Positions 1-64,000 of a stretch of 64,000 bases of DNA are shown here, piece by piece. The stretch spans positions 451,736 through 515,735 of the forward strand of contig NZ_QKZV01000002.1 of the NCBI RefSeq assembly GCF_003254115.1, in the 5' to 3' direction. Each line of letters opens with the position of its first letter. Position 1 is the stretch's first letter. The notes under the pieces were generated by a model. The model had not been told where the DNA came from, ran no database searches, and saw only the letters and a list, made by a program, of their open reading frames with translations. The DNA is from Hydrotalea sandarakina (GTDB taxonomy: Bacteria > Bacteroidota > Bacteroidia > Chitinophagales > Chitinophagaceae). A program made the translations under genes and the position numbers.

Positions 1-805
1 GGTAAATACCGATGAAGATACCGGACAAACCATTTTACGTGGTATGGGTGAGTTGCATTTGGAAATTATTATAGATCGTATGCGCCGCGAGTTTAAGGTA
101 GAAGTGAATCAGGGTGCACCTCAAGTAGCATATAAAGAAGCTTTCCAGGCAACTTATCAGCATCGCGAAATTTTGAAGAAGCAAACAGGTGGTCGTGGTA
201 AATTCGCCGACATTCAATTTGAAATTGGCCCTGCTGATGAAGAATGGCTAAAAGAAAATGAAGGCAAGAACTTCCAGTTTGTGAATGATATTTTTGGTGG
301 AGCTATTCCTCGTGAATTTGTTCCTGCCATTCAAAAAGGTTTTGAAACAGCCATGAATACAGGGGTATTGGCAGGATATCCTGTCAATAACATGAAAATC
401 CGTGTATTTGATGGTAGTTACCATGATGTTGACTCTGACTCAATGTCATTTGAATTGTGTGCTAAAGCAGGTTTTAGAGAAGCTGCCAAAAAAGCCAAAC
501 CGGTATTACTTGAACCTATTATGAAAGTGGAAGTATTAACGCCCGACCAATATATGGGTGATGTAACCGGCGACTTAAACCGCAGAAGAGGTATGTTGGA
601 AGGAATGGATAGCAGAAATAACCTGCAAGTAATTAAAGCAAAAGTGCCTTTAAGTGAAATGTTTGGTTATGTAACGCAATTACGTTCTTTGTCTTCCGGA
701 CGTGCTACTTCTACAATGGAATTCTCTCATTATGCTCCGGCGCCTAATAACATTGCCGAAGAGGTAATTGCCAAAAACAAAGGCAGAGTAAAAGTAGAGG
801 ACTAA
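1..805 (+). CDS. fusA: Elongation factor G, C-terminal part (partial)
   Basis: Translocation GTPase of the ribosome. Only the last 267 residues are in the window; the reading frame is open from base 2. The first residues run into [15 protein letters not shown], the end of domain III of EF-G. Domain IV follows ([15 protein letters not shown], then the glycine-rich [21 protein letters not shown]), and then domain V ([50 protein letters not shown]). The GTPase domain lies upstream of the window. A terminator follows directly, so rpsJ is mainly transcribed from its own promoter. In most bacteria rpsL and rpsG precede this gene. The call is certain. Confidence 0.97.
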
Positions 806-837
806 TGCAAGGTAAACTGTAAAGTACATTTATATTG

Positions 838-873
838 AAAACCGGCTAATACATTGGCCGGTTTTCTTTTTTT
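838..873 (+). terminator. Rho-independent terminator after fusA
   Basis: A 9-bp stem, AAAACCGGC (838-846) with GCCGGTTTT (857-865), has a 10-nt loop and is followed by C and seven T. It separates fusA from the S10 operon. Confidence 0.88.
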
Positions 874-934
874 ATATGAAAGGATGCTTTTTTAAAGAAT
901 TAAAAAAAAAAATTAAAAAAAAATCTTTTTTTCC

Positions 935-965
935 TTGCCTATTCCAATTGCTCCCCCTACCTTTG
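935..965 (+). promoter_or_regulatory. Bacteroidetes-type promoter of the S10 operon
   Basis: TACCTTTG at 958-965 fits the Bacteroidetes -7 consensus TAnnTTTG exactly, and TTG at 935-937 sits 20 bp upstream where the -33 element is expected. A/T tracts at 897-932 lie just upstream and could act as an UP-like element. The -7 element ends 29 nt before the rpsJ ATG, the same spacing as for map (31) and rpsA (30). That rules out a longer rpsJ reading frame opening at 935. Confidence 0.75.
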
Positions 966-994
966 CAACCCAATCGGAAATTTGGGTAAAGATT

Positions 995-1300
995 ATGTCT
1001 CAAAGAATCAGAATAAAATTACAATCTTACGATCACAACTTGGTAGATAAATCTGCCGAGAAAATTGTGAAAACAGTTCGTAGTACTGGTGCCGTTGTAA
1101 CCGGACCTATTCCTTTGCCTACGCATAAAAGAATATTTACTGTATTGCGTTCGCCCCATGTGAATAAAAAGAGTAGGGAACAATTTCAGTTATGCACGCA
1201 CAAGCGTTTACTGGACATTTATACATCTTCATCAAGAACTGTAGATGCTTTGAGCAAATTAGATTTACCTTCCGGTGTAGAAGTGGAAATTAAAGCTTAA
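995..1300 (+). CDS. rpsJ: 30S ribosomal protein S10 (uS10)
   Basis: Component of the 30S head; in other bacteria it also serves as NusE in transcription antitermination. The 101-residue product begins [17 protein letters not shown] and carries the long loop [20 protein letters not shown] that reaches toward 16S rRNA. Length is normal for the family. The frame stays open 60 bases further upstream, but that stretch contains the promoter and would add a non-homologous leader, so ATG 995 is chosen. It is the first gene of the S10/spc operon. An unusually long 266-bp spacer follows. Confidence 0.97.
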
Positions 1301-1566
1301 TAGCTTAATAGTTAAGAAGTTGCCATCTCCCAATCTGAAAAATGAAAAAGGAGCTCTGGTGTTTAAATAAAATTTTTGACATATAAACAGGCCCTTCGAG
1401 GTTTGTTTACTTCCGGTACTTCCAGCGTCTTTAAAGCTTAAATGTTTTAAAGAACACAGTAACCACAAAAAGTGGTAAAAGGGAAAAGGTCGGCAGCAAA
1501 CAGGGATTGAATTTTGCAGCACTGCAAAATGTCCATTACACCTTCGCGGGGCAAAAACCGCAAAAC
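1301..1566 (+). promoter_or_regulatory. Structured mRNA leader before rplC (four stem-loops)
   Basis: This is the longest spacer of the operon and holds no plausible gene. Four inverted repeats stand in series. SL1 at 1385-1408 has a 9-bp stem with two G-U pairs and loop CTTCGA. SL2 at 1428-1453 has a 10-bp stem and loop TTAAAT. SL3 at 1462-1476 is ACCAC/GTGGT around five A. SL4 at 1511-1530 is a perfect palindrome with 9-bp arms ATTTTGCAG/CTGCAAAAT, ending 36 nt before the ATG. In E. coli, L4 binds a leader of the S10 operon, but that leader precedes rpsJ. A similar autoregulatory role here is inferred from position and structure only. No T-run follows any stem, so an attenuator is less likely than a protein-binding leader. 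Confidence 0.55.
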
Positions 1567-2184
1567 ATGAAAGGTATTATTGGAAAAAAAATTGGAATGA
1601 CCAGCATTTTTGCCCAAGATGGTAAACAACTGGCTTGTACCATTATTGAGGCCGGTCCTTGTGTAGTTACACAAGTTAAAACAAAAGATGTAGATGGCTA
1701 CGAAGCCTTACAATTAGGTTTTGAAGACAAGAAAGAAAAGCATTCAACAAAATCCGAGCTTAATCATTTCTCTAAAGCTCAAACTGCTCCCAAACGTTTC
1801 GTTAAAGAATTCCGCAACTATACTATTGAAAAAGCGTTAGGCGAAACTATTACCCTCGATATATTTTCAGAAGGCGAAACTGTTGAAGTAATCGGTACCA
1901 CCAAAGGTAAAGGTTTTCAGGGTGTTGTAAAACGCCATGGTTTTGGTGGTGTTGGTGAAGCAACACACGGACAACACGACCGTTCAAGAGCACCGGGTTC
2001 TATCGGTGGTTCCTCTTATCCTTCAAGAGTGTTTAAAGGTATGAGAATGGCCGGCCGTATGGGTAATGACCGTGTTAAAATGAAAGGATTGAAAGTTGTA
2101 AAAATATTCCCTGAAAAGAATTATATATTAATTAGTGGATCAGTGCCGGGGCACAACGGTTCAATTGTTTACATCCAAAAGTAA
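1567..2184 (+). CDS. rplC: 50S ribosomal protein L3 (uL3)
   Basis: Early-assembly 50S protein whose extended loop approaches the peptidyl transferase centre. The 205 residues begin [15 protein letters not shown], the standard N-terminus. The conserved [33 protein letters not shown] and [11 protein letters not shown] segments of the central loop are present. The frame is open from 1507, but the extra 20 residues would translate the SL4 palindrome of the leader and match no L3, so ATG 1567 is taken. rplD follows 22 bp downstream. Confidence 0.97.
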
Positions 2185-2206
2185 TCACCTTTAATTCACA
2201 CAAATC

Positions 2207-2842
2207 ATGCAATTAGAAATTTTAAATATAAAAGGCGAAAAAACAGGTAAAACGGTTGAATTACCCGAAGATATTTTTGGTATTGAACCAAATGATCATG
2301 TTATTTATTTAGCCGTAAAACAATATTTAGCCGCTCAACGTCAGGGTACTCATAAGGTTAAAACTCGTTCAGAGGTACATGGCTCAAGCCGTAAATTACA
2401 CAAGCAAAAAGGTACCGGTGGCTCACGTAAAGGAAATATTCGTAACCCATTATATAAAGGTGGTGGTACTATTTTTGGACCTAAACCCCATGGCTACGAC
2501 TTTAAACTAAACCGTAAGGTAAAAGATTTGGCTAAAATTTCAGCCTTAAGTTACAAAGCAAAAGACAACGCTATTTTAGTTATAGAAGACGTTACCATTG
2601 ACACGCCCAAAACTAAACAAGTAGTTAATATTATGCAGGCTTTACAAATTGCTAATAAAAAAGCAATTATTGTTACACCTGATTATGATGATAATTTGTT
2701 CTTAAGCACCAGAAATATTCCTAATATAGCTACCACTTTATTGGCTGATATAAATACTTATGAAATTATGAATGCAGATGTTTTGGTATTAACTGAACAG
2801 GCAGCCAAAATTTTTGCTGACAATGAAGTAGCTGAAGCTTAA
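2207..2842 (+). CDS. rplD: 50S ribosomal protein L4 (uL4)
   Basis: Binds 23S rRNA and lines the upper part of the peptide exit tunnel. The 211 residues contain the long basic tunnel loop (HGSSRKLHKQKGTGGSRKGN then the PLYKGGGTIFGPKPHGY segment, about residues 63-103) and the globular part ending in VLVLTEQAAKIF. In gamma-proteobacteria L4 is the autorepressor of this operon, so the structured leader upstream of rplC is a candidate target; that link is inference. Start ATG 2207 is preceded by A/T-rich sequence without a Shine-Dalgarno motif. Confidence 0.97.
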   Translation: MQLEILNIKGEKTGKTVELPEDIFGIEPNDHVIYLAVKQYLAAQRQGTHKVKTRSEVHGSSRKLHKQKGTGGSRKGNIRNPLYKGGGTIFGPKPHGYDFKLNRKVKDLAKISALSYKAKDNAILVIEDVTIDTPKTKQVVNIMQALQIANKKAIIVTPDYDDNLFLSTRNIPNIATTLLADINTYEIMNADVLVLTEQAAKIFADNEVAEA

Positions 2843-2871
2843 AAATTAAAAACCGTTTCAAAAGCAATAAA

Positions 2872-3171
2872 ATGAAACCAACCGATATTTTAATAAAGCC
2901 TATTTTATCTGAAAAAGCAAATGCTAAACAGGAAACCCTGCGTCAGTATGCTTTTAAGGTAGCACGTTCTGCAAATAAATTGCAAATTAAAAATGCAATT
3001 GAAACTTTTTACGGAATAACTGTGGTTAACGTAAATACAATGGTAGTACCCGGAAAAAATAAAACACGCTACACTAAAGCGGGCTTTATACAGGGAAAAA
3101 AACCGGCTTATAAAAAAGCATTGGTTACCATAGCAGAAGGTGAAACAATTGATTTATACGCAAACATTTAA
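2872..3171 (+). CDS. rplW: 50S ribosomal protein L23 (uL23)
   Basis: Sits at the exit of the peptide tunnel, where it is the docking site for trigger factor and the signal recognition particle. The 99-residue protein opens with TDILIKPILSEKANA and has the FYGITVVNVNTMVVPGKNK segment that carries the tunnel-side loop. Length is normal. It lies 29 bp after rplD and 53 bp before rplB, in the standard order. Confidence 0.96.
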   Translation: MKPTDILIKPILSEKANAKQETLRQYAFKVARSANKLQIKNAIETFYGITVVNVNTMVVPGKNKTRYTKAGFIQGKKPAYKKALVTIAEGETIDLYANI

Positions 3172-3224
3172 TTAGATTATTATAGTAGCGAAGCTGAAAA
3201 ATTCGCATTTAAACTAAACAAACA

Positions 3225-4064
3225 ATGGCATTAAAAAAGTACAAACCAATTACAGCCGGCACTCGTTGGAGAATTGGCAATGCCTATGCTGAAATTACAA
3301 CTGATAAGCCCGAAAAAAGCTTATTAGAACCATTAAAGAAAACCGGTGGTCGTAATGCTCAGGGGCGCAGATCAATGCGCTATATAGGTGGAGGCCATAA
3401 AAGGCATTATCGTATTATTGATTTTAAACGTGACAAACACAACATTGAAGCAACAGTTGTTTCAATTGAATATGACCCTAACCGTACAGCTTTTATTGCC
3501 CTATTGCAATATGCTGATGGTGAAAAACGCTACATTTTAGCCCCACAAGGTTTACAAGTTGGCGCTAAAGTAATAGCAGGTGATGATGTTGCACCTGAAA
3601 TTGGCAATGCACTTCAAATGAAGCACATGCCTTTAGGTACAAACATTCACAATATTGAAATGCAACCCGGACAAGGTGGAAAATTAGCACGCAGTGCCGG
3701 TGCTTCAGCTCAATTAGCCAATAAAGAAGAGAAATACGCTGTATTAAAAATGCCTTCCGGTGAATTGAGAAAGGTATTGATTAATTGTTATGCCACTGTT
3801 GGTGTTGTTTCAAACAGTGATCATAATTTACAAACTGCCGGTAAAGCAGGTGTAAATCGTTGGAAAGGTATTCGTCCACGCGTACGTGGTGTTGCCATGA
3901 ACCCTGTTGATCACCCAATGGGTGGTGGTGAAGGTAAAGCATCCGGAGGTCATCCGCGCAGCAGAACCGGTAAATACGCCAAAGGTGAGAAAACCAGAAC
4001 CAAAGGAAAAGCCAGCGACAAACTGATTATTCAAAGAAGAGACGGTAAAAAACTTACCAAGTAA
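3225..4064 (+). CDS. rplB: 50S ribosomal protein L2 (uL2)
   Basis: Highly conserved 50S protein needed for subunit association and peptidyl transferase activity. The 279 residues include the OB-type segment ([20 protein letters not shown]) and the SH3-like segment. The nearly invariant C-terminal block [20 protein letters not shown] holds the histidine important for function. The C-terminus is basic as usual. Length agrees with the family (about 275). Confidence 0.97.
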
Positions 4065-4100
4065 CAATATTTAGATAAACGCAATAAATCGTAAATCCAA

Positions 4101-4370
4101 ATGGGTCGTTCGATTAAAAAAGGTCCTTATGTTGATGTTAAGCTTAATGAAAAAATAAGCGCTATTAACGAAGGCAAAAATAAAAAAGGGGTTATTAAAA
4201 CCTGGAGTCGTCGCAGTACAATTACTCCCGACTTTGTAGGGCATACATTTGCCGTACACAATGGTAACAAGTTTATACCTGTATATGTAACTGAGTTTAT
4301 GGTAGGTCATAAATTAGGCGAATTTGCCCCTACCCGCAACTTCAGAGGACATGCCGGTCAAAAAAAGTAA
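4101..4370 (+). CDS. rpsS: 30S ribosomal protein S19 (uS19)
   Basis: 30S head protein, partner of S13, in contact with the A-site finger. The 89 residues begin [11 protein letters not shown] and contain [20 protein letters not shown] and [19 protein letters not shown], all family signatures. Spacing is 36 bp after rplB. The ATG is preceded by AAATCCAA rather than a Shine-Dalgarno sequence. Confidence 0.97.
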
Positions 4371-4427
4371 ATTAATTCAGGGTAAAATTGCCTAACAGTT
4401 TTACCGAATGATAGAAATTAAAAAAAA

Positions 4428-4772
4428 ATGGAAGCAGTAGCTAAACTAAAAAATTATCCCACAGGACCCATGAAAATGCGGTTACTAGCCGATGTGATCC
4501 GTGGAATGGAAGTTGAAAAGGCTTTGGCTATATTAGAATTTCACCCTCAACACAATGCTACACCGTTGGCAAAGCTGTTGAAGAGTGCCATTAATAATTG
4601 GGAACAAAAAAATAATGGAGCCAGTGCTGCCGATAGTGGCCTTATTGTAAAAACAATTTTTGTTGATGGTGGTCGCACTTTAAAAAGAATGCGTCCGGCA
4701 CCACAAGGTCGTGGATACAGAGTAAGAAAACGCAGCAATCATGTAACAATCATTGTAGATTCTAAAAACTAA
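4428..4772 (+). CDS. rplV: 50S ribosomal protein L22 (uL22)
   Basis: Its long beta-hairpin lines the exit tunnel near the macrolide site. In this 114-residue protein the hairpin tip is the segment [20 protein letters not shown] (about residues 85-105), and the N-terminal helix holds [18 protein letters not shown]. No insertion or deletion of the kind found in macrolide-resistant hairpins is evident by eye. The gene is 13 bp before rpsC. Confidence 0.96.
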
Positions 4773-4785
4773 TTGAAACCATATT

Positions 4786-5568
4786 ATGGGTCAGAAAGCA
4801 AATCCAATTGGTAACAGGTTAGGTATCATCCGCGGATGGGAAAGTAACTGGTATGGCAATAAAAAAGATTTTGCAACCAAGTTAATTGAGGATCAAAAAA
4901 TCCGTACTTACCTGAATGCCCGTATCAACAAAGGTGGTATATCAAAAATTGTTATTGAACGTACACTTGGTAAATTAATTGTTACCATACATACTTCAAA
5001 ACCAGGCATCATCATCGGAAAGGGCGGCGGCGAAGTTGATAGCATTAAAGAGGAATTGAAAAAATTAACCGGTAAAGACGATGTTCAGATTAACATTCTT
5101 GAAATTCGTCGTCCGGAATTAGATGCTACCATTGTAGGCGATACGATTGCTCGTCAAATAGAAAATCGTATTAACTACAAGCGTGCCATAAAAATGGCAA
5201 TTGCATCAACTTTACGTATGGGTGCCGAAGGTATAAAAATAAGAGTAAGCGGTCGTTTAGGCGGCGCTGAAATTGCCCGTAGCGAAGAGTTTAAGCAAGG
5301 TCGTGTTCCATTGCACACTTTAAGAATGGATATTGATTATGCTAGTGTATTTGCTCAAACCGTATATGGTAAAATTGGTATTAAGGTTTGGATTTGTAAA
5401 GGCGAAGTTTTAGGTAAACGCGACTTAAACCCCAATTTTATTGGCGGAAAAAATGACTTGAGTGATAGGAGAGAAAGAGCAAGTGCCGGTGCCGATGAAA
5501 GACGTGGTGGTAACCGTGGCGGTGGTCGTGGAAATGAAGGAAGATCATCCAGAAGAGGACAAAACTAA
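4786..5568 (+). CDS. rpsC: 30S ribosomal protein S3 (uS3) with Gly/Arg-rich tail
   Basis: Forms part of the mRNA entry channel of the 30S subunit. The 260 residues start [20 protein letters not shown]. They contain the KH domain with [20 protein letters not shown] (about residues 70-90) and the S3 C-terminal domain with [14 protein letters not shown]. The last roughly 35 residues are a low-complexity tail rich in Arg and Gly (positions about 225-260, containing [18 protein letters not shown]), which makes the protein about 27 residues longer than E. coli S3. The tail is in frame and ends at a normal stop, so it is real coding sequence. Confidence 0.97.
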
Positions 5569-5572
5569 AATA

Positions 5573-5627
5573 GGTATCAGCCGTATTAGCTATACTTTTT
5601 TTAAATACCATATAGCCTTGGCTATAT
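5573..5627 (+). promoter_or_regulatory. Mutually exclusive hairpins between rpsC and rplP
   Basis: An 8-bp stem ATATAGCC/GGCTATAT (5610-5617 with 5620-5627) competes with an upstream pairing of GCTATA (5589-5594) with TATAGC (5611-5616). A run of seven T (5596-5602) follows the upstream segment. The layout resembles a switch between two foldings within the operon, but no ligand or protein can be named. Confidence 0.35.
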
Positions 5628-5642
5628 AAAAAAAGCAAACAA

Positions 5643-6062
5643 ATGTTACAGCCAAAAAGAAGTAAACATAGAAAACAACAAAAGGGGCGCATTCGTAATG
5701 TTGCTAAAAGAGGTACTGCAATAGCTTTTGGTTCATACGCCTTAAAAGCTTTAGAACCTGTTTGGTTAACCAATAGGCAAATTGAAGCAGCCAGACAAAG
5801 TATGACACGTGCTATGAAACGTGAAGGAAATGTTTGGATTAGGGTTTTCCCCGATAAAATTATTACTCGCAAGCCTTTAGAGGTAAGGATGGGTAAAGGT
5901 AAAGGTAACCCCGAGTTTTGGGCTGCCGTTGTTGAGCCGGGTCGTATTATTTTTGAATGCGATGGTGTAAGTGAAACTGTTGCAAGAGAAGCTTTACACT
6001 TAGCCGCTCAAAAATTACCAATTGCAACCAAATTTATTGTAAGAAGAGATTTGCAAGCTTAA
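5643..6062 (+). CDS. rplP: 50S ribosomal protein L16 (uL16)
   Basis: Late-assembly 50S protein near the A-site tRNA elbow. The 139 residues include [35 protein letters not shown] and the conserved loop [20 protein letters not shown]. The arginine of VRMGKGKG is the residue hydroxylated in some bacteria. The length matches the family closely. The start follows a hairpin-containing 74-bp spacer. Confidence 0.97.
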
Positions 6063-6085
6063 ACAAACTATTAATATTATTTGCA

Positions 6086-6295
6086 ATGGCAAAAAAAATT
6101 GATTTTAATAAGAGCCTAAGGGAAATGACCGAAACCGAAATTAAGGCAAGAATTGAGGAAGATACCTTAAGGTTAAAAAAATTAGAATTTGCACACGCAA
6201 TTTCTCCATTGGAAAATCCAATGAGTATTCGTGAGTTAAGAAAAGATATTGCTCGTTTAAAAACAGCATTACACATAAAAGCTTCGGCTAAATAA
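6086..6295 (+). CDS. rpmC: 50S ribosomal protein L29 (uL29)
   Basis: Small two-helix protein next to L23 at the tunnel exit. The 69 residues hold the family core: [20 protein letters not shown] followed by [19 protein letters not shown]. The gene is 23 bp after rplP and 17 bp before rpsQ. Length is typical. Confidence 0.95.
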
Positions 6296-6312
6296 CCAAT
6301 AAATTGCTAACA

Positions 6313-6570
6313 ATGGTTGAAAGAAATTTGCGTAAAACAAGAATTGGTGTTGTAACCAGCAATAAAATGGCTAAAACCATTACTGTTGCAGTAGAAAGAA
6401 AAGTGCAACACCCTATTTATGGAAAGTTCGTGAAAAAAACTACGAAATTCCATGCACACGATGAAAAAAATGAGTGCACAATAGGCGATATCGTAAAAAT
6501 TATGGAAACTCGCCCGCTGAGTAAAACAAAGCGTTGGAGACTAGTTGAGGTAATTGAAAAAGCTAAATAA
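6313..6570 (+). CDS. rpsQ: 30S ribosomal protein S17 (uS17)
   Basis: OB-fold primary 16S rRNA binder of the 30S body. The 85 residues carry [34 protein letters not shown] and the C-terminal [17 protein letters not shown]. The frame can be opened three codons earlier at a TTG (6304), but ATG 6313 gives the usual start [10 protein letters not shown] and is preferred. The spacer to rplN holds a small nested hairpin. Confidence 0.95.
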
Positions 6571-6581
6571 ATTATTATTGA

Positions 6582-6613
6582 GATAGCCTGCCTAAAGCAG
6601 CCTGTTAACTATC
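6582..6613 (+). promoter_or_regulatory. Small nested hairpin between rpsQ and rplN
   Basis: An outer stem GATAG/CTATC (6582-6586 with 6609-6613) encloses an inner stem CTGC/GCAG with loop CTAAA (6588-6600). It is weak and without a T-run. It could be a local mRNA structure with no special role. Confidence 0.25.
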
Positions 6614-6626
6614 AAATTATTAAACA

Positions 6627-6995
6627 ATGATTCAGCAAGAAAGCAGATTAAATGTAGCTGACAATAGCGGTGCCAAAGAAGTACTTTGCATTAAAGTACT
6701 GGGTAACAGTGGCCAGGATTATGCAAAAATTGGCGATAAAATTGTTGTTACTGTTAAAGACGCCATTCCTGCAGGTGGAATTAAAAAAGGCACGGTATCT
6801 AAAGCAGTAATTGTGCGTACTAAAAATAAATTACGCAGAAAAGATGGCTCATACATTCGTTTTGACGATAACGCTGTTGTTTTATTAAATAATGCCGATG
6901 AACCACGTGGTACCCGTATTTTTGGACCGGTTGCCCGTGAATTAAGGGATAAAGGGTATATGAAAATAATTTCACTGGCCCCTGAAGTTTTATAA
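6627..6995 (+). CDS. rplN: 50S ribosomal protein L14 (uL14)
   Basis: Subunit-interface protein that forms inter-subunit bridges with 16S rRNA. The 122-residue length is the invariant bacterial length. Signatures are [37 protein letters not shown] and [21 protein letters not shown] 118-bp spacer with a copy of the dispersed repeat separates it from rplX. Confidence 0.97.
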
Positions 6996-7005
6996 AAATG
7001 CTGCC

Positions 7006-7049
7006 TTGCGTTACAGCTGTACAAGTGTGCGACGCAACGAAAGCTGAAT
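7006..7049 (+). repeat. Dispersed intergenic repeat, copy A
   Basis: The 21-nt core at 7019-7039 (containing ACAAGTGTGCGACGCAACG) is present exactly, on the other strand, at 56341-56361 upstream of metG. The match extends over 7019-7049 with 29 of 31 bases. A 15-nt part also occurs at 46855-46869. TTGCGT at 7006-7011 and ACGCAA at 7032-7037 can pair, giving the element a hairpin character similar to REP sequences. It lies in the transcribed spacer between rplN and rplX. Confidence 0.7.
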
Positions 7050-7113
7050 ATAAATTTAAAAGCTGGTAACAAAAAAATAACTAACCATACAAGGTTATAA
7101 AAGGGTAAACACC

Positions 7114-7452
7114 ATGAATAAAAGATTTAAACCCAAGTTTAACATTAAAAAAGGCGACACAGTAGTTGTTATTGCCGGAGAAGATAAGGACTTGAAAAAA
7201 CCTAGAAAGGTATTAGAAGTTCTGATTGATGAAGCACGTGTTGTGGTTGAAGGGGTAAACATTGTAACAAAACATACTAAACCCAATGCTCAAAATACAA
7301 AGGGTGGTATTGTTAAAATAGAAGCACCTATACATATTAGCAATGTTATGTTGTGGGATGCTAAAGCCGGTTCTGCTACTAAAATTAAAAGAAGTAGAGA
7401 AAATGGTAAATTAATTAGAATATCAAAAAAATCTGGGGAGGTTATTAAATAA
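7114..7452 (+). CDS. rplX: 50S ribosomal protein L24 (uL24)
   Basis: Assembly-initiating 50S protein. The KOW motif is visible at [20 protein letters not shown], followed by the [20 protein letters not shown] segment. The 112 residues are slightly longer than in E. coli (104). The stop codon overlaps the next start as TAATG (7450-7454), so rplE is translationally coupled. This is the only overlapping pair in the ribosomal block. Confidence 0.96.
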
Positions 7453-8027
7453 TGAGCACAACTAAATATACTCCGAGAATGGCGTCAAAATATCGCCAGG
7501 AAGTAATGCCAGCTTTAATGAAAAAGTTTGCTTATAAAAGTGTTATGCAAACTCCTAAAATTGAAAAAATTTGTATTAACCGCGGTGTTAACGGCGCTGT
7601 AACCGATAAAAAATTAGTTGATGTAGCTGTTGCCGAGTTAGAACAAATTACTGGTCAGAAAGCTGTACCTACTTATTCTAAAAAAGATATTTCGAATTTT
7701 AAATTGCGTAAAGGAATGCCCATTGGTGCTAAAGTAACTTTACGCGGTGATAAAATGTACGAGTTTTTAGACCGTTTAATTTCTGTTGCTTTACCTCGTG
7801 TACGCGATTTTAAAGGCATTAGCGACAAAGCATTTGATGGCCGTGGTAATTATACTTTGGGTGTAACTGAACAAATCATTTTCCCTGAAATTGATATTGA
7901 TAAGGTGAATAAAATTACCGGTTTCGATATTACCATTGTTACTACTGCTAAAACTAATGAAGAGGCGTATGAATTGCTGAAAGAAATGGGTATGCCTTTC
8001 AAAAGTGCAAAAAAAGATAATAATTAA
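7452..8027 (+). CDS. rplE: 50S ribosomal protein L5 (uL5)
   Basis: Binds 5S rRNA and contacts P-site tRNA at the central protuberance. Of the 191 residues, the core starts at [20 protein letters not shown]. It continues with [40 protein letters not shown] and [19 protein letters not shown]. It is about 12 residues longer than E. coli L5, by an N-terminal extension. Its ATG shares one base with the rplX stop. Confidence 0.97.
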
Positions 8028-8075
8028 TCATTAAGTGAGTATTAAAAACTCACAGTATTAATAATAAGAAACAAT

Positions 8076-8345
8076 ATGTCAAAAAAATCAATCATAGCCC
8101 GCGAAGCAAAAAGAGAAGCATTGGTGGCTAAGTATGCCGAAAAACGTGCCGCTTTAAAAGCCGCAGGTGATTATGCTGCTTTAGATTTATTACCTAAAAA
8201 TGCTTCACCTGTTCGATTGAAAAATCGTTGCCAATTAACCGGAAGACCTCGTGGTTACATGCGTTATTTTGGAATTTCAAGGGTAGTATTTCGTGATATG
8301 GCATTAAATGGTAAAATACCCGGTGTTAAAAAAGCCAGTTGGTAA
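8076..8345 (+). CDS. rpsN: 30S ribosomal protein S14 (uS14), zinc-independent type
   Basis: 30S head protein. The 89-residue length and the lack of any CxxC pair identify the zinc-free (C-minus) long form, as in Bacteroidetes and E. coli, not the short zinc-binding form. The conserved C-terminal half is [20 protein letters not shown] followed by [17 protein letters not shown]. The order rplE-rpsN-rpsH is standard for the spc operon. Confidence 0.97.
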
Positions 8346-8398
8346 TTTTTACTCCCATTTCATAAACAACATTTAGAACCGTATTTAATTTATATACA

Positions 8399-8797
8399 AT
8401 GGTAACTGATCCTATTGCAGACTTTTTAACCAGGATTCGTAATGCTCAAATGGCAGGGCATAGAATTGTAGAAATTCCTGCTTCTAACTTAAAAAAGCGG
8501 ATTACTGAGATTTTATATGAGCAAGGTTATATTTTGAAGTATAAGTTTGAAGACAATACCAAACAAGGTATTATAAAAATAGCTTTGAAATACGACCCCA
8601 CCAGCAAACAACCTGCCATTCGTTCATTGGAGCGCGTAAGCCGCCCGGGTTTACGCCAATATGCAAAGCCCTCTGAAATGAAAAGGGTAATTAATGGCTT
8701 AGGTATTGCTATTATCAGTACTTCAAAAGGAGTATTAACTGATAAACAAGCCAAAGCTCAGAATGTGGGTGGTGAAGTATTATGTTACGTTTATTAA
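8399..8797 (+). CDS. rpsH: 30S ribosomal protein S8 (uS8)
   Basis: Binds the central domain of 16S rRNA; in E. coli it also represses translation of the spc genes. The 132 residues begin MVTDPIADFLTRIRNAQMAG, and the C-terminal rRNA-binding part is GLGIAIISTSKGVLTDKQA and NVGGEVLCYVY. A structured 86-bp spacer to rplF follows. Whether S8 binds there cannot be seen. Confidence 0.97.
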   Translation: MVTDPIADFLTRIRNAQMAGHRIVEIPASNLKKRITEILYEQGYILKYKFEDNTKQGIIKIALKYDPTSKQPAIRSLERVSRPGLRQYAKPSEMKRVINGLGIAIISTSKGVLTDKQAKAQNVGGEVLCYVY

Positions 8798-8803
8798 TTT
8801 ACA

Positions 8804-8856
8804 ATTTTAAGTTAGATAATTAAGCCTTTTAGTCGGGGCTGAACACAACTTAAAAT
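8804..8856 (+). promoter_or_regulatory. Stem structure in the rpsH-rplF spacer
   Basis: A perfect 10-bp outer stem ATTTTAAGTT/AACTTAAAAT (8804-8813 with 8847-8856) encloses a small inner hairpin AGCC/GGCT (8823-8826 with 8837-8840). It ends 27 nt before the rplF ATG. There is no T-run, so it is not a terminator. A translational control site or an RNase processing site are the plausible readings. Confidence 0.4.
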
Positions 8857-8883
8857 CATTATCAATAAAACTAAAAAACGACT

Positions 8884-9438
8884 ATGTCAAGAATTGGAAA
8901 AAAACCGGTACAAATTCCTAAGGGTGTAACCATTACAGTTGGAAATGACAATGTTGTAAGTGTTAAAGGCCCCAAAGGTGAATTAAAACAAGCTGTTGAT
9001 AGAGACATTATAGTTACTGTATCAGATAACACTCTGAATTTATCACGTCCTACCGACCAAATTCGCCATCGTGCCATGCATGGCTTGTATCGCTCATTAA
9101 TTGCTAACATGATTAAGGGGGTTACTGACGGATTTAAGAAAGAATTGGAATTGGTTGGTGTTGGTTTTAAAGCTTCAAATCAGGGAAATACATTAGACTT
9201 GTCTTTAGGTTATTCTCACAACATTATTTTTGAAGTACCTAAAGAACTAAAAGTTGCAACTGCTACTGAAAAAGGTAAAAACCCAACTATTACTTTGGAA
9301 AGTATAGATAAACAATTATTGGGTCAAGTAGCTGCCAAAATTCGTAGCCTGCGTAAACCTGAGCCTTATAAAGGAAAAGGTGTTAAATACTCTGATGAAA
9401 TTATTAGAAGAAAAGCGGGTAAAGCTGCTGGCAAATAA
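8884..9438 (+). CDS. rplF: 50S ribosomal protein L6 (uL6)
   Basis: Two-domain 50S protein near the factor-binding site. The 184 residues begin SRIGKKPVQIPKGVTI and contain VKGPKGELKQ, ELVGVGFKASNQGN and the C-terminal signature LRKPEPYKGKGVKYSDEIIR. The length agrees with the family (about 177-184). Confidence 0.97.
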   Translation: MSRIGKKPVQIPKGVTITVGNDNVVSVKGPKGELKQAVDRDIIVTVSDNTLNLSRPTDQIRHRAMHGLYRSLIANMIKGVTDGFKKELELVGVGFKASNQGNTLDLSLGYSHNIIFEVPKELKVATATEKGKNPTITLESIDKQLLGQVAAKIRSLRKPEPYKGKGVKYSDEIIRRKAGKAAGK

Positions 9439-9490
9439 CCATTAACAAATAAAACTTCCGGCAGAATCGGAAGCATAAAAGATAAAAGCA

Positions 9491-9844
9491 ATGAATAGTA
9501 AACTTGTTCAAAGACAAAAAATAAGATACCGTATTCGTAAAAAGGTATCGGGTACTGCTACTAAGCCTCGTTTAGCTGTGTTTAGAAGTAATGCAGAGAT
9601 TTATGCACAATTAATTGACGATGAAAAAGGATTAACATTAGCTGCTGCTTCATCACGCGATAAACAAATATTAGTACAGAAAATTACTAAAGTTGAAAAA
9701 GCTAAATTGGTAGGTAATGCTATTGCGCAAAAGGCAATTGCATTAGGTATAACTGCTTGTGTTTTTGACAGAGGTGGAAATTTATACCATGGCAGAGTAA
9801 AAAGTGTTGCTGATGGTGCCAGAGAAGGTGGATTACAATTTTAA
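9491..9844 (+). CDS. rplR: 50S ribosomal protein L18 (uL18)
   Basis: Binds 5S rRNA together with L5. The 117 residues have the basic N-terminus ([20 protein letters not shown]), the [18 protein letters not shown] strand and the C-terminal [20 protein letters not shown] with REGGLQF. Length is normal. The gene lies 52 bp after rplF and 28 bp before rpsE. Confidence 0.97.
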
Positions 9845-9872
9845 TTAAATTAATACATAATCATTTAGATCC

Positions 9873-10394
9873 ATGTCTAAAATAACTGAAAATAAAGTAA
9901 AGCTTACCGGTGAAGTTGAACTAAAAGAAAAAGTAGTTGCCATTAACCGGGTAGTAAAAACCACAAAAGGTGGACGTACATTTAGTTTTTCTGCTTTAGT
10001 AGTTGTGGGTAATGGTAAGGGAATCGTTGGTCAGGGCTTAGGAAAAGCAAAAGAAGTTCAGGAAGCTATTTCTAAAGGCATTGACGATGCTAAAAAGAAT
10101 TTAGTAAAAGTTCCGGTAATGCATGGTACTATTCCTCATGAACAATTTTCTAAAGCAGGTGCAGCTAAGGTTTTAATTAAACCTGCTGCTCATGGAGCCG
10201 GAGTAATTGCCGGTGGTAGCATGCGTGCTGTTTTAGAAAGTGCCGGTGTTACCGACGTGTTGGCTAAAAGTTTAGGATCTGCTAACCCGCATAATGTGGT
10301 GAAAGCTACTATTAAAGCTTTAACCGAGCTACGTGAACCCGTACAAGTTGCTAAAGATCGTAACTTAAAACTAACCAAAGTATTCAATGGCTAA
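9873..10394 (+). CDS. rpsE: 30S ribosomal protein S5 (uS5)
   Basis: 30S protein important for decoding fidelity. In the 173-residue product the double-stranded-RNA-binding-like N-domain is [20 protein letters not shown] with [19 protein letters not shown]. The C-domain contains [20 protein letters not shown] and [20 protein letters not shown]. No deletion of the conserved loop linked to spectinomycin resistance is apparent. Confidence 0.97.
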
Positions 10395-10431
10395 ACAATT
10401 GCCTTAGCATTGTTTAAAATTTCTATTCATT

Positions 10432-10614
10432 ATGAAAAAAATTAAAATTACACAAATAAAAAGTGGTATTGACCGGTCTGAAAGGCAAAAGAAAACCTTG
10501 GTAGCACTTGGTTTAAATAAATTACATGCCACTCGTGAAGTTGAAGCTACTCCTCAAATATTAGGAATGGTTAATAAAGTTAGCCATTTGGTAAAAGTAG
10601 AAGAAGTTAAATAA
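10432..10614 (+). CDS. rpmD: 50S ribosomal protein L30 (uL30)
   Basis: Small 50S protein of 60 residues with the family pattern KIKITQIKSGIDRSERQKKT, LVALGLNKLHATREVE and INKVSHLVKVEE-like end (here MVNKVSHLVKVEEVK). Ferredoxin-like beta-alpha-beta fold in known members. A terminator-like hairpin follows before rplO. Confidence 0.95.
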   Translation: MKKIKITQIKSGIDRSERQKKTLVALGLNKLHATREVEATPQILGMVNKVSHLVKVEEVK

Positions 10615-10633
10615 TTTTTGAATATTTATGCTT

Positions 10634-10698
10634 AATGGTATGTAAATGAAATTACATACCATTTTGCGTTCTTTTTTTAATGCGAGGGGCGATTCCCC
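10634..10698 (+). promoter_or_regulatory. Terminator-like hairpin inside the operon (rpmD-rplO)
   Basis: A perfect 12-bp stem AATGGTATGTAA/TTACATACCATT (10634-10645 with 10652-10663), loop ATGAAA, is followed after 8 nt by seven T (10672-10678). A second small hairpin GGGG/CCCC sits at 10686-10698. This is the strongest stem inside the ribosomal operon. No promoter of the TAnnTTTG type is seen between it and rplO, so a full stop here would silence rplO and secY. Partial attenuation or mRNA processing fits better. Confidence 0.5.
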
Positions 10699-10721
10699 GA
10701 TAAGTACAAAATCAATTAAAC

Positions 10722-11171
10722 ATGAAATTACACAACTTAAAACCAGCAACTGGTTCAACACACAAGCAAAAAAGATTAGGAAGAGGTGAAGCCTCAGGTA
10801 AAGGTGGTACATCTACTCGCGGTAACAAAGGTGGTCAAAGCCGTGCAGGTTACCAACGTAAAAATGCATTTGAAGGTGGTCAAATGCCTATTCAGCGTCG
10901 CTTACCTAAGCGTGGTTTTAAAAACATTAACAGAGTTGAGTATAAAGTTTTCAACTTAGGCCAAATTGAAAGCCTTAATGAAAAATATGCTTTCTCTGAA
11001 TTTTCATTAGAAAACCTATACATTAATGGTTTGGTAAATAGAACCGATAAAGTTAAAATACTGGCTAATGGCGAATTAAAATCTAAATTAAATTTTAAAG
11101 TGAATGCTATTAGCGAAAAAGCAAAATCTGCTATTGAAGCTCTTGGCGGAACTGTTGAACTAATTAAATAA
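10722..11171 (+). CDS. rplO: 50S ribosomal protein L15 (uL15)
   Basis: 50S protein with a long basic, glycine-rich N-terminal arm: MKLHNLKPATGSTHKQKRLG, then GRGEASGKGGTSTRGNKGGQ and AFEGGQMPIQRRLPKRGFKN. The globular C-terminal part ends AIEALGGTVELIK. The 149-residue length is normal. It lies behind the internal hairpin at 10634, which could set its level and that of secY. Confidence 0.97.
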   Translation: MKLHNLKPATGSTHKQKRLGRGEASGKGGTSTRGNKGGQSRAGYQRKNAFEGGQMPIQRRLPKRGFKNINRVEYKVFNLGQIESLNEKYAFSEFSLENLYINGLVNRTDKVKILANGELKSKLNFKVNAISEKAKSAIEALGGTVELIK

Positions 11172-11247
11172 TTTACCGTATATTGCCCTGCGCATTTTTT
11201 AATTAAGACAGTTTACCTTAGGTTTTCAACTATTAACAACAGTATTT

Positions 11248-12600
11248 GTGAAAAAATTCATTAAAACCATACAGAACATTTGGAGTATTGAAGAACTACG
11301 TAATAAAATTGTTATTACGTTGGCTTTAATATTAGTTTATCGGTTTGGTACCCACGTGGTATTACCCGGAATTGATCCTAATTTGTTAGACCAAAGCAAA
11401 CTTAATGCAGCTAATAAAGGCTTGTTAGGTTTGTTTGATACGTTTGCAGGTGGTGCTTTTACGCAGGCTTCTATTTTTGCATTGGGTATTATGCCTTACA
11501 TTTCTGCTTCTATCTTTATGCAGTTAATGACCATCTTAGTACCTCAATTGCAAAAGATTCAAAAAGAAGGAACCAGCGGTCAAAATAAAATTAACCAATG
11601 GACGCGTTATTTAACCGTAATTGTTACTGCCTTTCAGGCCGGTGCTTATGTTGCTTATTTAACGAATCCTCAAGGTGGTTATGCTCAAGCCATTTTGTTA
11701 GATAGAACTGTATTTACATTTACAACCATTATTACCCTTTCTGCAGGTACTTTATTTGTAATGTGGTTAGGTGAAAAAATTCAAGATAAAGGTTTAGGTA
11801 ATGGTACTTCTATCATTATTATGGTGGGCATTTTGGCTCGTTTTCCTCAAGCAACTATTCAGGAATTTTCTGCCAAAAGTGAAAAAGCCGGTGGTGGTTT
11901 GTTAATTTTCTTAATTGAAATAGCCATCCTGGTTGCTGTTATCATGAGCCTTATTATTTTAGTGCAAGGAGTAAGAAAAATACCTGTAAACTACGCTAAG
12001 CAAATAATTGGTAACAGACAATTTGGTGGTGCACGTCAATTCCTGCCCGTTAAAGTGAACAGCGCCGGTGTTATGCCTATCATCTTCGCTCAGGCTATTA
12101 TGTTTTTACCTACGCTTGTTTCTTTTACCAATATTGAATCTGCAAAAGGTATTATCAAAATTTTTAACGATCACAGTAATCCATGGTACATGCTTATTTA
12201 TGGCATTATGGTGATTGGTTTTACCTTCTTGTATACTGCCTTAATTTTTAATCCTAAACAAATTTCTGAGGACTTAAAGCGTAACAACGGTTTTATTCCC
12301 GGTGTAAAACCCGGACAACCAACTACCGATTATATTGGCGCTATTATGGATAAAGTTACTTTGCCCGGTGCCATCTTTTTAGCCATAGTTGGTATTATGC
12401 CTGGTTTCGCTCAAAAATTAGGTGTAACCAGTGCATTTAGTACGTTTTACGGAGGTACCTCATTATTGATTATGGTAGCTGTAATTTTAGATACATTGCA
12501 GCAAATAGAAACCTATTTGCTCATGCGTCAGTACGATGGTTTAATGTCTGGTGGTGGTCGCATTCAAGGTCGTCAAAGTATTACTTCATCTGTTATGTAA
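11248..12600 (+). CDS. secY: Preprotein translocase subunit SecY
   Basis: Central channel of the Sec translocon in the inner membrane. The 450-residue product has about ten hydrophobic segments. It begins with IKTIQNIWSIEELRNKIVIT, has the plug-region motif (FDTFAGGAFTQASIFALGIM) and the cytoplasmic loop motif NNGFIPGVKPGQPTTDYIG. The start is GTG at 11248; the sequence from that codon matches the usual SecY N-terminus and no upstream ATG fits. It is the last gene before the operon terminator. Confidence 0.96.
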   Translation: MKKFIKTIQNIWSIEELRNKIVITLALILVYRFGTHVVLPGIDPNLLDQSKLNAANKGLLGLFDTFAGGAFTQASIFALGIMPYISASIFMQLMTILVPQLQKIQKEGTSGQNKINQWTRYLTVIVTAFQAGAYVAYLTNPQGGYAQAILLDRTVFTFTTIITLSAGTLFVMWLGEKIQDKGLGNGTSIIIMVGILARFPQATIQEFSAKSEKAGGGLLIFLIEIAILVAVIMSLIILVQGVRKIPVNYAKQIIGNRQFGGARQFLPVKVNSAGVMPIIFAQAIMFLPTLVSFTNIESAKGIIKIFNDHSNPWYMLIYGIMVIGFTFLYTALIFNPKQISEDLKRNNGFIPGVKPGQPTTDYIGAIMDKVTLPGAIFLAIVGIMPGFAQKLGVTSAFSTFYGGTSLLIMVAVILDTLQQIETYLLMRQYDGLMSGGGRIQGRQSITSSVM

Positions 12601-12621
12601 GCTATTAATTGTTATTGATAT

Positions 12622-12660
12622 AAACCTGTTGGGCTTGTGCCTGACAGGTTTTCTTTTTTT
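12622..12660 (+). terminator. Terminator of the S10/spc operon after secY
   Basis: An 8-bp stem AAACCTGT/ACAGGTTT (12622-12629 with 12644-12651) is followed by TTCTTTTTTT. It closes the ribosomal operon right after secY. Confidence 0.88.
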
Positions 12661-12701
12661 TATTAGTTGTTCAATTCACGAATTTATAATCTAACTACAT
12701 T

Positions 12702-12709
12702 TAACTTTG
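12702..12709 (+). promoter_or_regulatory. Promoter -7 element of map
   Basis: TAACTTTG matches TAnnTTTG exactly and ends 31 nt before ATG 12741. No good -33 TTG is seen at 19-21 bp. Because transcription should begin near 12715, the ATG at 12717 would be almost leaderless, which favours ATG 12741. Confidence 0.6.
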
Positions 12710-12740
12710 ACTTAGGATGTCACGTAGAAATAATATTAAT

Positions 12741-13547
12741 ATGATGTATGTAAAAACGGAACAGGAAATTGAATACATGAAGCAAGCTGCCCTTTTAGTA
12801 AGTAAAACATTAGCTGAGGTTGCTGCTTTTTTAAAGCCCGGTGTAACAACCATGCAAATAGATAAACTTTGTTTTGAATTTGTGAAGGATCATCAAGCTA
12901 TACCCTCATTTTTAAATTACCATGGTTATCCTTATTCTGTATGTGCTTCAGTAAATGATGTAGTAGTGCATGGTTTCCCAAACAATCATCCCATAAAAGA
13001 AGGCGACATTGTTTCTATTGATATGGGTGTAATTTTAAACGGTTGGCATGGTGATCATGCTTATACTTTTATTATGGGCGATGTGTCGGCAGACGTTTTG
13101 CAGCTTGTAAAAATTACCAAGGAAAGTTTATATAAGGGCATTGAAAAAGCTATTGCAGGAAACAGAGTAGGTGATATTTCATTTGCTATTCAAGAACATA
13201 CTGAAAAGAAAATGGGATATGGTGTTGTTCGTGAATTGGTTGGTCATGGTTTGGGTCGCTCATTACACGAAGACCCACAGGTACCCAATTATGGTAAAAG
13301 AGGTAATGGACCTAAACTAAAAGAGAATATTGTACTGGCTATAGAACCCATGATTAACTTAGGTTCCAAAGATGTTTATACTGATAAAGATGGATGGACT
13401 GTAAAAACCCGTGATGGTAAGGTATCTGTTCATTTTGAACATGATGTTTGCGTAAAAAAAGATAAACCGCTTATCTTATCTGATTATAGTATAATTGAAG
13501 CAGTAGAAAAAAAGAATGTTCATTTAAATACAAGCTATTATTCTTAA
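12741..13547 (+). CDS. map: Methionine aminopeptidase, type I
   Basis: Removes the initiator methionine from new proteins. The 268 residues carry the five metal ligands in the usual order: Asp in SIDMGVIL, Asp in HGDHAYTF, His in VGHGLGRSLHEDPQVPN, Glu in AIEPMINL and Glu in HFEHDV. The substrate-binding His lies in VVHGFP. An in-frame ATG at 12717 would add eight polar residues but falls too close to the promoter. In many Bacteroidetes map is followed by infA, rpmJ and the alpha operon; here a peptidase gene follows instead. Confidence 0.95.
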   Translation: MMYVKTEQEIEYMKQAALLVSKTLAEVAAFLKPGVTTMQIDKLCFEFVKDHQAIPSFLNYHGYPYSVCASVNDVVVHGFPNNHPIKEGDIVSIDMGVILNGWHGDHAYTFIMGDVSADVLQLVKITKESLYKGIEKAIAGNRVGDISFAIQEHTEKKMGYGVVRELVGHGLGRSLHEDPQVPNYGKRGNGPKLKENIVLAIEPMINLGSKDVYTDKDGWTVKTRDGKVSVHFEHDVCVKKDKPLILSDYSIIEAVEKKNVHLNTSYYS

Positions 13548-13587
13548 ATATGCTTGATTTTTTTTCATTCATTGAAAATTGGCTTAC

Positions 13588-15135
13588 ATGCGTCAATATT
13601 TAAAGTACCTATTTGCTTTGCTCAGTGCTTGTTTTGTTGGGTTTGCTTCCAATGCTCAAAATGATTTGCAATGGTTTCAAAAATATGTTCAACAAAATAA
13701 GGAAACCATCTTGCAGCAGTATATTGATTTTGTAAACATACCCAATGTTGTTTCGCAAAAAAATGCCTTTGCTTATAATGCTGATTACTTGGTTCAATTT
13801 ATGCAGCGTGCTGGCATACAAAACACCTTGTTACTCTTTACGGATAATACAAAGCCACCTGTAGTTTATGGTGAGTTAATGGTGCCGAATGCCACACAAA
13901 CTATTGTGTTTTATGCACATTATGATGGGCAACCGGCCGATAGCAGTGGTTGGTATAAGGGATTAAATCCATTTAAACCCTCGTTCTTTACCAATGCTAT
14001 TCATAATGGCGGTAAGGAATTGACGAAAGAAGAATGGCTAAAACAACTCAACGATAATTTTAGAATTTATGCACGTGGTGCTGCAGATGATAAAGCCGGG
14101 GTAATGGCTATACTACAAGCATTCATAGCTTTGAAAAAGCAAAATCTTTTACCTACTGTCAATGTTAAATTCTTTTTTGAAGGGGAAGAAGAAGCCGGTT
14201 CACCCAACTTAGCAAAAATATTGGCTCACTATAAATCATTATTACAATCAGATGTTTGGATAATTTGTGATGGGCCACAACCCGCTAATGGAAAAAATTT
14301 ATTGTCGTTTGGTGTACGTGGCGACACACACATGGACATTACTTTATATGGAAGCAAGACGCCATTACATAGCGGGCATTATGGTAATTGGGCACCCAAT
14401 CCGGCTTGGAATATGGTACATTTATTGGCTTCCATGAAAAACGATAGCGGTATTGTTACCATCCCTAATTTTTATAGCGATGTGCAACCCATATCCAATG
14501 CAGAAAAAAAAGTTTGGAATCAAATTCAGCAAAATGATGCATTGTTAAAAGAACAATTTGGTTTCTCTGGAAATGAAATGAATGGAATATCGCTAATAAA
14601 CGCTATACAACTACCTACTTTAAACATTAATGGTATAGCCAGTGGGCATGTGGGTAATTTGTCCACCAATAGTATTCCTGCCACTGCTTCAGTTAGTATT
14701 GATTTGCGATTGGTTCCCGGAAATGATTATTTAAAACAACAACAGAAAGTAATTCAACACATAACAAGTAAAGGGTACTACGTTATAAGCCATGAACCTA
14801 CTGATGAAGAAAGGATGAAATATCCCCTTATTGCTAAGGTTGAGACCGGATCAGGCTACAATGCACAAAAAACACCCATAGATTGGCCAATGTCGCAACA
14901 AATTATTAAGGCAGTTAATGAAGTATCACCTAACGGATTAATCATCATGCCATTAACAGGTGGAAGCTTACCCTTAATTATTATTGAACAACAATTAGGC
15001 GCAAAAGCTATATCGTTACCCATTGCTAATTATGATGACAATCAGCATGCCGCTAACGAAAATATACGGATAGGTAATTTTTGGAATGGCATAAAAGAGA
15101 TTCTTTCAATTATGACTATGAAAAATGGGCAATAA
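13588..15135 (+). CDS. Secreted M20-family metallopeptidase (dipeptidase-like)
   Basis: Zinc-dependent exopeptidase of the ArgE/DapE/carboxypeptidase family, probably hydrolysing small peptides in the periplasm. The 515 residues start with a signal peptide (KYLFALLSACFVGFASNA, cut before QND). Metal and catalytic residues are visible: YAHYDGQPAD (His, Asp), ARGAADDKAGVM (bridging Asp) and FEGEEEAGSPN (catalytic Glu and ligand Glu); a His lies in DDNQHAANENI near the end. The dimerisation domain is in the middle. A TTG three codons upstream is a less likely start. The last 11 bases overlap the next gene, suggesting coupling. The exact substrate is unknown. Confidence 0.88.
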   Translation: MRQYLKYLFALLSACFVGFASNAQNDLQWFQKYVQQNKETILQQYIDFVNIPNVVSQKNAFAYNADYLVQFMQRAGIQNTLLLFTDNTKPPVVYGELMVPNATQTIVFYAHYDGQPADSSGWYKGLNPFKPSFFTNAIHNGGKELTKEEWLKQLNDNFRIYARGAADDKAGVMAILQAFIALKKQNLLPTVNVKFFFEGEEEAGSPNLAKILAHYKSLLQSDVWIICDGPQPANGKNLLSFGVRGDTHMDITLYGSKTPLHSGHYGNWAPNPAWNMVHLLASMKNDSGIVTIPNFYSDVQPISNAEKKVWNQIQQNDALLKEQFGFSGNEMNGISLINAIQLPTLNINGIASGHVGNLSTNSIPATASVSIDLRLVPGNDYLKQQQKVIQHITSKGYYVISHEPTDEERMKYPLIAKVETGSGYNAQKTPIDWPMSQQIIKAVNEVSPNGLIIMPLTGGSLPLIIIEQQLGAKAISLPIANYDDNQHAANENIRIGNFWNGIKEILSIMTMKNGQ

Positions 15136-16363
15136 AAAAGTTTTAATGGTGGTTGGTGGTGGAGCTGCAGGTTTTTTCTGCGCTATTAATGCAGCTGAAA
15201 TGAATCCGGACTTAGAGGTAGTTATTCTTGAAAAATCCAATAAGGTACTTTCAAAAGTTAAAATTAGTGGTGGTGGCCGTTGTAATGTTACCCATGCTTG
15301 CTTTGATATATCAGAACTTATTCAATATTATCCAAGGGGGGGCCAATTTTTAAAAAAATGCTTTCATTGGTTTAACCCTCAGCACACCATTCAATGGTTT
15401 AAGTTGCGTAATGTTCATTTAGTTGCCGAGCCCGATGGAAGAATGTTTAGTTCTACCAACACTTCGCAAACAATCATCAATTGTTTCTTAGATGAAGCGA
15501 GGAAAAAAAATATTAGAATAATGTTGAATAAAAATATTACTTCAATTATTTCTGCTAATCAACTTTTTAAATTAACAACACATACTTCAGAAACATTCGA
15601 AGCCAATTATGTTTGTATAACTACCGGTGGATTTCCTAAACCGGAACAATGGAATTGGATAGCCGCATTAGGGCATACAATTGTACCTCCGGTTCCTTCA
15701 TTATTTACATTTAATATGCACAAACATGCCATTCAGCAATTATCAGGCATTGCAATACCAAATGTATGTGTGCGTATTGCGAATACTAAATTAGAACAAA
15801 GCGGTGCACTGTTAATAACGCATTTTGGTTTTAGTGGTCCGGCAATTCTAAAATTATCGGCTTGGGGCGCCAGGTGGTTGGCAGAAAACAATTACCATTT
15901 TAACATCAATATTAATTGGATATCTAATGAAACTGAGCATACTATTCGCTCTTCATTACAAACATATCGTTCAACCAATCCTAAGCAGTCAATAGGTACC
16001 CGTTGTATGTATAATTTCCCTGAAAGATTATGGCATTATTTTTTAACTGCAGTTCAAATAAATCCACAAAGTAAATGGGCTGATATTTCAAATCAACAAA
16101 TTAATCAGCTTATTAAAAAATTGCTGTACGATAGTTATTTAATTCAAGGTAAAACAACATTTAAAGACGAGTTTGTTACAGCAGGCGGTGTTCAATTAAA
16201 TGAGGTAAATGCTAATACAATGGAAAGTAAGAAAATTCCCGGATTATATTTTGCCGGAGAAGTTTTGGATATTGATGGTGTTACCGGTGGTTTTAATTTT
16301 CAAAATGCTTGGACAACAGCCTTCATAGCTGCATCTGCCATTGCCAAATCATCGCGGCAATAA
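15125..16363 (+). CDS. FAD-dependent oxidoreductase of the YhiN/HI0933 family
   Basis: Predicted flavoprotein of unknown physiological substrate, cytosolic. The dinucleotide-binding motif VVGGGAAGFFCAINAAE is at the N-terminus, followed by the family-specific KISGGGRCNVTHA. The second glycine-rich stretch FVTAGGVQLNEVN and the C-terminal PGLYFAGEVLDIDGVTGGFN with FQNAWTTAFIA close the FAD fold. The 412-residue length is typical. The start overlaps the end of the peptidase gene by 11 bp, so the two are probably cotranscribed; no functional link is known to me. Confidence 0.88.
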   Translation: MGNKKVLMVVGGGAAGFFCAINAAEMNPDLEVVILEKSNKVLSKVKISGGGRCNVTHACFDISELIQYYPRGGQFLKKCFHWFNPQHTIQWFKLRNVHLVAEPDGRMFSSTNTSQTIINCFLDEARKKNIRIMLNKNITSIISANQLFKLTTHTSETFEANYVCITTGGFPKPEQWNWIAALGHTIVPPVPSLFTFNMHKHAIQQLSGIAIPNVCVRIANTKLEQSGALLITHFGFSGPAILKLSAWGARWLAENNYHFNININWISNETEHTIRSSLQTYRSTNPKQSIGTRCMYNFPERLWHYFLTAVQINPQSKWADISNQQINQLIKKLLYDSYLIQGKTTFKDEFVTAGGVQLNEVNANTMESKKIPGLYFAGEVLDIDGVTGGFNFQNAWTTAFIAASAIAKSSRQ

Positions 16364-16369
16364 AATAAA

Positions 16370-16398
16370 AAACTGCCCATTGTTTTAGTGGGCAGTTT
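16370..16398. terminator. Bidirectional terminator
   Basis: A 10-bp stem AAACTGCCCA/TGGGCAGTTT (16370-16379 with 16389-16398) lies between convergent genes. A-rich sequence on the left and T-rich sequence on the right let it serve both strands. Confidence 0.8.
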
Positions 16399-16420
16399 AG
16401 CATTTATTTCTAATATTTTA

Positions 16421-16681
16421 TTAGCCATTCTTTTTTGGTGTTTTATTGGCTTTGTAGCGCATATCGGGGGTACCATCTTTTTTCTTAGGACCTTCCTGTT
16501 TTTTCTGCATCTTATTTTCTTTATAACGCATATCGGCTGATCCATCTTTTTTAGTGTGTACCTGTTTAGTAGTAGTTGTTTCTTTTTTTGTTTTTGTAGG
16601 TTGCTGTGTTTTAGCAGCTTGTGCAAAAGAAACAGTAGTTAAAAAGGCTAATGCCATAAATAATGATAGAATTTTTTTCAT
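16421..16681 (-). CDS. Small secreted Lys-rich repeat protein, function unknown
   Basis: 86 residues with a clear signal peptide (MKKILSLFMALAFLTTVSFA, cut near AQA). The mature part of about 64 residues is very rich in Lys and Thr. It contains two copies of a 14-residue unit, KKDGSADMRYKENK and KKDGTPDMRYKANK, separated by MQKKQEGPK. No cysteine and no catalytic signature are present. It is likely periplasmic, extended and strongly basic; binding to an acidic partner is only a guess. It stands alone between rpsA and the flavoprotein gene. I do not recognise a named family. Confidence 0.7.
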   Translation of the reverse strand: MKKILSLFMALAFLTTVSFAQAAKTQQPTKTKKETTTTKQVHTKKDGSADMRYKENKMQKKQEGPKKKDGTPDMRYKANKTPKKNG

Positions 16682-16874
16682 TTTTCATTGTTTTAGATGA
16701 TGTAATAGTTGAATTGCAGTTTTACCAACGAAAACTGGTCAATAAATATATTAAAACTTTCTTTTGGTTGTGCTGTTATTTTTTTTTGAATAGATATTTT
16801 TAGGGCCACCTAGAAAAGCCCCCAATTTTTAAATAAAACCCCCTAAAATTCATCGTTTATCTGTCAAAAATGCC

Positions 16875-16882
16875 TACTTTTG
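16875..16882 (+). promoter_or_regulatory. Promoter -7 element of rpsA
   Basis: TACTTTTG matches TAnnTTTG exactly and ends 30 nt before ATG 16913. No clear -33 TTG is seen. The 231-bp gap 16682-16912 otherwise shows only A/T-rich sequence and short C runs. Confidence 0.65.
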
Positions 16883-16912
16883 CAGCCCGAATTAAACCAA
16901 TCGGGTATTATT

Positions 16913-18835
16913 ATGATTATTTACAAACAATTAAACGCTGATGCACAGGAGCCTGCATCTGGTGCTGCTCAGGAAGCAGTGCAAGAACAAGCTACAGCGA
17001 CAACAACTGCACCTGTGGCCGAGCCTGTTGTAGAAACAGCTCATGATGATTTTGACTGGAGTGTAGACAAACGTAATGTAAGTACTTACACTTCTGATGA
17101 AAAAGCCAAATACGACAAAGTGTATGAAAACACGTTCGTACAAATTGAAGATGGCGAAATTTTACAAGGCGATGTAGTTGCCTTAACTAAAACCGATGCT
17201 GTAATTAATATTGGTTTTAAAAGTGATGGCTTGGTTTCTTTAAACGAATTCCGCGATATGCCGGGCTTAAAAGTTGGCGATAAAGTGGAAGTAATGGTGG
17301 TTGAAAAAGAAGACCGCAATGGAAACTTACACCTTAGTCGCAAATCAGCTCGTATTTTCCGTGCCTGGGAAAAAATTGTTGAAGTTCATAAAACCGGCGA
17401 AGTGGTTACAGGTACCGTTACATCTAAAACAAAAGGTGGCTTAATTGTAGATGTATTTGGAATGGAAACTTTCTTACCCGGCTCTCAAATTGATGTTAAG
17501 CCTGTAACTGATTACGATCAGTTTGTTGGTAAAACAATGGAATTTAAAGTGGTTAAAATAAATGAAACCATTAAGAATGCCGTAGTATCTCACAAAGCCT
17601 TAATTGAAAGTGATATTGAAGCGCAACGTGCTGAAATCATGAGTAAATTAGAAAAAGGTCAGGTATTGGAAGGTACTGTTAAAAACATTACCGACTTCGG
17701 TGCCTTTATGGATTTGGGCGGCTTAGATGGTTTATTGTACATTACCGATATTTCTTGGGGAAGAATTTCTCATCCATCTGAAGTAGTTAAAATGGATCAG
17801 AAATTACAAGTTGTTGTTTTAGACTTTGATGATGATAAAAAACGTATCAGCTTAGGTTTAAAACAATTAACTCCGCATCCTTGGGATGTATTACCGGCTG
17901 ATTTAGTAGAAGGTGCTGTAGTGAAAGGTAAAGTGGTGAATATTGAAGATTATGGTGCATTCCTTGAAATTCAACCCGGTGTTGAAGGCTTAGTTCACGT
18001 TTCAGAAATTACATGGGCTAATACACCTATTAATGCTAAAGAATTCTTTAAACTGGGTGATGAATACGAAGCTAAAGTAGTTACTTTAGATAAAGAAGCT
18101 CGCAAAATGAGTCTGTCAATTAAACAAATGACAGAAGACCCATGGAGCACTATCGAAACCAAATTTGCAGAAGGAAGTAAGCACAAAGGTTTGGTTAAAA
18201 ACATTACTCCTTACGGCGTATTTGTTGAGTTAGAAGCCGGTATTGGTGGAATGATTCACATTAGCGACTTAAGCTGGTTAAAACGCTTTAACCACCCAAG
18301 TGAATATGTAAAAGTTGGTGATTATATTGATACCATCATTCTTGGAATTGATAAAGAGAACAGAAAATTACAATTAGGACATAAACAATTAGAGGAAGAT
18401 CCTTGGAATGCTTTAGAAGAAACCTTTGGTGTAGGTACTGTACATGAGGGCACTGTTATTCGTAAAGATGATAAAGGTGCTATTGTGCAATTACCCTATG
18501 GCTTGGAAGGTTTTGCGCCCAATCGTCATTTAGTAAAAGAAGATGGTAAATCAGTTGGCGCTGACGAAACCGCTCAATTTATTGTAATTGAGTTTGACAG
18601 AAATGAAAAGCGCATTGTATTAAGTCATAGCAAAATATGGGAACAAGCTCAAGCAGAAGAAAAAGAAGCTGTTAAGAAAGAAGCAAAAGCTGAAGCTGAA
18701 AAAACCAAAAAGGCTGTGAAGAATATTCAAAGCAAGGTTGAAAAAGCTACCCTTGGTGACTTAGGTGCCTTAGCTGATATTCGCGCTAAACTTGAAGGTG
18801 ACGAAAAAGAGGGCGATAACAAAGACAACAAATAA
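16913..18835 (+). CDS. rpsA: 30S ribosomal protein S1
   Basis: Large RNA-binding protein that helps structured or leaderless mRNAs onto the ribosome, relevant in a phylum that hardly uses Shine-Dalgarno sequences. The 640 residues have an acidic Ala/Glu/Thr-rich N-terminal extension (about residues 8-45) and six S1 repeats. Well-formed repeats include GTVKNITDFGAFMDLGGLDG, GKVVNIEDYGAFLEIQPGVE and GLVKNITPYGVFVELEAGIG. A Lys/Glu-rich coiled tail follows at about 575-640. A longer frame opening at TTG 16880 would begin inside the promoter, so ATG 16913 is used. Confidence 0.95.
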   Translation: MIIYKQLNADAQEPASGAAQEAVQEQATATTTAPVAEPVVETAHDDFDWSVDKRNVSTYTSDEKAKYDKVYENTFVQIEDGEILQGDVVALTKTDAVINIGFKSDGLVSLNEFRDMPGLKVGDKVEVMVVEKEDRNGNLHLSRKSARIFRAWEKIVEVHKTGEVVTGTVTSKTKGGLIVDVFGMETFLPGSQIDVKPVTDYDQFVGKTMEFKVVKINETIKNAVVSHKALIESDIEAQRAEIMSKLEKGQVLEGTVKNITDFGAFMDLGGLDGLLYITDISWGRISHPSEVVKMDQKLQVVVLDFDDDKKRISLGLKQLTPHPWDVLPADLVEGAVVKGKVVNIEDYGAFLEIQPGVEGLVHVSEITWANTPINAKEFFKLGDEYEAKVVTLDKEARKMSLSIKQMTEDPWSTIETKFAEGSKHKGLVKNITPYGVFVELEAGIGGMIHISDLSWLKRFNHPSEYVKVGDYIDTIILGIDKENRKLQLGHKQLEEDPWNALEETFGVGTVHEGTVIRKDDKGAIVQLPYGLEGFAPNRHLVKEDGKSVGADETAQFIVIEFDRNEKRIVLSHSKIWEQAQAEEKEAVKKEAKAEAEKTKKAVKNIQSKVEKATLGDLGALADIRAKLEGDEKEGDNKDNK

Positions 18836-18856
18836 AATTTGTTGATGAATATTAAA

Positions 18857-18897
18857 AAAAGCGGTTGCTTCTTAGGAAGTAGCCGCTTTTATTTTTT
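18857..18897 (+). terminator. Strong terminator after rpsA
   Basis: A 15-bp stem (18857-18871 with 18876-18890, two G-U pairs) with tetraloop TTAG is followed by ATTTTTT. It is flanked by A and T runs, so it may also act for the convergent gene. Confidence 0.92.
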
Positions 18898-18947
18898 ACA
18901 AATCCACACCTCGCATATATCAATATTTTTTATGCTTAATTAAAATT

Positions 18948-20516
18948 TTAATTTGTTATTTGATATCTTCTTTTTTTGCTTTGTTGATATTTGTTATAAA
19001 TTACGTTACTCATTGTTGTATTATAAACTTTCGATTCAAGCCATGAAATAATATCTAAATAAGCAAAGGCTCTTGTTTCAAATCTGTTTTTTTCCAGGTG
19101 CTTAATCTTTGATAACAAAATGGTTAGTTCTTCATGCATTTTAACTTTTCCGGCATAGAATGATCTTCGTAAAAAACCAAAAATTTCCTCTTCTACAATG
19201 GTTAGATTTTGCATCTTGGCCATATAACGATACACCGATTTAATCAGTGAATCCATAATATCTAAATTCCCCAACTCGTAATGAGCCAACAAATGCATTA
19301 AGCGTGCATAGCATTGCAAATCGTTCCGCAACGAAAAATTATCATTAATAATTTTTTGCAGATAATCAATGCATTTAGCAAACTGCCTGCTACCAAAATA
19401 TAACGATGCAATTTTATAATTAAAAACTAAAATACGATGTGCATCAATGAATCTTTCCAATTTCTGCATTTCGGTTTCCATTTCAGGAACCATGGTTAAA
19501 CCTTCTTCAAACGTACCGGTCATTAAGTGCCAGTTTATTTTTGCGCTGTATATGTAAATGAAAGTTTGCGTTCTAAAATTATCGTGCTTGTTAGCCACTT
19601 CACTTTTTGCAAAAGCCTCAAATCGTTTCAATGTAATTTGAAATTTTTCATAATTTCTTAAATCGAAATGTGCATTTAATAAGTTATGAATACCTTTAAT
19701 AAAATGGCCGGTTTCAACGGCAATCATGTTAGGATGTTCATCAAACAGTGTTAGCCATTTTTCGGAATAGCGATAATACATTAAAAAATCTTGCCTAATA
19801 AAAGCATACCAAGTATAGCTTTGGTATAAATATAAACGTTCATAAAATCCGTTTAACCGAAAGGCATTAGGCGGCAAATTTTCTTTAAAAAACATTTTAA
19901 CATCTGTTTCATCCTGTTCATTGCGGGCATGGCCATTTTTGATGTACCAGGTATATAAATGCAAGGCAAGGTTTGACAATGCAGAAACTTGCGTAACATG
20001 TTCACTAACCTTAATAGCTTCAGCTGTTATTTGCATTGTTTTACCCGGCATACTTCGGGTAATATGCAAGGTTTCAATTTTTTTCTCCAGCGATAGAACC
20101 TGGGTCATGAAATTGAATTTGTTGGCTGCAATAGCTATTTCCCTAGCCCGTTCCAATATTTTAAGACTTTGCAAGAAAAGCCCTTTGTTATAAAGAATGC
20201 GTGCATAGTCTAATTGTTCATTCAACTGCAAATCAATACTGTCTGCACTTTTCAACAATCTTAAACTTGCTAACACTTGTTTGTATAAATGTGTTTTTAA
20301 ATTGGCTAATTGAGGTTTGCTAATATTATTTAGTCGCTTTAATAAAAGTTTTTCATCATAATCCTGCATTTTTTCAAGCGCATCAAATAGTTGCACTACT
20401 TTTAAATCTTCTTTAGTTGAACTCCGTTTAATATATAATTTAAAATGCCGTTTTTCCGACTTTTCTAGTGATTGAATCAGCAGGAATAAAGCATCTGAAT
20501 TTCTGTTGGGCATCAT
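18948..20516 (-). CDS. Conserved-looking helical protein of unknown function
   Basis: About 522 residues, almost entirely alpha-helical in composition, with no signal peptide and no membrane segment. I recognise no catalytic motif. The spacing of hydrophobic and aromatic residues (for example FLQSLKILERAREIAIAANK and FAKCIDYLQKIINDNFSLRN) suggests a TPR- or SPO-like superhelix used for protein binding. The N-terminus MMPNRNSDALFLLIQSLEKS is taken from the ATG at 20516. A longer frame to 20561 adds 15 residues of poor quality. It stands alone, convergent with rpsA and back to back with the small RNA at 20641. Function unknown. Confidence 0.72.
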   Translation of the reverse strand: MMPNRNSDALFLLIQSLEKSEKRHFKLYIKRSSTKEDLKVVQLFDALEKMQDYDEKLLLKRLNNISKPQLANLKTHLYKQVLASLRLLKSADSIDLQLNEQLDYARILYNKGLFLQSLKILERAREIAIAANKFNFMTQVLSLEKKIETLHITRSMPGKTMQITAEAIKVSEHVTQVSALSNLALHLYTWYIKNGHARNEQDETDVKMFFKENLPPNAFRLNGFYERLYLYQSYTWYAFIRQDFLMYYRYSEKWLTLFDEHPNMIAVETGHFIKGIHNLLNAHFDLRNYEKFQITLKRFEAFAKSEVANKHDNFRTQTFIYIYSAKINWHLMTGTFEEGLTMVPEMETEMQKLERFIDAHRILVFNYKIASLYFGSRQFAKCIDYLQKIINDNFSLRNDLQCYARLMHLLAHYELGNLDIMDSLIKSVYRYMAKMQNLTIVEEEIFGFLRRSFYAGKVKMHEELTILLSKIKHLEKNRFETRAFAYLDIISWLESKVYNTTMSNVIYNKYQQSKKRRYQITN

Positions 20517-20626
20517 GTATATTTTTGTGTGAAACGCTTTATTTATGCGGGTTTGGCACAATTTATTTATTTTTTACCATAATAAAATCATGCCTAACTT
20601 AATTTCCCGCAATAAAAAACCCATCT

Positions 20627-20634
20627 TACTTTTG
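20627..20634 (+). promoter_or_regulatory. Promoter -7 element of the small RNA
   Basis: TACTTTTG, identical to the rpsA -7 element, on the + strand with no protein gene downstream on that strand for 1 kb. The -33 region at about 20603-20607 reads ATTTCC, only a partial match to TTTG. Transcription is expected to start near 20640. Confidence 0.6.
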
Positions 20635-20640
20635 CATAGT

Positions 20641-20806
20641 GAAGATGAGTTAAGGTATTGAAGCAATCGTTAAAGAGGCAAATCGTTAGAGGCAAAATCT
20701 TCGAGAAGTTTATTAAAAACTTCTTTTAAAAAGAATTCTAAGAATTTTCATATGGCAAGCAATCGTTAGAGGTCGTTCTGTTTCTACAGGATGGCCCTTT
20801 TTTTTA
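20641..20806 (+). ncRNA. Putative small RNA with three repeated motifs
   Basis: Between two genes on the minus strand, a + strand promoter is followed by about 165 nt and an excellent terminator, with no open frame of note. The motif AATCGTTAGAGG occurs at 20681-20692 and 20761-20772, and with two extra A as AATCGTTAAAGAGG at 20665-20678. No complement of the motif exists in the RNA, so the copies should stay single-stranded. GAAGAT (20641-20646) can pair with ATCTTC (20697-20702), enclosing copies 1 and 2. A hairpin AGAAGTTT/AAACTTCT (20704-20724) comes next, then copy 3, then the terminator. It does not look like 6S, SRP RNA, tmRNA or RNase P. A trans-acting or sponge RNA is the inference. 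Confidence 0.6.
20771..20805 (+). terminator. Terminator of the small RNA
   Basis: An 11-bp stem GGTCGTTCTGT/ACAGGATGGCC (20771-20781 with 20786-20796, three G-U pairs) with loop TTCT is followed by CTTTTTTTT. The polarity of the T-run shows that transcription is on the + strand. Confidence 0.85.
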
Positions 20807-20877
20807 AAGGCACAGCAAGTTAAAGATAATTTAACATATTCCAAATATTTTTTCCCTTTTTATCAAAATTTAAATAA

Positions 20878-21534
20878 TTACAACCCATTTAAATGTAATG
20901 TGCCAAAATTTTGTAATGAACTTATTTTTAAATCAGCTGCAGCCCAACGTTCTTCCTTTTGCTGGTGATACATGGGTATAACAACACACTTCATTCTGGC
21001 TGCTTTTGCAGCAATCATGCCGTTAAAAGAATCTTCAAAACAAATACATTCTGTTGGATGGGCATTTAATGCTGAAGCACAATTTAAATAAACTTCAGGA
21101 TGTGGTTTGCCATATTGTAAATGCTCGGCAGAGGCAGTTGCTTGAATAACATTTTTTATGTTTAACTGGTCTATAACCTGTTCAATAATAAACATGGGTG
21201 AAGAAGAAGCCAAGCCAATTTTAAAAGACCTAGATTGGAAAAAATTAAAAATATAGGGTACACCCGGCATTGGTTTACCTTTGTCTGCAATTTTTTTTGC
21301 AACTGAATTCAGGATGTTTTTTTCGGCAATAGCTACTTCCGATTCAGGAATTTTAAATAATTGAAACCATGTACTTACAAATTCATGTGTACGTAAACCT
21401 GTTGTAGTATGGTATTGTGTTTCTGAAAGATGAATGTTGTATTGTTCAAAAACTTCGTCTGCTGCTTCTTTCCATAATGGCTCACTATCAATTAATAAAC
21501 CATCCATATCAAAAATAACTGTATTCAATGCCAT
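20878..21534 (-). CDS. HAD-family sugar phosphatase (HxpB/YniC-like)
   Basis: Phosphatase of the haloacid dehalogenase superfamily with a beta-phosphoglucomutase-type helical cap, cytosolic. The 218 residues show motif I FDMDGLLIDSEPLW (nucleophile Asp and acid Asp), motif II GLASSSPMF, motif III GKPHPEVYL (Lys) and motif IV CFEDSFNGMIAA (Asp pair). The sequence is closest to the hexitol-phosphatase / 2-deoxyglucose-6-phosphatase group. The mutase reaction is less likely but cannot be excluded without a search. It is transcribed alone, with a possible promoter just upstream. Confidence 0.85.
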   Translation of the reverse strand: MALNTVIFDMDGLLIDSEPLWKEAADEVFEQYNIHLSETQYHTTTGLRTHEFVSTWFQLFKIPESEVAIAEKNILNSVAKKIADKGKPMPGVPYIFNFFQSRSFKIGLASSSPMFIIEQVIDQLNIKNVIQATASAEHLQYGKPHPEVYLNCASALNAHPTECICFEDSFNGMIAAKAARMKCVVIPMYHQQKEERWAAADLKISSLQNFGTLHLNGL

Positions 21535-21545
21535 TATTTTTTGTG

Positions 21546-21553
21546 CAAATTTA
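21546..21553 (-). promoter_or_regulatory. Possible -7 element before the HAD phosphatase gene
   Basis: Reads TAAATTTG on the minus strand and fits TAnnTTTG. It lies only 11 nt before the ATG (21534), which would leave a very short leader. Confidence 0.35.
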
Positions 21554-21674
21554 TTCTAATGGTCGGAAGAACATGTTTTTCAAACTGTAATTTTCTAAAT
21601 CTAATTATGAAGTGTTAAGGAATCTTAACAATTGCTATATTGTGCAGCTTATTTTCTAAAATCTAACTACGTAC

Positions 21675-22430
21675 ATGCCCTTTACTGAAAAGCTAAAGCA
21701 TATAAAATTGTTACGCAAACTTATTTATGTCATTATTGGCATAATAACCTATCCTGTAATTGCCATATTTAATAAATTAAAAATTGAAGGAACGGAATAC
21801 GTTGCTTCATTACCCAAAAAAAATGTGTTATTTGTTAGCAATCATCAAACCTATTTTGCAGATGTAATGGTTTTTATTCATATATTCTGTGCTATTAAAT
21901 GGCGGAAGAAAAATAGATTGGGTATTCCATTTTATTTGCTCAATCCTTTCACTCGTGTATATTTTGTAGCTGCAGAAGAAACCATGCGTACCAATTGGTT
22001 AACACGCTTGTTTATTTTGGCCGGTGCATTAACCGTAAAACGTACTTGGCGCTATGAATCAACCGAAATTCGAAGAAATTTAGATCCTTCTGATACGCGA
22101 AAAATTCAAAAGGCTTTAGAAAAAAATTGGGTTATTACTTTTCCTCAGGGAACTACTAAACCATTTGCACCGGGAAGAAAAGGTACAGCACACATTATTA
22201 AAAACAGTAAACCCATTGTTGTGCCGGTAGTTATTAATGGCTTCTGGCGTGCATTCAATAAAAAGGGTTTAAAAATGAAAAAAAGAGGTGTGCAATTATC
22301 CATAACATTTAAACCCCCTTTGGTTATAAATTATGAGGATAGTGTTGATGATATTTTAGGACAAGTGATGGATGCCATTGAACAAAGCAAAAAGTATATG
22401 CTAAAAGGGGCACATCATAGAAATAGCTAA
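21675..22430 (+). CDS. Lysophospholipid acyltransferase family protein
   Basis: Membrane-associated glycerolipid acyltransferase (PlsC type), probably adding an acyl chain to lysophosphatidate or a related lipid. The 251 residues start with an amphipathic/hydrophobic segment (LLRKLIYVIIGIITYPVIAI). The catalytic block NHQTYFAD gives the H-x4-D motif. The substrate-binding block is FPQGTTKPFAPGRKG, with Q where classical PlsC has E (FPQGT versus FPEGT). PIVVPVVINGFW is the late strand. It converges with the thioesterase gene, leaving five bases between the stops. Confidence 0.85.
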   Translation: MPFTEKLKHIKLLRKLIYVIIGIITYPVIAIFNKLKIEGTEYVASLPKKNVLFVSNHQTYFADVMVFIHIFCAIKWRKKNRLGIPFYLLNPFTRVYFVAAEETMRTNWLTRLFILAGALTVKRTWRYESTEIRRNLDPSDTRKIQKALEKNWVITFPQGTTKPFAPGRKGTAHIIKNSKPIVVPVVINGFWRAFNKKGLKMKKRGVQLSITFKPPLVINYEDSVDDILGQVMDAIEQSKKYMLKGAHHRNS

Positions 22431-22435
22431 CTGTT

Positions 22436-22948
22436 TTATTTGTTGAATAGTGCTTTTAATTCATTGGCATCATCGGGCTTCATTTTGCCGGCCAAAATAA
22501 GTCGCAATTGTCTTCTGCGTAAAGCCCCTTCATATAATTTAATTTCCTCTTCGGTTTCAGGAATAATAGGTGGAACAGGCCTTGGTTTTCCGTTGGGGTC
22601 TAATGCAACAAAGGTGAAATAAGCTTCATTGCTTTCATATTGATATTGGTGCACACTGTCTTCTCCCCAAACTTTTAAATGTATTTCCATTGAAGTGTTA
22701 AACGAACGGGTTACTTTGGCTTCAATGTGTACAATGTTTCCAAGTTTAATGGGGTTTTTAAAACTAATATTATCAACACTGGCGGTCATTGATGGTGTAT
22801 TACTGTGCTTCATAGCAGCCAATGCAGCAGCAATATCCATCCAATACATTAATCTGCCGCCCATTAAGTTACCAAAGCTGTTGGTATCGTTGGGTAATAC
22901 TAATTCATTCATTACGGTGAAGCTGTTGCCGGCTGTTCTTCCTTGCAT
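22436..22948 (-). CDS. Acyl-CoA thioesterase (hotdog fold)
   Basis: Hydrolyses acyl-CoA to fatty acid and CoA in the cytosol. The 170 residues hold the YciA/ACOT-type signature: ELVLPNDTNSFGNLMGGRLM, then YWMDIAAALAAMKHS, where the Asn-Leu-Met-Gly-Gly and Asp positions form the active site. A second block is VDNISFKNPIKLGNIVHIEA, and the C-terminal tail (about residues 125-170) is charged and helical. Its neighbour is an acyltransferase on the opposite strand, both in lipid metabolism. The chain-length preference cannot be read from sequence. Confidence 0.87.
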   Translation of the reverse strand: MQGRTAGNSFTVMNELVLPNDTNSFGNLMGGRLMYWMDIAAALAAMKHSNTPSMTASVDNISFKNPIKLGNIVHIEAKVTRSFNTSMEIHLKVWGEDSVHQYQYESNEAYFTFVALDPNGKPRPVPPIIPETEEEIKLYEGALRRRQLRLILAGKMKPDDANELKALFNK

Positions 22949-23005
22949 GGCTAATTATTTGGCTGCGAAGATAATATAAGCAATTGTTTTATAACAGATG
23001 TAATA

Positions 23006-24106
23006 TTAAATTGTAATATTTTCCAGTGTTTTTAAAAAGTTTTCATCAACCGTAGCACCTAACCCAGGGGTTTCAGTGGCTGTTAGCAGCATACCATTGT
23101 TATAGTTCACTCCGTTTATTACCGGATCTTCCAAATGTCCTAAAAGGCAGGTATCTAAATCGAAATAGTGAATATTGGGTTGTGAAACAGCAAAGTGTAC
23201 CATGGCCGTTAATGCCAAGCGGCTTTCTAGCATACCTCCCATCATACAGGGAATATGGTGTAAAGAAGCTAAATCATGAATAGCTAACCCTTCTAAAATT
23301 CCCCCGCTTTTAGAAAATTTGATATTGATGGAATGACAAGATTTTGTTCTGATTATTCGATTAGCATCTTTGCTTGTAAATACACTTTCATCGGCCATAA
23401 TAGGTATGGTTGATTGTTGGCAAAGCTCGGGTAATAAATCATCATTGTATTTTGCCATAGGTTGTTCGCAAAATTCAATTTTGTATTCGGCTAATTTGTT
23501 TAATATAAATTTTGCATCAGCAGGTTCCCAACCTTGGTTTGCATCAATTCTAATAGTTGGTGTATAGCCAATAGCATTGCGTATTTGTTTAATTCGTTCA
23601 ATATCCGCTTCTTTATCTTTTCCAAGTTTTACTTTTATACAACGTACCCCCTTTTGTGTAAAATCAACAGCACTGTTTGCCATTGCTTCAGGTGTATCAA
23701 TGCCTATAGTTAGGTCGCTTTCAATGGTTTTGTTTTTGCCGCCTAAATAGGCATACAAGGGAAGTTGTTGGTATTGGGAAGCAATATCATACAAAGCCAT
23801 GTCAAATGCGCTTTTTATGGTGTAATTGCCGGCTACATGGTTGTGCAATTCTTGTAATCGTTCTTTAATTTCAAGCGGATTTTTATTTTTCCAGATACCT
23901 GCAAAATCTTTTGCCAGTGCATAACAACTGTTTTGTGTTTCGCCTACAATCATCGGAAAAGCAGAGCATTCACCCCAACCAATAATACCTTCATTTGTAA
24001 AAATTTTTATAAGAATATTTTGTGCAAAGTGCATGGTTCCTGTAGCAATTGTAAATGGCACCATGGGTATGGAATATTTGTAAATAGCTATATTTTGAAT
24101 TTTCAT
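23006..24106 (-). CDS. Dipeptide epimerase (enolase superfamily)
   Basis: Probably an L-Ala-D/L-Glu epimerase, which recycles murein peptides. The 366 residues have the N-terminal capping domain and the TIM barrel with catalytic Lys in VKLGKD (KxK region), metal ligands Asp in RIDANQGW, Glu in FCEQPMAK and Asp in IMADESVF, and the second catalytic Lys in INIKFSKSGGI. GRAVE features of mandelate racemase or muconate cycloisomerase cannot be excluded, but the motif set fits the YcjG/YkfB group. Peptidoglycan-related genes (LysM protein, NamZ) occur elsewhere in the window. It is transcribed alone. Confidence 0.82.
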   Translation of the reverse strand: MKIQNIAIYKYSIPMVPFTIATGTMHFAQNILIKIFTNEGIIGWGECSAFPMIVGETQNSCYALAKDFAGIWKNKNPLEIKERLQELHNHVAGNYTIKSAFDMALYDIASQYQQLPLYAYLGGKNKTIESDLTIGIDTPEAMANSAVDFTQKGVRCIKVKLGKDKEADIERIKQIRNAIGYTPTIRIDANQGWEPADAKFILNKLAEYKIEFCEQPMAKYNDDLLPELCQQSTIPIMADESVFTSKDANRIIRTKSCHSINIKFSKSGGILEGLAIHDLASLHHIPCMMGGMLESRLALTAMVHFAVSQPNIHYFDLDTCLLGHLEDPVINGVNYNNGMLLTATETPGLGATVDENFLKTLENITI

Positions 24107-24239
24107 ACTTTTTAAATTATGATTTTATGATGTAGTGTTGATGTAAATATAGCATGGGTTATTTTAAGATAGCTGCAACACTAAAGTGTTTTTCATTGAA
24201 AGCAATTACTTTACGAAAAAGAAGCCTGATATTTGTGTT

Positions 24240-24914
24240 ATGGATGCAACTGTATTAAAACAATTAGCGGCCGAGAAAGCAGTAGAGTATGTAAAAAACG
24301 GCATGGTAGTAGGTTTGGGAACCGGCAGTACTGCCTATTGGGCCATTCAATTTTTGGCCAAACGAATTCAGCAGGGATTATCTATTCAATGCATCGCCAC
24401 TTCTACTCAAAGTGATGAACTTGCTCGATCATTGGGCATACCAATGACTAATTTTGCAGACATACAAACAATTGATATTACCATTGATGGTGCTGATGAA
24501 ACCACCAGTGATAAACAACTCATAAAAGGCGGTGGAGCTGCATTACTTCGCGAAAAAATTGTTGCCGCTGCTACTAAATTTTATATCATTATAGTAGATG
24601 AAAATAAGGTAGTTGAAAAATTAGGAAAATTTAAAATTCCTATTGAAGTAGTGCCTTTTGGCTATGAAGCTACCATGCGGAAAATTCAGCAATTGGGTGC
24701 TAATGTAGCCGTTCGTTTAAACAAAGCGGGTAAAATATTAGAAACCGATAATCATAATTTTATTATTGATGCCGATTTTGGGTTAATAGAGCACCCACAA
24801 AAACTGCATCAGCAAATTAATGAAATAGTTGGTGTGGTTGAAAATGGGTTATTCATTAACATGGCAAATATTGTGATTGTTGCCCATGCAAATGGCACCA
24901 TTGAAGTATTATAA
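24240..24914 (+). CDS. rpiA: Ribose-5-phosphate isomerase A
   Basis: Interconverts ribose 5-phosphate and ribulose 5-phosphate in the pentose phosphate pathway. The 224 residues show MVVGLGTGSTAYWAIQFL (phosphate loop), TSTQSDELARSLGI, TIDGADETT, KGGGAALLREKIVA (catalytic Glu) and IIVDENKVVEKLGKF (Lys). The frame is open from 24186, but the ATG at 24240 gives the standard start MDATVLKQLAAEKA. Confidence 0.94.
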   Translation: MDATVLKQLAAEKAVEYVKNGMVVGLGTGSTAYWAIQFLAKRIQQGLSIQCIATSTQSDELARSLGIPMTNFADIQTIDITIDGADETTSDKQLIKGGGAALLREKIVAAATKFYIIIVDENKVVEKLGKFKIPIEVVPFGYEATMRKIQQLGANVAVRLNKAGKILETDNHNFIIDADFGLIEHPQKLHQQINEIVGVVENGLFINMANIVIVAHANGTIEVL

Positions 24915-25067
24915 ATAGTGGCTCACCGCTATGCACAATTTTCGCACATTGAATCATACAAATAGACGATTTATTGTATTTTAATTGTAAATTTTGATTT
25001 AAAAAACATTTCTCATTTTTTACTTTACCATTTGCATGCGATATTCGCATCACGAACAATTGTTAGT

Positions 25068-26270
25068 ATGGAAATTTCATTTGAAAATACGGAACAAGCA
25101 TTTGCCTATAAAACCGATAAAGAATTAAAGCAAGCTAAATTCTTATTTACTACCATGGGTTACCCACTTTTTGTGCCTATAGGAACCCGTGTTACTCCTT
25201 TTTTAATGAAGACCGGTTTACCCATACATGGCATTGTTCGGAATACTATTTTTAAACAATTTGTTGGGGGTGAAACCTTAGAAGAAACTGCACCGGTTGT
25301 GGAAAAATTAGCAAAATACGGTGTTCAGGTAATTTTAGACTATGGGGTTGAAGGCAAGCAAAATGAAGCTGATTTTGACCATGCCACTGAATCATTTATA
25401 AAAACAATTGAATACGCCGGAACTCAAAAAAATATTCCATTTATTAGTGTTAAGGTTACGGGCATTGCTCGTTTTGAACTATTACAGAAATTAAATGAAG
25501 CACCCCGTTTAAGAAGCGGTATTCATGATAATGAATCTGAAATGGATGAATGGAGTAGGGTGGTTGATAGAATGTATGCCATTTGCAATGCTGCTGCAGA
25601 AAAAAATATTGGCGTTTTAATTGATGCCGAAGAAACCTGGATACAAGATCCTATTGACCGGCTTACCATGGAAATGATGGAGATATTTAATAAAGAGAAG
25701 GCTGTAGTATATAATACCATTCAGCTATATCGTCAAGATAGACTGAAGTTTTTGCATATATCTCATCAAATAGCGAAAGCACAAAATTTTGTATTGGGAT
25801 TAAAACTAGTGCGTGGGGCCTATATGGAAAAAGAGCGTGCCAGAGCACAACAAATGGGTTATGAAAGCCCCATACAATTAAATAAAGAAAATACTGATAA
25901 CGATTTTAATGCCGCTGTAAAATACTGTATTGAAAATATTAATGACATATCTGTGATTGTTGCTTCACACAATGAAGCCAGTAATTTATTAGCTGCAGAA
26001 CTGGCCGATAAAGCCGGGTTATCTCACAATCATGCCCATTTACATTTTTCACAATTATATGGAATGGGCGATAACATAACTTTTAATTTAGCCAAAGCCG
26101 GTTTTAATATTAGTAAGTATTTGCCATTTGGACCAATTAGAGATGTTATTCCTTATTTAATGCGTAGAGCCCAAGAAAACTCCAGCGTAAGTGGACAAAC
26201 CAATCGCGAATTGTTACTTATTAAGAAAGAGTTGAAACGCAGAAAACTAGCCGCAGCAATTCATGCCTAA
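25068..26270 (+). CDS. Proline dehydrogenase
   Basis: FAD enzyme oxidising proline to pyrroline-5-carboxylate, the first step of proline breakdown. It is a mono-functional form, without the P5C dehydrogenase domain of PutA. The 400 residues contain the barrel motifs ILDYGVEGKQNEADF, SVKVTGIARFELL, LIDAEETWIQDPID, KLVRGAYMEKERARA and IVASHNEASN. The C-terminal FAD/substrate block is LPFGPIRDVIPYLMRRAQEN. The upstream 12 codons from 25032 are not homologous. TACCATTTG (25026-25034), a -7 element with a three-base spacer, lies 33 nt before the ATG and may be the promoter. No P5C dehydrogenase gene is nearby. Confidence 0.9.
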   Translation: MEISFENTEQAFAYKTDKELKQAKFLFTTMGYPLFVPIGTRVTPFLMKTGLPIHGIVRNTIFKQFVGGETLEETAPVVEKLAKYGVQVILDYGVEGKQNEADFDHATESFIKTIEYAGTQKNIPFISVKVTGIARFELLQKLNEAPRLRSGIHDNESEMDEWSRVVDRMYAICNAAAEKNIGVLIDAEETWIQDPIDRLTMEMMEIFNKEKAVVYNTIQLYRQDRLKFLHISHQIAKAQNFVLGLKLVRGAYMEKERARAQQMGYESPIQLNKENTDNDFNAAVKYCIENINDISVIVASHNEASNLLAAELADKAGLSHNHAHLHFSQLYGMGDNITFNLAKAGFNISKYLPFGPIRDVIPYLMRRAQENSSVSGQTNRELLLIKKELKRRKLAAAIHA

Positions 26271-26297
26271 TTTTAAACAGAAGCTAACTTTTTTTCA

Positions 26298-26696
26298 TTA
26301 GTTAGCATTTAGAATTCCGTCTGCTTCGGTGCTTATTTTTTCCATTATGGGTGCTATTTTATCGAATTCATTGGCTTTGTCAATAAATTGATATGCTCCG
26401 ATATTGAAGCAGGTATTTCTGTAATACTCAGTAGAATGATTGGTTAACATAATCACCTTTACTTCTGGGTAATTTTCTTTTACTTCTTTCAAAACTTCAA
26501 TGCCATTTTTTTCGGGCATATTGATGTCTAATAATAAAACATCGGGTTTAAATTCTTCAATGGTTTGTAATGCCTGTACGGGTGCAGAACTTGTTTTGAT
26601 AGAGGAAACGCAGGGTACAGTTGACAATACCTCCGACATTACTGTAAGTATAATTGTTGAATCGTCTATTAGTAATACTTTTAAATTCTTAGCCAT
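26298..26696 (-). CDS. Stand-alone response regulator receiver (CheY-like)
   Basis: 132-residue receiver domain without any output domain. The acidic pair is D11-D12 (LLIDDS), the phosphorylation site is D57 (VLLLDINMPEKNG), the conserved Thr is T85 (IMLTN) and Lys is K107 (FIDK). It lies 315 bp downstream of a large histidine kinase on the same strand, so the two probably form a pair. The signal would then pass by protein contact rather than by direct DNA binding. The 10 codons upstream of ATG 26696 lack homology. Confidence 0.9.
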   Translation of the reverse strand: MAKNLKVLLIDDSTIILTVMSEVLSTVPCVSSIKTSSAPVQALQTIEEFKPDVLLLDINMPEKNGIEVLKEVKENYPEVKVIMLTNHSTEYYRNTCFNIGAYQFIDKANEFDKIAPIMEKISTEADGILNAN

Positions 26697-26775
26697 GTAC
26701 TTTCTTTCACTTTTTGTAATAATCATACTTTTTTTTGTTTTAATACGAGTTAATTATTTTATCCCGTACTGGCTT

Positions 26776-26808
26776 TGCATCTATTTCCCCCGAAGGGGAA
26801 ATAGTGCA
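26776..26808 (-). other. UUCG-capped hairpin between kinase and receiver genes
   Basis: A perfect 10-bp stem (CTATTTCCCC/GGGGAAATAG, 26781-26790 with 26795-26804) reads as C(TTCG)G on the minus strand, the very stable UUCG tetraloop. TGCA on both sides extends it by four pairs past a bulged base. No T-run follows on the minus strand, so it is not a standard terminator. An mRNA stabiliser or processing site between the two genes is the likeliest role. Confidence 0.55.
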
Positions 26809-26889
26809 TCTATTTTCATAGAAATAAGATGTAAGGATAGTCGATTTTAAAGACGGGCTGGAGTAAAAAGCTTCTCGATAGGTATATGC

Positions 26890-26932
26890 ATTTAGTATAA
26901 CAAAGTAAAGCTTAATAAGCTTAGTACTAAAT
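26890..26932. other. Nested inverted repeats in the kinase-receiver spacer
   Basis: ATTTAGTA (26890-26897) and TACTAAAT (26925-26932) can pair around AAGCTT repeats (26908-26913 and 26917-26922). Together with the hairpin at 26776 this is all the 315-bp gap 26697-27011 shows; no gene is seen in it. Confidence 0.35.
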
Positions 26933-27011
26933 AGCTATTCACATCATTTAATTGTAGTATATTTTCTACACTTAAACGAATTTTAATAAAACAAATTGTA
27001 GTAAAAAAGTA

Positions 27012-29576
27012 TTAATTCTTTGTTTTTAGCGGAATGGTAAGTAATAATTGGCTGCCTTCACGGTTTTTGTTGGGCTCAATACTAAAAGTACCTTTTAGGT
27101 TTCTGGCTCTGTCTTTAATTCCAATAATAGCTAATGTTTTCAATTTTTCTTCAATGTCATGACCATTTCCATTATCGGTGATGCGCAACTGAATATTATT
27201 TTCTTTTTTATATAATTCTATTGTTATTTTAGTGGCCTGTGAAAACTTATCAATATTATTAAGAGCTTCTTGTACAATTCGGTAAAGGTTTGATTGTATT
27301 TCTGATGATTCATCTTTTAAACTGTTATCATATTCAAAATAGCAAAGAATGCCGGTCTTTTTTTCAAATTCTCGACATTCCCATTCAATGGCAGCAGCAA
27401 GTCCAAAATCGTCTAGGATACTGGGTCTTAAATCAGTTGCCATCTTCCGGGTAGCTAAAATAACTTGATTGGCAATTTCAATATTGTGTTGCAATTTCTC
27501 TGCTAAGTCAGGCTGAGTTTTTAACAGCTTATTTTTAATAACCGTTAAATCAATCTTCATACCTGTAACAGGCTGGCTAACACTATCATGTATGTGTTCG
27601 GCTATATATTTTCGCTCAGCTTCTTTTGTACGTCGCTGATGCGCTGATAAGCGTTGTAACTGTATGTGCGAAGCCATTAGCTCTTTTTCTGCTTTTCTTC
27701 TTTCCGTAATATCTACAAAAATGATGTACACTGTTTTTTTGTAAATACTAAATAAATAGCTAAATGTTTTAATGCTTCCGTCTTTGCAGGTAATATCACT
27801 TTCTACATAGGGTATTTCTTGTTGAGGATTTTTACTAAATGCTTCAATTAATGATACCCAATGTTGATAATATTGTTGCCGTTTGATAGGATCAGGTTGT
27901 GTTTTGGCATACCATGCTTCAATGGTTGGTAATTCTTCGGCGGTATATCCGATTGTTTTAATGAAATATTGATTAATAAAATTTACGGATCCGTCTGTAT
28001 CATAACTTCCTATTGCAATGGGCATATTTTGTGCCAGTGCTTTAAAGCGTTCTTCACTTTCCTGTAATAGTTTTATATATTTATTTTGCTCGGTAACATC
28101 TTCTAATACGGCAAAAAGTTCATTGTCAAATAAATTAAAAGTAATGTTAATGTCTCTTAGTTCCCCTTTTTTATTATAAATCTGACGATACAGAACAGGT
28201 GCAAGTTTATCGGGATCGGTTTTCCTGGCTTTTAAATAACCATAAAATTCTTCATCATGTTTTGCTTCATCTTCCGGTGTATTGAATTTAATTTTTTTGA
28301 ACCAAGCTGGATATTTTTTTATTTCATCCATTTTGTATCCAAATACTTCTTCAAACTTATTATTGGTAAACAGAAGATTATAATTTAAATCGCAGCTGGC
28401 CATAGGTATTGGAAAGTTTTCAATAATGCGTTTAAATTTCAATGCCTGTTCTTTTGCTTCGGCTTCCAATTTCCTTTTTTCAGTAAGGTCAATAAAAATT
28501 TGATATATATATCCGTTGTTATAGGTTGTTTTTAACTCAATAATTTTTTCTTTTCTTTTGTGAGTCAGCAATTTTAATTCAATGGAATCTTCTATGGGTT
28601 TTTCTTGTACATTTTTTACGTGGGCATTCCATCTTTTTTTCGCTTGCTCAGCTGATGCTTTATTAGGATATGCCCTGTTGAACCAATCGTGAACGGATTT
28701 TATTTCTGATACTTTGTAACCAAACATTTGCCTGAATGCTTGATTCATATATAACACCTTGCCGTTTGTTTCGCAAATGGTTAAACCTATGGGTATGGCT
28801 TCCGTTATTGACTGAAATTTGCGTTCGCTTTGTTTTATTGCATCGTAAGCATTTTTAAGTTCCGTTACATCTAAGCCAATACTTAAAGTGCCCTGAAACG
28901 TTTTACCCGAATATATTGCCGTATTTTTCCATTGTATTATTTTCGTATTTTTTTGCTTGGTAATAATTGCATTTTCATGATCAATACTTTCTTCGCCTGA
29001 TTTTAGTTTCTGAAAAATTGCAATAGTTTTTTTACGCTCATTTTCAGGTACAAACAATTCAAACCAATTTTTATTTGCTATAGTTGCAAAATTGTATCCG
29101 GTTATTCTTTCACCAGCTTTATTTAAATAGGTAATTTCGCCGTTTTTATTTAAAATGAGTATTGCGGCATGTATATTATCTAAAATAGTTTCTCTTAACA
29201 ATAAAGGAACAGGAAATGATTTTGGCTTCAATTGTAAAGATTGAATTTGTTGAACATTTATAATGAAATGATTGATTTTTCCTGTTTTAAATTTTTTTTG
29301 AATAATCAATTCAGCAGCAAATTTTTTCTTTTTCTCATTCAAAATAAATGTTTGAAAGCTTACAGTTTTGTTGTTGGAAAGTTTGAATTTTTTTAATTCA
29401 TTCATGAAAACATCCTGCTCACTAAAAATTATAATATGCTGTAAGGGCTTTTGAAGCCAATGTTCCGTTTGTTTAAAGTAAGCATTTTTTTCTGGCCATA
29501 CTTCTTCAATCGCCCATTGAGCATTGGTTTTTATAACCAAATTATTGCTATATTGACTGAGTGCACTAGTTTTCAT
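27012..29576 (-). CDS. Cytosolic histidine kinase with four PAS domains
   Basis: 854 residues. After about 125 residues of unclear fold come four PAS domains (about 127-240, 250-367, 378-497 and 508-625), each with the usual FGY/TGY-like core (ITGYN, MFGYK, VFGYK, TIGYT). A HisKA_3 dimerisation helix follows (652-718) with phospho-acceptor His in AEHIHDSVSQPVTG (H663). A HATPase domain (about 760-852) has N-box RIVQEALNNIDKFS and G-box DNGNG. There is no transmembrane segment, so it senses an internal signal or redox/small ligand through PAS. HisKA_3 kinases usually pair with LuxR-type regulators, whereas here the nearest regulator is a lone receiver. Confidence 0.9.
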   Translation of the reverse strand: MKTSALSQYSNNLVIKTNAQWAIEEVWPEKNAYFKQTEHWLQKPLQHIIIFSEQDVFMNELKKFKLSNNKTVSFQTFILNEKKKKFAAELIIQKKFKTGKINHFIINVQQIQSLQLKPKSFPVPLLLRETILDNIHAAILILNKNGEITYLNKAGERITGYNFATIANKNWFELFVPENERKKTIAIFQKLKSGEESIDHENAIITKQKNTKIIQWKNTAIYSGKTFQGTLSIGLDVTELKNAYDAIKQSERKFQSITEAIPIGLTICETNGKVLYMNQAFRQMFGYKVSEIKSVHDWFNRAYPNKASAEQAKKRWNAHVKNVQEKPIEDSIELKLLTHKRKEKIIELKTTYNNGYIYQIFIDLTEKRKLEAEAKEQALKFKRIIENFPIPMASCDLNYNLLFTNNKFEEVFGYKMDEIKKYPAWFKKIKFNTPEDEAKHDEEFYGYLKARKTDPDKLAPVLYRQIYNKKGELRDINITFNLFDNELFAVLEDVTEQNKYIKLLQESEERFKALAQNMPIAIGSYDTDGSVNFINQYFIKTIGYTAEELPTIEAWYAKTQPDPIKRQQYYQHWVSLIEAFSKNPQQEIPYVESDITCKDGSIKTFSYLFSIYKKTVYIIFVDITERRKAEKELMASHIQLQRLSAHQRRTKEAERKYIAEHIHDSVSQPVTGMKIDLTVIKNKLLKTQPDLAEKLQHNIEIANQVILATRKMATDLRPSILDDFGLAAAIEWECREFEKKTGILCYFEYDNSLKDESSEIQSNLYRIVQEALNNIDKFSQATKITIELYKKENNIQLRITDNGNGHDIEEKLKTLAIIGIKDRARNLKGTFSIEPNKNREGSQLLLTIPLKTKN

Positions 29577-29767
29577 ATGGACGATTTAGTTTTCCTGCTC
29601 ATGGCTTGTAATGAAATATGCATTTCCTTAAAAACTAAATTTAGGAAAATGTTGGATACAAAAAACTATTAAAAGAAGGTTTGGAATAGTTTGTCAGAAT
29701 ATTCACAGGTTTTGAACATTTACACGCAATTGTGGTTTGCTTTGCCATAGTGTTTGTATTTTGCAGT

Positions 29768-30562
29768 ATGAAGCAATACCATCAATTATTACAATTTATA
29801 CTAGATAATGGCCAACAAAAGAATGATAGAACCGGTACCGGGACTATAAGTTGTTTTGGCTATCAAATGCGATTTGATTTAGCAGAAGGTTTTCCTTTGG
29901 TAACCACCAAAAAAATGCACGTAAAAAGCATTATTTACGAGCTTTTATGGTTTTTAAAAGGCGATACTAACATTAAATACTTAAATGAGCATGGCGTAAC
30001 TATTTGGGATGAATGGGCCGATGCTAATGGTGAATTAGGACCTGTTTACGGGCATCAATGGCGGAGTTGGAAGGGCGCTGATGGGAATACCATTGATCAG
30101 ATTTCAGACGTAATTCAACAAATTAAAACCAATCCCGATAGCAGGCGCTTAATTGTTAGTGCTTGGAACGTAGCCGATTTGCCTAAAATGGCCTTAATGC
30201 CTTGCCATGCCATGTTTCAATTTTATGTTGCCAATGGTAAGCTAAGTTGTCAACTTTACCAACGCAGTGCCGACGTTTTTTTGGGGGTTCCTTTTAATAT
30301 TGCATCTTATGCACTGTTAACTTTAATGATAGCACAAGTATGTAATTTACAACCCGGAGAATTTATTCATACTTTTGGTGATGTACATTTGTATAATAAC
30401 CATATTGAGCAGGCAAATTTGCAGTTAAGCAGAAATCCTTATCCTTTGCCTACCATGCATTTAAATCCTGATATTACTAATATTTTTGATTTTGATTATG
30501 ATGATTTTAAATTAGAAAATTACCAATTTCATCCGGCAATAAAAGCCCCAATTGCAGTATAA
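29768..30562 (+). CDS. thyA: Thymidylate synthase
   Basis: Converts dUMP to dTMP with methylene-tetrahydrofolate. The 264-residue length equals that of E. coli ThyA, and the catalytic cysteine is residue 146 in [12 protein letters not shown]. Other signatures are [16 protein letters not shown], the [11 protein letters not shown] block and the C-terminal PAIKAPIAV. An upstream extension to 29732 adds residues absent from the family, so ATG 29768 is used. folA follows after 14 bp, the common thyA-folA pair that regenerates tetrahydrofolate. Confidence 0.96.
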
Positions 30563-30576
30563 ATTAATGAAAACCT

Positions 30577-31113
30577 GTGCAAAATAAATTTGATTTAACT
30601 ACTCAACAAACTTTACCTATTATTACGTTAATTGTGGCTGCAGCCGAAAATAATGCCATAGGTAAAAACAATGCCTTGTTGTGGCATTTACCCAACGATT
30701 TAAAATTTTTTAAAAATAAAACATGGGCTATGCCAGTGCTATATGGTCGTAAAACATTGAATGCATTGGAAAATAAACCACTCAATGGCCGATGGAATAT
30801 GGTGTTAACCAGAAATGCTGATTTAAATGTTAAAGGAATTACCATAGTACACAGTATTGCTGCTGCAATTGAAAACTGCCTAAACAAAGGTTATAAAGAA
30901 CTTATGATATTGGGTGGAAGTGAAGTGTATGCCCAAACAATTGGTATGGCTCATAAAATATACATAACTCGTGTACATGCCGTATTTAATGATGCAGATG
31001 CATTTTTCCCCAATTTTAGCAGAACGGAATGGCAGTTGTCATCAGAAGAAAATTTTACGATTGATGAAAAGCATGCTTATGCATATTCTTTTCAATGTTG
31101 GAAACGCATTTAG
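30577..31113 (+). CDS. folA: Dihydrofolate reductase
   Basis: Reduces dihydrofolate made by thymidylate synthase; target of trimethoprim. Of the 178 residues, the family core begins at ITLIVAAAENNAIGKNNALL followed by WHLPNDLKFFK, with the active-site acidic Asp in LPNDLKFF. GRKTLNAL and LMILGGSEVYAQTI are NADPH-binding parts. The start is a GTG (30577); it adds about 15 residues before the conserved core, so a later start is possible. It is cotranscribed with thyA. Confidence 0.92.
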   Translation: MQNKFDLTTQQTLPIITLIVAAAENNAIGKNNALLWHLPNDLKFFKNKTWAMPVLYGRKTLNALENKPLNGRWNMVLTRNADLNVKGITIVHSIAAAIENCLNKGYKELMILGGSEVYAQTIGMAHKIYITRVHAVFNDADAFFPNFSRTEWQLSSEENFTIDEKHAYAYSFQCWKRI

Positions 31114-31173
31114 CCGTAATTAACTTTATCATAGTATTTTGCAGCTTATCATTTTATTTCCGCAAACAAAATT

Positions 31174-31971
31174 ATGTATTCTAAAACGCAATTGGCTTTA
31201 AAATATATACGCTATTTTATTAATGCAAAAAATGGTAAAGGCCATGGCATACATTCTCCATTTGTTTTTGATTTTACTCAGCAAGTTTTAAACAAAAAGA
31301 AACTTCCCAATTCATCTAATCAAATTGAAGCGTTTAGACGACAATTAAAAAACAATCACAACTTAATTCAAATTGAAGATTTTGGTGCAGGCTCACGAGT
31401 AATTAAACAAAATACACGCAAAGTGGCCACCGTTGCAAAGTCATCATTAAAACCATTTAAGTATAGTGTGTTAATTGCAAAAATGGTTGCCCATTATAAA
31501 CCCAATATAATTGTTGAATTAGGTACTTCATTGGGTATAACTACGGCATATATGGCCAAGGCAGCTTCAAATGCCAACGTTTATACGATAGAAGGATCAC
31601 CTGCTATTGCTGAGTTAGCCAATGAAAATTTTGAAAAGTTAGGGTTGAAAAATGTACATTCTTTAGTTGGAAATTTTGATGTAGTATTACCCAATTTACT
31701 GCAACAATTAAATACCGTTGATTTTGCTTTTATTGATGGTAACCATCGTTTTGAACCAACGCTTAATTACTTTCATTTATTATTGCCAAAGATTAATGAA
31801 CACAGCATTTTGGTTTTTGATGATATACATTGGAGTAAAGAAATGGAACAGGCATGGCAAAATATACAAAACCACGATGCTGTATCTGCAACTATTGACT
31901 TGTTTTTTGTTGGAATAGTTGTTTTTAAAAAAGCATTCAAACAAAAGCAGCATTTCATTATTCGCTATTAA
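31174..31971 (+). CDS. Class I SAM-dependent methyltransferase
   Basis: 265-residue methyltransferase of the O-methyltransferase-like (Methyltransf_24) type. Motif I is IVELGTSLGITTAYMAKAAS, the acidic ribose-binding end is VYTIEGSPAIAELA, and the post-motif strand VDFAFIDGNHRFEP carries the Asp-Gly-x-His motif typical of the group. The N-terminal 95 residues are basic and helical (KYIRYFINAKNGKGHGIHSP). No signal peptide. The substrate is unknown. TATTTTG at 31135-31141, a -7 element one base short, lies 32 nt before the ATG and may be its promoter. Confidence 0.8.
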   Translation: MYSKTQLALKYIRYFINAKNGKGHGIHSPFVFDFTQQVLNKKKLPNSSNQIEAFRRQLKNNHNLIQIEDFGAGSRVIKQNTRKVATVAKSSLKPFKYSVLIAKMVAHYKPNIIVELGTSLGITTAYMAKAASNANVYTIEGSPAIAELANENFEKLGLKNVHSLVGNFDVVLPNLLQQLNTVDFAFIDGNHRFEPTLNYFHLLLPKINEHSILVFDDIHWSKEMEQAWQNIQNHDAVSATIDLFFVGIVVFKKAFKQKQHFIIRY

Positions 31972-32163
31972 GTTTGGTGATACAGATGTTCAGGCAAAAA
32001 AGATAAAGCATTCATCAGCTTATTTGTTTGCATTAATTTCATTGCAATGTTGTTGCATTTTATGATGAAAAAACCTTTATTCTAATCTGTAAAATTTAGC
32101 AAACCCTTCATATAAAAAAAGAAAAATGCATTATAAAAACAACTAAATTTGATTTATAATGTA

Positions 32164-33297
32164 ATGCACATGATAGCAGGGATATTGAAAGAACCGACAG
32201 GCGAAAACAGGGTATCTTTTTTGCCCGAACATTTAGCTGGATTATTAAAATTGAATATTGAAATTTGGGTACAAGAAAATGCCGGTGCTGCAGCTTATGC
32301 TACCAATGAAGTTTATCAACAAGCCGGCGCCAGTATACATTCACGATCGGAAATTTTACAAAATGCTCAAATTATTTTCAGCATTCTTCCCCTCACTAAT
32401 GATGATTTACAAATTATAAAACCCGGCACCGTTGTTATAGGTGTATATCAGCCTCTGTATAACTATGCAGAAATGCAATTATGGGCTAACAAAAATTTAA
32501 TTACGTTTAGTTTAGATACCATACCGCGTACCACCCGTGCACAAAGTATGGATGTACTCAGTAGTCAGGCAAATATTGCGGGTTATAAGGCAGTTTTATT
32601 GGCTGCCGCTAATTATGGTCGATATTTTCCCATGTTCATTACTGCTGCCGGAAGTATACCACCTGCCAAGGTATTGGTATTAGGAGCAGGTGTTGCAGGC
32701 TTGCAAGCAATTGCAACTGCTAAACGATTAGGAGCTGTAATTGAGGTGTTTGACACACGTCCGGCAGTAAAAGAGGAAGTGATGAGCCTAGGTGCAAAAT
32801 TTGTTGAAGTGGAAGGCGCAGCCGATGCTTCAAAAGCCGGTGGTTATGCAGTTGAGCAATCAGCCGAGTATCAGCAAAAACAACAGCAACGCATTGCTGA
32901 AGCGGCCAAAAAAGCCGATATTATTATTACCACAGCTCAAATACCCGGTAAAAAAGCACCGCTGTTACTAACAGAAGCTATGATTCAACAAATGCGAAAC
33001 GGCAGTATTATTGTTGATTTAGCCGCTGCAACCGGTGGCAATACACCACTTACAAAAAATAATGAAACCGTTGTTACTGAAAACGGGGTTACCATTATGG
33101 GTTACAGCAATTTACCCGGCACAATGCCGTTTGATGCCAGTAAATTATATGGTAAAAATGTTTTTAACTTTTTACAATTGATAATTTCCAAAGAAGGTAA
33201 GTTGAATATTTCTTTCGATGATGATATTGTAAAAGGTTGTTGTATTACTTACAATGGCAAAATTGTGAATGAACGCGTTTTGGCGTTAAATAATTAG
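32164..33297 (+). CDS. pntA: NAD(P) transhydrogenase alpha subunit, NAD-binding part
   Basis: Domain I of proton-translocating transhydrogenase, the NAD(H)-binding soluble part. About 377 residues beginning near AGILKEPTGENRVSFLPEHL, with the nucleotide fold VLVLGAGVAGLQAIATAKRL and the family block VFDTRPAVKEEVMSLGAKFV. The alpha chain is split: its membrane part is the separate gene at 33319, as in several Bacteroidetes and alpha-proteobacteria. The start could be ATG 32164 or 32170; a longer TTG frame from 32149 is unlikely. The three pnt genes lie 14-29 bp apart and form an operon. Confidence 0.92.
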   Translation: MHMIAGILKEPTGENRVSFLPEHLAGLLKLNIEIWVQENAGAAAYATNEVYQQAGASIHSRSEILQNAQIIFSILPLTNDDLQIIKPGTVVIGVYQPLYNYAEMQLWANKNLITFSLDTIPRTTRAQSMDVLSSQANIAGYKAVLLAAANYGRYFPMFITAAGSIPPAKVLVLGAGVAGLQAIATAKRLGAVIEVFDTRPAVKEEVMSLGAKFVEVEGAADASKAGGYAVEQSAEYQQKQQQRIAEAAKKADIIITTAQIPGKKAPLLLTEAMIQQMRNGSIIVDLAAATGGNTPLTKNNETVVTENGVTIMGYSNLPGTMPFDASKLYGKNVFNFLQLIISKEGKLNISFDDDIVKGCCITYNGKIVNERVLALNN

Positions 33298-33318
33298 TTG
33301 AAATAAATTTTTTATATT

Positions 33319-33627
33319 ATGGAAGCAACATTGCAGTGGATATCTGCCAATCAGCAAATGATTTACATAGTTATTCTGATGATATTTCTAGGAATTGAAA
33401 TTATAGGCAGGGTTCCCAGTGTACTGCATACACCGCTAATGAGCGGTGCCAATGCTATTCACGGGGTAGTTATTATTGGTGCCATTATAGTAATGGGACG
33501 TGCATCAGAACATAATTATTTGGCACTTATTTTAGGATTTCTGGCAGTAATTCTAGGTACTTTAAACGTAGTTGGCGGATTTGTGGTTACTGACAGAATG
33601 TTGGAAATGTTTAAGAAGAAAAAATAA
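33319..33627 (+). CDS. NAD(P) transhydrogenase alpha subunit, membrane part
   Basis: 102 residues with three to four hydrophobic helices (MIYIVILMIFLGIEIIGRVP, HGVVIIGAIIVMG, LALILGFLAVILGTLNVVGG). The family motif VPSVLHTPLMSGANAIHG is the part that interacts with the beta chain in the proton path. It corresponds to the C-terminal membrane domain of fused PntA (called pntAB when split). The gene lies between pntA and pntB. Confidence 0.9.
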   Translation: MEATLQWISANQQMIYIVILMIFLGIEIIGRVPSVLHTPLMSGANAIHGVVIIGAIIVMGRASEHNYLALILGFLAVILGTLNVVGGFVVTDRMLEMFKKKK

Positions 33628-33647
33628 TATTTACTAAAGCCTTGGTT

Positions 33648-35084
33648 ATGAAGTTTGATATTTTAACCATTTGTTATATAGTTGCTGCCGTTACTTTTAT
33701 TGTTGGTTTAAAAATGTTGTCCAGTCCCGCTACTGCACGTCGTGGAAATTTAGTTGCAGCAGCAGGAATGTTTATTGCAATTGTTGGAACTATTTTTTTA
33801 TATAAAGATGAAGATGGATTACCGCTTCATAATTATGCATGGATTTTTGCAGCTTTAATTATTGGTGCTATTATTGGTGTGGTTGCTGCTAAAAAAGTAA
33901 AGATGACAGCAATGCCTGAAATGGTAAGTTTTTTTAATGGTATGGGTGGTGCTTGTGCTGCATTGATTTCTGTAATTGAATTTGATTATGTTTTTAGAGC
34001 GGCAGAAAAAATGAATTATGTTCATTTTTCTGAAGGAGTTGTCCCCGGGCATTATTTGGCTATTGTTGCCGGTTCCATAATTGGAAGTGTTTCTTTTGCC
34101 GGAAGTATGGTAGCATGGGGTAAATTAAACGGTAGTTTTAAAGATGTAATTTTTAAAGCCCAACATACTATTAACTTGTTAATATTTGCAGGGGTTATTG
34201 TTTTAGCCATTATTACCTTCTTTGCTGTAAATGCTTATGCAGATTATTTTTTTATTGCCACGGTTATATTAGCATTAATTTACGGTGTGCTATTTGTGTT
34301 GCCAATAGGCGGTGCTGATATGCCAGTTGTTATTTCCTTATTAAATTCATTTACTGGCGTTGCTGCAGCTTGTGGTGGTTTCCTGTACAATAATAAAGCC
34401 ATGCTCACAGGCGGCATTTTGGTTGGTGCTGCAGGAACTTTATTAACTATTTTAATGTGTAAGGCAATGAACCGTAGTTTAACCAATGTGTTAATCGGCT
34501 CATTTGGTGGTAATGAAACTTCCGGTGGTGGTAATGCCCGAACCACTGGTGGAACGTATAAAGAAATTAGCATTAGCGATGCGGCAATGGTAATGCGTTA
34601 TGCTAATAAAGTAATGATTGTGCCGGGGTATGGTCTTGCGGTTGCACAGGCTCAACATACTTGTCATGAACTAGAAAAATTGTTGGAAGAAAAAGGTGTT
34701 GAGGTTGGCTATGCCATTCACCCCGTTGCCGGTCGTATGCCGGGGCATATGAATGTATTATTAGCTGAAGCCGATGTTAGTTATGATAAATTGCTGGAAT
34801 TAGAACAAGCCAATGATGCCTTAAAAACAACGGATGTGGTGTTGGTATTAGGTGCTAATGATGTGGTGAATCCTGCTGCAAAAAATAATCCTTCATCACC
34901 CATTTATGGAATGCCTATCTTGGATGTTGAACAGGCCAAAACGGTAATTGTAAATAAGCGAAGCATGAAACCCGGCTACGCAGGTATAGAGAACGACTTG
35001 TTTTATCAACCCAAAACTTCTATGTTGTTTGGTGATGGAAAAAAAGTTTTGCAAGATTTGATCAATGAAATCAAGGCACTTTAA
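33648..35084 (+). CDS. pntB: NAD(P) transhydrogenase beta subunit
   Basis: 478 residues in two parts: about nine membrane helices forming the proton channel, then the NADP(H)-binding domain III (about residues 300-478). Signatures of the latter are VMIVPGYGLAVAQAQHTCHE, VGYAIHPVAGRMPGHMNVLL, VVLVLGANDVVNPAAKNNPS and IVNKRSMKPGYAGIENDLFY. The complex couples proton entry to NADPH formation from NADH, supplying NADPH for synthesis. ATG 33648 is preferred to a TTG two codons upstream. Confidence 0.94.
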   Translation: MKFDILTICYIVAAVTFIVGLKMLSSPATARRGNLVAAAGMFIAIVGTIFLYKDEDGLPLHNYAWIFAALIIGAIIGVVAAKKVKMTAMPEMVSFFNGMGGACAALISVIEFDYVFRAAEKMNYVHFSEGVVPGHYLAIVAGSIIGSVSFAGSMVAWGKLNGSFKDVIFKAQHTINLLIFAGVIVLAIITFFAVNAYADYFFIATVILALIYGVLFVLPIGGADMPVVISLLNSFTGVAAACGGFLYNNKAMLTGGILVGAAGTLLTILMCKAMNRSLTNVLIGSFGGNETSGGGNARTTGGTYKEISISDAAMVMRYANKVMIVPGYGLAVAQAQHTCHELEKLLEEKGVEVGYAIHPVAGRMPGHMNVLLAEADVSYDKLLELEQANDALKTTDVVLVLGANDVVNPAAKNNPSSPIYGMPILDVEQAKTVIVNKRSMKPGYAGIENDLFYQPKTSMLFGDGKKVLQDLINEIKAL

Positions 35085-35098
35085 ATATTTTTCTGATA

Positions 35099-35130
35099 GG
35101 GTGATTTCATTAAAAAAAATAAAATCACCC
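35099..35130 (+). terminator. Possible terminator after pntB
   Basis: A 9-bp stem GGGTGATTT/AAATCACCC (35099-35107 with 35122-35130) has a 14-nt A-rich loop. It is followed only by ACCTTTTA, a weak T tail. Confidence 0.4.
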
Positions 35131-35165
35131 ACCTTTTATAGCTCATTGCCACTTATCTTCGCCGG

Positions 35166-36533
35166 GTGTTACCTACTGCATTCATTCATTCATTAAAAGG
35201 AATTCCCGGTTTTGATGCTGAAGCTTTTATGGCTGCACATCAACAAACACAGGGTATAACTTCTATTCGATTCAACCCCTTCAAAAAACCTTATTTAAAA
35301 GAAATTCCTTTTAGTTCACTATTACAAGCACCGGTACCTTGGGCTACTGACGCCTGGTATTTAACTGAACGACCTTCATTTACACTCGATCCATTATTGC
35401 ATGCGGGTGCTTATTATGTACAAGAAGCCAGTAGCATGTTTATTGAAGCCATACTGAATCAAACCATTCCAAATCCTACAAATGAAGTTGTATTAGATAT
35501 TAGTGCTGCGCCGGGCGGAAAAACAACATTACTATCCGCATATTTTAAGCATGGAATAGTTGTTGCCAATGAAATAATAAAATCACGTGCGGCAATATTA
35601 AGTGAAAATGTAATGAAGTGGGGAACTGATAATATAATTGTTACCAACAATGAACCTCGCCATTTTGAAAAACTGTCACATTTTTTTGATGTAATATTAT
35701 TGGATGCGCCTTGCAGTGGTAGCGGTCTTTTTCGGAAGGATAAAAATGCTGTTGAAGAGTGGAGTGTTGAAAATGTTGCAGCATGTAGTTTACGCCAACA
35801 AAAAATAAGTAAGGAAATTATTGGCTGTTTAAAACCGGGTGGATTGTTTATTTACAGCACTTGTTCATATTCTGTAGAGGAAGACGAAAATATTACAGAC
35901 TATTTGTGTAATGAATATGGATTGGAGAGTGTTCGGGTGCAAATTCAACCCGAGTGGGGTATTGTAGAAGTGCAATCTTCACTGAATGCGGCATGGGGCT
36001 ATCGATTTTTCCCCGATAAAGTAAAAGGGGAGGGATTCTTTGTAGCAGTATTTAAAAAGCCCAATGTTATTGAAGGTGTGTTCCAAAATTGGCTTGAAGC
36101 CCATATTGCTATTCCGTCGGCAAAACAAACAGCACCAATTGAAGCAATGTTTCAAATACCGGACTTTTATCAGTTTTTTTTGCAAGAAGATTCCTTCAAA
36201 ATTATATCGAAAGTTTACTGGCGGACATTACTAATGGTATCAAAGCATTTGTATATAAAAAGAGCGGGTATCAGTTTGGGTAGCTTAAAAGGAAAAGATT
36301 TTATTCCTTCGCACGAATTGGCGCTAAGTTTGCTGCAATTACCATCTGTAAACCAAATTGAGTTACATTTAAATGAAGCTTTAGCATATTTGCGTAAACA
36401 ACCCATTGAATTAAATGGGAACATGGGTTGGAATGCAGTAAGCTATTGTGGATTAAGATTGGGTTGGGTAAAAGTTTTACCCAATCGGGTCAATAACTAT
36501 TATCCATCTGAATGGAGAATTTTAAAAGATTAA
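35166..36533 (+). CDS. rRNA cytosine-C5 methyltransferase (RsmF/NOL1-NOP2-Sun family)
   Basis: Methylates a cytosine in rRNA. The 455 residues contain the SAM motif LDISAAPGGKTTLLSAYF, the active-site motifs LLDAPCSGSGLFRKD and FIYSTCSYSVEEDEN (two catalytic cysteines), and a C-terminal PUA-like RNA-binding part (about 330-455, ending WVKVLPNRVNNYYPSEWRI). This order matches RsmF (YebU). Which cytosine is modified is inferred, not seen. The start is GTG 35166; the next in-frame ATG would remove part of the conserved N-domain. Confidence 0.88.
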   Translation: MLPTAFIHSLKGIPGFDAEAFMAAHQQTQGITSIRFNPFKKPYLKEIPFSSLLQAPVPWATDAWYLTERPSFTLDPLLHAGAYYVQEASSMFIEAILNQTIPNPTNEVVLDISAAPGGKTTLLSAYFKHGIVVANEIIKSRAAILSENVMKWGTDNIIVTNNEPRHFEKLSHFFDVILLDAPCSGSGLFRKDKNAVEEWSVENVAACSLRQQKISKEIIGCLKPGGLFIYSTCSYSVEEDENITDYLCNEYGLESVRVQIQPEWGIVEVQSSLNAAWGYRFFPDKVKGEGFFVAVFKKPNVIEGVFQNWLEAHIAIPSAKQTAPIEAMFQIPDFYQFFLQEDSFKIISKVYWRTLLMVSKHLYIKRAGISLGSLKGKDFIPSHELALSLLQLPSVNQIELHLNEALAYLRKQPIELNGNMGWNAVSYCGLRLGWVKVLPNRVNNYYPSEWRILKD

Positions 36534-36558
36534 TTTTACCAACAAGTTGAAAAAATAA

Positions 36559-37554
36559 ATGGATATGACTGTTACATCTGTTTTTAAAGCGAGCATTTTT
36601 TCTTTCAGTATGTTACTGTTTGTTTCACTAAAGGCACAAACAGGTAATACAATTGTACATGTAATAAAACATGGGGAAACTTTATCAGCTTTAGCGCGTC
36701 AATATCATACTACTGTTGGTGATATTATGCGATTAAACGGTATGAACAGTAAAAGCGTTTTACGTATTGGTGAAAAAGTAAAAATACCCGTAAAAGGCGA
36801 AAAAGTGACTGCTTCAGCTTCCAATAAAGTTCCTGCTGCACAAACAACAGAAAACACACAACCACAAAATAATACACAACCTTTAGTGCATGTTGTAGAA
36901 CCAAAAGAAACTTTATATGGAATAAGTAGAAAATATAAGGTTACTGTTGCACAAATACAAGAATGGAATCATTTAACCACTACAAATATTCACACAGGGC
37001 AACGGTTAAGTATTGGTGCAAGTGCTGCTGCATCTGTTGCCTCAAATAGTTCAGTTGTTACAAATGAAACTGCAAATGCCACATCTTCATTGCCGGCACA
37101 AACCAAACAAACATCGGTTGTAACGGCTACAACATCCAATGTATCAAAGTCTTCAACACCAAATACAGCAAACAATATTCCTGCTACTGCTGCTACACCC
37201 ACTTCTCAAAAAGAAGTAACAAGTGTTAATACTAGTGTGAGTGCTGATGATATACCTGTTACCGGCTTTTTTACTGAATATTACAAACAAACTGGACAAT
37301 CAATTTCCGGCAATGCATCTGTTTTTAAAACTGCCAGTGGCTGGATGGATAAAAAGTATTATGTGTTGATTAATAATATTCCCGAGGGAACTATTGTTAA
37401 AATTGAAAGTAACCAACGAGTAGTATATGCAAAAGTATTGGGCGCATTACCCAATATTAAAGAAGATAATGGTTTACTATTGCGATTAAGTAATGCTGCT
37501 GCTTCCGTATTAGGAATGGCAGATAAAACTTTTCCTGTTACCGTACAGTATTAA
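36559..37554 (+). CDS. Secreted LysM-domain protein with C-terminal barrel-like domain
   Basis: 331 residues. A signal peptide (FSFSMLLFVSLKAQ) is followed by two LysM repeats that bind peptidoglycan: HVIKHGETLSALARQYHTTV (about 33-78) and HVVEPKETLYGISRKYKVTV (about 111-155). A Thr/Ser/Ala/Asn-rich linker of about 80 residues leads to a C-terminal domain (about 235-331) containing FKTASGWMDKKYYVLINNIP and EGTIVKIES. It resembles a small double-psi beta-barrel such as RlpA, but the catalytic Asp/His pair of lytic enzymes is not evident. Function: probably cell-wall binding or organisation. It converges with fmt with three bases between the stops. Confidence 0.8.
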   Translation: MDMTVTSVFKASIFSFSMLLFVSLKAQTGNTIVHVIKHGETLSALARQYHTTVGDIMRLNGMNSKSVLRIGEKVKIPVKGEKVTASASNKVPAAQTTENTQPQNNTQPLVHVVEPKETLYGISRKYKVTVAQIQEWNHLTTTNIHTGQRLSIGASAAASVASNSSVVTNETANATSSLPAQTKQTSVVTATTSNVSKSSTPNTANNIPATAATPTSQKEVTSVNTSVSADDIPVTGFFTEYYKQTGQSISGNASVFKTASGWMDKKYYVLINNIPEGTIVKIESNQRVVYAKVLGALPNIKEDNGLLLRLSNAAASVLGMADKTFPVTVQY

Positions 37555-37557
37555 CAG

Positions 37558-38502
37558 CTAATTTAATAAATGGCGATATCCTCTTAAAAAACTCGCAACA
37601 TCCATTCTTTTTTTGCCTTCTAATTGCAAGTCGGTAATGTGTAACCATCCGTCGAGTGCTGCAATTTTTAATTCACTTTTGCCATCGGTTACAAAAGTGC
37701 CAGCAGGAATATTTTTTGTAGATGAATTATCAATGGTAGCCTCGTAAATCTTTAGTTTCTTGCCATCTAAATGCGTAAATGCTCCCGGATAAGGCGATAA
37801 ACCTCTAATTAAATTATAAATATTTACAGCAGGTTGTTCCCATTTAATTAAACAGGTTTCTGTAAAAATTTTTGGTGCATGTTTTATAGCTTCTGCCGAA
37901 ATTAATTCGGATTGAGGAGTTTCTTTTAATGTTCCCGATGCTAATTGTTGAATGGTTTTTACCAATAATGCTGCCCCAACTACTTTCATTTTGTCGTGTA
38001 ATTGTCCTGCATTCTCGTTAGGTAAAATTGTAATTGGTTCTTGCAATAAAATATTTCCTGTATCTATTGCATGTTGCAATTTAAACGTAGTAACTCCGGT
38101 GGTAGTTTCGCCATTAATAATAGCCCAATTAATGGGTGCGGCACCACGGTATTGCGGTAATAATGAGCCATGTAAATTAATGGTACCCATAGGAGGCAAA
38201 CTCCATACTATTTCCGGAAGCATTCTAAATGCCACTACAATTTGTAAATGAGGTTGCAAAGCTTTTAATGAAGCAATAAATGTTTCGTTTTTTAATTTTT
38301 CCGGTTGTAAAACAGGTATTTGTTTGGCAACAGCATATTGTTTAACGGCACTTTGTTGTAATTGCATGCCACGCCCGGCCGGTTTATCGGGGGCAGTTAC
38401 TACAGCAACAATATTACAACCTGCTTGTATTAGGGCGTCTAATGATGCCACAGCAAAATCGGGTGTGCCCATGAAAATGATTCTAATGTCGGAAATTTGC
38501 AT
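37558..38502 (-). CDS. fmt: Methionyl-tRNA formyltransferase
   Basis: Formylates initiator Met-tRNA. The 314 residues start DIRIIFMGTPDFAVASL, contain the formyl-transfer block NLHGSLLPQYRGAAPINWAI (Asn, His) with GVTTFKLQHAIDTG, and have the C-terminal OB-like tRNA-binding domain (NIYNLIRGLSPYPGAF onward). The length matches the family. The predicted promoter sits only four bases before the ATG, so the mRNA may be nearly leaderless or the promoter call may be wrong. Confidence 0.95.
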   Translation of the reverse strand: MQISDIRIIFMGTPDFAVASLDALIQAGCNIVAVVTAPDKPAGRGMQLQQSAVKQYAVAKQIPVLQPEKLKNETFIASLKALQPHLQIVVAFRMLPEIVWSLPPMGTINLHGSLLPQYRGAAPINWAIINGETTTGVTTFKLQHAIDTGNILLQEPITILPNENAGQLHDKMKVVGAALLVKTIQQLASGTLKETPQSELISAEAIKHAPKIFTETCLIKWEQPAVNIYNLIRGLSPYPGAFTHLDGKKLKIYEATIDNSSTKNIPAGTFVTDGKSELKIAALDGWLHITDLQLEGKKRMDVASFLRGYRHLLN

Positions 38503-38506
38503 GGTG

Positions 38507-38514
38507 CAAATGTA
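38507..38514 (-). promoter_or_regulatory. Possible -7 element of fmt
   Basis: TACATTTG on the minus strand fits TAnnTTTG but ends four bases before the fmt start. If real, transcription would begin at or just past the ATG. Confidence 0.3.
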
Positions 38515-38548
38515 GTGTATGCAAATGTTTTGTAACTTGCTGTTATAA

Positions 38549-38621
38549 GCGGAAATAGCTCATCCGGTAGAGCATCAGTTTCCCAAACTGAAGGTGGCGG
38601 GTTCGAGTCCCGTTTTCCGCT
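38549..38621 (+). tRNA. tRNA-Gly (anticodon CCC)
   Basis: A complete cloverleaf of 73 nt. The 7-bp acceptor stem is GCGGAAA/TTTCCGC and the D-arm is GCTC...GAGC. The anticodon stem TCAGT/ACTGA has loop TTCCCAA, giving anticodon CCC (codon GGG). The T-arm contains GGGTTCGAGTCCC. The discriminator base is T; CCA is not encoded. TAACTTGC at 38533-38540 may serve as its -7 element. The last base coincides with the last base of the stop codon of the convergent gene downstream. Confidence 0.96.
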
Positions 38622-39946
38622 CAATAAAAATCTTTATACAATAAATATTTTTTTCTAATTTTTTTAAAAGCTTGCAGTTTCGGTTGCCAGCTTGCTCTAA
38701 TGCTTCCTTCGCTGAGTCCCGCTTCTATTTGTTTCATTAATTCATCAGTGCCGGCTAAACGGTTAAACGCACTCATTTTTTTATCCCCATTTTTGGGTAG
38801 CATAAAAAAGTGTGTTTTGTCGGGAAATAATTGATAGGCTTTTAGTAAATATTGAATGGGTAAGTGATTGTTGATAGAATTTAAAACTTCCTGCTCAGGT
38901 GCAAATAAATTCCAACCAAAGCAGGTTTGACCATTTAATTTAGGGTTGGCTGCACCGGGGCCGGGCTTTGGTATGAATGAAAATAAGGTGTCGGGTAAGC
39001 TGGGGTGCCCAATATAACAGAATGGATGCGGCGTGCCTCTACCTTCACTCAATACCGTTCCTTCAAACAAACAATTGCCGGCATACCAATAAACACTGGC
39101 CATATCCGGCAAATTGGGTGAAGGTGGAATCGGTAATTGGTATTTGCTGTTATGGTCATAATTTTTACAACGTACAATTAAAAATGAAGGCAAGTATTTG
39201 GAAAACTCATGCTGTGCATAATGTTCATAAAAATTACGGTCAGCTTGTTTCGAAAGCCAATGTTCACCAATTAACATATTGGCATATTCACCAATGGTCA
39301 TTCCATAAACAATGGGTATGGGTTGCATGCCCACAAAACTTCTATACGTGGTATCCAACACAGGACCATCTATATAAAAGCCATTAGGGTTAGGTCGGTC
39401 TAATAAAATAACAGACTTGTTGTTTTCAAAGGCGGATTCTAATATTTCCTGAACGGATGAAATAAAGGTATAAAATCGGGTACCTACATCTTGTATATCA
39501 ATTAAAATAATGTCTACATCTTCCAAATCTTCTTTGGTCGGTTTTCTTTTATTGCCGTATAAAGAAATAATGGGAATGCCGGTAATAGGGTCAATGGTAT
39601 CATTAATAACTTTGCCATCATCAGCGGTGCCTCTAAAACCGTGTTCCGGTCCAAATGCTTTTACTACATGGAAACCGGCATTTACAAGTGTATCAATTAA
39701 ATGTTTATGCTCAATGGTAGCAGTATGATTAGCAAACAATGCTACACGTTTATACTTCAACCATTTAAAATAGGTTTGCGTTTGATAAGCTCCGGGTAAT
39801 ATGGCATTTTTGGGTTGGCTGAATCCGGCAATGTACAGAAGCGTCATTACAACAATGAACATTGTTTTTGTGCCTTGAGTCCAAAATGAAAATCTATGTT
39901 TTCCCGAAGCAAATGTTCGCATATAAATATAAAATTTTGTAATCAT
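38621..39946 (-). CDS. namZ: Exo-beta-N-acetylmuramidase, NamZ / DUF1343 family
   Basis: Removes terminal MurNAc from peptidoglycan fragments, for wall recycling. Up to 441 residues. Conserved blocks are VALFANHTATIEHKHLIDTL, KAFGPEHGFRGTADDGK, IILIDIQDVGTRFYTFISSV, ILLDRPNPNGFYIDGP and LFEGTVLSEGRGTPHPFCY. The acidic Glu of PEHG and of FEGT are expected active-site residues. A hydrophobic segment FIVVMTLLYIAGFSQ points to export. The true start could be the first ATG (39946), ATG 39922 or ATG 39862, the last giving the shortest signal peptide. The stop overlaps the tRNA 3' base. Confidence 0.88.
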   Translation of the reverse strand: MITKFYIYMRTFASGKHRFSFWTQGTKTMFIVVMTLLYIAGFSQPKNAILPGAYQTQTYFKWLKYKRVALFANHTATIEHKHLIDTLVNAGFHVVKAFGPEHGFRGTADDGKVINDTIDPITGIPIISLYGNKRKPTKEDLEDVDIILIDIQDVGTRFYTFISSVQEILESAFENNKSVILLDRPNPNGFYIDGPVLDTTYRSFVGMQPIPIVYGMTIGEYANMLIGEHWLSKQADRNFYEHYAQHEFSKYLPSFLIVRCKNYDHNSKYQLPIPPSPNLPDMASVYWYAGNCLFEGTVLSEGRGTPHPFCYIGHPSLPDTLFSFIPKPGPGAANPKLNGQTCFGWNLFAPEQEVLNSINNHLPIQYLLKAYQLFPDKTHFFMLPKNGDKKMSAFNRLAGTDELMKQIEAGLSEGSIRASWQPKLQAFKKIRKKYLLYKDFY

Positions 39947-40148
39947 GGAATTTTTATAACTAATTGAATGATAATATATTGGGGGAAAGTTAACGAAAAT
40001 TAATTGTCTGTTCTGATGCTAAGCCGTAATTTGCACTTGAAGTTAGTGTTCAATGCCTTTTTTTAGGTTGTATATCTTTCAACACCAAACAATTGGCTAT
40101 GATCAATCCAATGCTAATTTCTTAAACCATTTAAAATTTTAGAAAGCA

Positions 40149-40604
40149 ATGCAACAAGTAAAAAAAGGTGATACCGTTAAAGTTCACTATCATGGAAGAT
40201 TAGAGGATGGTACTACATTCGATTCATCTCAAGGCCGTGAGCCACTAGAATTTGAAGTAGGCAGCGGAATGGTTATTGCCGGCTTTGATGAAGGTGTAAC
40301 CGGAATGCAGGTTGGTGAAAAGAAAACCATTCATATTCCTGCAAGTGAAGCCTATGGCCCTGTACAGCAAGAAATGATTATGGAGTTCCCTAAAAATCGT
40401 TTTCCTGCCGACTTAACTCCTGAAGTAGGTATGCAGCTGAATATGAGCAATGGTCAGGGACAAAATTTTCCTGTCGTAATTGTGGAAGTAAGAGATGATG
40501 TAGTAGTTTTAGATGCTAATCATCCATTAGCCGGAAAAGACCTGATATTTGATTTAGAGTTAGTAGAAATTTCCGGTGGCAGTCCATTAATTATTATGCC
40601 TTAA
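40149..40604 (+). CDS. FKBP-type peptidyl-prolyl isomerase (SlyD-like)
   Basis: Folding helper that isomerises prolyl bonds. The 151 residues hold the FKBP core KKGDTVKVHYHGRLEDGTTF, the substrate-pocket strand GREPLEFEVGSGMVIAGFDE and an IF (insert-in-flap) chaperone domain (about 70-125). The family ending LAGKDLIFDLELVEI follows. The His-rich metal-binding tail of E. coli SlyD is absent. Cytosolic, no signal peptide. The 202-bp upstream gap has TAATTTG at 40027 as a poor promoter candidate and nothing else clear. Confidence 0.9.
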   Translation: MQQVKKGDTVKVHYHGRLEDGTTFDSSQGREPLEFEVGSGMVIAGFDEGVTGMQVGEKKTIHIPASEAYGPVQQEMIMEFPKNRFPADLTPEVGMQLNMSNGQGQNFPVVIVEVRDDVVVLDANHPLAGKDLIFDLELVEISGGSPLIIMP

Positions 40605-40625
40605 ATAGCGGTAATAATTTTATAT

Positions 40626-40662
40626 ACAGCCTCCTGCAACATATCAGGGGGCTGTTTGTTTT
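40626..40662 (+). terminator. Terminator after the FKBP gene
   Basis: An 11-bp stem (40626-40636 with 40645-40655, one G-U pair) is followed by TTGTTTT. Confidence 0.78.
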
Positions 40663-40747
40663 ATAAAAGCGTTAATGTTACAGAACCCTTTGCCGCAGCA
40701 AACTGTACTGCACAATAAATATGTAAATTGCCTAAAATTGATTGGAT

Positions 40748-42001
40748 ATGTTAAAGAATTATCATTTCACCGTTGCCGAAAGATTTATGCAATATGCACA
40801 AATTGATACCGAAAGTAATCATGCAAGCACCAGCTTCCCCTCAACCGAAAAACAAAAAGATTTAGCAAAACTATTGGTATCCGAATTACAACAGATGGGT
40901 ATTACAGATGCCAAAATGGATGAATTTGGTTATGTTTATGCTACTATTCCTTCTAATACAACCAAACAAGTACCCGTAATTTGTTACTGTGCTCATATTG
41001 ATACCAGTTCAGATTGCAGTGGTACAAACGTAAAGCCCATTTTGCATAAAGGTTATAACGGTAACCCCATTGTGTTACCCGATGATCCCTCACAGATATT
41101 AACTATTGAGCAATACCCCTACCTAAAAGAACATATTGGAAACGATATTATTACTGCCTCCGGAACTACATTGTTAGGGGCCGATGATAAGGCCGGTGTT
41201 GCTATTATTATGGAATTTGCTCAATACATAATGCAACATCCCGAAGAGAAGCATGGAACCATTAAACTTTTATTTACTCCTGATGAAGAGGTTGGACGTG
41301 GTACTGAACATGTTAATCTTGCATATTTGGGAGCACAATATGGTTATACTTTAGATGGCGGCGAGGCCGGGCATTTAGAAGTAGAAACATTTAGTGCCGA
41401 TGCTGCAACCATTACTATTTATGGCGTAAGTGCACATCCGGGCTATGCAAAAAATAAATTGGTGAATGCATTAAAAATTGCCGGTGAGTTATTGTCTATT
41501 TTGCCTAAAGCAGAATGGAGCCCCGAAACTACCGAAAAAAAGCAGGGCTATGTTCATCCTGTTAGAATGGATGGTGTTGCAGAAAAAGCGACCATCGATT
41601 TTATTATTCGCGATTTTGAAACAGCCAACTTGGCAAAATATGAGGATCGTTTAAAACATTTTGCTGAAACAGTTGTAGGTTGCCATGCCGGTGCCAGTTT
41701 TGAAATGGAAGTGAAGCAACAGTATCGTAATATGTATGAAGTATTACAACATCACCCCAAAGTTGTTGAATATGCCGAAGAAGCATACCAACGTACAGGC
41801 CTTGTTGTAAGAAAAGAACCTATTCGTGGTGGTACTGATGGTAGTCGCTTAAGCTTTATGGGCTTACCTTGCCCCAACTTATTTACCGGTATGCAGGCAA
41901 TACACAGTAAAAAAGAATGGGTGGGTGTAAAAGATTTACAATTAGGCGTAGAAATGTTGGTTCATCTTTGTAAAATTTGGGAAGAAAAAACATTAAATTA
42001 G
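40748..42001 (+). CDS. pepT: Peptidase T (tripeptidase)
   Basis: Dinuclear zinc aminopeptidase that splits tripeptides, cytosolic. The 417 residues (E. coli 408) have CYCAHIDTSSD (His, Asp ligands), GTTLLGADDKAGVAII (bridging Asp), LLFTPDEEVGRGTEHVN (catalytic and ligand Glu), VSAHPGYAKNKLVNAL and PIRGGTDGSRLSFMGLPCPN. ATG 40748 is used; a TTG two codons upstream is less likely. TAAATTG at 40724-40730 may be its -7 element. The downstream lipoprotein gene starts four bases after the stop. Confidence 0.94.
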   Translation: MLKNYHFTVAERFMQYAQIDTESNHASTSFPSTEKQKDLAKLLVSELQQMGITDAKMDEFGYVYATIPSNTTKQVPVICYCAHIDTSSDCSGTNVKPILHKGYNGNPIVLPDDPSQILTIEQYPYLKEHIGNDIITASGTTLLGADDKAGVAIIMEFAQYIMQHPEEKHGTIKLLFTPDEEVGRGTEHVNLAYLGAQYGYTLDGGEAGHLEVETFSADAATITIYGVSAHPGYAKNKLVNALKIAGELLSILPKAEWSPETTEKKQGYVHPVRMDGVAEKATIDFIIRDFETANLAKYEDRLKHFAETVVGCHAGASFEMEVKQQYRNMYEVLQHHPKVVEYAEEAYQRTGLVVRKEPIRGGTDGSRLSFMGLPCPNLFTGMQAIHSKKEWVGVKDLQLGVEMLVHLCKIWEEKTLN

Positions 42002-42005
42002 AAAT

Positions 42006-42719
42006 ATGAAAACTTATAAGCTGCTTATTTTATCCTTATTGGTGGGTATTTTTATGAGTTGCCAGGCTCAAAACAAAAGCAATGAAGCATTAAGTGTTGA
42101 TGCTTTTCAACAACAAATTCAACAACCCGGTGTTCAAGTTTTAGATGTTAGAACAGCAGGTGAATTTGCCAATGGGCATATTGAACACGCATTGCAAGCA
42201 GATTGGTTAATACCTGCTCAGTTTCAGGAAAGAGTGAAAAGTATTGATAAAGACAAACCCGTGTATGTTTATTGTTTATCCGGAGTGCGAAGTGCTGCCG
42301 CAGCCGATTGGCTAAGAAATCATGGCTATGCTCATGTATATCATTTGGCAGGAGGTATTCAAGCCTGGAACCAAGCCGGTAAACCTTTGGTAGGCGAAGC
42401 AAAAGAAGCTCAAATAACCATGCAACAATATCAATCAATGGTACAACAAGGGGGTTCCGTTGTATTAGTAGATTTTGGCGCTGATTGGTGCCCACCCTGC
42501 AGAAAAATGCAACCGGTGTTAGATGCCTTGAAAGAAAAATACGGATCAAAATTAAATATTATTCGAATTGATGCAGGCCAACAAGCTGAAATTATGAAAC
42601 AAATGAATTTACCTGCAATCCCCGTATTTATATTATATAAAAACGGCAAAGAAGTGTTCAGAAAAAATGGTATTGTAGCGCAAAGTGATTTTGAAACGGC
42701 TATTCAACCTAATTTGTAA
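42006..42719 (+). CDS. Lipoprotein fusing rhodanese and thioredoxin domains
   Basis: 237 residues. A signal peptide with lipobox (LLVGIFMSCQ, Cys about 19) anchors it to a membrane on the periplasmic side. A rhodanese domain (about 30-128) follows with VLDVRTAGEFANGHIEHA and active-site loop VYCLSGVRS. A thioredoxin domain (about 138-237) follows with VLVDFGADWCPPCRKMQPVL and the cis-Pro region MNLPAIPVFILY. Each domain keeps its reactive cysteines (CLSGVR and WCPPC). Sulfur relay or thiol-disulfide exchange in the periplasm is the inference. It is probably cotranscribed with pepT. Confidence 0.88.
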   Translation: MKTYKLLILSLLVGIFMSCQAQNKSNEALSVDAFQQQIQQPGVQVLDVRTAGEFANGHIEHALQADWLIPAQFQERVKSIDKDKPVYVYCLSGVRSAAAADWLRNHGYAHVYHLAGGIQAWNQAGKPLVGEAKEAQITMQQYQSMVQQGGSVVLVDFGADWCPPCRKMQPVLDALKEKYGSKLNIIRIDAGQQAEIMKQMNLPAIPVFILYKNGKEVFRKNGIVAQSDFETAIQPNL

Positions 42720-42740
42720 TACCATAAAATAATACAAAAA

Positions 42741-42776
42741 AAAAGCCGGATCATTAATATAGATGATCCGGCTTTT
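42741..42776. terminator. Strong bidirectional terminator
   Basis: A perfect 14-bp stem (AAAAGCCGGATCAT with ATGATCCGGCTTTT, 42741-42754 with 42763-42776) sits between convergent genes with A and T runs on both sides. Confidence 0.92.
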
Positions 42777-42789
42777 TAAATGAATATAA

Positions 42790-43074
42790 TTAACGACCGC
42801 TCTTTAAAAAATCAACTATTTTTTTTCGTTCTGCATCAGTTATTAATGCTCGGGTTTGCATATGCATTCCAATGGTTTCCCATTGTTCTGCCGAATAAGA
42901 TGCGGGTGAGGGTGTGTTATGACATCGCTGACAATTTTCAGCCCATAATTGTGCTCCAGATTTTGCAGCTACTGCCTTTGTTGGTGCACAACCATTTATG
43001 GATAACACCGCAACCATTGAAAAAACTGCTACAAGTACTATCGTAATTTTTTTTATAGATAAAAACTGTTTCAT
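42790..43074 (-). CDS. Monoheme cytochrome c-like lipoprotein
   Basis: 94 residues. The N-terminal signal ends in a lipobox (VLSINGC, Cys about 29), so the protein is lipid-anchored. A single heme-binding motif NCQRCH follows at about residues 47-52, and IGMHMQTRALITDAER offers a Met as sixth ligand. The short C-terminal helix KKIVDFLKSG closes the domain, giving a very small cytochrome. It is the last gene of a three-gene operon with a porin and another cytochrome. Confidence 0.82.
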   Translation of the reverse strand: MKQFLSIKKITIVLVAVFSMVAVLSINGCAPTKAVAAKSGAQLWAENCQRCHNTPSPASYSAEQWETIGMHMQTRALITDAERKKIVDFLKSGR

Positions 43075-43085
43075 GGCTTTTGTTT

Positions 43086-44309
43086 TTAGAGTTGTATAGA
43101 AAATTGCAAATAAAATGTATTGGTATTAGTTAATCCATTGTAACTTCCTAATACTTTGCTGGCGGTGCTGTTACCCGTATAGGTTTCATAAGTAGCTTTT
43201 AATACAGTTCTCCAACTTAACCAATAATCTAATCCTACCGTTACTGTATGTTGATTTGTACCAAAGGTTGAGTTTCCCGGTAAATTATAACTTGTGTATC
43301 TGCCGGCTAATTCAAAATTCTTTAGAAAATTATTGGCCTCTGTCGGTCTTACTGAGCATTGAACAAAACCTGCAGTAGTGTGGTTGTTAAATGTATAGCT
43401 TTGTGTAGTGTCGTTGGGGTTAATGAAATTTTCATTGGTAATGTTTTGAATATTATACTGTGCTTTTATGTTTAATAAAACAGGGCTAAATGTTTTTACA
43501 TAATTTAAATCAAAAGCATACATATTACCAACAGCATTGGCATAAGGTGAACCCATATCACCAACTTTTCCAAACATGCCGGACACACCCAGTTCTAATG
43601 AAGAGTTTGAAAAGGGTAACCAGCCAATTCTGGCAGTAACGGTTTTATTGTTGTTGTTATCCACAACATTTCCGCTGGTTAATGTTCCATCACTTAATAG
43701 TTGGCTGCCATTGCTTAGTGCAACATCATAATTCAGTTTCATGCTTCCAAGTGGTAAACCACCTTCTACTTCAACACCATAATCAGTAGGTGTCATATCG
43801 GCAATGCCCATAGGGTCGGTTGCAAGTTTGTCTATCCATCCCGCAGCTTCTCTTTTTGCATACGTACCAAATGGTAAAACCAAATAACCTGCTCTAATAA
43901 TTAAATTGGGTGCAGCAAAATATGAAATGTCAGCCCAGTTTACACTTAAGCCATTGTTATTGAAAGAGGGTTCAAATTCCATTAAAAATTTGGTTCCATG
44001 CCGCCATAAAAACATAGGGCTAAACTCAAAATTGTCGGCATCCGGAAAACTATTGTTTTTACTGGTACTTCCAACACCATTCAAAGTATTGGTGTTTTTA
44101 CTGGCAGCAAAACCAAATGTGGTTAAACCTACCATCATAAAATGATCATTTCCCGGTTTTTTGTAATTCACTTGTTGTTCAAGTGTATTCAATCTGTCTA
44201 AAATAGAAGAATCTAAGCTGCCGGAAGTTTGGCTATACAGTTGTGACGTGGTTAATACAACTAAAGCAAGTAGCCATCTTAACTGCTTTAATGCAATATG
44301 TTGTTTCAT
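43086..44309 (-). CDS. Outer-membrane beta-barrel porin-like protein
   Basis: 407 residues with a signal peptide (LLALVVLTTSQLYS) and then a short coiled segment (LDSSILDRLNTLEQQ). The rest is a long series of amphipathic beta strands with aromatic belts, ending in a C-terminal strand LTNTNTFYLQFSIQL with terminal hydrophobic residue, as in outer-membrane barrels. The coiled segment plus barrel recalls OprO/OprP-like porins; the substrate cannot be told. It lies between two cytochrome c genes (12 bp and 47 bp gaps), which suggests a shared electron or ion transfer function. Confidence 0.75.
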   Translation of the reverse strand: MKQHIALKQLRWLLALVVLTTSQLYSQTSGSLDSSILDRLNTLEQQVNYKKPGNDHFMMVGLTTFGFAASKNTNTLNGVGSTSKNNSFPDADNFEFSPMFLWRHGTKFLMEFEPSFNNNGLSVNWADISYFAAPNLIIRAGYLVLPFGTYAKREAAGWIDKLATDPMGIADMTPTDYGVEVEGGLPLGSMKLNYDVALSNGSQLLSDGTLTSGNVVDNNNNKTVTARIGWLPFSNSSLELGVSGMFGKVGDMGSPYANAVGNMYAFDLNYVKTFSPVLLNIKAQYNIQNITNENFINPNDTTQSYTFNNHTTAGFVQCSVRPTEANNFLKNFELAGRYTSYNLPGNSTFGTNQHTVTVGLDYWLSWRTVLKATYETYTGNSTASKVLGSYNGLTNTNTFYLQFSIQL

Positions 44310-44355
44310 AATTTGGTTGTTTTAAGGTTAGCATAAAATCATTCATGTACTCATT

Positions 44356-44790
44356 CTATTTTCTTTTTGCTAATGAGCGGATGTAATTCACCAACATCCA
44401 TCTTTGTGTATCAGTTAAAGCTTGTTTGTATGAAGGCATTGGTGTGTGGCCTTCTGTCATTTTCCAATAAAGCGCTCCATCGGATTCTTTCTGTACTGCT
44501 GCTGAAGTATGATCGGCAGGTTTGGGATTTAGGGCAGCTGCAGCAATTCCATCGCCTTTACCATTGTTGCCATGGCAGGGGCCACAGTTGGTAGTGTATA
44601 ATTTTTTCGCTTCTTTTAAAACTGAGGTATTTCCTGCCAAGGGATTTTTTAACTGATTGGCCGATGCCGGTGCATTCCATTGTCCAACTTGTGCTTGTGC
44701 ATAATGGGTATTTAATACCAAAGCAAGGACTAATATCCCTAATATTTTTGTCCATTTGCTTATTACGGTTGTAGTTGTTTGTTGGGTCAT
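44356..44790 (-). CDS. Periplasmic monoheme cytochrome c
   Basis: 144 residues. A signal peptide (ILGILVLALVLNTHYAQA, cut before QVG) is followed by a class I-like cytochrome domain. It has TTNCGPCHGNNGKGDG (CxxCH at about 83-87), a conserved Pro-Lys-Pro stretch and sixth-ligand Met in HTPMPSYKQALTD, then the C-terminal helix RWMLVNYIRSLAK. The frame is open ten codons upstream, but ATG 44790 fits the signal peptide. It is the first gene of the cytochrome-porin-cytochrome operon. AAACTTTG at 44810-44817 (minus strand) is a near match to a -7 element. Confidence 0.88.
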   Translation of the reverse strand: MTQQTTTTVISKWTKILGILVLALVLNTHYAQAQVGQWNAPASANQLKNPLAGNTSVLKEAKKLYTTNCGPCHGNNGKGDGIAAAALNPKPADHTSAAVQKESDGALYWKMTEGHTPMPSYKQALTDTQRWMLVNYIRSLAKRK

Positions 44791-44879
44791 AAATTTTGTT
44801 TTTGTTGAACAAAGTTTCACTCATCGCATAGCCTATTTTTATGACCAATGTTAGCTTTTTAAATTATAAGCATTTTTTA

Positions 44880-44897
44880 ATATGATAATTGTCATAT
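44880..44897. promoter_or_regulatory. Near-perfect palindrome, possible Crp/Fnr-type operator
   Basis: ATATGATAATTGTCATAT is symmetric at 16 of 18 positions. It lies 90 bp upstream of the cytochrome operon and 133 bp upstream of the divergent slipin gene. TGA-N6-TCA and ATGAT-N4-GTCAT half sites resemble Crp/Fnr family sites. Which protein binds, if any, is not known. Confidence 0.35.
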
Positions 44898-45029
44898 ATT
44901 ATTTCGCTACAATCGTTATATTATTCAATGAACATATCAATGTCAGTAATTACAATTATTTTCAATTAAATCCATTCCACCCATCCACCTATTTCCAAAT
45001 ATTATATTATCTTCAAAAAAAATTACATT

Positions 45030-45962
45030 ATGGAAATCCTGATTTCACTTTGGTGGCTCATCATCATTGTTATCATTTTATTTTTCGGTTTGGTAACTGT
45101 GCAACAGGCGAATATTGCTGTCATTACTATGTTTGGTAAGTATCGTCGGGTGTTGCGTCCGGGCTTAAATTTCAAAATTCCTTTCTTAGAACAGATTTAT
45201 AAAGTTGTAAGTGTTCAAAATCGCTCAGTGGAACTGGAATTCCAGGCTGTAACAGTTGATCAGGCCAATGTTTATTTTAAAAGTATGTTGTTGTATTCAG
45301 TTATTAATTCAGAAGAAGAAACCATCAAAAAAGTAGCATTCAAATTTATTAGTGAGCGCGATTTAATGCAAGCACTTATTCGTACGGTTGAAGGATCTAT
45401 TCGTGCTTACGTAGCTACCAAACGTCAGGCTGAAATTTTATTGTTACGGCGCGAAATTGTAGAATATGTAAAAGAACAAATTGATCATTCTTTGGAAGAT
45501 TGGGGTTATCATTTACAAGACCTTCAAATTAATGATATCACATTCGATAAAGCCGTAATGGAAAGCATGAGTAAAGTAGTGGCCAGCAATAATTTAAAAG
45601 CTGCAGCAGAAAATGAAGGCCAAGCTTTGCTCATTACAAAAACAAAAGCAGCTGAAGCAGAAGGGAACGCCATTAAAATTTCAGCCGAAGCCGAAAAAGA
45701 AGCTGCACGTTTACGTGGTCAGGGTGTTGCTTTGTTTCGTGAAGAAGTAGCCCGTGGTATGAGCCAGGCAGCTGAACAAATGAAACAAGCCAATTTAGAT
45801 ACCAATGTAATTTTATTCAGCATGTGGACCGAAGCCATAAAAAACTTTGCAGAAGCAGGGCAGGGTAATGTAATTTTCTTAGATGGCAGCCCACAAGGCA
45901 TGGATAAAAATATGCAACAAATTATGGCCATGCTTCAAATGAAGAATAACAAAATAACTTAA
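45030..45962 (+). CDS. Slipin / SPFH-domain membrane protein
   Basis: 310 residues: one N-terminal membrane helix (SLWWLIIIVIILFFGLVTVQ), then an SPFH/band-7 domain (VITMFGKYRRVLRPGLNFKI, to about 190). A helical Ala/Glu-rich stretch (NLKAAAENEGQALLITKTKA onward) follows, and a C-terminal tail. Proteins of this family form ring-like microdomain scaffolds and often work with an NfeD partner or protease; no such partner is next to it. Transcription diverges from the cytochrome operon. Confidence 0.88.
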   Translation: MEILISLWWLIIIVIILFFGLVTVQQANIAVITMFGKYRRVLRPGLNFKIPFLEQIYKVVSVQNRSVELEFQAVTVDQANVYFKSMLLYSVINSEEETIKKVAFKFISERDLMQALIRTVEGSIRAYVATKRQAEILLLRREIVEYVKEQIDHSLEDWGYHLQDLQINDITFDKAVMESMSKVVASNNLKAAAENEGQALLITKTKAAEAEGNAIKISAEAEKEAARLRGQGVALFREEVARGMSQAAEQMKQANLDTNVILFSMWTEAIKNFAEAGQGNVIFLDGSPQGMDKNMQQIMAMLQMKNNKIT

Positions 45963-46064
45963 ATAATCCACTTAATACTGCAACAAAAATGCATAATAAT
46001 ACCCTAAATGTGTAAAAGCTTTGCTAAAACAGGAGTTCAACACAATTTTATACACAAGTATCCA

Positions 46065-46080
46065 GTTAAGTTTGTTTAAC
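46065..46080 (+). promoter_or_regulatory. Promoter with overlapping inverted repeat before exbB-like gene
   Basis: TAAGTTTG (46067-46074) fits the -7 consensus TAnnTTTG exactly and ends 40 nt before the ATG. The inverted repeat GTTAA-N6-TTAAC (46065-46080) covers it, so a repressor could block the promoter. The -33 region reads ATTTTA, only a partial match. Confidence 0.5.
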
Positions 46081-46114
46081 CTATATTTTAGTGGTATCAT
46101 AAAAAATTAATAGC

Positions 46115-46816
46115 ATGTTTCATTTGTTGCAAGTAACAACAACACCAATTGTTGATTCATTACATAAAACCGCCGCAAGCATACCGCCCGTAGAAGAAAA
46201 AATTTCTATGTGGGATATGTTGCAGAAAGGCGGCTTTTTAATGTATCCATTATATTTTTTATTGGTATTGGCCATTTTTTTCTTTTTTGAACGCTTAATT
46301 GCTATTCGAAAAGCTTCTAAAATTGAGCCCAATTTTATGAATATTATACGCGATAATATTTTGTCCGGCAATATTTCTGCGGCGCGCAGTTTGGCAAAAA
46401 ATACACCCAATCCCGTTGCTAAAATGATTGATAAAGGACTTCAACGAATTGGCAAACCCATTGATGCAATAGAAAAAAGTATGGAGAATGTGGGCAAATT
46501 GGAAATGTACAATATGGAAAGAAATTTATCCATTCTTTCATTAGTAGCCGGAATTGCACCAATGTTCGGTTTCTTGGGTACAATTGTAGGTATGGTGCAA
46601 TTGTTTTATGGTATTGCTTCAACCGGTGAATATACTTTAAACACCATTGCAGGCGGTATTTATACTAAAATGGTTACCAGTGCTACCGGTTTGATTATTG
46701 GTTTAATAGCATATGTTGGCTATAATTTTTTAAGCACACAAATTGATAAAACTGCTAACAAAATGGAAGTAGCCAGCGCCGAGTTTATTGATATTTTGCA
46801 AGAACCAACCAAATAA
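46115..46816 (+). CDS. MotA/TolQ/ExbB proton channel family protein
   Basis: 233 residues with three membrane helices (about 40-62, 150-172, 195-215). Conserved blocks are MYPLYFLLVLAIFFFFERLI, LVAGIAPMFGFLGTIVGMVQ and AGGIYTKMVTSATGLIIGLI. The Thr/Pro-rich N-terminus before the first helix faces the periplasm. It forms with ExbD a proton-driven motor in the inner membrane that energises TonB or Tol-type systems. The partner ExbD-type gene is next; no tonB gene is seen. ExbB and TolQ cannot be separated from sequence alone. Confidence 0.9.
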   Translation: MFHLLQVTTTPIVDSLHKTAASIPPVEEKISMWDMLQKGGFLMYPLYFLLVLAIFFFFERLIAIRKASKIEPNFMNIIRDNILSGNISAARSLAKNTPNPVAKMIDKGLQRIGKPIDAIEKSMENVGKLEMYNMERNLSILSLVAGIAPMFGFLGTIVGMVQLFYGIASTGEYTLNTIAGGIYTKMVTSATGLIIGLIAYVGYNFLSTQIDKTANKMEVASAEFIDILQEPTK

Positions 46817-46854
46817 TTTTTATGTTATCGGCTGTAGTACATTGGGCATCACCT

Positions 46855-46869
46855 GTTGCGTCGCACACT
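46855..46869 (+). repeat. Dispersed intergenic repeat, copy C (short)
   Basis: GTTGCGTCGCACACT, 15 nt, is identical to part of the repeat at 56341-56361 and to the reverse strand of 7019-7039. It lies in the 103-bp spacer between the exbB- and exbD-type genes. Locally GTTGC (46855-46859) can pair with GCAAC (46870-46874). Confidence 0.5.
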
Positions 46870-46919
46870 GCAACTGCAGCAAATAAAATGAGCTTTTTTA
46901 TAAATAATTAGTATTTAAT

Positions 46920-47327
46920 ATGAATATTCGCCAGGGTATACGAAAAAGACATGCTGAAGTGCATACCGGTGCATTAAACGACATTTTGTTTATTCTGCTG
47001 TTGTTTTTCCTTATCGTATCTACCCTTGCCAATCCAAATGTGATTAAAGTAGCAAATCCCAAAGCTAAAAGCGATACAAAAGCTAAACAAACGGTAGTAA
47101 TTACGGTTGATAAAGATCAGAACATTTATATTGGCCAAAAATTAGTACCATTCGATCAGTTAGAACCTCAGTTACAAGCTTATTTGGCCAAAGAAACAGA
47201 TAAGCCTTCCGTTGTTATAAATGGTGATAGCACCTCACACTTAGGCACTGCCATTAAAGTAATGCAGGTTATTAAAAAACTAGGCGCAACGCCGGTTGTA
47301 GCTGTTGATAATAATGGTGCACAATAA
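46920..47327 (+). CDS. ExbD/TolR-type biopolymer transport protein
   Basis: 135 residues: a short basic cytoplasmic start (MNIRQGIRKRHAEVHTGALN), one membrane helix with the critical Asp (LNDILFILLLFFLIVSTLAN), and a periplasmic domain (VVITVDKDQNIYIGQKLVP onward). The Asp in LNDIL is the residue that carries protons in the family. It pairs with the upstream exbB-like gene; the 103-bp spacer between them is unusually long for such a pair and carries the repeat copy. Confidence 0.9.
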   Translation: MNIRQGIRKRHAEVHTGALNDILFILLLFFLIVSTLANPNVIKVANPKAKSDTKAKQTVVITVDKDQNIYIGQKLVPFDQLEPQLQAYLAKETDKPSVVINGDSTSHLGTAIKVMQVIKKLGATPVVAVDNNGAQ

Positions 47328-47392
47328 AATTTTAATGTAAGGTTTGCAATAAAAAATATTAGTTTTTTCTACAAAATAATTCACAATACAAA

Positions 47393-47414
47393 AAGGCCAT
47401 TATGTAATGGCCTT
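47393..47414. terminator. Bidirectional terminator
   Basis: AAGGCCATTA (47393-47402) pairs with TAATGGCCTT (47405-47414). It is flanked by AAAA on the left and TACTTATT on the right, between convergent genes. Confidence 0.7.
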
Positions 47415-47433
47415 ACTTATTAATAGCAATTTT

Positions 47434-47853
47434 CTATGAATTGATAATAGGGTATTTTATTTCATCCTTTCGTTCAATTAAATCCCACTTATTGCCGTAT
47501 AAATCTTCAAACACCAATACAGTACCGTAAGGTTGTTGTTGGGGTTCACTAACAATGTTTACTTTGTTATGCAACAAATTTTCATAATCTCGTTGAATAT
47601 TGTCGGTATGCAGAAATAAAAATACTCTACCGCCTGTTTGGTTGCCAACGCAATGCAATTGTTGTTCGTTGGCAGCTTTTGCTAGTAATAATCTACAACC
47701 CGAACTACCGGGTGGGGCAATCACTACCCATCTTTTCGTATCTGAAAGAGTGGTGTCTTCTATTAACTTAAAATGTAATTTTTTTGTATAAAAAGCAATG
47801 GCCTCGTCGTAATCTTTTACCAACAAAGCCATTTGCATAATTTCCTGTTTCAT
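47434..47853 (-). CDS. VOC-family protein (glyoxalase / bleomycin-resistance fold)
   Basis: 139 residues forming one VOC module pair: MQMALLVKDYDEAIAFYTKK at the start and VLVFEDLYGNKWDLIER at the end, the latter with the Glu at the usual metal position (FEDLYGN region). Members include glyoxalase I, dioxygenases and drug-binding proteins; nothing here tells which. Cytosolic, monocistronic and convergent with exbD. Confidence 0.82.
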   Translation of the reverse strand: MKQEIMQMALLVKDYDEAIAFYTKKLHFKLIEDTTLSDTKRWVVIAPPGSSGCRLLLAKAANEQQLHCVGNQTGGRVFLFLHTDNIQRDYENLLHNKVNIVSEPQQQPYGTVLVFEDLYGNKWDLIERKDEIKYPIINS

Positions 47854-47892
47854 GTATCAATGAACTGTACTTTAATAATTTTATTCCAAACT

Positions 47893-50268
47893 TTAATTGC
47901 GAACCGGTTTTCCTGTTTTTAATACACTTTGAATGCGCTCAAGGGTTTTCTTTTCACCACACAAACTTAAAAAGGCTTCCCGTTCTAAATCCAATAAATA
48001 TTGTTCTGAAACCTGAGTAGGAGCGCTTAAGTCACCACCGCACATTACATAAGCCAGTTTGGTTGCAACTAAGGCATCGTGTTCTGTTGCATAGCCTGCC
48101 CGTTTCATTGAATTAATGCCAACCAATAATGCACCTAAGGCAGAACGGCCTAAAACGGTAATATCTTTTCTTTGTACAGGCATATTGTATCCGGCATCAA
48201 ACAAATCTATTACGGATTTTTTCGCTGCAGCAATTCTTCTGTCAGGGTTTAAAATTACACTGTCTCTATCTTTTCGAAGAATACCTAATTGATATGCTTC
48301 AAAAGCGCTGGTTGCTACTTTAGCGGTAGCAATGGTTAAAAAACGTTCTTTTAAAGTATTGGGTTCCGGTTCATCTTTGTGTAACTCATCTGCTGCCCGT
48401 AACACAAATTCTTTGGTTCCGCCACCACCGGGTATTAAACCAACACCCAGTTCCACCAAACCAATATATGTTTCAGCTGCAGCACAAACCTTATCGGCAT
48501 GTAAATTTAATTCGCAACCGCCGCCTAAGGCCAAACCATGGGGTGCACTAACAACGGGTACTGCCGAATAACGAACGCGCATCATGGTATTTTGGAACAT
48601 ACGAATGGCCATGTCTAATTCATCGTATTCTTGTTCAATGGCCAACATAAATATCATTCCAACATTTGCACCTGCACTAAAGTTGGCACCCGGATTGGCA
48701 ATTACTAAACCTTTAAATTTTTCTTCCGCAACGGATATACCTTTTTGTATGCCTTCCAGAACTTCACTTCCAATACTGTTCATTTTGGTGCTCCATTCCA
48801 ATGCTGCTACATCATTACCTATATCGTATAAACGACATCCATTGTTCTTCCAAATTAATCCTTCCGTAAAATTGCTCAACACAATAAAGCTGTCTTCACC
48901 CGGTAAAAAGCGATAGGTTTTAGAGGGAATATCATAATATTTTTTCTTCCCTTTTTCCAAACAATAAAATGATGTTTTGCCCGCTGCCAGCATTTCTTCA
49001 ACCCAATCAGCCACTCTATAACCTGCTTGTTTCATTCCATGCAAGGTTTTGGCAACTCCCAATAAATCCCAAGTTTCAAAGGCGCCAATTTCCCAACCAA
49101 AACCGGCTTTCATGGCATCGTCAATGCGGTACAGTTCATCGGAAATTTCCGGTATGCGGAATGAAATGTAAGAGAACAAAGCATAGTGAAAACTTTTATA
49201 AAAATTTCCTGCTTTGTCGGCAGCATTTTGTAATAATTTTATTCTTTCTTTTAAATCCTCTATTGGTTTAGCAGCATCCAGCGAAGCAATTTTGGGTTTT
49301 TGCCTTGCTTCATATGCCCCGGTTTGCAAATTAATTACTTGAATATCTTTTCCCGAAGCAGATTTTATTTTTTTAAAAAATCCTTCTCCGGTTTTATCGC
49401 CTAATTTATTTTCCTGCACCATTTTCTCAAGCCAATCGGGAATTTTGAAAATGGCATTTGCTTCATCATTCGGACAATTTTCTGCCACGCCTTTTGCAAC
49501 TTTCACAAGTGTATCAATACCCACCACATCGGCTGTTCTGAAAGTGGCCGATTTTGGTCGTCCGATAATAGGTCCTGTTAAAGCATCAATTTCATCAATG
49601 CTTAAACCCTGTTGTTGCATAATGTGAAAAATACTCATGATGCTATACACCCCAATTCTATTGGCTATAAAAGCGGGTGTATCTTTACACAAAACGGTGG
49701 TTTTACCTAAATGCAGGTCGCCATATTGTAAAAGAAAATCAACCACTTCTTTTTTAGTAAATGGGGTAGGTATAATTTCCAACAATTTTAAATACCGCGG
49801 GGGATTAAAAAAGTGAGTGCCGCAAAAATGTTGTTTAAAGTCATCGCTTCTGCCTTCAGCCATTAAGTGAATGGGAATGCCTGATGTGTTAGATGTAATT
49901 AACGTACCCGGCTTTCTGTACTGTTCAACTTGGGCAAATATTTGTTGTTTTATATCCAAACGTTCTACTACAACCTCAATCACCCAATCGGCAGTAGCAA
50001 TATCCTTCATGTTATCGGTAAAGTTACCTGTGGTAATTTTTTTAGCCACATCAGCAGTGTAAACAGGTGAAGGATTGCTTTTTAATGCAGTTTGCAATGC
50101 ATCATTCACCAATTTATTTCTTACAAGCGGATTAGGGTTGTCGCCGGCATCTTTACTCAGCATATCTAACAGTAATACTTCAACGCCTGTTCCGGCAAAA
50201 TGGCAAGCAATTCGGCTGCCCATAATTCCACTGCCCAATACGGCAACTTTTTTAATAATGCGTTTCAT
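47893..50268 (-). CDS. 3-hydroxyacyl-CoA dehydrogenase / enoyl-CoA hydratase, FadN-like
   Basis: Bifunctional beta-oxidation enzyme of 791 residues. The dehydrogenase comes first (about 1-310): KKVAVLGSGIMGSRIACHFA for NAD, FCGTHFFNPPRYLKLLEIIP with the catalytic His, and TPAFIANRIGVYS. The crotonase domain is C-terminal (about 500-720): NPGANFSAGANVGMIFM and APHGLALGGGCELNLHAD form the oxyanion hole, and GLVELGVGLIPGGGG carries a catalytic Glu. This domain order and length match B. subtilis FadN, not E. coli FadB. The usual partner thiolase and acyl-CoA dehydrogenase genes are not adjacent. Confidence 0.9.
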   Translation of the reverse strand: MKRIIKKVAVLGSGIMGSRIACHFAGTGVEVLLLDMLSKDAGDNPNPLVRNKLVNDALQTALKSNPSPVYTADVAKKITTGNFTDNMKDIATADWVIEVVVERLDIKQQIFAQVEQYRKPGTLITSNTSGIPIHLMAEGRSDDFKQHFCGTHFFNPPRYLKLLEIIPTPFTKKEVVDFLLQYGDLHLGKTTVLCKDTPAFIANRIGVYSIMSIFHIMQQQGLSIDEIDALTGPIIGRPKSATFRTADVVGIDTLVKVAKGVAENCPNDEANAIFKIPDWLEKMVQENKLGDKTGEGFFKKIKSASGKDIQVINLQTGAYEARQKPKIASLDAAKPIEDLKERIKLLQNAADKAGNFYKSFHYALFSYISFRIPEISDELYRIDDAMKAGFGWEIGAFETWDLLGVAKTLHGMKQAGYRVADWVEEMLAAGKTSFYCLEKGKKKYYDIPSKTYRFLPGEDSFIVLSNFTEGLIWKNNGCRLYDIGNDVAALEWSTKMNSIGSEVLEGIQKGISVAEEKFKGLVIANPGANFSAGANVGMIFMLAIEQEYDELDMAIRMFQNTMMRVRYSAVPVVSAPHGLALGGGCELNLHADKVCAAAETYIGLVELGVGLIPGGGGTKEFVLRAADELHKDEPEPNTLKERFLTIATAKVATSAFEAYQLGILRKDRDSVILNPDRRIAAAKKSVIDLFDAGYNMPVQRKDITVLGRSALGALLVGINSMKRAGYATEHDALVATKLAYVMCGGDLSAPTQVSEQYLLDLEREAFLSLCGEKKTLERIQSVLKTGKPVRN

Positions 50269-50414
50269 TGGTTTACACTTTTATTGTTTTAAGTGGGCAT
50301 TTTCAGCATACCCCTTTAATGTAGGTTATGCAAAAAAATTATACATACATTTCTGTAAATGCTATGATAAAACACTTAATGTTCGTTCCATAGCTTACCT
50401 AAATGAAGGTTTTT

Positions 50415-50422
50415 CAAAGCTA
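50415..50422 (-). promoter_or_regulatory. Possible -7 element for the fadN-like gene
   Basis: TAGCTTTG on the minus strand fits TAnnTTTG but lies 146 bp before the start, so the leader would be long. The 220-bp gap 50269-50488 holds no gene. Confidence 0.3.
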
Positions 50423-50488
50423 AATAAAAAATAGTTAGCTATGCAACTAATTTTTGCAAAAAGAAGTATAATATGTAATTTTTTTTAT

Positions 50489-51487
50489 TTATTGTGCCAA
50501 TTGACTTCTGCGTTCCATTAGTTCACGCCAAGTTGTTAAAATAATGCCATTTTGTTTAATAAATGCTTTTAAACGAGGGTCAATCATAGCCAATAAATCA
50601 CCACGCCTGGTTGGGCCGCTATCCGAAATATATTGGAATAATGGTGAGTTGGCCGTGCAATGCATAATTACCATGGTTACACCTGGTTCAAGACTTTTCA
50701 AGGCATTAATGTATTGGTTGGTTCTAAATGTTTGCAATAAACTATCATTTTGTAAAGTGTTGGGTGGATTTACCCAGTCGTAGCTTTCATTGTACAAATC
50801 ATCTAATACCGGTAGTCCTGCATTCCACAATAATTTGCCCAAGAATTGCATCTGTTGAATAAGTGCTGATGGTGCATGCATTTGTTGAGCAATAAGTGTT
50901 GCATGTCCGCCAGGTAACATAACCGGAATATGATTTTGAATACCCAATTGTATGTACACTTTTGCAAAATCAGGTGTGGCCAATAGAGTTCCCATATGGG
51001 TATCAACATGTGTAGGAGTAAAACCCATATTAAGCGCCCGTTGAAGTTGGGCATTTATTTCAGTGGCTACTTCAGTGGCTGAAGCATGCTGCACTACATC
51101 AGCTACACTATTCCATAGGCATCCTTCATTGTCAACTAAACCGGGTGTTGTAGGTTTTCCACTCAAAGGTCCCCAACGATAATTTTTCCATTCGCTGGTT
51201 AATGTTAAATGTAACCCTGCATCAATTTGCGGATGAGTTTTTAAAAAGTTCACAAATTCCGGTACCCATGCACAAGGCATCATAACACTTGTTGAGGTGG
51301 CAACCCCTTTGGTTAATGATGTTATGGCCCCGGCATTCGATTCATGACTCATACCGGCGTCATCAACATGTAAAATAACAACCTTGGCACCTTTGGGGAA
51401 TCCTAATTTTTCAGCATAAGTTGTATCAGCAGCTTTTGCTAAAACAACCAATAAACAGGCGAAAGCTAATGGTAATATCTTCTTCAT
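50489..51487 (-). CDS. Exported ChbG/HpnK-type carbohydrate deacetylase
   Basis: 332 residues with a signal peptide (KKILPLAFACLLVVLAKAAD). The YdjC/ChbG fold shows its metal site: ILHVDDAGMSHESN (Asp-Asp and His), DAGLHLTLTSEW (His) and PTHVDTHMGTLLATP (His, His). The conserved C-terminal part includes VTMVIMHCTANSPL (His). Known members remove N-acetyl groups from chitooligosaccharides or act on lipid precursors. An exported form would act on extracellular or periplasmic sugar; the substrate is unknown. ATG 51487 gives the signal peptide directly. Confidence 0.82.
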   Translation of the reverse strand: MKKILPLAFACLLVVLAKAADTTYAEKLGFPKGAKVVILHVDDAGMSHESNAGAITSLTKGVATSTSVMMPCAWVPEFVNFLKTHPQIDAGLHLTLTSEWKNYRWGPLSGKPTTPGLVDNEGCLWNSVADVVQHASATEVATEINAQLQRALNMGFTPTHVDTHMGTLLATPDFAKVYIQLGIQNHIPVMLPGGHATLIAQQMHAPSALIQQMQFLGKLLWNAGLPVLDDLYNESYDWVNPPNTLQNDSLLQTFRTNQYINALKSLEPGVTMVIMHCTANSPLFQYISDSGPTRRGDLLAMIDPRLKAFIKQNGIILTTWRELMERRSQLAQ

Positions 51488-51743
51488 ATGCAAGTTGTTT
51501 TCAGGTGTTGTTACAATCAATTGGCAGATTATATTTCTTTAAAATTAAGCGAACCAAATTTTCATGCTATTAAAATTGCAGCATTATACATGAATGATGA
51601 AATACTTTAGAACAATTCATCACTTTTTGCCTAAAATCAAATTATGCAAAAACTTAGAAAATATGGTATCGGCTCCATACATGAATACCGTAAAATGCGT
51701 ACTTTCAAACAACTAATTCAAACCTAAAAAAAGCAAATTATTT

Positions 51744-53483
51744 ATGGGTGAACTCCAAATTAAGAAAGAACCAAAGCAATATGATGCAATTATTATAGGC
51801 TCAGGTGCAGGTGGTGGTATGGCTGCCTATGTGTTAACCAAGGCTGGTTTAAAAGTTTGTATGTTGGAAGCAGGCCCTAATTATGACCCGGCAGTGAATT
51901 CCGATCAATTAAAAAATCCTTGGGAATCGCCCAGAAGAGGTGCCAGTACCAAATTTCGCCCTTTTGGTGATTTTGATGGTTGTTATTGGGGTTGGGAAAT
52001 TGATGGAGAGCCCTATACCCATGCCAATGGTACCAAATGGGATTGGTGGCGCGCAAGAATGGTTGGTGGTAGAACCAACCACTGGGGCAGAATTTCATTA
52101 CGCTTTGGCCCAAAAGATTTTAAACGCAAAAGTATTGATGGTTTAGGAGAAGATTGGCCAATCGGTTATGAAGATGTGAAACCTTATTACGATAAAATTG
52201 ATCAATTAATTGGTGTATTTGGAACAAATGAAGGATTACCCAATGATCCCGACGGTATTTTTTTACCTCCACCCAAACCACGTTTACATGAATTAATGTT
52301 GAAGAAGGCTGCAGGTGGCATAAATATTCCCGTAATACCTTCTCGCTTATCAATACTTACCAAACCTATCAATAAAGATAGAGGTGCTTGTTTCTTTTGT
52401 GCGCAGTGCAACAGAAGTTGTAAAGTGTATGGCGATTTTTCTTCCTCATCCGTATTGATTAAACCGGCATTGGCAACAGGAAATTTAGATTTAATTACGA
52501 ATGCTATGGCTCGGGAAATTTTAACTGGCAACGATGGACTCGCTACAGGCGTATCTTATGTAAATAAAACAGATATGCTGGAATATCAGGTAAAGGGCAG
52601 GGTAGTTATTCTAGGTGCCAGTGCTTGTGAAAGTGCCCGACTATTATTGAATTCAAAATCAACACGCCATCCTAACGGATTAGCCAATAGCAGCAATGTG
52701 GTAGGTAAATATTTACACGATTCTACCGGTGCAGGTATGGGTGGGGTATTGCCTCAATTGTTTGGCAGAAAACGCTATAATGAGGATGGAGTAGGAGGTA
52801 TGCATGTATATACCCCATGGTGGTTAGATAATAAAAAATTAGATTTTCCTCGTGGTTACCATATTGAATATTGGGGCGGTATGCAACAACCTGCTTATGG
52901 AATTGGAATGGGTATTCAATCGTTGAATGGAAAATTTGCAGTGAATGGTAAAACCAAAGAAGCTGGTGGTTATGGTGCTTCATTGAAAGAAGATGTTCGT
53001 TTTTTCTATGGTGCTAGTTTCGGCATGGCCGGGCGAGGCGAGGCCATTGCAAGAGCTGACAGTTATTGTGAAATTGATCCGAATGTGGTAGATAAATATG
53101 GTATTCCTGTACTACGGTTTAATACCACTTACACCGACTATGAAATTAAACAAGCCAAACACATGCATGAAACCTTTCAGGAAATAATGCACCAAATGGG
53201 CGCTGTAATTACTTGGGGAGGGGATAATGGTCCACATAATAATTGGGGATTAGCTAATCCCGGTAACATTATACATGAAGCCGGTACCGTTAGAATGGGG
53301 AATGACCCTAAATCTTCAGCACTAAATAAATGGAGCCAGGCACACGATTGTAAAAACTTGTTTTGTGTTGATGGTGGTCAGTTTGTTTCGCAGGCTGATA
53401 AAAACATTACCTGGACCATTCTGGCATTATCCATGCGTGCAAGCGAATACATTATTGACCAAATGAAAAAACAAAATATTTAA
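51744..53483 (+). CDS. GMC-family FAD dehydrogenase with Fe-S type cysteine cluster
   Basis: 579 residues. FAD-binding start DAIIIGSGAGGGMAAYVLTK, GMC signature region MVGGRTNHWGRISLRFG, and C-terminal block IIHEAGTVRMGNDP with catalytic His and the Asn of ADKNITWTILALS. Four cysteines at 216, 219, 222 and 226 (ACFFCAQCNRSCK) form CX2CX2CX3C. In FAD-dependent glucose dehydrogenase of Burkholderia, cysteines at the corresponding place bind a 3Fe-4S cluster. No signal peptide is present. The next gene, four bases away, is the small subunit, which fits an enzyme exported as a complex. It oxidises probably a sugar or polyol. Confidence 0.88.
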   Translation: MGELQIKKEPKQYDAIIIGSGAGGGMAAYVLTKAGLKVCMLEAGPNYDPAVNSDQLKNPWESPRRGASTKFRPFGDFDGCYWGWEIDGEPYTHANGTKWDWWRARMVGGRTNHWGRISLRFGPKDFKRKSIDGLGEDWPIGYEDVKPYYDKIDQLIGVFGTNEGLPNDPDGIFLPPPKPRLHELMLKKAAGGINIPVIPSRLSILTKPINKDRGACFFCAQCNRSCKVYGDFSSSSVLIKPALATGNLDLITNAMAREILTGNDGLATGVSYVNKTDMLEYQVKGRVVILGASACESARLLLNSKSTRHPNGLANSSNVVGKYLHDSTGAGMGGVLPQLFGRKRYNEDGVGGMHVYTPWWLDNKKLDFPRGYHIEYWGGMQQPAYGIGMGIQSLNGKFAVNGKTKEAGGYGASLKEDVRFFYGASFGMAGRGEAIARADSYCEIDPNVVDKYGIPVLRFNTTYTDYEIKQAKHMHETFQEIMHQMGAVITWGGDNGPHNNWGLANPGNIIHEAGTVRMGNDPKSSALNKWSQAHDCKNLFCVDGGQFVSQADKNITWTILALSMRASEYIIDQMKKQNI

Positions 53484-53486
53484 AGT

Positions 53487-54158
53487 ATGGACAGAAGAAA
53501 ATCCATTAAAGCATTACTCATTACAGGAGCTTCAGCCGGTGTATTGGTGGAGGCTTGCAAGAATGCAGATAAAAAAATTACCGATGCATCTTCGGTTAGC
53601 GCTAATCCATTTCTTGGTCCCGATAGAATGCCCGAAGAAATTAAACACTACGAAAAAGTAGCCGCCGAAAAATTTTTCGACGATCATGAAATGAAAACAA
53701 TTCGGGTGCTTTCTGATATTATAATTCCAAAGGATGAAGTAAGTGGTAGTGCAACAGAAGCTAAAGTGCCTGAATTCATTGCATTCATTGTAAATGATAT
53801 GCCCGAACATCAACTGCCGCTCAGAGGTGGCTTGCGTTGGTTAGATATGCAATGCCTAAATAAGTACAACCATGCTTTTGTTGATTGTACCCCACAACAA
53901 CAAATTGAAATGGTAGATGCTATTGCTTATCCTAACAAAGCCAAGCCCGAAATGTCACAGGGTGTAGCTTTCTTCAACAAAATGCGCGATTTAGTAGTTA
54001 CCGGCTTCTATACTTCTGAAATGGGCGTAAAAGATATTGGTTATATGGGCAACGTACCGAATCAATGGAATGGTGTACCCGACGAAGTTTTAAAACAATA
54101 TGGTTTAGCCTACTCTGAAAAAGAACTAAAAGAGTGCGCCCATTACGACAAAGCGTAA
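53487..54158 (+). CDS. Gluconate 2-dehydrogenase subunit 3-like protein
   Basis: 223 residues. The start MDRRKSIKALLITGASAGVL has a twin-arginine and then a hydrophobic core and a lipobox-like LVEAC (Cys about 23), so it is probably sent out by Tat and may be lipid-anchored. The mature domain (about 60-215) is the subunit 3 family: IRVLSDIIIPKDEVSGSATE, VPEFIAFIVND, FFNKMRDLVVTGFYTSEMGV. Such small subunits carry the signal for their large FAD partner, which has none. It is translationally close to the GMC gene (four bases). Confidence 0.86.
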   Translation: MDRRKSIKALLITGASAGVLVEACKNADKKITDASSVSANPFLGPDRMPEEIKHYEKVAAEKFFDDHEMKTIRVLSDIIIPKDEVSGSATEAKVPEFIAFIVNDMPEHQLPLRGGLRWLDMQCLNKYNHAFVDCTPQQQIEMVDAIAYPNKAKPEMSQGVAFFNKMRDLVVTGFYTSEMGVKDIGYMGNVPNQWNGVPDEVLKQYGLAYSEKELKECAHYDKA

Positions 54159-54177
54159 TACCTGCTTTTACATATAC

Positions 54178-54215
54178 AAATGCCGCTCCGTTTACAGGAG
54201 GAGCGGCATTTGTTA
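54178..54215. terminator. Bidirectional terminator
   Basis: A 12-bp stem AAATGCCGCTCC/GGAGCGGCATTT (54178-54189 with 54200-54211) separates two convergent genes. Confidence 0.85.
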
Positions 54216-54233
54216 TTGTTGAACTATTTTTAT

Positions 54234-56318
54234 TTATCTTACCTCACTGCCATTCTCTGTTGTGTCTTCTGCATTAATAAAGTGCAGTTTTCCTTTGCTG
54301 TCTTCCGCCATTAGTATCATGCCATTACTGTCAATGCCTCGCATTTTTCTGGGTGCCAGGTTGGCTACTACAGTAACTTGTTTGCCTACAATGCTTTCTG
54401 CTGTAAAATGCTGTGCAATGCCCGAAACAATAGTTCTTGTTTCAAAACCTAAATCAACCGTTAATTGCAATAGCTTATCGGCTTTAGCTACCTTTTCTGC
54501 AGCAGTAATAGTGCCTATTCTAAAATCTAACTTGGCAAAATCATCATAAGTAATTTCAGGCTTCAATGGTTTGTATTCAATGGCTGTTGTTTCGTTGGTT
54601 GTTTCTTGCATGGGTTTACTTTGATTTTTTAGTTTTTCAATTTGAGCCGCTATTGTTTCATCCTCAATTTTTTTGAATAACAACTCCGGTGCTCTTAATG
54701 CATATCCGGTTCGTAATAAATTTAAGGTTCCTGCATTTTCCCATTCTAACATTTTCGGTACAACCTTCATCATATGCAACATTTTTGCTGCAGTGTATGG
54801 TAAAAAGGGATTGATTAAAATGCTTAAGTTGGCTGTAAGTTGTAAAGCTAAATGCAAACAGTTGTCAATGTGGTGCTGATTGGCAGGATCCTCTGCCAAC
54901 AAATTGGCTTTTTTCCAGGGTTCCTTTTTTTGTAAATATTGGTTGCCTTTTCTCGACAAATCAATTACTTCAAACAATGCATCTCTAAAACGGTAGTGTT
55001 CAATGTTGTCTTCAACTTTTTGTTTAGCAGTCTGTATATCCGCAATTAAACTGTTGTCAATTTCATCTAAAATATCTTTATGTAACGGAGGTACCTTGCC
55101 GTTACAAAGTTTGTGCATTAAAACAAAAGTTCGGTTAACAAAATTGCCAAAAATAGCAACCAATTCATTGTTGTTTCTATCTTGGAAATCTTTCCAGGTA
55201 AAATCATTATCTTTTGTTTCCGGAGCATTGGCACACAATACATAGCGAAGTACATCCTGTTGGTCGGGGAAATCTTTTACATATTCGTGTACCCATACCG
55301 CCCAATTGCGCGATGTTGATACTTTCTCGCCTTCAATATTTAAAAATTCATTGGCAGGTACATTGTCGGGCAAAACAAAATTGCCATGTGCCTTTAACAT
55401 AGCAGGGAAAATAATACAATGGAAAACAATGTTATCCTTTCCAATAAAATGCACCAATTTTGTATCATCCTTACACCAATAATCGCTCCATTCATTGGTT
55501 AATTCTTTAGTAGCAGAAATGTAACCAATGGGTGCATCAAACCAAACATATAATACTTTTCCTTCTGCATCAGGTAAGGGTACTTTTACACCCCAATTGC
55601 TGTCTCTTGTCATGGCCCTGGGTTGCAAGCCATTGTCTAACCAACTTTTGCACTGTCCATAAACATTATTCTTCCATTCTTTATGCCCCTCAATAATCCA
55701 TTCCTTTAACCAAGGCTCATAGTTTTGCAATGGAAAATACCAATGTTTGGTTTTTTTCTTAACGGGTATGGCATTACTGAGTGTGCTACGTGGGTTAATT
55801 AATTGCTCAGGACTTAATGATGTTCCGCATTTTTCACATTGATCACCATACGCACCCGGATTGCCGCATACGGGGCAAGTTCCTATAATATATCTATCCG
55901 CTAAAAAAGTTTGGGTAGTTTCATCAAAAAACTGCTCAGTTTCTTTTTCTTCAAATAATCCATCGTCATATAGTTTCTTAAAGAAAGCGGATGCTGTTTC
56001 GTGGTGTATGGGGTTTGATGTTCTTGAAAAAATATCAAAAGCAATTCCCATTTGCGCAAAACTTTCTTTAATTAACGCATGGTATTTATCAACCACTTGT
56101 TGTGGTGTAATCCCTTCCTTCATGGCACGAATGGTTATGGGTACGCCATGTTCATCCGATCCGCAAATAAATTTTACATCGCGTTTTTGCGCCCTCTGGT
56201 AGCGCACATAAATATCTGCCGGTAAATAACAACCTGCTAAATGCCCAATATGTACAGGCCCGTTTGCGTAAGGCAGGGCAGCGGTAACCAATAATCTGTT
56301 ATAATTTTTTGTAGTCAT
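54234..56318 (-). CDS. metG: Methionyl-tRNA synthetase with C-terminal tRNA-binding domain
   Basis: Charges tRNA-Met. About 694 residues: the HIGH-type motif in [15 protein letters not shown], a zinc knuckle [18 protein letters not shown], the KMSKS equivalent [14 protein letters not shown], an anticodon-binding helical part, and a C-terminal EMAP/Trbp111 domain (about 595-694, with [20 protein letters not shown]). The longer frame to 56402 would translate the dispersed repeat and the promoter, so ATG 56318 is chosen. The leader is about 65 nt and holds the repeat. Confidence 0.95.
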
Positions 56319-56330
56319 CTGTATCACTTT

Positions 56331-56361
56331 ATTCAACTTCCGTTGCGTCGCACACTTGTAC
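56331..56361 (-). repeat. Dispersed intergenic repeat, copy B (metG leader)
   Basis: Matches 7019-7049 in opposite orientation at 29 of 31 bases, with 21 identical in a row (56341-56361). In both places the element has the same orientation relative to transcription. Here it lies between the metG promoter and the start codon. Confidence 0.7.
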
Positions 56362-56389
56362 TGTAATGCTTTTGGCGGCTGTTGGGCTG

Positions 56390-56397
56390 CAAAAATA
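56390..56397 (-). promoter_or_regulatory. Promoter -7 element of metG
   Basis: TATTTTTG on the minus strand fits TAnnTTTG. It lies 71 nt before the metG ATG and upstream of the repeat copy. Confidence 0.45.
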
Positions 56398-56511
56398 AGC
56401 ATAAGTTGTTAGTATGCGCTTTTAGCTTTCCATATCACCATTTATTCGGTTAGTGCTAGCATATTTTATAGTAAATTGCTGCAATAATTGTCATATCTCT
56501 CATTTTCCTTT

Positions 56512-58257
56512 ATGTCAAATACACGTATCATAATTTCATTATTTTGTTTGCTAACATCATTTGGCGCCAAAGCACAAACCATTGAAGTTAATCAGGTAGG
56601 TTATCAAATAAATGCACCCAAAATTGCTGCTGTACTCAATAGCACCAATGGAACTAAGTTTTTCATAACCAATATTTCTGGCACTGATACCTTGTTTTCT
56701 GCTCAATTGCAGCCTGCCCGCAATGATGTGTATGCCAATAATATTCCTGTTCAATTGGCCGATTTTTCAGCTTTTCAACAATCAGGTACTTTTCAATTAA
56801 TTGTACCCGGTGCTATAAATAAACCTCAAATAATTATTCAGTCGCTGCCTTTTTATACAGTAGGTAAAGCCGTTTTAAAAGGATATTATTATCAACGTGC
56901 ATCCATGCCCTTATTACCGCAATATGCTGGTGTATGGGCTAGGCCTGCCGGACATCCGGATAATGCTGTTTTGATACATGAGTCTGCAGCCACTAATGAG
57001 CGCCCTGCCGGTTCAACTATTGCAACGCCCGGCGGTTGGTATGATGCGGGCGATTATAACAAGTATGTGGTAAATTCCGGCATTACTATGTACACATTGC
57101 TTAGTGCTTATGCGCATTATGCTACTTACTTCGATACCCTTACCACCAATATTCCTGAAACAGGCAATGGACTTCCCGATATTATTAATGAACTATTGTA
57201 CAATTTACGTTGGATGCTCACCATGCAGGATACTGATGGGGGCGTATATCATAAATGCACCAACGCTGCTTTTGATGGAATGGTTATGCCAAATGCGGCA
57301 ACCCAACCCCGTTATGTAATTGAGAAAACAACAGCAGCCACTCTTGATTTTGCAGCAGTAATGGCACAGGCAGCAAGGATTTTTGCAAAATGGCAAAACA
57401 ATCGTTTACCTCATTTAGCCGACTCGTGTAAGCAGGCTGCAGTTAAAGCATGGCAGTGGGCTGAGCAGCATCCTAACTTAGATTATAACCAAACTTCCAT
57501 GAATGCTAAGTTTAAGCCTGCAGTTACAACCGGTGCTTATGGTGATACCCACTTAATAGACGAATGGTTTTGGGCAGCAGCAGAATTGGCTATCACTACG
57601 AAAGACAAACCTTATATCAATTGGTTATTGCAGTATAAAGTTCCTGTTGCGGTTATACCCTCATGGAATCAAGTAGCAGCATTAGGCATGTTTTCATTAT
57701 TAAACCATGCAAATCAGCTGTCTGCTTCTTTACAACCACTTATTCAAAATTGTAAATTACAAGCTATTGAAGTTGCCAATTATTTATTGCAACACGGTAA
57801 TATGGCCATGCATACCGTTATGGGGCAATCGAATAATGATTTTATATGGGGCGGTAATGCAGTAGCAGCAAATCAGGGCATGTGGTTATTACAAGTGTTT
57901 CAACTTACAGGAGAAAGGCGTTATTTGAATGGTGCACTATCCAATGCCGATTATTTATTAGGCCGAAATGCAACAGGGTATTGTTATATAACCGGTTTTG
58001 GTACCAAAAGTCCTATGCATCCACATCATCGGCCATCCATAGCCGATGGTATTCAGGCACCGGTTCCAGGTTTATTGGTTGGCGGGCCTAATCCCGCTAG
58101 GCAAGATGGACAAATATATCCGAATAATTATCCTGAAACAGCTTATACAGATAATGATAAAGCCTATGCAGCCAATGAGATTGCCATTAACTGGAATGCA
58201 CCCGCCGTTTTTTTATTGAATGGTTTAAATTATTGGGCATTACAAAAAGCTTGGTAG
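56512..58257 (+). CDS. Secreted glycoside hydrolase family 9 protein (endoglucanase-like)
   Basis: 581 residues. Signal peptide ISLFCLLTSFGAKA, then an N-terminal Ig-like CelD_N domain (about 22-110, IEVNQVGYQINAPKIAAVLN). The GH9 (alpha/alpha)6 barrel follows, with the nucleophile-side motif PGGWYDAGDYNKYVVNSG (two Asp). MHPHHRPS (substrate-binding His/Arg) and the acid Glu in AANEIAINWNAPAVFLL close the site. It probably cleaves beta-1,4-glucan; xyloglucan or glucomannan are alternatives. ATG 56512 gives the signal peptide directly. TAAATTG (56472-56478), a -7 variant lacking one T, lies 33 nt before it. Confidence 0.9.
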   Translation: MSNTRIIISLFCLLTSFGAKAQTIEVNQVGYQINAPKIAAVLNSTNGTKFFITNISGTDTLFSAQLQPARNDVYANNIPVQLADFSAFQQSGTFQLIVPGAINKPQIIIQSLPFYTVGKAVLKGYYYQRASMPLLPQYAGVWARPAGHPDNAVLIHESAATNERPAGSTIATPGGWYDAGDYNKYVVNSGITMYTLLSAYAHYATYFDTLTTNIPETGNGLPDIINELLYNLRWMLTMQDTDGGVYHKCTNAAFDGMVMPNAATQPRYVIEKTTAATLDFAAVMAQAARIFAKWQNNRLPHLADSCKQAAVKAWQWAEQHPNLDYNQTSMNAKFKPAVTTGAYGDTHLIDEWFWAAAELAITTKDKPYINWLLQYKVPVAVIPSWNQVAALGMFSLLNHANQLSASLQPLIQNCKLQAIEVANYLLQHGNMAMHTVMGQSNNDFIWGGNAVAANQGMWLLQVFQLTGERRYLNGALSNADYLLGRNATGYCYITGFGTKSPMHPHHRPSIADGIQAPVPGLLVGGPNPARQDGQIYPNNYPETAYTDNDKAYAANEIAINWNAPAVFLLNGLNYWALQKAW

Positions 58258-58349
58258 CGACTGTAGAATTTTAATGCAGTGCTTCTATTATTCAAAAAAT
58301 TGCTTATTATTGAAATGACAATTTTTTTTAGTTATTTGCCCCCTAATTT

Positions 58350-59063
58350 ATGATGCAAGAGAAAGTACTGCTAATAATTCCCTGCTACAATGAAGAGGCT
58401 GCTTTACCGGCTTTACTAAGTGAGGTGGCAAAAACTGCATTTCCCGATTTATATAAAGTAGATGTTATAGTAGTGAACGACTGCTCAACCGATAATACGG
58501 TAGCTGTTGCAAAGCAAATGAATGTTTTGGTACTTGATTTACCCATGAATTTGGGTATTGGCGGTGCGGTTCAATCAGGCATACAATATGCTTTTAACAA
58601 TCAATATGATTATGCTATTCAGTTAGATGGAGACGGACAACATCCCCCGGCTGAAGTAGTTACATTGCTTAATGCGCAAAAAAAATACAATGTCGATGTG
58701 GTAATTGGTTCGCGCTTTGTAGGTAACGGTGATGGATTTCAGTCTTCATTTATACGTCGGTTGGGTATACGTTACTTTCATTGGTTAAATAGAATATTTA
58801 CAGGAAACCAAATTTTTGACAGCACTTCGGGTTTTCGTTTATTAAATAAAAACGCCATTGCATTGGCTTCCAATAATTATCCTGATGAATATCCGGAACC
58901 TGAATCATTAGTATTATTTGCCAAAGCAGGTTTAAAGGTGAAAGAAGTGTCCGTTCAAATGCGAGAGCGGCAGGGTGGAACTTCTTCAATCGGAAAATCT
59001 GCCTCTGTTTATTATAGCTTAAAAGTTAGTTTAGGAATGTTTTTTACATTTATTCGTCATTAA
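58350..59063 (+). CDS. Glycosyltransferase family 2 (dolichyl-phosphate mannose synthase-like)
   Basis: 237 residues, GT-A fold. VLLIIPCYNEEAALPALLSE is the nucleotide-sugar start, VIVVNDCSTDNTVAVAKQ follows, and AIQLDGDGQHPPAEVVTLL has the DxD-type metal site. TSGFRLLNKNAIALA and a late ERQGGTSSIGK block resemble polyprenyl-phosphate sugar transferases. It likely makes a lipid-linked sugar for surface glycans. Two adjacent ATG codons (58350, 58353) are equally good. The next gene starts 10 bases after the stop. Confidence 0.88.
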   Translation: MMQEKVLLIIPCYNEEAALPALLSEVAKTAFPDLYKVDVIVVNDCSTDNTVAVAKQMNVLVLDLPMNLGIGGAVQSGIQYAFNNQYDYAIQLDGDGQHPPAEVVTLLNAQKKYNVDVVIGSRFVGNGDGFQSSFIRRLGIRYFHWLNRIFTGNQIFDSTSGFRLLNKNAIALASNNYPDEYPEPESLVLFAKAGLKVKEVSVQMRERQGGTSSIGKSASVYYSLKVSLGMFFTFIRH

Positions 59064-59073
59064 ATATTATACC

Positions 59074-59421
59074 ATGGTACGCATACAATTGCTGACAATC
59101 GTTGTTAATATTTTGTTTTTAGTGTATATTTTCCGTTTGATTATAAAAGGAAAATTAAGAGAAGAATATGCTATTGTTTGGTTAATATGTACATTTTTTA
59201 TAATGATTTTTTCATTTTGGCGGAGAGGGCTTGATGTAATTGCACATTTTTTGGGTGTGTTTGAAGCGCCCAACTTGGTGTTTACAGGGGCTATTTTTGC
59301 TATTTTTATTTATTTGTTGCATTTAAGTGTAGTGGCTTCAAAACTGCAAAACAACATTCGAAAGCTATCACAAGAAATTGCACATTTGAAGTTGGCAATA
59401 GAAAATAAAGACAAAACTTAA
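59074..59421 (+). CDS. DUF2304-type small membrane protein
   Basis: 115 residues with three hydrophobic segments (LLTIVVNILFLVYIFRLIIK, AIVWLICTFFIMIFSFW, LVFTGAIFAIFIYLLHLSVV) and a charged helical tail of about 30 residues (LQNNIRKLSQEIAHLKLAIE) likely to form a coiled coil. DUF2304 proteins commonly neighbour GT2 polyprenyl-sugar transferases, as here. Their function is unknown. It is cotranscribed with the GT2 gene. Confidence 0.82.
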   Translation: MVRIQLLTIVVNILFLVYIFRLIIKGKLREEYAIVWLICTFFIMIFSFWRRGLDVIAHFLGVFEAPNLVFTGAIFAIFIYLLHLSVVASKLQNNIRKLSQEIAHLKLAIENKDKT

Positions 59422-59608
59422 ATATTGTGCAGCGTGGTGTTTTGCTATATTTAATAACAATAAATAAAAATATAATAAATTTATTCAGTATAAAAATGTT
59501 ATTATTATATCAGTGCTTAAATGCAATGAAAATAGTTGTTACGCAAAATATACTCATTTAAATATATGCGTTTTACGATAAAAAAATTGATTGACTAACT
59601 TCTACTTC
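59422..59608. other. A/T-rich gap without recognisable feature
   Basis: 187 bp of very A/T-rich sequence, with no gene, terminator or promoter of the usual type. It separates the GT2/DUF2304 pair from the next membrane protein gene. Confidence 0.5.
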
Positions 59609-60994
59609 ATGAATAATAAAATCAGAAATATATTAATACAGTATTTACCCATTGTTACTATTGTTTGGTGTATTTTTATGCTTCTATCATTAAAAACGGG
59701 TTGGCTCAATATTTTCTTTTTTGATTCAGATAATCTTCATGTACAAGGCATTGACTACTTTGCTTTACCAAAATCATTTTTAAATTTAAAAGAGGGCAGA
59801 AGCATGTTTGATACATGGGGTGGAACGCCATATGGCCCTTATGCAACTTGGTATTTAGCGCATCCCGCTTTTGGACTATTCGTTTGTAGTTGGTTTGCAT
59901 TTTTTACCCCATGGACCAGCTATTGGCTTTTCGTTGTGTTTTCATTCTTGCTTATGGTTTTGTCGGCCTGGTTAATGGCTAAGGAAGCAACAACTATATT
60001 ATCTAAGCGCTTAATTTGGTTTTTAATGTTATTCGGTTTTCCCATATTTTGGATGTTTTATGTGGGTAACATGCATGCGCCATTAATACTTGCTTTAACT
60101 TTCATTTTCTTGGCTTTACACCTTTTTTCTCAATCCATTAATAATCAGCATAATGAAAAATTAGCCAATAAATATTTAATGGCAGGTTTATTAATTTCTT
60201 TTTTTAGTAAACCTATTGTTTTATTAATGTTGCCATTATTATTGTTGTTGAAGAAAACACGTAAGGCTACCTTTATTAGTTTAATCATTTACGGAATAGT
60301 TTCTTTACTTTTTATTGTTGTACCGTTTCTAAATCCGGAGCCAATTGGGTTTAAAAATATTATTTATCTCTTATCCAATCCTGATTTTGTTAAACAGCAT
60401 ATGAATATTTATCAAAATCAATTTGTGCTGAATGCTTATATGAAAGACAATAGCATACATTGGTTCAACTTAATTGCACAAAGTGATTACAGATTAATGC
60501 ATATAGATGTTTTTTCATTCCCTGTTTTTTTCGATACATTATTAGGCTATTCATTAAATGCAGGTTGGTATAAACTTCCCATATACATAACTTTATTACT
60601 TTCATTCGTTATACCATTTATAAAAGACAATGCAATTAAATACCAGTTAGCGCTCTTATTATTAATAAGCATTTCGCTTACTTTTTTTCTAAGCTATAAT
60701 ACCGTTTGGGAATATCAATATGCTTCATTAGCGCCTGTATTGGGTATTTTTGTATTACAATATAATAGAATGGTATTTTACCGGCGGTGGGTTCCGTTAT
60801 TGCTTATCATTTGTTTTATTAGTAGCTTACCCAATTTTTATTTTTTACTTAGGGGGAAAGAAAGTTCAACAATCAGCCTATTTTTAATGCGATTTAATCA
60901 TGTTGTTCCTGTATTTGTATTATTTTCTATTTTAATATTTCTTATTGTAAAAAAAGTAATAGCTACCAATTTCAATTATTCAAAAATAGGCTAA
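59609..60994 (+). CDS. Polytopic membrane protein, GT-C / GT87-like
   Basis: 461 residues with about ten to eleven membrane helices. The layout (a periplasmic loop after the first helix holding FFDSDNLHVQGIDYFALPK, an Asp-rich motif near the start, [17 protein letters not shown]-type helices later) resembles lipid-linked-sugar GT-C transferases of the GT87/DUF2029 group. No soluble catalytic domain. It most likely transfers a sugar outside the inner membrane. ATG 59609 is used. It converges with the next GT-C-like gene. Confidence 0.68.
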   Translation: MNNKIRNILIQYLPIVTIVWCIFMLLSLKTGWLNIFFFDSDNLHVQGIDYFALPKSFLNLKEGRSMFDTWGGTPYGPYATWYLAHPAFGLFVCSWFAFFTPWTSYWLFVVFSFLLMVLSAWLMAKEATTILSKRLIWFLMLFGFPIFWMFYVGNMHAPLILALTFIFLALHLFSQSINNQHNEKLANKYLMAGLLISFFSKPIVLLMLPLLLLLKKTRKATFISLIIYGIVSLLFIVVPFLNPEPIGFKNIIYLLSNPDFVKQHMNIYQNQFVLNAYMKDNSIHWFNLIAQSDYRLMHIDVFSFPVFFDTLLGYSLNAGWYKLPIYITLLLSFVIPFIKDNAIKYQLALLLLISISLTFFLSYNTVWEYQYASLAPVLGIFVLQYNRMVFYRRWVPLLLIICFISSLPNFYFLLRGKESSTISLFLMRFNHVVPVFVLFSILIFLIVKKVIATNFNYSKIG

Positions 60995-61068
60995 TGAATT
61001 AAATTGAAAGTATTATGCAGGTGTATTCGGATATAACTATTGTGTGTCAATAACTTTAAACGATTCAA

Positions 61069-62790
61069 TTATTCATATGGTTGAACTATGAATTTTGGTT
61101 GATTATTTAAGTAATTCAAATAATCCTTTCTGAAATAACCTACACAGCCGTATTCAGGGAAGTCTTTATTGATGATTTCAGCTAATTGATACTTTTCCTT
61201 AAAATTAGAATCATTAAATATGTTTTTAAATATGATATTATCCCACATAGTGGGGTTTGTATAATAATCATTAGTTCGTTGTAAATTTATTGAGTTAGTC
61301 TTCAATGCTTGTGCCATCAAAATTTCAGGGGCTAATTCATAAAATGTTTCTTTATCAAATGATTCATGACCTTTCGGGCCCTCTTTTATGTTGTTGGCAT
61401 GTGCCATAAGCGTATTGTTCAAACCCATCATATCAATTATATTCCCTTTATATGCATAAGCTATTCCGCCCGCTGAGCCATATCCAATGGTTGGCAATGA
61501 GTCTTCAAAAATGATTGATAAATTTTTTCCATTTTCTCTTTCATTTGCAGCAATATAAAATTCATTTGAAATACTAAATTGATAATTAGCTACTGGGCCG
61601 TATAAATTTTGACTATTTTTAAAATACAACCAATTCTGGTATATGTTTTTTGTAATCCATAATCCTGCTGCAATCAAGAATAAATAGATATACTGCAACG
61701 AAACTTTTTTCGTTACATAAACTATAGGGAAAAGATATAAAAAATATATGATGGGGTAAATTGGTTGGTACATTCTAAACCCATTAAAATGTTCGGCACC
61801 TTCTACAATAGGGATGGTTATACCGGTAAAATTGAATAGAACTATTATTAAGCCTACATAAAATATAATATTTATTTTGTTTTTTATATATTCAACTAAA
61901 AGCAATGATAAAGAAATTGCTAAAAATAGTATGATAGATATGCTATAACTATTTAGAAAATTTTCGAAATAATTGAATCCATCATTCAATGTTTGAGAAA
62001 TGGATGCAGAAACTTTTGCATAGAATGTATTAGGAAAAGGATATTTGAAATAAATTAACCGAAACGTTGTAATTATTGAAAAACTGCCAGTATAGCCAAT
62101 TACCGGTAGTATAATAGTTTTAATTGTTGCATTAAAATTGTTGGTTTGTATGTAAACAATGAAGGTAAATAGGCTGATAATCATTAAGCCCCAAATAACT
62201 GCTTCAGGCCTGGTTAAAATGAGCGTAATAATTAAAACTGTAAGAAAAATTCCTTTTTTTTTATTGATATTATTGCGCTTAATTACTAACTCAATAAAGA
62301 AAGTAAAAATAGCTATCAGAATAAAGCTGTATATCCCGGCGTCCATTAATGAAATAATGATCCATCCAAAGTATAATGGGTTGCTGATAAGCCATGCTAA
62401 ATATCCTATTTGTAAACAAAAAGTAATGGTTTTGCTAAAATCTAATTTTTTGGATAATAGTTGAATAGCGTATTGAATGAGCAATGTGCTTGCAATTGCT
62501 ATAATTAAATTAAACAGAAAAATTAAAATTTCAGGATTGGGACTAATCAAATAAAATGCACTGCAAATTAGAAAATATAAGAAAGAGGTAAATCCTTCAA
62601 CATGTTCTCCACCTGCATTGTAAACAATACCATGTCCGTTCACAAAATTTTTAGCATAAACAAATATAATGTTTGCATCATCTACACCAATAAGTGGTTC
62701 ATTAATAAAGTGGAATGAATAATAAGACCCAATTAAAACACATATAATTGAAATGATATTGATATAATAGTTTTGTTTTAAAAAATTCAT
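61069..62790 (-). CDS. GT-C-type membrane glycosyltransferase
   Basis: 573 residues. Around ten membrane helices occupy the first 380 residues. The first periplasmic loop carries INEPLIGVDDANIIFVYAKN and GHGIVYNAGGEHVEGFTSFL, the DD motif plus H-G-x-V-x-N-x-G pattern of GT-C transferases that use polyprenyl-phosphate sugars. A soluble C-terminal part (about 400-573) is periplasmic. The acceptor is unknown. It has its own likely promoter and is unlike its neighbour at 59609 except in topology. Confidence 0.78.
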   Translation of the reverse strand: MNFLKQNYYINIISIICVLIGSYYSFHFINEPLIGVDDANIIFVYAKNFVNGHGIVYNAGGEHVEGFTSFLYFLICSAFYLISPNPEILIFLFNLIIAIASTLLIQYAIQLLSKKLDFSKTITFCLQIGYLAWLISNPLYFGWIIISLMDAGIYSFILIAIFTFFIELVIKRNNINKKKGIFLTVLIITLILTRPEAVIWGLMIISLFTFIVYIQTNNFNATIKTIILPVIGYTGSFSIITTFRLIYFKYPFPNTFYAKVSASISQTLNDGFNYFENFLNSYSISIILFLAISLSLLLVEYIKNKINIIFYVGLIIVLFNFTGITIPIVEGAEHFNGFRMYQPIYPIIYFLYLFPIVYVTKKVSLQYIYLFLIAAGLWITKNIYQNWLYFKNSQNLYGPVANYQFSISNEFYIAANERENGKNLSIIFEDSLPTIGYGSAGGIAYAYKGNIIDMMGLNNTLMAHANNIKEGPKGHESFDKETFYELAPEILMAQALKTNSINLQRTNDYYTNPTMWDNIIFKNIFNDSNFKEKYQLAEIINKDFPEYGCVGYFRKDYLNYLNNQPKFIVQPYE

Positions 62791-62805
62791 GCAAACCTTC
62801 TTTTA

Positions 62806-62813
62806 CAAAATTA
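62806..62813 (-). promoter_or_regulatory. Possible -7 element of the GT-C gene
   Basis: TAATTTTG on the minus strand fits TAnnTTTG. It ends 15 nt before the ATG 62790, in the 43-bp gap after the TPR gene. Confidence 0.4.
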
Positions 62814-62833
62814 TTTTTGATTAAGTATTTTAT

Positions 62834-63622
62834 TTACTTATCATCCATTTCTTGTTGAGCCCATGCTATATTATTTTTAGCTAGTTGATTATTAGGATCT
62901 GTAGCAAGTGCTTTATTGAAATTTTCAATGGCTTTATCATATTCTTTATTGAATACCTGAGCTGTACCTATATTATTGTAAAATATGGAACTTGCTGAAG
63001 GATATTTTTTCAATCCATCACTCCAAATGGCTATACTCTTATTATACTCACCTACTTGCATGTAAAGAAGTCCAAGTTGAATGTAAAAAGCTTGATCCTG
63101 CTTATCGGGTGATGTTGTCAATAAGGTATTAATGATATTAATGGTTTTTTGTTTTTCATCTAAGCCCCATTTCAAATTATTTTTTGCTAACTGAAAACTA
63201 GTGTCAAGACTAATAGCTTTTTTGCATGCATCAATACCCAATGTATAATTCTTCAACATAATGTTGGCTACCCCCAAATTATTATAGGCATTGGCATTAT
63301 TGGGTTCTTTTTTAATTAATTTTTTTAAAGGTTGAATGGCTTTTCCAGGCATTTTTGCATTAATGTATGCAGCAGATAATGCTAATATATTTGCTGCATT
63401 CGGATTAACATTGGCTGCTTTTTCTAAGCTGGCCAATAAATTGTTGAGACTGTCTGTATTTGATTTTTCAGTTTTTTTATTGTTGCTTTTGGGTGTACTT
63501 GAAATTAAAATGGCTATTGGAATTGCCAAAACAATAACAATTCCTGCAATAATTAATATTCGCTTTACTAATGGGCTGATGGTATTGCTTTCCATATTGC
63601 TGTTAGTGTTAGTTTGATTCAT
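62834..63622 (-). CDS. Membrane-anchored TPR protein
   Basis: 262 residues: a short cytoplasmic start, one membrane helix (RILIIAGIVIVLAIPIAILI, about 21-40), a Ser/Lys/Asn-rich linker, then about five TPR units (for example ANAYNNLGVANIMLKNYTLG and IFYNNIGTAQVFNKEYDKAI). It is a protein-protein scaffold outside the inner membrane. A second TPR gene lies just upstream, 52 bp away, and the repeats of both are similar (LAKNNLKWGL and IAKNNLQLAL), so the pair may be a duplication. Partners are not known. Confidence 0.85.
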   Translation of the reverse strand: MNQTNTNSNMESNTISPLVKRILIIAGIVIVLAIPIAILISSTPKSNNKKTEKSNTDSLNNLLASLEKAANVNPNAANILALSAAYINAKMPGKAIQPLKKLIKKEPNNANAYNNLGVANIMLKNYTLGIDACKKAISLDTSFQLAKNNLKWGLDEKQKTINIINTLLTTSPDKQDQAFYIQLGLLYMQVGEYNKSIAIWSDGLKKYPSASSIFYNNIGTAQVFNKEYDKAIENFNKALATDPNNQLAKNNIAWAQQEMDDK

Positions 63623-63674
63623 TTTTTATATGTTTAAAAAGTTTAATTTTTTTTAATGAATATAAAGGTTGATA

Positions 63675-64000
63675 TTACTTTTTTTGTGCAGTTAAAGCTA
63701 ACTGAAGGTTGTTTTTTGCAATTGTAAAATCAGGTTTTAGCTCAATAGCTTTTTGTAATGCGGGTATAGCTTTATTATATTCTTTCAAAGCAATGTAACT
63801 GGATCCAATGTTGTTGTATGCTTCAGCAAAGTTGGGCTTGATTTTTAATGCTTTTTCTGCCGCTCTAATGCATCCAGCATAGTCTCCTTTTTGATAATAG
63901 CCTAAACTTAAATCAATGTATTTATTGGCATCAGGTTGTGCATCAATTAAACTTTCCTGCATATCTAAACCATTTTTCTGTGCATCAGCCATACTCAAAT
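63675..64000 (-). CDS. TPR-repeat protein, partial (5' end beyond the window)
   Basis: The visible 107 residues contain two to three TPR units (LGYYQKGDYAGCIRAAEKAL, YNNIGSSYIALKEYNKAIPA) and end at a normal stop. The frame is open to the window edge, so the true start lies outside. It sits 52 bp upstream of the other TPR gene, in the same direction. Confidence 0.8.
   Translation of the reverse strand, partial: LSMADAQKNGLDMQESLIDAQPDANKYIDLSLGYYQKGDYAGCIRAAEKALKIKPNFAEAYNNIGSSYIALKEYNKAIPALQKAIELKPDFTIAKNNLQLALTAQKK

Follow-up and report, generated by a model that had tools for sequence, protein, structure and literature searches.

A predicted small RNA beside a TPR-type gene

The site lies in the genome of Hydrotalea sandarakina, within a window (the whole stretch of DNA that was analysed) of 64,000 nucleotides, where a minus-strand gene for a 522-aa, all-helical TPR-type protein (18948..20516), a distant relative of the BT2802 family, diverges from a predicted small RNA of about 160 nt (20643..20804, plus strand). 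The exact -7 promoter element that the original prediction had placed on the plus strand is there: TACTTTTGC, a box of the Bacteroidota type, occupies 20627..20635. Upstream of it on the same strand, the promoter element TTTTTTACCATAATAAAATC ... AACTTAATTT (20570..20605) scores 47.8 bits with a matrix built from the family and is the local version of tTTTG.CaTaAT.AAAtca...atAA.TTG.TTT; TTTGGCAT and AAGTTG are boxes within this sRNA promoter. The limits of the RNA were set from the promoter and the terminator, with the predicted start placed about 16 nt past the -7 box. The anticipated 11-bp terminator with a T run is an intrinsic terminator (20771..20807, plus strand) whose 11-pair stem (20771-20796) is followed by CTTTTTTTTA, and no ORF of at least 60 aa lies between the flanking minus-strand genes, as expected from the earlier statement that the region has no coding frame. 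The promoter sits inside an inverted repeat, CATCTTAC...GTGAAGATG (window 20620-20650), which recurs at loci L151 and L208 and is a possible operator. Adjoining the TPR gene, a gene resembling that of ribosomal protein S1, with six S1 domain matches, occupies window positions 16880-18835.

From 5' to 3' on the plus strand, the predicted RNA carries a motif copy CAATCGTTAAAGAGG (20664..20678), located by motif scan and backed by a family-wide excess of CAATCG; a second copy found by the same scan, AATCGTTAGAGG (20681..20692); a local hairpin of the predicted fold, GAAGTTT...AAACTTC (20705..20726), which separates these upstream copies from the core; and the conserved, family-defining core TTTTC-ATATGGCAAGCAATCGTTA-G (20745..20769), which contains the third motif copy and lies directly 5' of the terminator. 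The motif had been described as two copies of AATCGTTAGAGG plus one with two extra bases. Two exact copies do occur on the plus strand, at 20681 and 20761, while the third, at 20665, differs by two mismatches; the complement is absent as claimed, with 0 matches on the minus strand of the window. At up to two mismatches the window holds 3 copies against 3.21 expected, and 63 of 100 shuffles reach at least 3. Since this count equals chance, it is conservation in relatives, and not repetition in the window, that establishes the motif. The supposition that the copies stay unpaired is weakly supported: the predicted fold has a z-score of -1.19, with 27 of 200 shuffles folding equally well or better, and computed accessibility of the core is slightly above that of the rest of the RNA. 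Over 92 family RNAs the mean unpaired probability is 0.59 for the core and 0.55 for the upstream copies, against 0.52 for the remaining 5' part.

A scan of the window with Rfam 15 gave no family at gathering score except a tRNA (38549-38621). The best sub-threshold match at the site was PyrR (22.8 bits, 54 needed), and a known Rfam family was rejected. In three genomes of the same genus the DNA is 81-85% identical across the full sRNA length by BLAST; many genomes among the relatives match the 3' part of the sRNA, with several matches per genome, and in some genomes core copies stand in tandem arrays.

A multi-copy RNA family of the Chitinophagaceae

The element shared by these matches is UUUUUC-AUAUGGCAAGCAAUCGUUA-R followed by a hairpin or terminator. 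With the pattern CATATGGCAAGCAATCGTTAGAGG, allowing up to 3 mismatches in 24 (the less selected of our conservation measures), we found 1-8 copies in each of 97 of 147 Chitinophagaceae genomes, and the reversed pattern had 0 matches in all 147. H. sandarakina has three core copies: the window site, C3:238258 and C11:59467. The consensus over 185 copies reads TTTTTC, ATATGGCAAGCAATCGTTA, G (160) or A (25), and AGG; these copies were retained from 217 different matches by requiring the core and the T run, so the invariance of the core is partly due to selection. The upstream tract has T in 167-178 of 182 copies at positions -5 to -2 and C in 175/182 at -1, and the AGG after the core, present in 157-163 of 185, merges into the stem. 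The unit named in the original prediction, AATCGTTAGAGG, takes in the 3' portion of the core together with GAGG; the real unit is longer and lies more 5', its strongest part being AUAUGGCAAGCAAUCGUUA. For GAGG, the earlier reading as a Shine-Dalgarno-like core was rejected: this end of the unit is less conserved and belongs partly to the terminator stem, and phage copies lack it or have it changed. In one genus (G007 and G129) the matches listed have no ATG, reading ATATAGC in place of ATATGGC or something similar.

In the 3'-module alignment (A1; 32 modules, of which 31 were picked by eye from 60 random ones of 145 and one is the window's), the terminator stem covaries, with 37 double-change cells against 12.0 in shuffled alignments and 0 of 500 shuffles as high. 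Flanks and terminator sequences vary between copies, and the core is fixed. Among 298 genomes of the order, a covariance model of the 3' module hit 64, every one from the Chitinophagaceae. Allowing one mismatch, the 19-base core was found in 13 of 395 genomes sampled across the phylum (reversed pattern, 3 genomes); these 13 comprise 11 of the 14 listed Chitinophagaceae members and two from another family, with one mismatch each. Named carriers among the matches listed are nearly all Chitinophagaceae or unclassified Bacteroidota.

That this pattern comes from a repeat or mobile element without function, or from a sequence associated with terminators by chance, is hardly credible. Multiple copies, the tandem arrays of some genomes and an occurrence in viral contigs would suit it, but the flanks differ around a fixed core, the stem covaries, synteny and promoter are fixed, and the reversed control is empty in 147 genomes. 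The site almost certainly belongs to a multi-copy sRNA family of the Chitinophagaceae, with the architecture described here. The family is apparently undescribed and belongs to the known kind of multi-copy sibling sRNAs: we found no published work on it in the open-access literature (subscription papers and preprints lay outside the search), and the letters of the core were not found in print in an open-access text search.

Free-standing copies share a promoter and others end lipoprotein transcripts

The 185 cellular copies fall into 92 free-standing ones (class A), 41 in the 3'UTRs of lipoprotein genes (class B) and 52 others (class C). Class A copies share a rigid promoter (n = 92), in which tTTTG.CaTaAT.AAAtca...atAA.TTG.TTT is followed by TA..TTT, and the -7 box is preceded, at a distance of about 75-95 nt, by a further conserved stretch, AAA..C...aAgGGTTT. 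When TA..TTT[GA] alone was sought, 100 of 131 copies had a match; the opposite strand gave 58 and shuffled sequence 43. To train the promoter matrix, 92 of the 129 non-lipoprotein copies with at least 320 nt of upstream sequence were used; in the examined loci, which were chosen for the core and on which the matrix was itself trained, it finds 96 distinct sites above 14 bits, 95 of them with a core within 331 nt downstream. Within H. sandarakina the matrix separates the window copy (47.8 bits) from the C11 copy (-10.2), and the consensus is the same in the 64 copies beside a TPR gene and the 28 elsewhere. Some genomes carry the core solely without the sRNA promoter.

The predicted class A RNAs measure 65-210 nt (median 158). 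Extra copies of CAATCG occur in the 5' parts of 60 of 90 of them, 69 in total against 1 for the reversed control, and AATCGTTA occurs 42 times in RNA 5' parts against 0 reversed. The motif copies are thus conserved across related genomes, and the original prediction of a free-standing small RNA whose repeated motif would act in trans appears to have been right; here too the RNA is predicted from sequence.

In class B the stop codon of a small lipoprotein gene precedes the core by 7-95 nt; with the model of the PG1828 lipoprotein family, whose cut-off is 50, the own-genome example of this protein reaches 38.6. The next gene on the same strand resembles that of prephenate dehydratase in 21 of 38 class B loci, 0 of 87 class A loci and 4 of 51 class C loci, and an example of its product (198.6 against 219) falls below the NCBIfam cut-offs. 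L003 is the own-genome class B copy, and in this class a position between the lipoprotein gene and a prephenate-dehydratase-like gene is frequent.

The TPR gene accompanies the small RNA

Against the NCBIfam BT2802 family (NF058569), the divergently encoded protein aligns over residues 6-505 with an E-value of 1.9e-40, and its 139.3 bits fall below the curated cut-off of 550 for membership. In 30 of the 30 top loci the core is divergent from the TPR gene and 166-250 nt from its start codon, and 29 of the 30 have the sRNA promoter. The ortholog tier of this protein (E <1e-195) is present in 85 of 147 genomes, and the core in all 85: in 83 by pattern, and in two (G071 and G105) by the covariance model, adjoining the TPR gene. 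The family as a whole (E 1e-20) is present in 112 genomes; the pattern finds the core in 96 of these, and the covariance model, below E 1e-5, in another 4. Of the 35 genomes without the family, 34 also have no core; the remaining one, G015, has a completeness of 72%. The 85/85 and 34/35 figures come from a hand comparison of tables in which 15 TPR-free genomes were found by elimination, and since the genomes are related, these counts of co-occurrence are not independent. Where the ortholog tier is missing, core copies mostly lack the promoter. As exceptions, G098 (a TPR match in three parts, E 6e-136) and G101 (E 1e-184) have an sRNA-type promoter and no clear full-length ortholog, and the sole TPR match of G093 is a long-branch protein inside the sRNA-side clade. 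One genome (G007) has two ortholog-tier TPR genes, each adjoining a core copy. We propose that the TPR protein is the regulator of this sRNA promoter, which we consider likely; the gene may owe its place beside this intergenic region to something else.

The predicted structure of the protein is closest to Rap (8rst_A; Z 21.7, rmsd 4.1 over 316 residues) and then to NprR (4gpk_K; Z 19.4), with unrelated TPR proteins at Z 15-18; ranked by Foldseek E-value, the best matches of the TPR model are other TPR proteins. Residues 1-121 match sigma-factor chains weakly (Z 4.5-6.2) and the Ebola VP30 C-terminal domain at 7.3, and Foldseek gave no match for this N-terminal domain at E<=0.001. The TPR profile matched only designed proteins among the sequences of solved structures, at E 0.34 or worse.

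Rap and NprR are receptors of peptide pheromones, and the core can be read as a five-codon frame, AUG GCA AGC AAU CGU UAR (MASNR), that might encode a signal peptide for the adjoining TPR protein. The base after the core, G in 160 and A in 25 of 185 copies, would supply a stop wherever the core ends in TTA. Against this, silent third-position changes are almost absent among the matches listed, which indicates selection on RNA; one genus has AUA for AUG among the matches listed; the frame is not kept in the upstream copies; and the structural likeness extends to unrelated TPR proteins. We consider this peptide very improbable and rejected it.

A paralogous TPR gene and the leader of leuA

In 47 of 48 loci, which were chosen among the matches listed, a paralog of the TPR gene diverges from a gene whose beginning resembles that of the 2-isopropylmalate synthase gene (leuA). 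The own-genome protein encoded there reaches 605 bits with one leuA model (cut-off 532) and 575.5 with another (cut-off 598.7), and the leuA-side TPR protein scores 127.6, below the NF058569 cut-off of 550. The sRNA-side and leuA-side TPR proteins form two clades, each with support of 100/100.

In many genomes the leuA leader carries part of the core. RGCARGCA, in the same sense as in the core, is found in 20 of 47 leaders, against 0 for the reversed control, and it usually occupies the loop of a long hairpin. The stem of this hairpin covaries, with 13 double-change cells against 5.2 in shuffled alignments (18 sequences aligned); the alignment (A4) holds 18 of the 20 motif-bearing leaders, and the omission of L338, with an imperfect stem, and of L357, a near copy of L333, favours the count. 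A model of the leader hairpin hits 31 of 147 genomes at E<1e-4, all 31 of which also have the sRNA-type core. Of the 30 loci examined, every one has leuA; the motif lies near that gene in 29, and 28 have the TPR gene. In L333, L340, L355, L371 and others, a hairpin with the loop RGCARGCAA stands about 60-90 nt upstream of a conserved leuA start motif. Rfam gave no match on 12 leuA-leader loci. The motif is absent from the Hydrotalea leaders L329 and L330; because leaders of the window's own genus thus do without it, leuA is not a universal target. The link would also explain only part of the conservation of the core, which at about 25 nt is longer than the shared RGCARGCAA.

Viral copies and a possible 3'-end module

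The exact 19-base core is held by 14 viral contigs (L411-L424), each time with a hairpin. The T run is at most 3 in four of these copies (L411, L412, L414, L424), and a tRNA gene lies within 40 nt in four (L412, L414, L420, L424). The examined stretches of the 14 contigs contain no sRNA promoter, TPR gene or leuA. Five of ten viral-contig proteins match phage families (integrase, SbcC-like endonuclease and others) and five match none. A collection of named phages returned 17 records, none covering 80% of the query, at E ~8.

These copies bear on a further alternative, in which the core and hairpin would be a portable 3'-end module serving stability, processing or 3'-end formation and bound by a housekeeping factor, with the free-standing RNAs as merely one user. 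Such a module would account for the position of the element at the 3' ends of transcripts as unlike as sRNAs, lipoprotein mRNAs and viral RNAs, for a hairpin in 14 of 14 viral copies though 4 have no T run above 3, and for the genomes whose cores are all without the sRNA promoter. It leaves unexplained the extra copies near the sRNA 5' end, the leuA leader motif and the restriction to 1-8 carrier transcripts per genome, and we regard it as unlikely.

Possible competition for a shared partner, or pairing with mRNAs

The reading we prefer, held tentatively at a little short of even confidence, is a co-regulated family of decoy sRNAs whose partner is linked to amino-acid operons, in keeping with the sponge or titration role raised by the original prediction. 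The TPR protein would regulate transcription locally, turning the sRNA copies on or off in concert, as its paralog may do at leuA, and the RNAs would act as decoys, their repeated cores competing with same-sense sites in other transcripts: the leuA leader loop, the lipoprotein 3'UTR upstream of the prephenate-dehydratase-like gene, and phage transcripts. The common trans-acting partner would probably be an RNA-binding protein. RNAs that share a motif in the same sense cannot pair with one another but can compete for one partner; competition is suggested over pairing with mRNAs because the other carriers have the same sense and complements are not enriched.

The main rival is a set of base-pairing sibling sRNAs of the kind of FopS, Qrr and LhrC, with the core as an antisense seed and the copies as dosage, a possibility that we take seriously but consider rather doubtful. 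The architecture of the family is that of FopS (PMC11697453). UUUUUCAUAU could pair with AUAUGAAAAA starts, and TATGAAA stands at 69 of 846 gene starts against 17 mid-gene positions; this match reflects ATG and Lys codons generally. A pairing candidate lies within class B itself, where GCUUGC, complementary to the core and upstream of it, forms a loop in 24 of the 35 3'UTRs with at least 40 nt, as against 0 of 92 free-standing sRNAs and 4 of 52 class C copies (reversed control, 0). Against pairing, a long complement of the core gave 14 two-mismatch sites in the own genome against 13 for the reversed pattern, and 7-mer complements at the 846 gene starts, including those to GGCAAGCAAUCGUUAGAGG, are not in excess apart from the ATGAAA-type start codons. 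Duplex energies of the core are no stronger than those of shuffled cores, with 75 duplexes of the 24-base core at or below -14 kcal/mol at gene starts, 106 mid-gene, 58 for the reversed core and 85.1+-34.0 for shuffled cores. The leuA leaders, too, have the sense of the core and not its complement.

The decoy reading can be extended to an RNA regulon, a speculative proposal that we think may well not hold as a whole. A duplicated TPR regulator would control leuA on one side and the multi-copy sRNA on the other; the sRNA gene would have arisen from a duplicated leuA control region, keeping RGCARGCAA; and the carriers would compete for one putative RNA-binding factor coupling gene expression to the supply of amino acids. 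Phages would carry the element in order to tap or jam this factor.

RNA regulation in the Bacteroidota is poorly known and proceeds without the classical chaperones, and our search of the open literature found almost nothing on it outside Bacteroides. A 25-letter signature near amino-acid genes and in phages points to a shared putative partner, and the nearly invariant 25-nt core offers a bait for a new RNA-binding protein. The family also offers a candidate dedicated regulator with a defined promoter and a candidate metabolic link (leuA, pheA-like), and the phage copies suggest that viruses exploit the same putative partner. The original prediction anticipated neither the promoter dedicated to these RNAs and their pairing with a TPR gene, nor the motif in leuA leaders, nor the copies in 3'UTRs and phages.

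Comparison with known systems

BT2802 is, we presume, RusR, the regulator of ribose utilisation. RusR lies beside its target (PMC12596196). The TPR protein likewise adjoins its presumed target and aligns to the BT2802 family over nearly its full length, whereas its neighbour is an sRNA or leuA and not a ribose operon. Among the RRNPP regulators (Rap, NprR, PlcR), Rap and NprR are structurally closest to the predicted TPR part, with generic TPR proteins nearly as high; in contrast to that group, no pheromone gene accompanies the TPR gene, and the N-terminal domain of the protein, where a helix-turn-helix DNA-binding domain would be expected, gave weak matches.

The decoys CsrB and RsmX, RsmY and RsmZ exist in several co-regulated copies with a repeated single-stranded motif and a conserved upstream activating sequence. 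The Chitinophagaceae family resembles them in its several co-regulated copies, its conserved upstream sequence and, as in CsrB and RsmZ, a repeated putative binding motif within the RNA (CAATCG). Its motif is GGCARGCAAUCGUUA, unlike the GGA in hairpin loops of CsrB. CsrA (PF02599) was found in 0 of the 147 family genomes, with the controls E. coli, B. subtilis and T. maritima all matched, and since CsrA is not found in the sampled genomes, the CsrB kind suggested by the original prediction is, in the strict sense, excluded there.

The Qrr sibling sRNAs of Vibrio are Hfq-dependent and driven by sigma-54. Like them, the family has several copies, a long conserved region and a dedicated shared promoter; unlike them, it has an ordinary Bacteroidota -7 box, and Hfq (PF17209) exceeds the cut-off in 0 of the 147 genomes (three sub-threshold matches, 21-22 bits), so Hfq dependence was rejected.

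The closest likeness in design is to the FopS and GibS sRNAs of Bacteroides thetaiotaomicron, studied with the RRM protein RbpB (PMC11697453). As far as the consulted part of that report goes, FopS comprises paralogous sRNAs of the Bacteroidaceae in 12-15 copies, mostly intergenic with one 3'UTR-derived, that have a conserved single-stranded stretch and a Rho-independent terminator and pair through a seed at translation starts, those of susC included; a phage copy is also reported (PMC11697453). Multi-copy paralogs with a conserved stretch and an intrinsic terminator are likewise found in the Chitinophagaceae family, which shares with FopS, on that partial description, the phylum, intergenic and 3'UTR members, a phage copy and the lack of a classical Hfq; the likeness is one of architecture. 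The Chitinophagaceae core is absent from the other Bacteroidota families sampled, save for the two one-mismatch matches. The adjacent TPR gene, the long promoter, the leuA motif and the lipoprotein 3'UTRs, none of which that part of the report describes for FopS, are features of the Chitinophagaceae family.
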